In this document: positions 1 to 34,986 of the stretch, piece by piece | How the letters are laid out: each line of letters opens with the position of its first letter | Numbering within the stretch: position 1 is the stretch's first letter | Assembly (NCBI GenBank): GCA_016291995.1 | Contig: JAEEZV010000022.1 | Span: forward strand, 1 to 34,986 | Direction: 5' to 3' | Length of the DNA: 34,986 bases | Source of the DNA: Caryophanales bacterium | GTDB taxonomy: Bacteria > Bacillota_I > Bacilli_A > RF39 > UBA660 | The notes under the pieces: generated by a model | What the model was told of the DNA's origin: nothing | Databases searched by the model: none | What the model saw: only the letters and a program-made list of their open reading frames with translations | Position numbers and translations under genes: made by a program

Positions 1-906
1 TACAATTTGTGATGTATCTCCATTCTTGATTGGTGTTGCACTCCAATTACCAAATGAACAACTTGGTGCTGATGTATCTACGCTATCAACTGTCACACTC
101 TTAGATACTGTATTTCCTTCACTATCTTTAAACCATACATAATATGTTCCAGATGTTGATGCTGTATATGTTAAATTATATATTCTTCCAGGTTCAGTTA
201 TTGTTTGCCAACTAGATGGTGTTCCAGTTGTTGCTGTTACTGCATAGTTTGTTATATCGTTTCTATTATTGACAACTGTTGCTGTAATTGTTTGATAGTA
301 AGCATTGATTTGTGTAATTTCAAATACATCTTCGATTCCTTCAGGTTGTGTAATTTCTGTCCATACTGTCGTATCTAATGTTTCACCTGATAATGCATCG
401 CTAGGATTTTCTGCTCTATCTAACCAAATCCATATCGTAAATTCTTTAACTGTTGTTAATACTTCGATATTCTGAAGTAACGTCAATGTATCACCAGCAT
501 TAGCTCCGATAAAGTTACCATTTGATAGTACCTGTCCTGGATTATCACTATTACCGCTAGTAACTACCCACTTAAGTGCTCTACTGTTTCTCATATTTGA
601 ACCAATTTGATTGACATCCATAAATATTGTGGCATATAAATCGATATTTGCTACATCGCTAGTTTTCTTAATTGAAATAGTTGAGTGTATTCCATCTGTA
701 TAAGTATCACCGATTTGGAAATCTCCAGAGAATACAGAATCTCCGTCATCATATTCGATATATTCAGATAAATCAGTTGCCGTATTAAAGACAATCCTTT
801 TCGGAGTCTCACTAGCCCATGACCAATATGCATAAGATCCAACTGCTGTTAAGATACCTAAAAATAAGACAATTATTGATAAATATATTGCTTTATTCTT
901 ACTCAT
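1..906 (-). CDS. Surface/secreted protein with SipW/TasA-type N-terminal signal (3'-truncated at window edge)
   Basis: Reverse complement is open for 302 codons from ATG (904-906) to the window edge: MSKNKAIYLSIIVLFLGILTAVGSYAYWSWASETPKRIVFNTATDLSEY...; SD-like AGGTGA upstream (912-919). Absent from ORF track because no stop lies in the window. Confidence 0.85.
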   Translation of the reverse strand, partial: MSKNKAIYLSIIVLFLGILTAVGSYAYWSWASETPKRIVFNTATDLSEYIEYDDGDSVFSGDFQIGDTYTDGIHSTISIKKTSDVANIDLYATIFMDVNQIGSNMRNSRALKWVVTSGNSDNPGQVLSNGNFIGANAGDTLTLLQNIEVLTTVKEFTIWIWLDRAENPSDALSGETLDTTVWTEITQPEGIEDVFEITQINAYYQTITATVVNNRNDITNYAVTATTGTPSSWQTITEPGRIYNLTYTASTSGTYYVWFKDSEGNTVSKSVTVDSVDTSAPSCSFGNWSATPIKNGDTSQIV

Positions 907-989
907 ATTAGTCACCTCACTTTATCTGTGGTCCCTCTCCCACGCTATATTTTATTATTTATATATTATATTATAATATATAAGCCATT

Positions 990-1028
990 AAAAAACAACA
1001 TCTTATTTAAGAAAAATGTTGTTTTTTT
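990..1028 (-). terminator. Intrinsic terminator downstream of lemA-like gene
   Basis: AAAAAACAACAT (990-1001) / ATGTTGTTTTTT (1016-1027) perfect inverted repeat with flanking A/T tracts; could act in both directions. Confidence 0.8.
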
Positions 1029-1047
1029 ATATATTTTTTTATTTCAA

Positions 1048-1740
1048 TTATTCGTCTTTGTTTTCTAGTTTTGCTTCTTCTTCTTTTGCTTTAACTTCTG
1101 CTTCTCTTTCCATTTCTTTCATTTTAAGCTCTGAAGCTAACTTCTCTTCTTTAACAGAATTAAATGTTGGCCTTTCTTTTGCAGCCTCAGCAACTTTAAA
1201 TAATTCATATGGCTTTCCAAAGCCTAAAAGTCCAGCAAGAAGCATTGTTGGGAATGATGAAATAGCTCTATTAAAACTAGTAACGTTAGCATTGTATTGT
1301 TTTCTTGCTGCAGCTAATTCCTCTTCGCTAATTACTGTTTCTTTAGCAGTAAATACTGCCATTTCCTTTCCTAAATCCAATGTTGGATATGCTTCAGTTC
1401 TAAGTGATGGAGTTCTAACAATGAATGCATTAATATCATTTTCAGCAGCTACTTTAGAGTTAATAGTACCCTCTTCCATTGCTTTAGTAATACCGCTTCT
1501 TAATCTAGAAACTTCTTTGAATACATCACTTTCATGATCGTATGCTTGACTTACTTGTTCTAGTAAAGATTTCATCTTATCAAATCTTTTTTGCAAGTAA
1601 ACATCAATAGTACTGAACGACTTTTCAATTCTATGCTTTTTGCCATTTAAATTGTTATAAGTTAACATTACAAGTAGTAACACAATGACAATTATTACTA
1701 CTAGTGGATGACTTAGCATCCAATCAAATATTTTTTCCAT
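1048..1740 (-). CDS. LemA family protein
   Basis: N-terminal TM then YNNLNGKKHRIEKSFSTIDVYLQKRFDKMKSLLEQV, typical LemA pattern. Confidence 0.88.
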   Translation of the reverse strand: MEKIFDWMLSHPLVVIIVIVLLLVMLTYNNLNGKKHRIEKSFSTIDVYLQKRFDKMKSLLEQVSQAYDHESDVFKEVSRLRSGITKAMEEGTINSKVAAENDINAFIVRTPSLRTEAYPTLDLGKEMAVFTAKETVISEEELAAARKQYNANVTSFNRAISSFPTMLLAGLLGFGKPYELFKVAEAAKERPTFNSVKEEKLASELKMKEMEREAEVKAKEEEAKLENKDE

Positions 1741-3178
1741 AATATTCCTCTCTTCCTAAATTTATTTCAAAGCTTTTTGATTCTTCAAAAATAGCTTCGA
1801 TTTCTTCTTTATATTTCTTTTTAAATTCATCATAAAAAGACACTGATATCTCCAAATCTGTTGTTTGGAATGACTTCATAAGCTCAAAATTCTCTACTTT
1901 CATACTTTCTCTATGTAGATATGCTCTCATCAAATTATCAAAATATAAAATAAAGAATAATTTTTCAGCAGGTGGAAACATCTTATACAACATAAAATCA
2001 TTTGCTTTAGCACTTCCTGGTAATGGAAGTTTAAATAATTTTATATAGTCACGATATTTTGTTTTCCAAGAAAATTTATCTCCCGATTTCATCTTCTGAT
2101 AACTACTTTTAGACATATTAACATTAAAGTTTAACATCGTATCGGTTATAGTCATATTAAAAGTATTGTATCTCTTTCTTAAAAACAACAATTGTTCTTC
2201 AAACATAGGAGTAATAATCATTTGAATTCTTTGCATCAAATCATCGATATCACCAAATGAATTTGTGCCTTCAATAAAACAATCAAAAGCCTTGTTTAAT
2301 TCTTCACTATTAAACATGAATTCTTTATCACTTTGATGAATCGATTGAAGTGTATCTTCGGTAAATGCTGAAAAGGCACTTTCGTCGTCTCTTATCTTTA
2401 TAATTGCACCCTTCAAAAAGTCAAAACTTTGCCCATAATTAAGGGTAATACTAAATCCATCAAATACTTTTTTAGTGGTTGTTGTAACGTTACCATTCTT
2501 GTCTCTTGATTCGATATCTTTTTCCATTTCCATGTTATAAACATTACCACTCATTTTGTCATTTTGAAATGCTAAATGATTACTTGTCTTATACCTATCA
2601 AATCTAAATTTAACTAAATTTTGAACAATTTCTTTGGTTAAATCTATACTTGCTCCATTATATGTAACCGTATATCCAGGAAGTATACTAAAAATTAGAT
2701 CATACACTTTTTCTTTATAAAACTCTCCATAAGTTTGACCTTTCATAAGTATCTTGGAAACAACAAGCATTAAAACCATAAGAATAATAAATACAATTAC
2801 CGCTACAGGTATACTTTTCACAAGTAAATATAAAAGCGCAGTTATAAATAGTATTATTCCAAAAGCAATTTTAGAAAAATTATCAATTTTCTTTTGATAT
2901 TTTTTTGCTACGAATGCGTATTTAACAAATGTTTTATAATTAGCACTCATAAAAATATTATCGAAGTATTTAATTGGTTCATTAGCGATAATAAATTCAT
3001 TATTGACGTCTCCATCATTTGATACTTGAGGATTCATCCCATTAGAATTTAGCTTTATGTCATATGTTAATTTATCAAACCATTTATTAGCTTCAATTAT
3101 GGCTGCTTCTCTTTTTTTTCTTAAGGCGACGATAAACGGAAATGTTTTTTCTAAAAATTTGGTTAGTTTATCTCCCAT
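1724..3178 (-). CDS. DUF3137-like membrane protein, translationally overlapping lemA
   Basis: 484 aa with two central TM helices; LemA-adjacent position and general architecture match DUF3137 proteins; overlaps lemA start by 17 nt. Confidence 0.7.
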   Translation of the reverse strand: MGDKLTKFLEKTFPFIVALRKKREAAIIEANKWFDKLTYDIKLNSNGMNPQVSNDGDVNNEFIIANEPIKYFDNIFMSANYKTFVKYAFVAKKYQKKIDNFSKIAFGIILFITALLYLLVKSIPVAVIVFIILMVLMLVVSKILMKGQTYGEFYKEKVYDLIFSILPGYTVTYNGASIDLTKEIVQNLVKFRFDRYKTSNHLAFQNDKMSGNVYNMEMEKDIESRDKNGNVTTTTKKVFDGFSITLNYGQSFDFLKGAIIKIRDDESAFSAFTEDTLQSIHQSDKEFMFNSEELNKAFDCFIEGTNSFGDIDDLMQRIQMIITPMFEEQLLFLRKRYNTFNMTITDTMLNFNVNMSKSSYQKMKSGDKFSWKTKYRDYIKLFKLPLPGSAKANDFMLYKMFPPAEKLFFILYFDNLMRAYLHRESMKVENFELMKSFQTTDLEISVSFYDEFKKKYKEEIEAIFEESKSFEINLGREEYYGKNI

Positions 3179-3234
3179 ACTTTTACGATTATCTCACCTC
3201 CTAGCATATACATTTTAAGTATAGCAAAAAAAAT

Positions 3235-3263
3235 AAAATAAATCTACAACATAGATTTATTTT
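3235..3263 (-). terminator. Intrinsic terminator overlapping stop codon of 3257..3913
   Basis: AAAATAAATCTA (3235-3246) / TAGATTTATTTT (3252-3263); stop codon (3257-3259) is in the stem. Confidence 0.75.
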
Positions 3264-3913
3264 TTGCTTCTTTTTGAAATAATTGTTTTAAAGTCTGGAA
3301 AAGATTCAACCAGTCTCTTTGTAAGTAATGAATGACTATGCAAGTATTCTTTAATTTTCTTATTTATCTTTTCCGTATCATCCTTAAATTTAGTAATACT
3401 ATAGTCTTTTACCTTGAGAATGACAAATGTTGATATTATTAAATCTACCAAAAAGATTACCATTAAAATAATACCAATAACAGTGACATTGGGTCCTAAA
3501 AATGATAGTAACTTTTCAAGTGCTGGATTAAGAACATACATAATAAATATGCCGCCTAATCCAAATGGGATTGTTGTCTCAAGACAAATTCTACCATTGA
3601 TATTAAACTTCATATTACTGTAGTCCCACCATCTAGCATTAAAAAGTTTTTCCATTAAAAAACTAGTCAAATATTCAAGCACCATACATATAAAACTTGC
3701 CATTACAAAAACAGTTAGATAATCTTTACTATATTTATTTAGAAAATAGACAATAAGAAGTACCCCAACACCATATATTGGACAATATGGTCCAATTAAG
3801 AAACCTCTATTGATAAACTTCTTCTCTACGAATAATCCATATATAACTTCTAGTATCCAGCCTAAAAAAGCATAAATAATAAACAGTATAAATAATCTGC
3901 AAATATCTTGCAT
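3257..3913 (-). CDS. Putative ABC transporter permease (CmpB-like, PF06541 type)
   Basis: MQDICRLFILFIIYAFLGWILEVIYGLFVEKKFINRGFLIGPYCPIYGVG: characteristic YxFLGWxxE..Y....KFxNRGFLxGPxxPIYG motif. Confidence 0.85.
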   Translation of the reverse strand: MQDICRLFILFIIYAFLGWILEVIYGLFVEKKFINRGFLIGPYCPIYGVGVLLIVYFLNKYSKDYLTVFVMASFICMVLEYLTSFLMEKLFNARWWDYSNMKFNINGRICLETTIPFGLGGIFIMYVLNPALEKLLSFLGPNVTVIGIILMVIFLVDLIISTFVILKVKDYSITKFKDDTEKINKKIKEYLHSHSLLTKRLVESFPDFKTIISKRSKK

Positions 3914-3915
3914 GT

Positions 3916-4752
3916 CTACTCTCCTTTTTGTAGATAATATGCCTTTAAAACATTTTTAGCTAGCATTGCAACCGTCATCGGTCCTACGCCACCAGGAACA
4001 GGTGTTATATATTTTGCTTTTTCTTTAACATTTTCAAAATCTACATCACCGCATAATCCTTCAGCCAGTCTACTTATCCCTACATCTATAACAATAGCAC
4101 CTTTTCTTACCATATCTTTAGTAACTAATTTAGGTTTTCCTACTGTTACAACTAGCAAGTCAGCTTTTAAAGTATGTTTCTTTAAATCCTTTGTTTTAGA
4201 GTGGCAGATAGTTACCGTAGCTCCTGCATTTGTAAGCATTGTTCCCATTGGTTTGCCTACAAGATTGCTTCTTCCTACCACTACAGCATTCATACCTTCT
4301 AGTTTTATGTTATATCTTCTTAATAGTTCCATGACCCCATATGGCGTACAAGAAAACAAAGCATCCTTATTATGGAATAATTTACCCGCATTAATATCGG
4401 ATAATCCATCGACATCTTTGTATTCAGATACTGCATTTTGTACTTTTGATGTATCTATATGATCTGGAACTGGCATTTGTACTAAAATGCCAGTTACAGA
4501 CTTATCTTTATTTAATTCATCAATTTTAGACAATAAACATTCTTCCGTAATATCTTCAGGAAATTTCAAATGCGTATAATCATACCCAATATATTCACAC
4601 ATTTTAGCTTTCTGTTTTATATAAACATTACTTGCTTCATTATTACCTACTTGGATAACTACAAGATGAGGTTTATTCTTAAGTTTGCTAACCTCTTCCT
4701 TTAACTCATCTAGAATCTCTTGTTTTATTTTTTTACCATCTAAAATCTTCAT
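3916..4752 (-). CDS. folD: Bifunctional methylenetetrahydrofolate dehydrogenase/cyclohydrolase FolD
   Basis: VGNNEASNVYIKQKAKMCEYIG, GILVQMPVPDHID, KDVDGLSDINAGKL, VVVGRSNLVGKPM, ITPVPGGVGPMTVAML. Confidence 0.97.
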   Translation of the reverse strand: MKILDGKKIKQEILDELKEEVSKLKNKPHLVVIQVGNNEASNVYIKQKAKMCEYIGYDYTHLKFPEDITEECLLSKIDELNKDKSVTGILVQMPVPDHIDTSKVQNAVSEYKDVDGLSDINAGKLFHNKDALFSCTPYGVMELLRRYNIKLEGMNAVVVGRSNLVGKPMGTMLTNAGATVTICHSKTKDLKKHTLKADLLVVTVGKPKLVTKDMVRKGAIVIDVGISRLAEGLCGDVDFENVKEKAKYITPVPGGVGPMTVAMLAKNVLKAYYLQKGE

Positions 4753-4759
4753 ATAAACA

Positions 4760-5611
4760 CTACTTTCTATTTTCAGGATATTTTACTTTTTCACCAGCCG
4801 GTTTCATCATTAATTCTGGTGTATCAAAAATATATTCAATTAATTTTAAAGCTTTACAGAAATAAAATCCATCGGCAATTCTCTCATCGATAGTAGCTCC
4901 CATTTCCATATAGTATCTACCATTCTCTTCTTGCTTTATTTCACCAAAAGTAATTAGTGAAGAAGAAGTACCAAAATTAGTTAAATTATGATAAATTGCT
5001 CCCACTTTAAAACTACCAATATTAGATAATATTGCTGTTGAATAATATAAATTATCTTCCGTAACACTCTTAGGAAGCCATCCATGCTTATCAAGCCATT
5101 TAAGTAGTCCTACGACAAACACTCTAAGTGGTTTAGGCAATTTTCCAATTACATCAGCTGCTCCATTAGCATTACCTTTACCATCTAGTTTCTTTTGTCT
5201 AATTGTATCAACTTTTTCTTTTGTTTTTCTTGAAATATCAACAAGTGTATCCTCAGGATCTATTTTAATATTCATAAGTGCTTCCATAGAATCGTCATCA
5301 AATTCTACCTTAATTGTCTGTGCTAATTCAACTGTATTATGCATATACATTGTTCTATTAGCAATAAATCTATTCATGTATGGTCTACTATAAACAGTTT
5401 TTCCCATTACACAAACAAGGCCATGATAATATGTTAATCCTTCTATCTCCTTTTTCTTTTTATCCATGAACTTAACAAAATTAGTCATATCAATTTTACT
5501 ATTCATATAAACTACTGAATCACATCTATTTGGTTTAAAATCAATTAAAATATTTTGTGTTCCATGAATATCCTTTACTCTTTTTCCGTCTCTTCTATCT
5601 CCCCAAGCCAT
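4760..5611 (-). CDS. Stand-alone 2-oxoacid dehydrogenase E2 acyltransferase catalytic-domain-like protein
   Basis: CAT/E2 fold-like sequence ending GATIDERIADGFYFCKALKLIEYI (equivalent of DHRxxDG motif); no lipoyl domain, no E1/E3 neighbours. Confidence 0.75.
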   Translation of the reverse strand: MAWGDRRDGKRVKDIHGTQNILIDFKPNRCDSVVYMNSKIDMTNFVKFMDKKKKEIEGLTYYHGLVCVMGKTVYSRPYMNRFIANRTMYMHNTVELAQTIKVEFDDDSMEALMNIKIDPEDTLVDISRKTKEKVDTIRQKKLDGKGNANGAADVIGKLPKPLRVFVVGLLKWLDKHGWLPKSVTEDNLYYSTAILSNIGSFKVGAIYHNLTNFGTSSSLITFGEIKQEENGRYYMEMGATIDERIADGFYFCKALKLIEYIFDTPELMMKPAGEKVKYPENRK

Positions 5612-5616
5612 AATTA

Positions 5617-6846
5617 CTATACCTCCTTACATCCTACGTAATAATTTTTCTTACCACGTCTTACTATTAAGTAATTATCATTTAAAAAGTCTTTATCTAT
5701 TATTACATAATCCACATCAGTAATTTTATTACCACTAATACTAATTGCATTACCAGTAACAAATTCTCTAGCTTCTCTCTTGCTAGAACATACTCCCATA
5801 TCGATAAGAGTATCCAATATATTCTTTCCAGCCGTTACTTTTATTTTATTGTAACCGCGGAATAATTCCTCTAATTCTCTACTTCCTAAATTAGTAAATT
5901 TACCAGTAAACAATGCCTCGCTCATCATTACTGCTTTGTTGTATTCTTCTTCGCCATGTAAGTCAGTTATGATTTCTCTAGCCAAAGCTCTATGTGCTTC
6001 CCTTAATTCTGGATTAGCTGCATTCTTAGCCTCTAACTCTTCAATATCTTCTTTTGATAAGAAAGTTAATTGTTTTAAATAACTAATGATCATACTATCT
6101 TCAAGATTAATTAGATACTGATATAACTCATAACTACTAGTTTTATTCTTATCTAACCATAAAGCATTACCTTCAGTCTTACCAAATTTTACTCCATTAG
6201 AATCTGTCACAAGTGGCATAACCAATCCATAAGCCGTCTTATCTAGTTTCTTTCTAATAAGTTCAATTCCAGAAGTAATATTACCCCACTGGTCAGATCC
6301 TGCTACTTGAAGAGTACAATTCCTTGTCTCGTATAAATGCATGAAATCTAGTGCCTGTAATATCATATATGAAAATTCAGCAAATGTTATACCACTTTCT
6401 AACCTTGATTTTACTTTATCTTTAGCTAACATATAATTAATATTAAAATATTTCCCATAGTCTCTTAAAAAATCTACCACATTGATATCTTTAATCCAAT
6501 CATAGTTATTTACTACTTCAAAACCAAATATTTCTTTAGCTTGTCTAGCAAGTTCATGGTAATTATGCTCTACCTCTTCCTTACTAATCATTGGTCTTTC
6601 TGCCGTAGGTTTAGGATCCCCAATAAGACCTGTTGCTCCACCTACCAATAAAATTGGCTTATGGCCATATTTAGCAAGTCTCTTACTTATCAAAAATGAT
6701 GAATAATGGCCAATATGCATCGAATCAGCAGTTGGATCAGTTCCAATATAAAATGTTAGCTTATCATTATTTAATTTATCAATTAATGATTCATCACTAA
6801 TATCTTGTATTAAACCTCTCCATTTTAAATCTTCATAACAATTCAT
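5617..6846 (-). CDS. tyrS: Tyrosine--tRNA ligase
   Basis: YIGTDPTADSMHIGHYSSFL (HIGH), QVAGSDQWGNITSG, KFGKTEGNALWLD (KMSKS equivalent), C-terminal S4-like domain. Confidence 0.97.
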   Translation of the reverse strand: MNCYEDLKWRGLIQDISDESLIDKLNNDKLTFYIGTDPTADSMHIGHYSSFLISKRLAKYGHKPILLVGGATGLIGDPKPTAERPMISKEEVEHNYHELARQAKEIFGFEVVNNYDWIKDINVVDFLRDYGKYFNINYMLAKDKVKSRLESGITFAEFSYMILQALDFMHLYETRNCTLQVAGSDQWGNITSGIELIRKKLDKTAYGLVMPLVTDSNGVKFGKTEGNALWLDKNKTSSYELYQYLINLEDSMIISYLKQLTFLSKEDIEELEAKNAANPELREAHRALAREIITDLHGEEEYNKAVMMSEALFTGKFTNLGSRELEELFRGYNKIKVTAGKNILDTLIDMGVCSSKREAREFVTGNAISISGNKITDVDYVIIDKDFLNDNYLIVRRGKKNYYVGCKEV

Positions 6847-6864
6847 AATATCACTCCCTATAAA

Positions 6865-7045
6865 AAAAGATGGTATCCCTATATAAAAGGAGTCAATATG
6901 ACGGTACCATCCTTTAGTTTACTTAATTTAATAACGGTATTACCGATTAGCTATAAATGGGTAATTCATAATTAAAAGTATGCTAATTCTCACCAAACAT
7001 TAACTCTCTTAAAGTACTTATAACTACTACTCTTTCATTTAAAAT
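6865..7045 (-). promoter_or_regulatory. T-box leader of tyrS
   Basis: Reverse complement contains AGAGAGTTAATGTTTGGTGAGAATTAGC (Stem I), T-box AAGGATGGTACCGTC, and terminator GATGGTACC...GGATACCATCTTTTTTT. Candidate Tyr specifier UAC at 6961-6963 (minus strand). Confidence 0.9.
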
Positions 7046-7082
7046 ACTAATTATATCAACATATCTAATTATATCAAAAAAA

Positions 7083-7649
7083 TTAATCTATGACAATATT
7101 TTTTAACTTTATCATCATTTCAGGCTTACCCATATTTAATTCTTCAGATACATCAAGTCCCATATTATCAATAAATTTTTGAATATCCATTTTTATATCT
7201 TTTACAGATACATCTAAATCTGTACAGTATTCTACTTCCATAAAGATACCTAAATCTTTAACATTTTCTAAAACAATCTCATAATCATTATATTTATATT
7301 TTTCTTTAGTATTATCTATTTCTAATAACTTTTTAAAACCTAAATGTTTAAAAATTTCACGAATAGCATCGATATCATCTATAAGTGATTCATATTCATT
7401 TGAATATAACCATTTATCATTCTCAAAAACATCATCTTTATAAGTAATATAATATTTACCACTACTATTTCTAATTCTTAAACATTCATTAATTTCACCT
7501 TTATTATTAGGTTTTAGATTATCTCTTTTTGGATCGTAATAGTATTCATCTATTACTCTAGATACCCCAAGATATTCAAACTCTTTAAACTTATCTTTAA
7601 TCTCATCTAAGTTTTCATTTACTCTAACTAGTATTTCTATCTCTTTCAT
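7083..7649 (-). CDS. CYTH-domain / class IV adenylate cyclase-like protein
   Basis: KEIEILVRV...DEYYYDPKR...ECLRIRNSSGKYYITYKD...EIDNTKEKYKYNDYEIVLENVKDLGIFMEVEY: CYTH architecture. Confidence 0.78.
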   Translation of the reverse strand: MKEIEILVRVNENLDEIKDKFKEFEYLGVSRVIDEYYYDPKRDNLKPNNKGEINECLRIRNSSGKYYITYKDDVFENDKWLYSNEYESLIDDIDAIREIFKHLGFKKLLEIDNTKEKYKYNDYEIVLENVKDLGIFMEVEYCTDLDVSVKDIKMDIQKFIDNMGLDVSEELNMGKPEMMIKLKNIVID

Positions 7650-7656
7650 AACTCAC

Positions 7657-8580
7657 CTATTTCTTATTCTCAATGTTATATATAATTTCTTTGATCTTTC
7701 TAAAACGATGATTTAATCCCGATTTAGTAATTTTATTACCAGTTTCATTAGTTATTATTTCACTTAATTCAGATAAACTAGCTTCTGGATATTTAAGTCT
7801 ATAATCGATTACTTCTTTTATCTTATCATCTAGTAAATCAATAATATCATATTCTTTCAACTTTTCAATATCTCTAACTTGATTAGCAGCTGTTATAAAT
7901 ATCTTATCCATATTTGCTTGTTCACAATTATTAAGCCTATTAGTCATATTTTTATGATCGCGATATATTCTTATATCTTCGTAGTACATTACACCATTAT
8001 ATGCTCTTATTATCCTTAAAAAGTCACTTATTTTCTCAGCTTCTTTAACATAGACCATATATTTCTTTTCTCTTTTAATAATCTTACTATTCAAATCATT
8101 TTGATTAAGTAAATTACTAATAAAGTTAGCATATGTTTCTGTATCTACCAAAAATTCTAAATGATATCTTGAAGTCTTGGGATCATTAATACTACCTGTT
8201 ACTAAGAATACACCTCTTAGATATGCTCTTATTAAATCTTCATCCCCATATATGAATTCTTTAGGAATATCAAGATATTTATCATTCTCCATAACAGACA
8301 AATCATCTAAGATTTCTTTTACTCTATTTTTAATAGTAAGAATATAACTAAGTCCATTACTAAAATATTTTTTTCTAACTGTAATATTCGGAGACACATC
8401 ATAAGCATTTTTAAATAATTTAAATATTCTTCTAGCAACAGCATTATTTTCGATAAAAATAGTTATTTTTTTATCAATAATTGCACTATTCCTAACAATA
8501 GCAGATAATTCTGAAATAAGTTCTTCTTTCGTTACATCTAATCTTGTAACTTCATTTTTAATATCAGAACCAAAACTCAT
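7657..8580 (-). CDS. whiA: DNA-binding protein WhiA
   Basis: MSFGSDIKNEVTRLD start, RAYLRGVFLVTGSINDPKTSRYHLEF, C-terminal HTH YPEASLSELSEIITNETGNKITKSGLNHRFRKIKEI. Confidence 0.95.
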   Translation of the reverse strand: MSFGSDIKNEVTRLDVTKEELISELSAIVRNSAIIDKKITIFIENNAVARRIFKLFKNAYDVSPNITVRKKYFSNGLSYILTIKNRVKEILDDLSVMENDKYLDIPKEFIYGDEDLIRAYLRGVFLVTGSINDPKTSRYHLEFLVDTETYANFISNLLNQNDLNSKIIKREKKYMVYVKEAEKISDFLRIIRAYNGVMYYEDIRIYRDHKNMTNRLNNCEQANMDKIFITAANQVRDIEKLKEYDIIDLLDDKIKEVIDYRLKYPEASLSELSEIITNETGNKITKSGLNHRFRKIKEIIYNIENKK

Positions 8581-9530
8581 TATTTATGCTCCTTCATTAG
8601 ATAAGTAAATACTTCCGTTGCAGTTTTAATTGGATCGTGTCTTGCTTGATTATTCTCTGTAGATAAGAAATCAGCTGCAATTAATTTAACACCCATCTCT
8701 TTTATTTTATCAGCATCTAACATGATTTGCCCAGCCTTTTCTTCCTTATATAATTCCAAAATATTATCTGGTACTTTTTTCTTATTAGCTAAAACAACAT
8801 CAATAAAGTTTCTACCCACATATTTATTAACTTGCTTTACACAATCAGATGCAGAATAATTATCTGTTTCCCCATGCTGTGACATAATATTACAAATATA
8901 TAACTTCTTAGCTTTAGCTCTTTTTAAAGCATATTTCATTTCAATTGGTAACAAGTTAGGAATAATACTTGTATATAGACTGCCCATACTTAAAACAATT
9001 AAATCAGCTTCCTTAACAGCTTTTAATACTTCTTTAGTTACTTTAACTCTATTTTTATAATACACTTTCTTAATCTGCTTTCCAGCCTTTGTAATCTTAC
9101 TTTCACCAACAATAGTTTTGCCATCTTTAGTCTCAGCTACTAAAACAGCCTTATCTTCACTAAGTGGTAAAATCTTACCCTTAATATTAAATATTTTAGA
9201 AAGAGATTCAAGTGATTTAGTTAAACTACCCGTAATATTGTACATAGCTGTAACTACCAAATTACCTAAAGCATGCTTATCTAAGTCACTATAAGTATCG
9301 AATCTATATTGCAAAAGTTCACTAGTAAGCGTTTCATCTTCAGTTAAAACAGACATGACATGACGAAGATCACCAACTGCTGGCATATCAAATTCACGTC
9401 TAAGTCTTCCTGTTGAAGAACCATCATCAGCAACAGTTACAATAGCTGTTATATCAATTGGAAATAATTTTAAACCTCTAAGTAATGTTGATAATCCAGT
9501 TCCTCCACCAATAACAACAACTTTTTTCAT
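8580..9530 (-). CDS. yvcK: YvcK family protein (UDP-sugar-binding gluconeogenesis factor)
   Basis: VVVIGGGTGLSTLLRGLK, VADDGSSTGRLRREFDMPAVGDLRHVM, DNYSASDCVKQVNKYVG. Confidence 0.96.
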   Translation of the reverse strand: MKKVVVIGGGTGLSTLLRGLKLFPIDITAIVTVADDGSSTGRLRREFDMPAVGDLRHVMSVLTEDETLTSELLQYRFDTYSDLDKHALGNLVVTAMYNITGSLTKSLESLSKIFNIKGKILPLSEDKAVLVAETKDGKTIVGESKITKAGKQIKKVYYKNRVKVTKEVLKAVKEADLIVLSMGSLYTSIIPNLLPIEMKYALKRAKAKKLYICNIMSQHGETDNYSASDCVKQVNKYVGRNFIDVVLANKKKVPDNILELYKEEKAGQIMLDADKIKEMGVKLIAADFLSTENNQARHDPIKTATEVFTYLMKEHK

Positions 9531-9603
9531 ATTATCACCTCTATTTTTCCCCTTTAAAATATTTTAACATATTTTAAAAAATAAATAAAGATTTGCCTTT
9601 TGG

Positions 9604-10455
9604 TTAATTGTTTATCTCTTTATTATCTTCAAGATATTTATAATTTAAATTGTTTTTATTAGTTACTATCTCTTCTTTTAAAAGTTTTTCAATATCATTA
9701 CGGGTATTACTGGCTACTTTACCACCCAACTTAGCTACTTTTAAGTTTTCCCCAATGCCTTCAGGTTTTTGCTTTTTTACTAGATATCTTGCCGTAGTTT
9801 CACCAATATCTGTTAAAAGCACTTCTAAATCAGTCATATTATCTCTTAGGTTTTCTTTTCTAATGTTTTTATATTTCTTATATTCACTTGCAGTCATCCC
9901 TGACCATTCTTTATATATTTCATTAGTTAAAATAGCATATTCAATATTATCTTTTACCCCGGTCTCTTTCCATGTATTAGTTAATTTTTTCCTATCCAAA
10001 ATAGCTTTAAACCTTAAGGCTATCCAATCTAAGCTATAGCCATGTTTTAAGTAATAGTCTATCATTTTATCAATTCCTTTTGATGGATCAAATATATTAT
10101 CAATCTCTTCGCGTCCTAACTTGGCTAACCATAATTTAAATGGCTCTGCTTTGGGACTTGGAACTGATTCAATTAACCTTAATATACCTTCTGTATCTAA
10201 TGTATCTGTATCCCTATATTTTCCATCTTTAGCTTTAAATTTGAAAGTGTCACAATTTGTGACGGTTTGATTGCCTTCTTTAATCATTCTTGATTTTAAA
10301 GTTCTCCAATAATGAGCAGGATCAGAACTATCAGTTAAAACACCAATTACATCAACTACACTTAAATAATAATCTTCTTTATCACTATTCCAAACACTTC
10401 TTATCTCTTTGCCCTCAAACAAATTTGTAATTATCTCTAATTTCTTTCCCTTCAT
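9604..10455 (-). CDS. BRO/phage antirepressor-like protein
   Basis: Bro-N-like N-terminus: FEGKEIRSVWNSDKEDYYLSVVDVIGVLTDSSDPAHYWRTLKSRM...; the track start at 10515 is probably too early, since ATG at 10453-10455 is preceded by GGAGGG. Confidence 0.75.
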   Translation of the reverse strand: MKGKKLEIITNLFEGKEIRSVWNSDKEDYYLSVVDVIGVLTDSSDPAHYWRTLKSRMIKEGNQTVTNCDTFKFKAKDGKYRDTDTLDTEGILRLIESVPSPKAEPFKLWLAKLGREEIDNIFDPSKGIDKMIDYYLKHGYSLDWIALRFKAILDRKKLTNTWKETGVKDNIEYAILTNEIYKEWSGMTASEYKKYKNIRKENLRDNMTDLEVLLTDIGETTARYLVKKQKPEGIGENLKVAKLGGKVASNTRNDIEKLLKEEIVTNKNNLNYKYLEDNKEINN

Positions 10456-10517
10456 AAGTATATCCCTCCAATAGATATATACAAAGTTTTTAAGCGTTTT
10501 ACTTTTTTTAAGCACAA

Positions 10518-10548
10518 AAAAAGAAGATTTTTTAAAATCTTCTTTTAT
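10518..10548 (-). terminator. Intrinsic terminator of surface-protein gene
   Basis: AAAAGAAGATTTTTTAAAATCTTCTTTT inverted repeat immediately after stop at 10552. Confidence 0.75.
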
Positions 10549-10551
10549 TTA

Positions 10552-11808
10552 TTAATAATTTACATTAGAGCCCTTAGTAAAATTGCCGGATCCTTTATTA
10601 GTTAAAAAAGTACCATTAACTATTTCATATAAACCGATAGCCTGAGACTCCTTATCATAACAAGGAACATAACTACGTATAAGATTATTATTACTGTATA
10701 GACTTAAACTATATATTCTACCAGTATAATAATAATTAGGCCCACCAGTACCATTATAGGCAAATAACATTAAATATCTTGATGATCCTCCCGGATAAAC
10801 ATAAGATGATGTATAATTAGTACCATTTATATTTAGCGTCGTTCCAGACGAAGTAGTCGTTGCTATATAGTGAACTTTTTGATTGTAAAGTGCCGTAGAG
10901 TTTTTAACTGCTCCTGCATTGGTCCAAACGCCAGGTTTACCAGTTGAATCAAAATAATATTGAATACTTTTAGTATCGCCAACTCCAGCAAATGTAGGTT
11001 GTGAACCAGCACCAGATGGAGTATATACATCTGCTTCTACTTTAAAGTTTGATGACGGTATAACATCAGTTATAATATATTGTGCACCACTTGATTGAAT
11101 ATACTCTACTTGCTGATATTCAGAAGGTAAATTGCCAGCTGTTTGTTTTGCATATGCATTGATATTACCACTAAATGGTACATTATTATATGTGTTATCG
11201 GAATTATATCCATCTAACCAAAGATATATATAAAATACTCTTTCTGTCTTTGTAACACTAAAACCAGTATGAACTGGTGTATTAGCTCCAATCATACTAC
11301 TTGTAACATAGCCAACACTAACAGGATCTCCTGTCGTATCATCTTCATATATTGCATATTTTAAAGCTGTCCCATTTGTTACCCATGAACCACTATGACT
11401 AGTACAATCGCTACTAGTCTTATAATCATTTAATGTTTCTAATGTAGTAGGATTCTCACAATGAGCAGCAACAGTTGTACCAAAAACGGCACCGGTTCCA
11501 CTATTGATTTGCATCTTTAGTGTACCTTCTCCACTAATTGTACAATTATTATTAATCTTCATTGATACTTTTCCACCAAGTGTCCCAGGTCTTAAAGGAC
11601 CAGATGATGGAAATAATGTTCCTGTGATATCTTGTGTATTATCATCATTATTAATATTATAATCGATTAAAAAACAATCCGTAACTCCACTATAATTACC
11701 ATCGGATACAACTACTTGTGAATTAAACCACGCAAATGTTCCTCCAGCAACAGCTACACCGATAAAAATTACTAACATTGATAAAAGAAGTGCCTTTTTC
11801 TTATCCAT
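10552..11808 (-). CDS. Surface protein: SipW/TasA-type signal plus C-terminal LamG-like domain
   Basis: MDKKKALLLSMLVIFIGVAVAGGTFAWFNSQ; C-terminus LPSEYQQVEYIQSSGAQYIITDV...GRIYSLSLYSNNNLIRSYVPCYDKESQAIGLYEIVNGTFLTNKGSGNFTKG. ATG at 11806-11808 has SD AGAGGTAGTGA, so the track start at 11883 is likely too early. Confidence 0.82.
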   Translation of the reverse strand: MDKKKALLLSMLVIFIGVAVAGGTFAWFNSQVVVSDGNYSGVTDCFLIDYNINNDDNTQDITGTLFPSSGPLRPGTLGGKVSMKINNNCTISGEGTLKMQINSGTGAVFGTTVAAHCENPTTLETLNDYKTSSDCTSHSGSWVTNGTALKYAIYEDDTTGDPVSVGYVTSSMIGANTPVHTGFSVTKTERVFYIYLWLDGYNSDNTYNNVPFSGNINAYAKQTAGNLPSEYQQVEYIQSSGAQYIITDVIPSSNFKVEADVYTPSGAGSQPTFAGVGDTKSIQYYFDSTGKPGVWTNAGAVKNSTALYNQKVHYIATTTSSGTTLNINGTNYTSSYVYPGGSSRYLMLFAYNGTGGPNYYYTGRIYSLSLYSNNNLIRSYVPCYDKESQAIGLYEIVNGTFLTNKGSGNFTKGSNVNY

Positions 11809-11832
11809 GTAATCACTACCTCTACTATATAA

Positions 11833-11861
11833 AGAATACCATATATAGGGTATATTTTCAA
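11833..11861 (-). promoter_or_regulatory. Promoter of 10552..11808
   Basis: Minus strand TTGAAA-N17-TATTCT with extended -10 (TATGGTATTCT). Confidence 0.65.
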
Positions 11862-11899
11862 TAAGTTTTATTTTTTTTGACATTTTTTTAAAATTTATC

Positions 11900-11928
11900 T
11901 TGACAAATTAGATAAGTTCGGTTAGTAT
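11900..11928 (+). promoter_or_regulatory. Sigma-A type promoter of the structured RNA / PBP operon
   Basis: TTGACA (11900-11905) - 17 bp - TAGTAT (11923-11928). Confidence 0.8.
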
Positions 11929-11934
11929 ATTAAC

Positions 11935-12037
11935 TACCAATTCAAATTTCTTAGGCGAATTGGTGCTAGTATCACACTAGCCAACCCCTTTTTATTCTTT
12001 TTGGGAGGCTGTTCCTTAGGGGGTCAGCCTCTTTTTT
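11935..12037 (+). ncRNA. Candidate structured RNA (5' leader/attenuator or small RNA) upstream of PBP gene
   Basis: Hairpin CCAATTC/GAATTGG (11937-11963), hairpin GCTAGT/ACTAGC (11965-11981), terminator hairpin GAGGCTG/CAGCCTC (12005-12031) followed by TTTTTT. Confidence 0.6.
12005..12037 (+). terminator. Intrinsic terminator between promoter and PBP start codon
   Basis: GAGGCTG...CAGCCTC + TTTTTT. Confidence 0.85.
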
Positions 12038-12081
12038 GTGCTATTTTCTTAATTTATGCATAAAATTTCTTGAGGTGAACC

Positions 12082-13989
12082 ATGTTTACTAAGGGAATAA
12101 ATAAAAGAATTAAAATCATTTTACTAGTAATTATCTTTTTATTTTTAATAATTATTATAAGAGTATTTTATATTCAAGTTTTTGATTATAAAAAATTAAA
12201 TAACTTAGCTAGTAATCTTTGGAATAGAAATCTTATTATTGGTGCTAATAGAGGTCGAATACTAACTAGTGATAATATTGTCGTTGCAGATAATACAACA
12301 ACCGTTTCCTTAGTTGTAGTTCCAAATCAAATAAAAAATAAAGATGATGTTATAAGAGACTTAGCTAAAATTTTAGATGTTAATGAAAACAAAATAAGCG
12401 AACATGTAAATAAAAAATCATCCGTTGAAATAATTCATCCAGAAGGAAGAAAATTATCTTTTGCTATCGCTGACAAAATTAATAATTTAAACTATGATGG
12501 AGTATATCTTTTAAAAGAAGGTAAAAGATCATATCCTTATGATACACTTTTATCCCATAGTATTGGCTATGTTGGAATAGATAATCAAGGATTATCTGGA
12601 TTAGAACTAAAATATGATAAATATCTTACAGGTACCAATGGTGCAATTAAATACTATTCTGATGCCAAAGGAAATAAACTAAATAAAAGTAGTATATATG
12701 TTGAACCAACTGATGGCCTAGATTTATATTTAACAATCAACTATAACATTCAAAGTGCTGTCGAAAGAGAATTAAATAATGCTATATCTAAATATAATGC
12801 CGATGGTGCTTGGGCTATCGTTATGAATCCCCAAAATGGAGAAATATTAGCCATCTCTTCAAAGCCCGACTTTTCACCAAGCAATTATAAAAACTATGAT
12901 ATTGAAACAATAAATAGAAATCTTGCCATTTGGTCGACCTATGAACCGGGATCGACATTTAAAATAATTACTCTAGCCGCCTCTATTGAAGAAAAAACTG
13001 TTGACTTACTGAAAGATACTTTTTATGACGGAGGTAGTGTCAATGTTGAAGGAGCTAGAATAAGATGTTGGAAAGCAGGAGGACATGGTAGCCAAACATA
13101 CCTAGAAGTAGTTCAAAATAGCTGTAATCCCGGTTTTGTATCCTTAGGAAATAAACTAGGAAAAGAAAGACTATTTAAATATATTAAAGAATTTGGCTTT
13201 GGTAGTAAAACAGGAATCGATTTAAATGGCGAAAGTAATGGAATACTTTTTAATTTAGATAATGTTGGCCCTGTCGAATTAGCTACCACTTCTTTTGGTC
13301 AAGGAATAAGTGTTACTGCGATCCAGCAAATTACCGCTGTTTCTGCTGCAATCAATGGAGGCTTTTTATATAAACCATATATTGTAAAAAGAATTGTCGA
13401 ACCAAACACGGGTGAAATAATCTTGGAAAATAGTCCTAAATTAATGAGAAATGTCATAAGTAAAGAAACCAGTCAGACCGTAAGAATGGCTCTAGAAACA
13501 GTCGTAGCTTATGGAACTGGAAGAAATGCTTACATTGAAGGATACCGAATTGGTGGTAAGACTGGTACTGCTCAAAAAGTAAAAAATGGTGTTTATATGA
13601 CTGGTAACTATATTTTATCATTTGTAGGATTCTTACCTGCTGATAATCCTAAAGCCGTTATCTACGTTGCTATTGATAACCCAAAAGGAGTTGTCCAATA
13701 TGGGGGAACAGTTTCTGCACCAATAGCAAAAAATATCATGATAGATGTTATCGAAGAATTAAATATCAAAGGATCTGATTATACTCTAGAAAAAACATAT
13801 AATTGGTATGATACAAAATATGCCAAAATACCCAATATTATTGGTAGTAATATAGATGATGTCAAAAAAAATCTTAAAGACTTTACTATTGAATATGCTG
13901 GAAATGGTAAAATAATTAAAGAAATATCTCCTAGTGGTGGTACTTATATCCCTATTGGTAGTACCATAAAGATACTTTTAGGAAACTGA
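12082..13989 (+). CDS. Penicillin-binding protein transpeptidase (FtsI/PBP2B/SpoVD type) with C-terminal PASTA domain
   Basis: YEPGSTFKIITLA (SxxK), NSCNPGFVSLG (SxN), GGKTGTAQK (KTG), PASTA-like KIPNIIGSNIDDVKKNLKDF...PIGSTIKILLG; SD GAGGTGAACC. Confidence 0.93.
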   Translation: MFTKGINKRIKIILLVIIFLFLIIIIRVFYIQVFDYKKLNNLASNLWNRNLIIGANRGRILTSDNIVVADNTTTVSLVVVPNQIKNKDDVIRDLAKILDVNENKISEHVNKKSSVEIIHPEGRKLSFAIADKINNLNYDGVYLLKEGKRSYPYDTLLSHSIGYVGIDNQGLSGLELKYDKYLTGTNGAIKYYSDAKGNKLNKSSIYVEPTDGLDLYLTINYNIQSAVERELNNAISKYNADGAWAIVMNPQNGEILAISSKPDFSPSNYKNYDIETINRNLAIWSTYEPGSTFKIITLAASIEEKTVDLLKDTFYDGGSVNVEGARIRCWKAGGHGSQTYLEVVQNSCNPGFVSLGNKLGKERLFKYIKEFGFGSKTGIDLNGESNGILFNLDNVGPVELATTSFGQGISVTAIQQITAVSAAINGGFLYKPYIVKRIVEPNTGEIILENSPKLMRNVISKETSQTVRMALETVVAYGTGRNAYIEGYRIGGKTGTAQKVKNGVYMTGNYILSFVGFLPADNPKAVIYVAIDNPKGVVQYGGTVSAPIAKNIMIDVIEELNIKGSDYTLEKTYNWYDTKYAKIPNIIGSNIDDVKKNLKDFTIEYAGNGKIIKEISPSGGTYIPIGSTIKILLGN

Positions 13990-14037
13990 CAACAACATGT
14001 CAACCACTAATTTAAATATATATTATTGATACTTTTA

Positions 14038-14046
14038 TGGTATAAT
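14038..14046 (+). promoter_or_regulatory. Extended -10 promoter upstream of mraY
   Basis: TGGTATAAT just upstream of mraY; no clear -35. Confidence 0.5.
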
Positions 14047-14066
14047 GTTGGTGAAGGAAGTGAAAT

Positions 14067-15059
14067 ATGCTAACTTTAACAAAATCGTTATTTGCTCTTA
14101 TGATTGGCTTCATTATTACTACCGCTTTTGGTCTAGTGGCTATTCCACTTTTAAGAAAGATCAAAGCGGGACAAAGAATAAATGTATATGTTGAAACTCA
14201 TCAAAGAAAATCTGGTACACCTACTATGGGTGGACTAATATTCATAATCCCAACTATTTTGGCGACGATAATGTTAATAATTACAAATAAAATTGAATTT
14301 TCAGTTAACTTATTAATTGTTTTATTTGTATTTATCTCTTATAGTATTATTGGTTTCTTAGATGATTATCTAAGTATTAGAAAAAATCAAAATGAAGGAC
14401 TTACACAAATAGAAAAATTATTACTACAATTTGTCGTAGCCTTAATATTCTATGTACTATATTGTAAATATACAACTGCTAATTCCATATTAGAAATTAC
14501 CGCTCTAGGTATTAAATGGAATTTAGGTTGGGGATATGGTTTATTTATTTTATTCTTATTGGTTGGTACAAGTAATGCTGTTAATCTAACAGATGGCTTA
14601 GATGGTTTAGCTGGTGGTTTATCCGCTATTGCCTTTGTTGCCTTTGGTCTAATATCTTGGGGAAGTTACTGGATACAAGGTTACCAAGATATGGGTATCT
14701 TCTGTTTCATTGTCGTAGGTAGTTTGATGGGATTCTTAGTATATAATACAAATCCTGCTAAAGTATTTATGGGAGATACTGGTTCCCTTACATTAGGAGC
14801 TACATTAGCTACAATTGCTATTCTTACTAACCATGAATTATCTCTTGCCGTTATCGGTGGTGTATTCGTAATAGAAACACTAAGTGTTATGATTCAAATA
14901 ACATCCGTTGTCCTATTTAAAAAGAAAGTATTCTTAATGACACCAATTCACCATCACTTTGAAAGACTTGGATGGCGTGAAGGAGATATCGTTAAAGTAT
15001 TTTGGATAGCAGGATTTATCTTATGTCTACTAGCCTTAATATATGGCGTATGGTTATAA
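14067..15059 (+). CDS. mraY: Phospho-N-acetylmuramoyl-pentapeptide-transferase
   Basis: HQRKSGTPTMGGLIF, NLTDGLDGLAGG, VFMGDTGSLTLG, TPIHHHFERLGW. Confidence 0.97.
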   Translation: MLTLTKSLFALMIGFIITTAFGLVAIPLLRKIKAGQRINVYVETHQRKSGTPTMGGLIFIIPTILATIMLIITNKIEFSVNLLIVLFVFISYSIIGFLDDYLSIRKNQNEGLTQIEKLLLQFVVALIFYVLYCKYTTANSILEITALGIKWNLGWGYGLFILFLLVGTSNAVNLTDGLDGLAGGLSAIAFVAFGLISWGSYWIQGYQDMGIFCFIVVGSLMGFLVYNTNPAKVFMGDTGSLTLGATLATIAILTNHELSLAVIGGVFVIETLSVMIQITSVVLFKKKVFLMTPIHHHFERLGWREGDIVKVFWIAGFILCLLALIYGVWL

Positions 15060-15081
15060 AAGCACAGAAATGTGCTTTTTT
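15058..15081 (+). terminator. Intrinsic terminator after mraY
   Basis: AAAGCACAGAAATGTGCTTTTTTT. Confidence 0.85.
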
Positions 15082-15115
15082 TATGTATTAAACATATAAT
15101 TTAATGTGATTAAAT

Positions 15116-16198
15116 ATGAAAAAAATAGATAAAGTATTACTCTATTCCGTAATTATATTATCTTTATTTGGTCTATTAATGATTTATTCATCTTCATCTA
15201 TATGGGCAGAATATAAGTTTAATGATCCATATAAATATTTAAAAAGCCAAGGTATATTTCTTTTTTTAGGATATATCATCATGTTTTTTATCTCCAAAAT
15301 AGATTTTAAAATATATAAAAAATATAGTAATATCATCCTTATGATATGTCTTGGATTGCTTATCCTTGTTTTAATTCCTGGTATTGGTACAATTAGAAAT
15401 GGAAGTAGAAGTTGGTTTGGTATAGGGCCATTAGGTATTCAACCCAGTGAAGCCGCCAAAATAGGATTAATTATCTTTACTTCAAAATATTTAAGTAATA
15501 ATAAAATTAAAGATATTAAGCATTCTATATTGCCAATATTGATAATTCTTTTTCTAACATTTGCTCTTATCATGTTACAACCAGATTTAGGTACCGGTGT
15601 AATTATTGTCATGTCCGTTATCTCCCTCTTATTTATCTCGGGTGTAAATATGAGTTTCTTTATTAAAATGGGTATATTGGGACTAATCGGTATCATCGTT
15701 TTAATTATTATTGCTCCGTATCGTATTGCAAGAATTACTTCCTTTATAAATCCTTGGTCAGATCCATTAGGCAGTGGTTTTCAAATAATCCAAAGTTTGT
15801 ATGCCATAGGACCTGGTGGACTACTTGGTATGGGTATTGGCAATTCTATTCAAAAACACTTCTATTTACCAGAACCACAAACAGATTTTATCTTTTCCAT
15901 TATCAGTGAAGAATTAGGATTCGCTGGAATACTAATCGTATCCCTTCTCTTTATAACTATTATCTACCGAGGAATTAAAATATCTTTATCTATTGAAGAT
16001 AAATTTGCTAAATATTTATCCTTTGGCATAACCTTTAGTATTACCTTTCAATCTATCCTCAATTTAATGGTCGTAATAGGACTAATTCCTGTTACTGGTG
16101 TCACACTACCATTTCTATCTTATGGTGGCTCTAGCTTAATAATTTCCCTGTTAGAAATAGGAATTCTATTAAACATCTCTAAAAAAGAAGATCTATAA
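15116..16198 (+). CDS. ftsW: FtsW/RodA/SpoVE family SEDS glycosyltransferase
   Basis: SWFGIGPLGIQPSEAAKIG, LPEPQTDFIFSIISEELGF, GLIPVTGVTLPFLSYGGSSL. Confidence 0.93.
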   Translation: MKKIDKVLLYSVIILSLFGLLMIYSSSSIWAEYKFNDPYKYLKSQGIFLFLGYIIMFFISKIDFKIYKKYSNIILMICLGLLILVLIPGIGTIRNGSRSWFGIGPLGIQPSEAAKIGLIIFTSKYLSNNKIKDIKHSILPILIILFLTFALIMLQPDLGTGVIIVMSVISLLFISGVNMSFFIKMGILGLIGIIVLIIIAPYRIARITSFINPWSDPLGSGFQIIQSLYAIGPGGLLGMGIGNSIQKHFYLPEPQTDFIFSIISEELGFAGILIVSLLFITIIYRGIKISLSIEDKFAKYLSFGITFSITFQSILNLMVVIGLIPVTGVTLPFLSYGGSSLIISLLEIGILLNISKKEDL

Positions 16199-16209
16199 CA
16201 GATCTTCTT
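16185..16209. terminator. Bidirectional hairpin overlapping both stop codons of convergent genes
   Basis: AAGAAGATCT / AGATCTTCTT with loop ATAAC; contains TAA of ftsW (16196-16198) and TAG of the minus-strand gene (16193-16195). Confidence 0.75.
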
Positions 16210-17584
16210 CTTCATTTTCTTCTTCCACTACTTTCTTTTTTCTACTTCTTGGTTTAGTTGCTTTTGCTTCTTTAACTTCTTTTAATTCTCTACCCAATTT
16301 TCTTTTAGATGCTGCTAAAGCAATTATTAGAATTAATAAAGCAAAAATTATACCAAGAGCTATTAACAAATATTTATAGTATGTATTCATATTATTTTTA
16401 TATAAATCTAACACTTCTAGATTATATCTTTGTACTGTCTTTTCCTTAGCATCATATTGATATAAACTAGTCTTACCAGTCTCAACATTTTTGGCATAGA
16501 ATAAGTAAAATTGATTACCCGTAATTTCTTCATTATCAAGAGCATATGTATTCTTTAAAATATCTAACTTTACTTCTTGATAACTAGGGATACTCTCTTC
16601 TCCATAGATGAAATTTGTCTTTTTATAACCTTTAGGCATTTCATCATCCAAAAGTTGTAATGTTACATTACCAAAAGTATACTCTTTATATAATGTATAT
16701 TTATTATCTTTATAAATATAATAATCTACACTACCCTCATCATCTTTTAGACCAACTAAAGTATAATCTAGTTTTTCATTGTAGTATCCATCTACTTTTT
16801 CTTCGCCAATTTCTACTTCTTTTTCTTCATAATATTCACTTATTTCAGGTAACTCATCTTTCTTTCTAACAACCGTATATGATTCATTATCTACCTGAAC
16901 TTCAATTGGTTTTAATTCCTCAACCGTTGCTTTAATCACATATGTTCTTTTACTACCATTAGCAGCTGTTACAACAACATTTAATGTATTAGTACCTGTA
17001 ACCAAAGCTACTTCACCAGTTCCTGTTACTCTAGCATCAGAATCAGCTAATTGAGCATTAATTTTAACTTTATTTGTTTCAGCAGGAAGAGTTAAAGTAT
17101 ATTCTAAAACTTCTTTATCAAAACTCTCATTTAATTTGTAACCTTCAACTGTCAAACTACTTAAATAATTATTTGAAGATTTTGGTTTAACAGGTGTTGT
17201 TGTCGTATTTCCACCAGTTGATTTAGCTCTAACTGTTACGGTAACTGTCTTACTTCCTTTTATAGCATTTTCATTATAATCGCTTACATCTGTAGCTGTT
17301 ACCGTAATTTTAGCAGTTCCTGCCTTATTTGCTTTTAATGATATACTTTCAGTCTTACTGTCTACCCAAACAGAACCACTTGCTATACTTAAAACTGAAC
17401 TATCAGATGTTGTAACAGTAAATTGTCCAGCAGCCTCGCTTGCTGTAATATTTAAAGAAATACTATTACCTACCGTTACAGTACTACTAGTAACAGAAAT
17501 ACTAAATCCAGCTGCAAAAACATTTGCTATAAATAACATAAAACTAAAAATTGTTACTGTAAATAACTTAATAATCTTTTTCAT
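16193..17584 (-). CDS. Membrane-anchored surface protein: BIG2-like + cadherin-like beta-sandwich domains, C-terminal TM
   Basis: Signal peptide; SVTSSTVTVGNSISLNITAS...GTAKITVTA; cadherin-like SSLTVEGYKLNESFDKEVLEYTLTLPAETNKVKINAQL...GSKRTYVIKATVE; TM YLLIALGIIFALLILIIALAASKRK then charged tail. Confidence 0.82.
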   Translation of the reverse strand: MKKIIKLFTVTIFSFMLFIANVFAAGFSISVTSSTVTVGNSISLNITASEAAGQFTVTTSDSSVLSIASGSVWVDSKTESISLKANKAGTAKITVTATDVSDYNENAIKGSKTVTVTVRAKSTGGNTTTTPVKPKSSNNYLSSLTVEGYKLNESFDKEVLEYTLTLPAETNKVKINAQLADSDARVTGTGEVALVTGTNTLNVVVTAANGSKRTYVIKATVEELKPIEVQVDNESYTVVRKKDELPEISEYYEEKEVEIGEEKVDGYYNEKLDYTLVGLKDDEGSVDYYIYKDNKYTLYKEYTFGNVTLQLLDDEMPKGYKKTNFIYGEESIPSYQEVKLDILKNTYALDNEEITGNQFYLFYAKNVETGKTSLYQYDAKEKTVQRYNLEVLDLYKNNMNTYYKYLLIALGIIFALLILIIALAASKRKLGRELKEVKEAKATKPRSRKKKVVEEENEEEDLL

Positions 17585-17594
17585 GTCCTTCTCC

Positions 17595-19571
17595 TTACTG
17601 TACTATAAGTTTAGTACCCATTATATGATTCTTTATCGCTATATAATCAGCTGATGATATATCACCACTTTTATTTGCGTCAGCACTTTGTACGCTAACT
17701 CCGCTCAACTTTTTAGTACCCATTATATGATTCTTTATCGCTATATAATCAACAGAACTAATTAATCCGTCACCATTTACATCACCATAAATGATAAGTG
17801 TATATGTTTTTTCTTCTCTACTTGTTTTAATATTGATTACATCACCTGTTGCAATAATACCATTATTCTTAAGTTCCCCATCTTTATTCTTATATGTTAC
17901 TGTTGCCTTAGGTTCCTTATCCGTAATACTTTTAATAATTGCTGCGGCATCAGTACCGGTTTTATATCCATATACATATGTTCCGTCATTCTTTATTCCT
18001 AAGACTCTTAATATTTCCGCAATATCAAGTGCTTCTTCAACAGCATTCCTTTTAATAGTTAATACATATGTCCTTTTATCTCCATTTTCGGCAGTTACTA
18101 CAATACTTATTTCCTCTTGATCATTTTCAAGTGAAATACTTCCTGTACCACTAACTGTTGATCTATTACTTACTTTACTAGCTGCAATTTCTACTGTTTT
18201 AGTACTTGCATCTAAATTAAGATCATATTTTGTCTTAGAACTAGCCTTTTGGAATAAATAACTACCATTTACTGATAAACTACTCAAAAAGTTATTTGGG
18301 TTACCAATATTTGGTAAAGATACTTTCTCAGGCATATTTTTATATACTGGTATTGAAAATACAAAATCACTATTTAACATATTAACATTGCTATATGCCC
18401 TATATGTTTTAACTGATTCATTAGCTGGAGCCTCAATATTCTGCATATATTGGTGATTGACCAGAGAGTTTCCTACCATATCCCATTTTTGCAAGTATAA
18501 TGTATCTTGTCCCACAGATACATAATCATTAGCTAGGAAACTTGCTCCCCCAACAATAGCTTTATAATGAGTATTCCAGCCTTGTTCCTTCGCGTGCTTT
18601 AATCCGTTGGCAATCGTTTCAGCACTACCATTTCCAGAAGCTTTAATATTATAAAAGTTGTAATATCCTTCGTATCCAGCCACTGTACCAGATACAATTG
18701 TACTACCCTGAGCTCCCACTTCTTGTATTACTCTAGATATTAAAACATATGGACTAATATTATATTCCGTCGCTGCGTCTAAGAAAGCATCGACATATGT
18801 TTTTTTATTATCAGAATCAGCATATCCTTGCATAAAAGTGCCATTTAACATCTTTGTAACGCCTTCAGCAGTATGATAATTACTATTATAAGATAATGCT
18901 TCATACATAAATACTTGTCTTTCATTTAAAAAGTTACGTGGATCCATATAATAAGCAATTGTTGCTTTATTCGCTGCAAACCAATATGTTCCTCCACCTC
19001 TAAAATCATTTGAAAACGTATCAGTTAAATAATTATATGACCAAGAAGCAGTTGATTTATATCCATCACGACTTCTATTGGTATCTTCAATTAAACTCCA
19101 TCCTTGAGAATATCCATCATATTCTTTCGTTACCATACTATTAAAATCTTGTTTTATGTCATATACTTTGAATGACCAAGTCGGATATTTAACATGTAAT
19201 GTAACTAAATATGGAATATAACTATCCGGAAATCCTAAAGCTTTTAAATAATCACTATATTCTTCATAATCAGCCATATTTATTTCAGGTATTTCTTCTA
19301 TTTTAGTAAATTCACTACATATATAACCTACTGTCCCATTATTACTAGCTTTATACCATAATGTACATCCATTACCGGTACCAGCATTATCAGATATTAA
19401 TGATAATTGCTGTCCACTATTAAACATTGTAATAACAGAGCTTCCTGTCGTAGGTGCACTTCTAAAATTAACATAATCTTCTGTAACAACAATTATTTTT
19501 TCGGCAGATACAGAAAATGAAAAAATAACAAATGAAAAAACAAAGAAAACAAAATATGATATTTTTCTCAT
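17595..19571 (-). CDS. Secreted peptidoglycan hydrolase: SH3b - glucosaminidase (LytD/LytB-like) - cadherin-like - dockerin type I
   Basis: Signal peptide; DYVNFRSAPTTGSSV (SH3b); VLISRVIQEVGAQGSTIVSGTVAGYEGYYNFYNIKASGNGSAE (glucosaminidase); GDVNGDGLISSVDYIAIKNHIMG and ADANKSGDISSADYIAIKNHIMG (dockerin duplicated repeats). Confidence 0.88.
   Translation of the reverse strand: MRKISYFVFFVFSFVIFSFSVSAEKIIVVTEDYVNFRSAPTTGSSVITMFNSGQQLSLISDNAGTGNGCTLWYKASNNGTVGYICSEFTKIEEIPEINMADYEEYSDYLKALGFPDSYIPYLVTLHVKYPTWSFKVYDIKQDFNSMVTKEYDGYSQGWSLIEDTNRSRDGYKSTASWSYNYLTDTFSNDFRGGGTYWFAANKATIAYYMDPRNFLNERQVFMYEALSYNSNYHTAEGVTKMLNGTFMQGYADSDNKKTYVDAFLDAATEYNISPYVLISRVIQEVGAQGSTIVSGTVAGYEGYYNFYNIKASGNGSAETIANGLKHAKEQGWNTHYKAIVGGASFLANDYVSVGQDTLYLQKWDMVGNSLVNHQYMQNIEAPANESVKTYRAYSNVNMLNSDFVFSIPVYKNMPEKVSLPNIGNPNNFLSSLSVNGSYLFQKASSKTKYDLNLDASTKTVEIAASKVSNRSTVSGTGSISLENDQEEISIVVTAENGDKRTYVLTIKRNAVEEALDIAEILRVLGIKNDGTYVYGYKTGTDAAAIIKSITDKEPKATVTYKNKDGELKNNGIIATGDVINIKTSREEKTYTLIIYGDVNGDGLISSVDYIAIKNHIMGTKKLSGVSVQSADANKSGDISSADYIAIKNHIMGTKLIVQ
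17610..17755 (-). repeat. Intragenic direct repeat encoding the two dockerin halves
   Basis: tttagtacccattatatgattctttatcgctatataatca occurs twice, at about 17612-17651 and about 17712-17751 (+ strand). Confidence 0.85.
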
Positions 19572-19594
19572 TTTGATACACCTACCTTTAGTTA

Positions 19595-19600
19595 ATTATA
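19595..19600 (-). promoter_or_regulatory. -10 element of 17595..19571
   Basis: TATAAT on minus strand with weak TAGTCA -35 at 17 bp. Confidence 0.5.
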
Positions 19601-19660
19601 TCAAATGTATATGTTTTTGACTATGAACTAACTAGCACTTTACAAAAATTACTCTCCTAC

Positions 19661-19689
19661 TTGTCATTAATATTATTTTTATATATAAT
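19661..19689 (+). promoter_or_regulatory. Promoter of YigZ-family gene
   Basis: TTGTCA-N17-TATAAT. Confidence 0.75.
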
Positions 19690-19704
19690 TAAGTTGGTGG
19701 TTAT

Positions 19705-20286
19705 ATGTACACAATTAGTATTGACAACAAAAATGAAATTATCATTAAAAATTCCAAATTTATTGGTCTTATATATAAACTAGATAATGCTGACATAAAT
19801 ACTATATTAGACCATATTAGAAAAGAATATCCGGATGCAACACATTATTGTTATGCCTACATATATGAAAATAGTCAAAAATCAAATGATGATGGTGAAC
19901 CTAGTGGTACTGCAGGAATACCTATTTTAAAAGTATTAGAGGCCAACAATTTAACCAATACTCTAGTTGTTGTAGTTAGATATTTTGGTGGTATTAAACT
20001 AGGTGCCAATGGCCTAATAAGAGCCTATACAAAAGTTACCTCAAATTTAATAAAAGAAACACCTTTAGTTGAATTAATAGATGGCTTTAATTTAGATATC
20101 ACATTTGATTATTCCAAAATTAAAGAAATAGATTATCTCTTAAAAAATGAAAAAATAAATAATAAAACATTTGATAATACCATTACATATAACATATCCA
20201 TAAATAAAGATTTCTTAGACATTATTAAATCAAATAATATTACTTATAAAAATATTAAAGAAATAAAAATAGAAAGAACTATATGA
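19705..20286 (+). CDS. YigZ/IMPACT (UPF0029) family protein
   Basis: KFIGLIYKLDN...ATHYCYAYI...NDDGEPSGTAGIPILKVLE...VVVVRYFGGIKLGANGLIRAY. Confidence 0.94.
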   Translation: MYTISIDNKNEIIIKNSKFIGLIYKLDNADINTILDHIRKEYPDATHYCYAYIYENSQKSNDDGEPSGTAGIPILKVLEANNLTNTLVVVVRYFGGIKLGANGLIRAYTKVTSNLIKETPLVELIDGFNLDITFDYSKIKEIDYLLKNEKINNKTFDNTITYNISINKDFLDIIKSNNITYKNIKEIKIERTI

Positions 20287-20314
20287 TTTTTCTTACTTTA
20301 ACATATAGTTCTTT
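20273..20314. terminator. Bidirectional terminator overlapping both stop codons of convergent genes
   Basis: AAAGAACTATATG (20273-20285) / CATATAGTTCTTT (20302-20314), perfect 13-bp stem; includes TGA (20284-20286) and minus-strand TAG (20279-20281). Confidence 0.85.
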
Positions 20315-20977
20315 ATTTATATCTTCAATTGTTCTAATTTGTTTATCTTTAACGCAATCGATAACATCATAATCATATATTGCCGATAATTCTAAATAAG
20401 CTTTCTCTCCAAGTTTTAAATATTTTTCATTACGTTCAGTTTCATCTGCTACTTCTTTTCTGTCTTTCTTTAAAATACAAGCATATTCATATGGTAAGTA
20501 TAATAAAATAGTCAAATCTGGACGTGGTAATTCAAGTATATCATATTCCAAAGTTTCAATCTTTTTATAGATATCAAGTCTATCTTGTCTCTTTTCAAGT
20601 AATCCTCCTCTATGAGCCATATTGGAAGTAACATACCTATCGATAATTAAAATATATCCTTCATCAATTAATTGATTCAATTCAGAAAGATGATATCTAC
20701 GATCGGCCGCATAATAAAGTAATGCTGTTAAAGAATCGACATTTCCTCCACCTTCAGGAAAGAAACTATGATCTTCCTTTAATACTTCTTCACACATTGC
20801 CGGTTTTCCTAACAAACATGCCCCAACTATTTTACCCGTTGGACTATCATACCAAGGAAATGATAGTCTTTTTACTTTATATCCTTCCTTTTCTAATTTA
20901 GAAACCAACAAAGTTGTTTGTGTTTCTTTACCAGAGCAATCCGTTCCTTCGATAACTATTATCTTACCTTTTTTCAT
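20279..20977 (-). CDS. dTMP kinase-like protein
   Basis: IIVIEGTDCSGKETQTTLLVSKLEKEGYKVKRLSFPWYDSPTGKIV...IIDRYVTSNMAHRGG. Confidence 0.83.
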   Translation of the reverse strand: MKKGKIIVIEGTDCSGKETQTTLLVSKLEKEGYKVKRLSFPWYDSPTGKIVGACLLGKPAMCEEVLKEDHSFFPEGGGNVDSLTALLYYAADRRYHLSELNQLIDEGYILIIDRYVTSNMAHRGGLLEKRQDRLDIYKKIETLEYDILELPRPDLTILLYLPYEYACILKKDRKEVADETERNEKYLKLGEKAYLELSAIYDYDVIDCVKDKQIRTIEDINKELYVKVRKII

Positions 20978-21022
20978 TCTATCACCATAATAAATATATC
21001 ATATTCATAAATGTTTTGACAA

Positions 21023-21814
21023 CTATTTATCTAAAATATATGATATAAAAATACCTAAAAAGAAAAACACAATCCCAAATATATTAAATTTAATATGTAT
21101 CGTCATAACCATTAAAGTAACTATACTGGCAATTGCTAAACCAAGAATAATTAAATACATTATATTTCTATGTTTTTTTAACAAATAATTAATCAAATAT
21201 ATATTTATAATAAAAGATACTATCATTCCTAATCCATATGAAAAATATATCTTAAAATTACTTATAACATAATTAATATCAAAAACATTAGCTATTATCC
21301 TAAGTACATCATTATAAATACCCATAATCATTAAAAGAGATGATCCACTAATCCCCGGTAAGATCGAAGCAAATATATCAGTATATCCACCAATAAAGAA
21401 AACTATATTGTTATCATTTTTAATATAAGCTGTATGATTAGATACACTAAATGTTAAAAATAAAAACATGAATAAAACAAACAAAATAATGATTATATTT
21501 TTTAAATTATAATTAATTTTCTTACCAAAATTATATGTTCCTCCTAATATTAAACCAATAAAAAATAGCATTGTAACAAATTTAAAATTATTTAAAAAAT
21601 ATAAAAGTATATTACTACATAATACTATAGATAATAATACTCCCCCAAAAAAGATAACAATCGTTTTCAAATTATTTTTCCAATCAGAAAGAAAATCAGT
21701 TAGTGCATCTAATATTCTTTCATAGATATTAAAATTAATAGCTAACAGTGCTCCAGATACTCCAGGCATTATTTTGCCGATACCAACGATAAAACTTTTT
21801 ATAAATAAAAGCAT
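21023..21814 (-). CDS. DUF368 membrane protein (putative undecaprenyl-phosphate translocase family)
   Basis: KSFIVGIGKIMPGVSGALLAINFNIYERILDALTDF and internal repeat FIGGYTDIFASILPGISGSSLLMIMGIYNDVLRII. Confidence 0.88.
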   Translation of the reverse strand: MLLFIKSFIVGIGKIMPGVSGALLAINFNIYERILDALTDFLSDWKNNLKTIVIFFGGVLLSIVLCSNILLYFLNNFKFVTMLFFIGLILGGTYNFGKKINYNLKNIIIILFVLFMFLFLTFSVSNHTAYIKNDNNIVFFIGGYTDIFASILPGISGSSLLMIMGIYNDVLRIIANVFDINYVISNFKIYFSYGLGMIVSFIINIYLINYLLKKHRNIMYLIILGLAIASIVTLMVMTIHIKFNIFGIVFFFLGIFISYILDK

Positions 21815-21836
21815 TATATCACCAATAAATAATATG

Positions 21837-21861
21837 AAAAAAAGAGCAATTAATGCTCTTT
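21837..21861 (-). terminator. Intrinsic terminator of cohesin-like operon
   Basis: AAAGAGCA (21841-21848) / TGCTCTTT (21854-21861) with A tract (U tract on minus); overlaps stop codon. Confidence 0.8.
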
Positions 21862-23056
21862 ATTCAAAACTTTGCATATTCTTTTTATAATAGTACATTG
21901 CAACTCCAAGTGAAGCTATTAAAACTATCGCCATAATAAATGCACTCGTTCCACCAGTACTAGGATTAACTGGTGGCTTTTGACTAGGCGTAGCAGATGA
22001 ACCAGCTTTCTTAACAGTAATCGTATAAGAAACTTGTTCGACTAAATTCTCTTTATGATTTATAGTTATTAATACTTGTCCTTCACCTGATAATACTTTA
22101 GGTGGAACAAAGAATGAAGAAAATTCATAGTTTTCACTATCTTTAAGTGTTGCATCAACTGTATATGAAGAAACATCATCAAGTGTTACTTCATATTCAT
22201 ATTTAGAACTAGATAAAGTAACATTCTTACCACCAACAGTCAAAGTTGCAAGTTCTCCACCTTCTACTTCTTGTGGAACAGGTCTGGCAACATTAAGTGT
22301 ATATATTACTTGGTTATCTCCTTCACCAACATATATCTTAACTTGCATATTTGTTTGACCACTAGGTGGATTAAATTCAATACTACTTGCATTAAGAGTT
22401 GCATCCGTATGACCATTCTTAATAACAATTGTATCATTAGCATTTTTACTAGTAGCAGAAATACCAAATGTAGTCGTAGTTTCACTATCTAGAAGAACAG
22501 CATATCCTGTATCATTATCTAATGATGAGAAAGGCCTACCCAAAGTACCATTAGTAATAGATAAATTCTTAAGACCTTTTTCCGTTTCTACCGGTTCTGA
22601 TCCAGAACCAACTGTAACTGATACTGTTGCATCGCTAACAGAATAATTATCATCCAAATCATAGAATTTAACATCCGTAAGTTTGATAGTTTTACTTCCC
22701 TCACTTATTGAATCAGAAAGTTTAAATTTTATTGATCCAATTTGAAATGATCCATTGGCTGGATTTCCCATATATGGAGCAATTTTATTACCATTAATTG
22801 TCTTACCTTCCCAATTGTCATCAGCAAAAGTAATATTTTGAGAATTAATTTCTATTCCATCAGGTAAATCAAACGTACCAGTTACACCATATATATCAGT
22901 ATCGGTCGTTCCGCTTAAAGAACACGTAATTATATCTCCTGCTTTAGCTTCTGATGGTGAACAACTCATAGATAAAGTACCAGATAATGCATTTACCGTA
23001 ATTGGGAAAAACAACATCAATGAAATTGTCAACAATAACTTTAGTTTATTTCTCAT
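21860..23056 (-). CDS. Membrane-anchored surface protein: cohesin-like + cadherin-like domains, C-terminal TM
   Basis: Signal peptide; LSMSCSPSEAKAGDIITCSLSGTTDTDIYGVTGTFDLPDGIEI...FQIGSIKFKLSDSISEGSKTIKLTDVKFYDLDDN (cohesin-like); C-terminal SAFIMAIVLIASLGVAMYYYKK. Confidence 0.78.
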   Translation of the reverse strand: MRNKLKLLLTISLMLFFPITVNALSGTLSMSCSPSEAKAGDIITCSLSGTTDTDIYGVTGTFDLPDGIEINSQNITFADDNWEGKTINGNKIAPYMGNPANGSFQIGSIKFKLSDSISEGSKTIKLTDVKFYDLDDNYSVSDATVSVTVGSGSEPVETEKGLKNLSITNGTLGRPFSSLDNDTGYAVLLDSETTTTFGISATSKNANDTIVIKNGHTDATLNASSIEFNPPSGQTNMQVKIYVGEGDNQVIYTLNVARPVPQEVEGGELATLTVGGKNVTLSSSKYEYEVTLDDVSSYTVDATLKDSENYEFSSFFVPPKVLSGEGQVLITINHKENLVEQVSYTITVKKAGSSATPSQKPPVNPSTGGTSAFIMAIVLIASLGVAMYYYKKNMQSFE

Positions 23057-24402
23057 TTTTGCACCTCCAAAGTACTTATCTTTCCAAGTATGAATTGATG
23101 TAATTTAATAACATCACTTAAATCGACATTTCCGTTACCGTTGACTTCACCGGCCGTTAAATAAGCACCAGTAAGATGACTTATATCGATATTGTGTTGA
23201 TGTAATTTAATAACATCACTTAGGTCTACTGTACCACTACCATTTACATCTCCTAGTACAGATAACGTATATTCCAAAGTCTCATCACTAAATGCTATTT
23301 TTAAAACATCGCCTGTCCTAATTTTATCAGAATCGGTAACACTTTGACCTTTTGAATTAGTAATACTAATAGTACCTGATGTATCAAAATAATTTTTAAG
23401 ATTTGCATAACTTGTATTAGCTTTCAATCTTTCAATTGTCATCGTTGTATCATTAACTTTTAAACTCTCATCAATAACAAGTTTTTTACGTTTAAAACTA
23501 TATCTATCAATTTCATTATTATTATACATAATTAATAATTTACAATCATCATTTATTATTGTGTTAGCATCAGTAATTGCCGTACCATTCTTATTTATAA
23601 CCTTAATAGTAACTGTACTACTTGTAATATTTTGACTGATCTCACTATAATACGTATTATCAACATCATTAAGATATATTACTTTATCCATAATTTGATA
23701 ATCGGAATGGAATCTTATAATGTTTATTTCCTTAATTACTGTTCCACTACGCTTAAGTATTAATTTACCATCGCTAATACTATAAGCTATATTAGAATCA
23801 TTCGAACCAAGATTACTTATAATTACAGCATCTTCATCTGATCTAGTATAGATATAATTAGCATCTGCATTATATTCATAAACATCCGTACTAAATTCAT
23901 GCTCTGCCTCAACAGTAACCGTTGCTTCGACATCAGCCAATTCAATCATATTATATTCGTCATCGCATAGTTCAATATTAGTTAATTTAATTTTATAAGT
24001 CTTACCTGCTTCGGCATCATCTGCTATTTTTAGTTTTATTTGACCAACTGTTGTATTTGATGTTACACCAGTAGTTTTAACAATTGCAAATCCTTTAGCT
24101 GAACTAGCATACGTTTCAAAATCACCTTTAGCAGTAAATGACGTATATGTCAACTTTGAATCCAAAGTATAGTTTGCATTTACTGATAAAACTTTAACAT
24201 TTGATATCTTCAAATTAACATCGCATGTAATTATTGCTCCAGGCTCTGCTTCACTAGGTGAACAAGTAAGCGCTACACTACTTGTTGTATCTACACTATA
24301 TGTCCCTTTATTTATCCAAAATACAGACATCAGTATAAATAAACTAGCCACCGAAGCCAAACAAATACTAATTCCTAAATTCTTTCTTATAAAACTTCCC
24401 AT
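23053..24402 (-). CDS. Cohesin-like + dockerin type I adaptor-like surface protein
   Basis: N-terminal TM/signal; VALTCSPSEAEPGAIITCDVNLK...VGQIKLKIADDAEAGKTYKIKLTNIEL; C-terminal GDVNGSGTVDLSDVIKLHQHNI...GEVNGNGNVDLSDVIKLHQFIL; 4-nt overlap (ATGA) with next gene. Confidence 0.8.
   Translation of the reverse strand: MGSFIRKNLGISICLASVASLFILMSVFWINKGTYSVDTTSSVALTCSPSEAEPGAIITCDVNLKISNVKVLSVNANYTLDSKLTYTSFTAKGDFETYASSAKGFAIVKTTGVTSNTTVGQIKLKIADDAEAGKTYKIKLTNIELCDDEYNMIELADVEATVTVEAEHEFSTDVYEYNADANYIYTRSDEDAVIISNLGSNDSNIAYSISDGKLILKRSGTVIKEINIIRFHSDYQIMDKVIYLNDVDNTYYSEISQNITSSTVTIKVINKNGTAITDANTIINDDCKLLIMYNNNEIDRYSFKRKKLVIDESLKVNDTTMTIERLKANTSYANLKNYFDTSGTISITNSKGQSVTDSDKIRTGDVLKIAFSDETLEYTLSVLGDVNGSGTVDLSDVIKLHQHNIDISHLTGAYLTAGEVNGNGNVDLSDVIKLHQFILGKISTLEVQK
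23085..23225 (-). repeat. Intragenic direct repeat encoding the two dockerin halves
   Basis: ttgatgtaatttaataacatcactta present twice (about 23095-23120 and about 23197-23222). Confidence 0.8.
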
Positions 24403-24417
24403 ATTCCCTCCATAATG

Positions 24418-25260
24418 TTATTTTTTCTTCATAATCATCCTTAAAACATTAAATATAACTAAGAACACAATAATAGATATTAGAATTTTTTTCATATCAA
24501 TTACATTCTTTTTTTCTACCGTAACTGCCTCTTTTTTAATATTGATAGTATACGTTACCTCATAATCATCTTTACTTACAACAATACTGATAACACTACC
24601 ATCTTTTAAGTTTTTATTACCTTCTATTTTATATGTCGATAAAGCATTACTTAAAATAGGAGTAATAGCAAGTTCATCTTCATTATCTATAGTAAGATCA
24701 TAATTATATACATCTTTATCAAATGCTAAATAATAATTATCGATAATTATATCTTCTAAATATATATCTTCAGTAGCAGCAGGAGTTTCTACCGCAGGCT
24801 GCTCCTTCGTATTACTGCTCACAGTACCATTATTTGATACGCTAGTCTCTTTCATATTAACCGTAACAGATACTGAATCAATCGCTGTATTATCATCAGC
24901 AGTATAAAAAGCAACATCTTTTAGTTCTATTAATCCTGGATTACTACCACTTTTTTTAAATTTAGCAGTTCCAATTTTAAAAGTATTCTTAATTTCATCT
25001 GCCGTATATATTGATACCTTACCATTAGAGCCATATCCATTCCATATTGCATTATGTACGAATGAGACAAACAACAAGCCATCATTTGTAACTATATTAG
25101 TCTCGACACCAGAAATTGCAGAATCAGTACTACCACTGATTTCACAAGTAAATTCTTCCCCATCAAAAGCCTCTTTTGGGCAACTAATAGTAATGCTATC
25201 AGCATACACATGTAATGGGCATAACAATAAAATAAATAATGTCAATATTTTTTTCTTCAT
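24418..25260 (-). CDS. Membrane-anchored cohesin-like surface protein, C-terminal TM
   Basis: Signal peptide; ITISCPKEAFDGEEFTCEISGSTDSAISGVETNI...FKIGTAKFKKSGSNPGLIELKDVAFYTADDN; cadherin-like linker; C-terminal KKILISIIVFLVIFNVLRMIMKKK. Confidence 0.75.
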   Translation of the reverse strand: MKKKILTLFILLLCPLHVYADSITISCPKEAFDGEEFTCEISGSTDSAISGVETNIVTNDGLLFVSFVHNAIWNGYGSNGKVSIYTADEIKNTFKIGTAKFKKSGSNPGLIELKDVAFYTADDNTAIDSVSVTVNMKETSVSNNGTVSSNTKEQPAVETPAATEDIYLEDIIIDNYYLAFDKDVYNYDLTIDNEDELAITPILSNALSTYKIEGNKNLKDGSVISIVVSKDDYEVTYTINIKKEAVTVEKKNVIDMKKILISIIVFLVIFNVLRMIMKKK

Positions 25261-25315
25261 ATATACCCCTTACTTTTATTCACAGTGCTTATAGCACACT
25301 CCTACTCTCTATAAA

Positions 25316-25344
25316 AGTGTACCATATATTAAAACTTTTTACAA
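25316..25344 (-). promoter_or_regulatory. Promoter of cohesin-like operon
   Basis: Minus strand TTGTAA-N17-TACACT with extended -10 (TATGGTACACT). Confidence 0.5.
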
Positions 25345-25358
25345 GTATAAAAACAAAA

Positions 25359-25381
25359 AAAATACACTTGAAGTGTATTTT
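25359..25381 (-). terminator. Intrinsic terminator of lon, overlapping its stop codon
   Basis: AAAATACACTT / AAGTGTATTTT flanked by A tract. Confidence 0.8.
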
Positions 25382-27656
25382 AAAATAAATCATTATATAA
25401 CTCTAAATAGTTATTAATATATTTTACTTTTATTCCTTTCAATAACTCTATTGGCAATTCTCTAACATCTTCCTTATTATCAATTGGAACATAAATAGTT
25501 TTAACATTATTATTGATGGCTGCTAATATCTTTTCTTTAATGCCACCTACCGGTAACACTTTACCTCTTAAAGTAATCTCCCCTGTCATACTGACAGTCG
25601 TATCAATTTCCTTATTTTTAAGTAAACTAATTAAACCAGTAAGAATAGCTAGTCCTGCCGAAGGACCATCTTTTAATGTATCAGCTCCTTCAAAATGAAT
25701 ATGAAAATCTTTGTTATCGAATAAACTACTATCAATATCCATTATTTCACTATTACCTTTAATATAACTAATTGCTACATAGACACTCTCTTTGATAACA
25801 TCACCCAGCATTCCAGTAAGATGAATTTCACCCTTTCCTGGATAACTTAATGCTGTTGTCTTCTGAATGCATCCACCATATGGTGTATATCCTAGAGCAT
25901 TAATAACGCCGACATAACTATCTTTTTCATTCTTTAAGAAACGATATTTATAATCACCCAAATATGATACAACATCTATTTTATTAGGATTACCACCATC
26001 GATAAGTATTCTTCTAAATATCTTATCTAGTGATCTTTCTAACTGCCTTACTCCAGACTCTCTCGTATAATGTGTTATTATTTCTTTAATATCCTTATTC
26101 GTTAGATTAATTTTAATGCTATAGTAATCAGACAATTTAGGAATTAAATAATTCTTAGCAATATCTTCTTTTTCATTTATCGTATAACTAGATAAATTAA
26201 TTATCTCTAGTCTATCTTTTAAAGCATCCGGAATCTTATCTTCATCATTACCAGTAAGAATAAACAAAACATTTGATAAATCAAATTCCTCTTCGATATA
26301 ATTATCGACAAATGATGAATTCTGTTCTTTATCCAAAACATCTAATAAAGCTGATGCTGGATCGCCTTTATAATCCTTAGTAAGTTTATCTATTTCATCA
26401 ATTAAGAATACTGGATTATTAACTCCAACTCTCTTTAATCCTTGAATTATTCTACCAGGATTAGAACCAATATAAGTCTTACGATGTCCAACAATTTCTC
26501 CCTCATCATGAACTCCACCAACACTAATCTTAACAAATTTCTTATTTAACGCATTAGCAATTGATTTAGCCATCGTTGTTTTACCAACACCCGGAGGACC
26601 AATCAAACATAGTATTGGACTCTTATTTTTCTTTTTAATCTTACTAACTGCTATATATTCGACAATTCTATCTTTGACACTTTCAAGTCCAAAATGAGTA
26701 CTATCTAATTTCTTTCTAATATCAGCTATATCTTTATTATCTTTTGTATATTTATTCCAAGGTAAACTTGCTAACCAATCAAGATAATTTCTAATAACAC
26801 CCATTTCTGGTGAAGATGGACTAGTAAGTTCATATCTATTTAATTCTTCATTAATTCTATTTTGAATATATTCAGGATAATCGCCATCATTAATCTTCTT
26901 ATTAAGCTTTAAAATATCATTATCTTTAATATCTATTTCATTTATTTCTTCCTTAATAAGTTTTATTTTCTCTTTTAATATATAATTCTTTTGTTCTTCA
27001 TCTAATCTTTCTTTTAAATGTTCATCGATACTATTTTCAAGTTTAACCGTTTCCATTTCCCTATTTAAATCTTGAATTAAAGTTTTAATTCTATTCATCG
27101 GATTAGATAATTCAACATAATTTACTTTTGTTGTATATTCAAATGGCATTTCAAAAGCAATAATATCTGTTAGTCTTGAAATACTAGAAATACCACTTAT
27201 TCTACCTAATACATTATTAGATACATTAGGTGATAATTCAATATAATCATTTAAATCTTTTAAAAGAATTCTTTTTAAAGCAATTGCTTCAAGTTCATTA
27301 AAATCATATTCCTTGGTAGGAATAGCAAACGCTTCATAAGTATCATCATCATTTTCAAGATAATTAATTACTTCAACTCTATCGATACCTACGATAACTA
27401 ATCTAATTACTCCATTAGGAAGTGCTAACTTTGTCTTAATCTTACCTAAAATACCAATCTTCGGTAATTTTCTTACATTAGGTTTATCTTCAGCTATATT
27501 AGGAATATTAATAAATAAAATATGACCATCATGATTCTTTTCACTAATATTGATAATTCTCTTTTCAAGTTCTGAAGATACTTCTATCCTAAGTTCATTA
27601 TAAGGCAAAATAACAGTATCTCTTAAAAATAAAACCGGCAAATTTGTCTCAACCAT
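25380..27656 (-). CDS. lon: ATP-dependent Lon protease
   Basis: LCLIGPPGVGKTTMAKSIANAL, VFLIDEIDKL, HFEGADTLKDGPSAGLAILTGL, GGIKEKILAA. Confidence 0.97.
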   Translation of the reverse strand: MVETNLPVLFLRDTVILPYNELRIEVSSELEKRIINISEKNHDGHILFINIPNIAEDKPNVRKLPKIGILGKIKTKLALPNGVIRLVIVGIDRVEVINYLENDDDTYEAFAIPTKEYDFNELEAIALKRILLKDLNDYIELSPNVSNNVLGRISGISSISRLTDIIAFEMPFEYTTKVNYVELSNPMNRIKTLIQDLNREMETVKLENSIDEHLKERLDEEQKNYILKEKIKLIKEEINEIDIKDNDILKLNKKINDGDYPEYIQNRINEELNRYELTSPSSPEMGVIRNYLDWLASLPWNKYTKDNKDIADIRKKLDSTHFGLESVKDRIVEYIAVSKIKKKNKSPILCLIGPPGVGKTTMAKSIANALNKKFVKISVGGVHDEGEIVGHRKTYIGSNPGRIIQGLKRVGVNNPVFLIDEIDKLTKDYKGDPASALLDVLDKEQNSSFVDNYIEEEFDLSNVLFILTGNDEDKIPDALKDRLEIINLSSYTINEKEDIAKNYLIPKLSDYYSIKINLTNKDIKEIITHYTRESGVRQLERSLDKIFRRILIDGGNPNKIDVVSYLGDYKYRFLKNEKDSYVGVINALGYTPYGGCIQKTTALSYPGKGEIHLTGMLGDVIKESVYVAISYIKGNSEIMDIDSSLFDNKDFHIHFEGADTLKDGPSAGLAILTGLISLLKNKEIDTTVSMTGEITLRGKVLPVGGIKEKILAAINNNVKTIYVPIDNKEDVRELPIELLKGIKVKYINNYLELYNDLF

Positions 27657-27840
27657 ACTGTCACCTACCTATTTAAAAAAAGCGCATTTATTATCAAAAT
27701 AATATTTAAATAATAAATGTCACTTCCTCTTCATGAGTTAATATTTTAATCATATTTATTTATATATCAATAGATTTGACACATTTTTTACATAAGATTT
27801 TTTATACCTTTTTTTGCCATAAAAATTAGCTTATTTTCTA

Positions 27841-27869
27841 TTGACAAGGTATATGTTTTTACATATAAT
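27841..27869 (+). promoter_or_regulatory. Perfect consensus sigma-A promoter
   Basis: TTGACA (27841-27846) - 17 bp - TATAAT (27864-27869). Confidence 0.9.
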
Positions 27870-27943
27870 AAATGCCAAGACAATATCGCTGCATTAACAT
27901 TTTTCGCATTACTTAATATAATACTATGAAAGGATGTGAAAAA

Positions 27944-28132
27944 ATGTATCAAAGTAATTTTAAAAGACCTCCATATAACAATAGATTTGGTGGCAGTGGC
28001 TTTATTGCTCCGTTTATTTTAGGCGGTATTACCGGAGGACTATTGGCCCCTGCTTTTTATCCAAGACCAGTATATTATCCACCAGTACCAGTAAGTCCAT
28101 ATTACCCTGGAGGTTATCCAATATATTATTAA
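27944..28132 (+). CDS. Small Gly/Pro/Tyr-rich protein of unknown function
   Basis: MYQSNFKRPPYNNRFGGSGFIAPFILGGITGGLLAPAFYPRPVYYPPVPVSPYYPGGYPIYY; AAGGATGTG SD before ATG 27944 (track start 27926 less likely). Confidence 0.75.
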   Translation: MYQSNFKRPPYNNRFGGSGFIAPFILGGITGGLLAPAFYPRPVYYPPVPVSPYYPGGYPIYY

Positions 28133-28183
28133 TTTCTTATACACATTTTCATAATTCGTGTTATAATTATACTAGGTGGTAAT

Positions 28184-28708
28184 ATGAAGAATAACTACAT
28201 AATAGATTACGTCAATGAAAATGAATTCAGAAAAAAAGAAAGAGCTATCAAAAAGTATAACATGTTAGCCTACAAAAAACTTTTATTTGATTATTATCCA
28301 AGTTTAAGAGAAGGTAATTTTTTAGGAGTTCTAGTTTCATCAGATGAAAATGATAAAATCGATAAATATGAACTTACTCTTCCAACGGATAGAACATTCA
28401 CAATGGTTCATGGTAATATTACCCTTCACTATTCAGTATATAGAGATAATAAAACAGTCATTTTAGAAACATTGACTCCAGAAGATATCTTAACTGAAGG
28501 TCATCAAAAAGAACTAACTACATATAAAGGTGTTATGGTATCTAAATCACATAAAGACCTAGATATGTTTAAAATTAATCTTCTTAGTAGTATGAATAAG
28601 GATGGATTCTTCAAACTAGATACAATGCCTGTATGGTTACTTACAACTATTATTGGTATATTTAGTTTTATTACCGCATTCATTGTTGCTAAACTAATAA
28701 TAAAGTAA
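28184..28708 (+). CDS. Hypothetical protein with C-terminal TM anchor
   Basis: 174 aa, SD GGTGGT, C-terminal TM VWLLTTIIGIFSFITAFIVAKLIIK. Confidence 0.75.
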   Translation: MKNNYIIDYVNENEFRKKERAIKKYNMLAYKKLLFDYYPSLREGNFLGVLVSSDENDKIDKYELTLPTDRTFTMVHGNITLHYSVYRDNKTVILETLTPEDILTEGHQKELTTYKGVMVSKSHKDLDMFKINLLSSMNKDGFFKLDTMPVWLLTTIIGIFSFITAFIVAKLIIK

Positions 28709-28727
28709 ACTTTACTTTATTATTTTT
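28691..28727 (+). terminator. Intrinsic terminator containing the stop codon of 28184..28708
   Basis: AATAATAAAGTAAACTTTACTTTATTATTTTTTT. Confidence 0.75.
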
Positions 28728-28766
28728 TTATGCTATAATAATCAGCCGTAAAAAAGGAGAAATATT

Positions 28767-29345
28767 ATGTACGAAGCTTATTGTGCATCATGCACTTATG
28801 TAAATGAGAATCTTTTCTGCGAAAAAAAAGGTGAATACATTAGTGGTAACGATCCAAAATGCTATAACTATTGTGAAGCATATTCAAGAAGCAATTCCGC
28901 AAGAGAAAACCTATATGGAAGAAGTGGTTCTAGTGGATGTTATATTACTACGATGATGTGTAATTTATTAGGATATCCTGATAACAATTATTATCTAAAT
29001 ACTTTAAGAAACTTTAGAGATAATGTTATGAAAAAAAATCCAAATTATATTCCATTATTAATTAAATATGATGTTATTGGACCACAAATTGCCTACTCTT
29101 TAGCTAAAGATAAACAAGGTAAAGAAATTGCTACCGCTATGTTTACTCGTTTTATCACACAAGCCGTATCAGCAATTGAAGCAGAAAAAAATGATATGGC
29201 TATCAATACATATATGGCTATGACAAACGCTTTGGCTGAAACTTATGGTATTGAAGTTATTCAAGCAGATCTTGATAACTATCAAGTAGATATGGAAACC
29301 CTTGGTAAGGCTAGAAGAAGAGTACCAAACGAAAATAATATATAA
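28767..29345 (+). CDS. Cys-rich N-terminal protein with CFI-box-like domain
   Basis: CASCTYVNENLFCEKKGEYISGNDPKCYNYCEAY (possible metal ligands) and GCYITTMMCNLLGYPDNNYYLNTLRNFRDNVMKKNPNYIPLLIKYDVIGPQIAYSL (CFI-box-CTERM-like). Confidence 0.7.
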   Translation: MYEAYCASCTYVNENLFCEKKGEYISGNDPKCYNYCEAYSRSNSARENLYGRSGSSGCYITTMMCNLLGYPDNNYYLNTLRNFRDNVMKKNPNYIPLLIKYDVIGPQIAYSLAKDKQGKEIATAMFTRFITQAVSAIEAEKNDMAINTYMAMTNALAETYGIEVIQADLDNYQVDMETLGKARRRVPNENNI

Positions 29346-29370
29346 AAAAAGAGCATAAGCTCTTTTTTTT
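29344..29370. terminator. Bidirectional terminator between convergent genes
   Basis: AAAAAAAGAGC ATAA GCTCTTTTTTTT; overlaps stop of the minus-strand gene (29369-29371). Confidence 0.88.
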
Positions 29371-31792
29371 AATCTAAATCATGTCTTGCAAGAATCTGTG
29401 CTGGTGTCTTTCTAATTGTATTAAATACTGGTATTAAGCCAATAACAATGTTGAATAAATATAATAGTACAATACAAAGTACCATAACATAGATATTCAT
29501 AACATAATTTCTACCGACGTAATCAATATCTGATAAAACACTAATACAATATGACATAAATAATACTCCTGGTACTGAAGCTAATGTTGTAATAGCAAAA
29601 GCTTCACCCATAAACATCTTATATATATCACTCTTTTTAACACCAATAGCACGGTATATACCAACCTCTTTAATTCTTGATAAGAATGAACTACGCGTCA
29701 TCAAAATTATTTCGATTAATGAAATTGCTAACATAACTGCTGCCACGATAATACTTGAATTGATACTATCTTGATTTTCACTTACATATGCTTTTCTATC
29801 AACTTCATAAACATCGATTAATTTTCTATCCATATCTTCAAATTCTTGAATAGCTTTTTTCTTATCTTTAGCATATACAATTAGATTCTTCTTAGATTCA
29901 ATTAATTCATATTTATTAGTATTTGAATTAACAAAATAACTATTAATATCTGTACTAGATGTATAGTAACCAACGACATATAACTTTTCACCATTAATCT
30001 TAACTGAATCCATATACTTATTTAACTTAAAATCATATTTAAGATTATCATTGACAATTACCTCATAATCATTGCTTGGTGCTCTACCCTTTGTAATAGA
30101 TATCTTATCCTTATATAAATTGTAATCATATACCTTGCCTTCATTACTATCTTCAGCAGAAAACCAATCTACATTACTTGTGTTATCGATAATATTAATA
30201 AATTCATCCTCTGCAACATAGAATGATGGACTCTTAAGATCAGTAATACCTACAATAGTATATTCAAGTAATCCCTTCTTAATATTGATTTTAGAATCAA
30301 GCATTTTCTCTACTTTATAAAAGCCTAACATATTAAGTGCTTCAGCCTTATCATACATCATTTTATCGATAACTATCTCTTTATTATTTTCTGGCATTCT
30401 ACCGTAGATGATATCACTTTCTTTTAGCATATTAACACTCGCTATTGATCCTTTAATATTTACATCCGCATTTGCTGTTTGATAATATAAATTAGTATTT
30501 AATGGTAAATTAACTTGACTATCACCAGGTATTACATAATAAACATCTTCCATATCATTAAATTCTTTATATTCTTTTACTGTAACTTTACTACCATTTA
30601 AAATCAAATAATTAGCATTTGTTGAAACAAAATCAACATCTCTAATATTGGTAACTCCAAGTAAATTACTAATTGAATAAGTAACAAATAATGCTGATAA
30701 GAAGAAACCAACTAATAATAACTTTTTAATAAATGAATATGATTTTACTTTTTTAAATCCATTACTAAATATCGTAAATATATTAAATATTGATGTATAT
30801 CTTAATTTAAAATTATTATTGATAATTTTATCAAAATCAAAAGAATATTTTTCATAGACACTTTTATCTAATTCTTTATAATGATCATTAACTAATTCAA
30901 TATTAGAACTACTGTCGATAACCTCTATCTTATCATTATCTTTATTCTTAATATATAAATTTCCATTCTTAAGAATAATTACTAAATTTAATTCATCTTC
31001 TCCATCACTATACATTTCGATATTTATATTGTTATCATGATTCTTATTATGATATTTAAAATCTTTTAAATAAAACTTATTATCGATACGATAATCCAAA
31101 TTACCCGTATTTTTATTCTTATAATCCTTTGTAACAGTTCCGTCCAATACTTCAATAATTCTTGTTGCATAGAATTTAGCTAACTCTACTTCATGTGTTA
31201 CTAGTATTACTAATTTATCTTTTGAAATAGATTTAATAATATTCATTATTTCAATTGTATTCTTACTATCAAGATTACCTGTTGGTTCATCAGCTAATAT
31301 AATATCTGGATTTTTAACTAATGCTCTAGCAATACCAACTCTTTGTCTCTCTCCACCACTTAGCATTCCACAAGGACGATGTCTATAACGATATATTCCT
31401 AATCTCTCAAGAATATATTCTACTCTCTTCTTAACTTCTTCCTTATCTTTAATACCAATCATTCTCAAGACCATTGAAACATTTTCATAGACTGTTTTAT
31501 TATCAATTAATTTATAATCTTGGAAAATATATCCAACTTTTAAATTTCTTAATTTATCTTTTTTACCAGTAAAAATTGTAGTAATCTTATTATCATTAAT
31601 ATATATATTACCATTATTAACTTTATCTAATCCACCAATTGCATTAAGAAGCGTTGTCTTACCACAACCACTAGGCCCTAAAAGTGCAATAAGACCAGTA
31701 TCTGGAAGTGTTAAATTAGTATCATTAATAACATGAATTTGATTTTTTCTACCTTTGTTGTAATACTTATTTAATTTCTCAATCCTAATCAT
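29369..31792 (-). CDS. MacB/FtsX-type ABC transporter, fused ATPase-permease
   Basis: ALLGPSGCGKTTLLNAIGGLD, LSGGERQRVGIARAL, DIILADEPTGNLDS; C-terminal FtsX domain SRIKEVGIYRAIGVKKSDIYKMFMGEAF. Confidence 0.92.
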   Translation of the reverse strand: MIRIEKLNKYYNKGRKNQIHVINDTNLTLPDTGLIALLGPSGCGKTTLLNAIGGLDKVNNGNIYINDNKITTIFTGKKDKLRNLKVGYIFQDYKLIDNKTVYENVSMVLRMIGIKDKEEVKKRVEYILERLGIYRYRHRPCGMLSGGERQRVGIARALVKNPDIILADEPTGNLDSKNTIEIMNIIKSISKDKLVILVTHEVELAKFYATRIIEVLDGTVTKDYKNKNTGNLDYRIDNKFYLKDFKYHNKNHDNNINIEMYSDGEDELNLVIILKNGNLYIKNKDNDKIEVIDSSSNIELVNDHYKELDKSVYEKYSFDFDKIINNNFKLRYTSIFNIFTIFSNGFKKVKSYSFIKKLLLVGFFLSALFVTYSISNLLGVTNIRDVDFVSTNANYLILNGSKVTVKEYKEFNDMEDVYYVIPGDSQVNLPLNTNLYYQTANADVNIKGSIASVNMLKESDIIYGRMPENNKEIVIDKMMYDKAEALNMLGFYKVEKMLDSKINIKKGLLEYTIVGITDLKSPSFYVAEDEFINIIDNTSNVDWFSAEDSNEGKVYDYNLYKDKISITKGRAPSNDYEVIVNDNLKYDFKLNKYMDSVKINGEKLYVVGYYTSSTDINSYFVNSNTNKYELIESKKNLIVYAKDKKKAIQEFEDMDRKLIDVYEVDRKAYVSENQDSINSSIIVAAVMLAISLIEIILMTRSSFLSRIKEVGIYRAIGVKKSDIYKMFMGEAFAITTLASVPGVLFMSYCISVLSDIDYVGRNYVMNIYVMVLCIVLLYLFNIVIGLIPVFNTIRKTPAQILARHDLD

Positions 31793-31794
31793 AT

Positions 31795-34035
31795 TTACAC
31801 TTCCTCTCTATAAGATGTCATTGCACTATTTTTAAATATCTTATTTGAAAATCTTTGTGATATTAAATATGACATTAGAACTAAAATAATATACATTAAA
31901 ACATAATCTCTTAATTTTAAATATTCATAAATATTAGCAATAAATTTAATATATATAACATTGAATTTAACTAATAAAGTTAATCCTATATATACCAAAT
32001 ATGCAATTGTTGCATCAGTAAATATTTCAATATCTAATATTCTCTTTAAATGAATAAAATTAGCTCCTAATATTCTCAATGTTGAGAAATAAACATTACG
32101 TGATTTTAATATTAGTTTTATAACAAAATATGAAATAAAGAATAATGTAACTACCAATATAATTGTTACAACTAGTTTTAAAATCTTTAGAATCTTTAAC
32201 GCCTCAGCTCCGAAATTCTCTAATGTATGCCTAATTTGTAATGTCGTATAACCAAGTTCCTCTAAATCTTCGCATAATTTATCAACATTTTCTGGATGAT
32301 CTGCCATGACACTAGCTTGATAACTTTCTTTATTAAATAATTTATTATAATCAGAATTACTTATAAATATTGAACCATTTATTGGATTAGTTTTATTTAA
32401 CCATAATAATTCACCAACCGTTTTATCGGTATATACTCTACTTATATTTAAACTTAATTCATCTTCATAATATAAATTCTTAACATTTATCTTAAGATTC
32501 TTATTTCTACAATAATAGTCTTTACATGCATAACTAATTGCTTCAGAAACATATGCCTCTCCAGAAGAAACTCTATCTGTAGGTCTTATATCGAAATTAT
32601 ATCCTGGAGCAACATAACTTTCATAGCTCTTATTATTGATAATTACATTAACATTACTACGTTCATGATTAATTCTCTTCATGTAACTATCTAGAATATT
32701 TCCACTAACATATATCATATTTTGTTGATTAGAAACGACTCCAACTATTGTTGCTCTATCTTGAATGTATTTAACACCTACAACATTAATTTTAAATGTT
32801 TCTGTATCACCTTCTAAATAGTAATCCTTAGTAATTGCTTCTTCTAGTTTATCAACGAAATAATAATCATATGATGTTGTAAGATATATTACTTCATTAT
32901 CATTTTCAGGCATTCTACCATAATCTAGTTTACCTTCAAAACTATCTAGATCATTAAGATTACCTGATAAATTAAAGTAACTTCCATCATTACTCTCAAA
33001 CCACATAGTATTATCTAATATTAAATCGTTCTCTACAACTTTAGATACACCATCTAATTCTTTAATTTTATTAAAATCATCATTACTTATTGAAGAACCA
33101 TCTGTCTTTTTAATGACAATTCTCGTATCACTTAAATCATTAAAATAATAGTTATATCCTATCTTACTTTCCTCATATTCATTCTTTCTAAAAGAACCAT
33201 ACACACTAAGTAAACTGATAGTAACAAAGAAAAATACAATAAACATTAAAATAAATTTAGGAATTATATTAAATGTATTACGAAGTCCCAATCTAATCTT
33301 ATTAAACCATCCAATATTCTTAAATTCTCTTACTTCTAAATTCTTAACTTTCTCAGTTTTAACTACTTCCTTATCAGAAACAATTTTACCATCATGCATT
33401 TTTACAACACGTGTTGCCAAGTCTTCAATTTCCTTAAAGTTGTGTGTAACAACAATAACCAATTTATCCTTTGATATTTCTTTTAATAGTTTAATAACAT
33501 CTTTAGCAGATCTACTATCAAGATTACCTGTCGGTTCATCACAGACGATAATTGGTGTTTCTTTAGCCAATGCTCTTGCAATAGCTACTCTTTGTTTTTG
33601 TCCACCAGATAATTTAGATACTTTTGTTTTCTTATACTTCTTAAGTCCTACCTTATCGATTAACTCTAATACTTTTTCTTTAACTTCTTTTCTTTTATAC
33701 CCATTTAAAAGCATTACTAGTTCGATATTTTGATATACTGTATAACTATTAACTAAATTAAAATTCTGAAAAATGTTAGAAACATATTTCTTACGATATT
33801 CTTCAAAATCTTCTTCACGATAATGGCTTGTTTCTTCTCCATTAATATACATTTCTCCTTCTTCATAACTATCGAGTCCAGAGATAACATTTAAAAGAGT
33901 ACTCTTACCACTACCAGATTCACCAATAATAGCTACGAATTCACCTAAATGAAATTCGATATTTATTTTAGTAAAACCTGAAGCAATAACACCTTTACTA
34001 TAATAGAATTTTGATACGTTTTTTAACTTTAACAT
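31795..34035 (-). CDS. MacB/FtsX-type ABC transporter, fused ATPase-permease
   Basis: AIIGESGSGKSTLLNVISGLD, LSGGQKQRVAIARAL, IIVCDEPTGNLDS; FtsX-like C-terminus KSRNVYFSTLRILGANFIHLKRILDIEIF. Confidence 0.92.
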   Translation of the reverse strand: MLKLKNVSKFYYSKGVIASGFTKINIEFHLGEFVAIIGESGSGKSTLLNVISGLDSYEEGEMYINGEETSHYREEDFEEYRKKYVSNIFQNFNLVNSYTVYQNIELVMLLNGYKRKEVKEKVLELIDKVGLKKYKKTKVSKLSGGQKQRVAIARALAKETPIIVCDEPTGNLDSRSAKDVIKLLKEISKDKLVIVVTHNFKEIEDLATRVVKMHDGKIVSDKEVVKTEKVKNLEVREFKNIGWFNKIRLGLRNTFNIIPKFILMFIVFFFVTISLLSVYGSFRKNEYEESKIGYNYYFNDLSDTRIVIKKTDGSSISNDDFNKIKELDGVSKVVENDLILDNTMWFESNDGSYFNLSGNLNDLDSFEGKLDYGRMPENDNEVIYLTTSYDYYFVDKLEEAITKDYYLEGDTETFKINVVGVKYIQDRATIVGVVSNQQNMIYVSGNILDSYMKRINHERSNVNVIINNKSYESYVAPGYNFDIRPTDRVSSGEAYVSEAISYACKDYYCRNKNLKINVKNLYYEDELSLNISRVYTDKTVGELLWLNKTNPINGSIFISNSDYNKLFNKESYQASVMADHPENVDKLCEDLEELGYTTLQIRHTLENFGAEALKILKILKLVVTIILVVTLFFISYFVIKLILKSRNVYFSTLRILGANFIHLKRILDIEIFTDATIAYLVYIGLTLLVKFNVIYIKFIANIYEYLKLRDYVLMYIILVLMSYLISQRFSNKIFKNSAMTSYREEV

Positions 34036-34083
34036 TTAATCACCCTCTAAAAATTATTATATCACTATTAAAAATATACTTCA

Positions 34084-34986
34084 CTACTCATCATAATAAT
34101 TTACATAATTATCTTTTAACTTTGTCAAATTATCGCGAGATATATAAACTTTTTCAATATCATATCCATAATTATATTCTTTAAGTTCTTTTTTCTTTAA
34201 CGAATTAATTACATCTTTAAAAATTGTAAATCCATCATAGTCATCGAAAAACATCGTCATTGAATATACTTTGTTATGATTATAAACCTCATATGTATGC
34301 GTATATATTTTAGATTCCGCACATGTGCTTAAATCAAATTTAATTATATCTAAATCATTATCAATAACAATTTGATCATCTTTTAAATCGATAATGCTAG
34401 GAAGAACTAAATCATCCTTCATCTCAATAGTAATTGTCTTATTTGCTTTTTCACAAAAATTTTCTATTATTGTAAATGATTGCATATCATAAAAAGCAAG
34501 TCCTATACCTATTCCAAAGCATAGTATACTAAGAATAAATAACATAAATATCTTTTTATAATCTTGCTTTCTATCAAATATTAAATTAAAGATAAACCAT
34601 ACAAGTATAAATAAGAATAAACATGCCCCGATAGTCCCTAAAGAAATTCCGGCAAAAAACATTCCGTATATTACAAATAAAAGACTAACTGTTGCTACAG
34701 CTACTAAAGAAATAAATGCAATAACTAAAGGTATTGCCACAAAAAGCACTATGGCTTTAAATAAAAAGATAAATATTTTCCAAACTGTTTTAAGAAAATT
34801 AAAACTACTATGTTTTGGATCACGAATAACTACTTTGTATTCTTCCTTTTCTTTAAGTTCTTGAATTGGTTCTTCTACTCTTGTTTTATCGATGTTTTTA
34901 TCAGTAATAACAACATAATAATCTAAGTATCTTGTCCTAAACACTTTAATGACAATCATTATTCCTAAAATAATCCATGCTATATA
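34084..34986 (-). CDS. Multi-TM membrane protein of unknown function (5'-truncated at window edge)
   Basis: Reading frame stays open upstream of the track ATG to the window end: YIAWIILGI-MIVIKVFRTRYLDYYVVITD, so the first TM probably begins outside the window. Confidence 0.7.
   Translation of the reverse strand, partial: YIAWIILGIMIVIKVFRTRYLDYYVVITDKNIDKTRVEEPIQELKEKEEYKVVIRDPKHSSFNFLKTVWKIFIFLFKAIVLFVAIPLVIAFISLVAVATVSLLFVIYGMFFAGISLGTIGACLFLFILVWFIFNLIFDRKQDYKKIFMLFILSILCFGIGIGLAFYDMQSFTIIENFCEKANKTITIEMKDDLVLPSIIDLKDDQIVIDNDLDIIKFDLSTCAESKIYTHTYEVYNHNKVYSMTMFFDDYDGFTIFKDVINSLKKKELKEYNYGYDIEKVYISRDNLTKLKDNYVNYYDE

Follow-up and report, generated by a model that had tools for sequence, protein, structure and literature searches.

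Known cohesin/dockerin systems and the studied locus

Cohesin-dockerin binding is mostly known from feeding machines directed against outside polymers. The locus described here shares with cellulosomes a type I dockerin on an enzyme, a cohesin-fold receptor, an adaptor carrying both a cohesin and a dockerin, anchoring proteins, and recognition residues at dockerin positions 17 and 18, but differs from them in that one enzyme faces a single-cohesin receptor rather than multi-cohesin scaffoldins, the cargo is a hydrolase acting on the cell's own wall, and no plant glycoside hydrolases occur among the dockerin proteins found in the genome. The non-cellulosomal cohesins of C. perfringens (PDB 2vo8, 2jh2, 2w1n), with a similarly pairwise and not scaffold logic, are the nearest solved folds to the cohesin domain of one protein studied here, 24418, but the modules there reside on secreted glycosidases, and here, on membrane or wall anchors and an autolysin. 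In the SagB-SpdC peptidoglycan release complex of Staphylococcus aureus, SpdC, an integral membrane protein of the CAAX protease family, directs a homologous glucosaminidase, SagB, to cut nascent glycan (PMC12272431); we propose a membrane-protein partner here as well, but a single-pass one with cohesin-like and cadherin-like ectodomains. Finally, the Limousia mucinolysome (PMC12997984) is also a cohesin/dockerin system of gut Firmicutes MAGs not used for cellulose digestion, and 4333 MAGs carrying both modules have been reported (PMC12997984), but there mucin glycosidases are borne on tandem-cohesin scaffoldins. In the open literature that we searched, with few subscription papers covered, the pairing of dockerin or cohesin with an autolysin, glucosaminidase or peptidoglycan hydrolase is undescribed. 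The conserved arrangement is real, and its use is new within that literature.

The window (the whole analyzed stretch of 34,986 nt) corresponds to contig C21 of a MAG of 828 kb that is 79% complete, and contains five minus-strand ORFs of interest (24418, 23053, 21860, 17595 and 16193) at the coordinates listed below. We consider it fairly probable that they form two related but separate modules, one with the dockerin of the autolysin 17595 docked on 16193, and the other comprising the triplet 24418, 23053 and 21860 with a different dockerin type. Within the 79% of the genome available we find three dockerins (in 17595, in 23053 and on contig C49), none of them on a plant-polymer hydrolase, and only single cohesins; that is, neither a multi-cohesin scaffoldin nor the several dockerin-bearing glycoside hydrolases of a cellulosome. 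For comparison, 94 ORFs combining a dockerin and a glucosaminidase were collected in Bacilli and Clostridia (the window's own family, Lachnospiraceae and other Firmicutes) among the matches listed. Since the genome scan contributes its 80 best matches as named loci, the counts below are not estimates of prevalence. Two loci recorded in the database as "Tenericutes" and "Bacilli" (L203, L204) encode autolysins identical to those of genomes G004 and G002, both from the window's genus.

The autolysin and its dockerin

17595..19571, minus strand: dockerin-bearing autolysin with signal peptide, SH3b, SagB-like glucosaminidase, cadherin-like domain, beta module and dockerin (Pfam/NCBIfam, PDB)
19302-19487, minus strand: autolysin SH3b domain (SH3_3, Pfam)
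18375-19196, minus strand: autolysin SagB-like glucosaminidase (weak Pfam Glucosaminidase, NCBIfam SagB, PDB)
18048-18296, minus strand: autolysin cadherin-like domain (Pfam)
about 17796-18029, minus strand: autolysin beta module
17616..17795, minus strand: autolysin type I-like dockerin, K-type, recognition helix D-Y-I-A-I-K-N-H-I-M (Pfam Dockerin_1, 52 bits)

The domain order that the preliminary description gave for 17595 (SH3b, glucosaminidase, cadherin-like, dockerin) is recovered by Pfam, with the glucosaminidase match being weak. The catalytic domain scores 74 bits with the NCBIfam SagB model over residues 195-396, under the cut-off of that model, and matches PDB entries 6fxp and 6u0o, the latter at 1.5e-16; E284, which we take to be the catalytic residue from what is known of the family, is invariant in alignment A3. 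Judged by catalytic-domain homology and the conserved Glu, 17595 is a SagB-type glucosaminidase, and the earlier reading of the locus as a small non-cellulosomal cohesin/dockerin system with a peptidoglycan glucosaminidase as cargo is upheld.

Two calcium-loop repeats and a Dockerin_1 (PF00404) match over the cut-off are found in both 17595, where the loops are DVNGDGLISSVD and DANKSGDISSAD, and 23053 (25.1 bits). The two dockerins differ at positions 17/18, with K-N in 17595 and H-Q in 23053.

The ftsI-mraY-ftsW type genes, invoked earlier as cell-wall context, are indeed present in the window, but they lie on the other strand in a convergent orientation. As a conserved neighbor of the autolysin pair (17595 and 16193) ftsW was rejected, since relatives have alanine symporters (G003, G005) or glycosyltransferase-4 genes in this place. 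Further on in the window (29369-34035) lie two large tandem genes whose products carry an ABC ATPase (MacB/FtsE-like) at the N-terminus and additional TM segments.

Proposed receptors encoded behind the autolysins

16193..17584, minus strand: proposed autolysin membrane receptor (of 86 dockerin-glucosaminidases that are followed by a gene, 85 show the same placement, order and TM)
17222..17515, minus strand: its short N-terminal domain, reduced cohesin-like/Ig-like, about 98 aa (hhalign, AF2)
16925-17173, minus strand: its cadherin-like domain
about 16313-16369, minus strand: its TM segment, followed by a charged cytoplasmic tail

The gene 16193 lies 10 bp behind 17595 and encodes a signal peptide, the short N-domain, the cadherin-like domain, a long region, the TM segment and the tail. 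It had been described as a TM-anchored cadherin-like protein, which is correct as far as it goes, with the N-terminal domain in the cohesin position overlooked. Among the matches listed, a same-strand gene directly follows 86 of the 94 dockerin-glucosaminidases at a median gap of 11 bp, and its product has cadherin-like, Ig or cohesin matches in 85 of these 86 cases; a C-terminal TM segment is common to all of the 80 complete receptors, and the six that lack it are contig-end fragments. The usual layout in the window's family, Lachnospiraceae and other Firmicutes is N-domain, cadherin-like, TM, and no LPxTG-type motifs were found in the autolysin receptors. The remaining eight dockerin-glucosaminidases among the matches listed have no receptor gene behind them; several come from Ruminococcus/Oscillospiraceae.

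In other genera, 44 of 51 canonical receptors among the matches listed are recognized by Pfam Cohesin (PF00963) at E<=0.01 (best 1e-12), and a profile of the canonical receptors yields almost exclusively cohesins as top PDB matches (best 4e-14); by profile match, these receptors are cohesins. The N-domain of 16193 aligns with them at 98.3% in hhalign (E 1.2e-14), has no match to the Pfam Cohesin profile, and falls short of the full-size cohesin fold: the best Foldseek matches of its AF2 model (pLDDT 85) are S-layer Ig-like domains, a cohesin-FN3 pair being third. Profile A1, comprising the receptor N-domain and cadherin-like domain with the signal peptide included, mostly retrieves antibody light chains from PDB, led by their signal peptides, and is uninformative.

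These data suggest 16193, rather than any gene of the cohesin triplet, as the most likely partner of the autolysin. In the proposed mechanism, the secreted SagB-like glucosaminidase would clip by its dockerin, presumably in a calcium-dependent manner, onto the reduced cohesin-like N-domain of 16193, which would hold the wall-cutting enzyme at the outer face of the membrane, near newly made peptidoglycan, where it could trim or release glycan strands. The SagB-SpdC complex, with its membrane protein guiding the homologous glucosaminidase, serves as the model for this proposed place of action. Docking of a wall hydrolase to a membrane tether via a cohesin/dockerin pair appears, from sequence data, to occur in the window's bacterium and in many of its Firmicutes relatives. 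Searches of six genomes that encode the pair found no dockerin other than that of the autolysin.

The main alternative, which we regard as unlikely, is that the N-domains of the receptors belong to a generic Ig-like or adhesin sandwich type without affinity for dockerins, the second gene encoding a membrane regulator that acts on the autolysin by way of its other parts, and the dockerin having another partner or none. It agrees with the resemblance of the short type to Ig and S-layer domains and with the retention of receptors where dockerins are absent: at eight Lachnospiraceae-type loci (L243, L264, L265, L266, L268, L270, L272, L278) a cohesin-like membrane receptor is kept beside a dockerin-less glucosaminidase, and whole-genome dockerin searches in five genomes with this combination gave zero matches, so in such genomes the receptor has another role or is a relic. 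Against this alternative, the majority of receptors from other genera are cohesins at the Pfam and PDB level, and the receptor types switch together with the dockerin.

Matched switching of dockerin and receptor classes

K-type dockerins are followed by receptors with the short N-domain in 18 of 20 cases, compared to none of 66 otherwise (among the matches listed). Positions 17/18, the published dockerin recognition positions (PMC3413522), correspond to the form of the receptor N-domain: K-N goes with the short form, Q-K and similar pairs, with the canonical cohesin, L-R, with a third form (L133, L178, L212, L258), and R-K or R-Q, with a fourth one (L177, L179). On the tree of catalytic domains the class label switches nine times, at least five of these switches being forced by supported branches. 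Of the independent pairs, five point in the same direction, none in the opposite one, and two are ties; with the classes set after inspection of the data, the sign test alone yields p 0.0625. Both halves have been switched even within the window's genus, in G002.

Moreover, given the catalytic distance, the partial Mantel correlation between the dockerin and the receptor N-domain in the window's family is 0.594 (0 of 500 permutations), against 0.051 (134 of 500 permutations) for the next receptor domain used as a control. In the wider set the respective values are 0.499 and 0.277, and inside classes the dockerin to N-domain correlation is 0.476 for the canonical and 0.506 for the short one.

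As the dockerin and the receptor N-domain adjoin on DNA, with only a short gap and the receptor signal peptide between the two coding stretches, transfer of a linked cassette (the end of the first gene and the start of the second) could mimic co-adaptation with no binding involved. The control correlation in the wide set conforms to this scenario, but its near-zero value in the window's own family does not, and two loci also speak against it. DNA linkage is a genuine confounder; the cassette scenario itself we consider quite improbable. In L168:1095-5217 (G021) an M6-type peptidase has a K-type dockerin, and the gene of a short-type receptor is located in front of it, so the pairing is kept in the reverse gene order. 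In L119:900-7157 (G004) the order is a papain-like protease whose dockerin is of the DV type, a cohesin and dockerin adaptor, and then a membrane-anchored receptor that matches in type; here the cargo is different, behind each dockerin class comes the receptor class that belongs to it, and the adaptor dockerin (D-L-L-K-M-R-Q) is paired with the fourth receptor type, otherwise seen with the autolysins of L177 and L179. The chain in G004 also bears out the earlier proposal that anchor and adaptor architectures exist.

Compared to docking of 17595 on 16193, a broader generalization is more tentative, its chances being in our opinion somewhat below even: a wall hydrolase with a housekeeping role may, across Bacilli and Clostridia, be docked one-to-one to the membrane, with several matched dockerin and receptor classes changing in concert, a shrunken Ig-like cohesin (as in the window) still capable of binding, and, in some lineages, an adaptor linking wall and membrane cohesins. 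If true, this would mean that in many little-studied gut Firmicutes cohesin-dockerin binding is put to use on the cell's own wall. Many "orphan" cohesin/dockerin genomes without a cellulosome would then be accounted for, autolysins would have a simple means of being tethered to the membrane, and dozens of naturally matched pairs would become available for the study and engineering of orthogonal recognition.

The cohesin triplet

24418..25260, minus strand: membrane-anchored cohesin with a cadherin-like domain and C-terminal TM (AF2/Foldseek, profile A2)
24862-25194, minus strand: cohesin of 24418 (AF2/Foldseek)
about 24436-24498, minus strand: plain C-terminal TM segment of 24418
23053..24402, minus strand: adaptor with N-terminal hydrophobic segment, cohesin, middle region and dockerin
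23920-24276, minus strand: cohesin of 23053 (Pfam Cohesin 17.6 bits, under the cut-off of 24.1; profile A2)
23083-23262, minus strand: dockerin of 23053, helix D-V-I-K-L-H-Q (Pfam Dockerin_1 25.1 bits, cut-off 22.9)
21860..23056, minus strand: probable wall-anchored cohesin with two cadherin-like domains, sorting signal, hydrophobic stretch and charged tail
22619-22975, minus strand: cohesin of 21860 (N-domain 39% identical to that of 24418)
21953-21967, minus strand: NPSTG sorting signal of 21860 (NPxTG kept in 7 of 7 orthologues)
21023..21814, minus strand: undecaprenyl-phosphate translocase-like membrane protein, PF04018 (Pfam, 101.7 bits), conserved neighbor of the triplet

Within the genus, orthologues of the triplet genes are located between lon and the PF04018 gene, and other genera show variants of this arrangement; the PF04018 orthologue adjoins that of 21860 in five genomes of the genus.

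Cohesin-like N-terminal domains had been claimed for all three proteins. At the curated cut-off, Pfam confirms the dockerins of 17595 and 23053, the latter at the C-terminus as described, but no cohesin in the window: the domain of 23053 remains below the cut-off and that of 24418 has no match. In the triplet family, 7 of 29 members match Pfam Cohesin at E<=0.1 (best 2e-7), and the family profile A2 mainly retrieves cohesins from PDB (best 3.6e-5) and aligns with the canonical cohesin receptors at 97.3% in hhalign. The four best Foldseek matches of the AlphaFold2 model of the 24418 N-domain (pLDDT 92.4) are non-cellulosomal cohesins from C. perfringens and Archaeoglobus (top 2vo8, TM 0.76), the model being not fully independent of the cohesin assumption because its alignment included cohesin-like receptors. 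By profile and model, the triplet N-domains have the cohesin fold, in agreement with the initial claim.

Both 24418 and 21860 had been assigned C-terminal TM anchors. This holds for 24418, whereas 21860 is probably attached to the wall by a sortase, as all seven orthologues, the window's included, retain NPxTG, a hydrophobic stretch and a charged tail, and a sortase gene is present on contig C4 of the same genome (G000) and in every searched genome of the genus. The features of a sortase-anchored surface protein (xPxTG, hydrophobic stretch, positive tail, sortase in the genome) are all found for 21860, with the NCBIfam LPXTG score at 13.5 bits, under the cut-off of 15.9.

Triplet-type cohesins adjoin dockerins of the D-V-x-x-L-Y/F-R/Q class with non-autolysin cargo. 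Since the dockerin classes differ, separate partners are expected for the 17595 and 23053 dockerins, and the two modules would not cross-bind. The single complex of three cohesins around the autolysin envisaged in the preliminary description, with 17595 docked on one of them, is thus unsupported and the least probable reading: although all its members are encoded in one window and are cohesin-fold or dockerin proteins, their dockerins differ at positions 17/18, the K-N type goes with the 16193-type receptor, no triplet-type cohesin is seen directly behind an autolysin among the matches listed, and the autolysin pair and the triplet are about 12 kb apart in G001 and on different contigs in other genomes.

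In the favored reading with two modules, the membrane cohesin 24418, the adaptor 23053 and the probably sortase-anchored 21860 could join the membrane, the adaptor and the wall, or else present other cargo. Docking in this second module is less certain than in the first, its probability being evenly poised, because genomes G005 and G006 lack 23053 at the triplet locus and keep the anchors; in G006 (94% complete), which retains both anchors, no other dockerin of the predicted DV class was found.

Other cohesin/dockerin loci

The genome-wide search for further dockerins suggested earlier yields one more, on contig C49 (L128:8337-10553), where a single protein combines a dockerin, a cohesin, a cadherin-like domain and a TM segment. 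This architecture recurs in the genus (L190, L202, L285, L287, L290, and L191 without a dockerin match), and self-association of such proteins is possible. A cluster of several dockerin proteins and two small membrane-anchored cohesins is observed on contig C20 of G026 (L192, L193). At three loci, L283 (G005), L286 (G001) and L133 (G002), a sortase gene is located a few kb from a dockerin gene.
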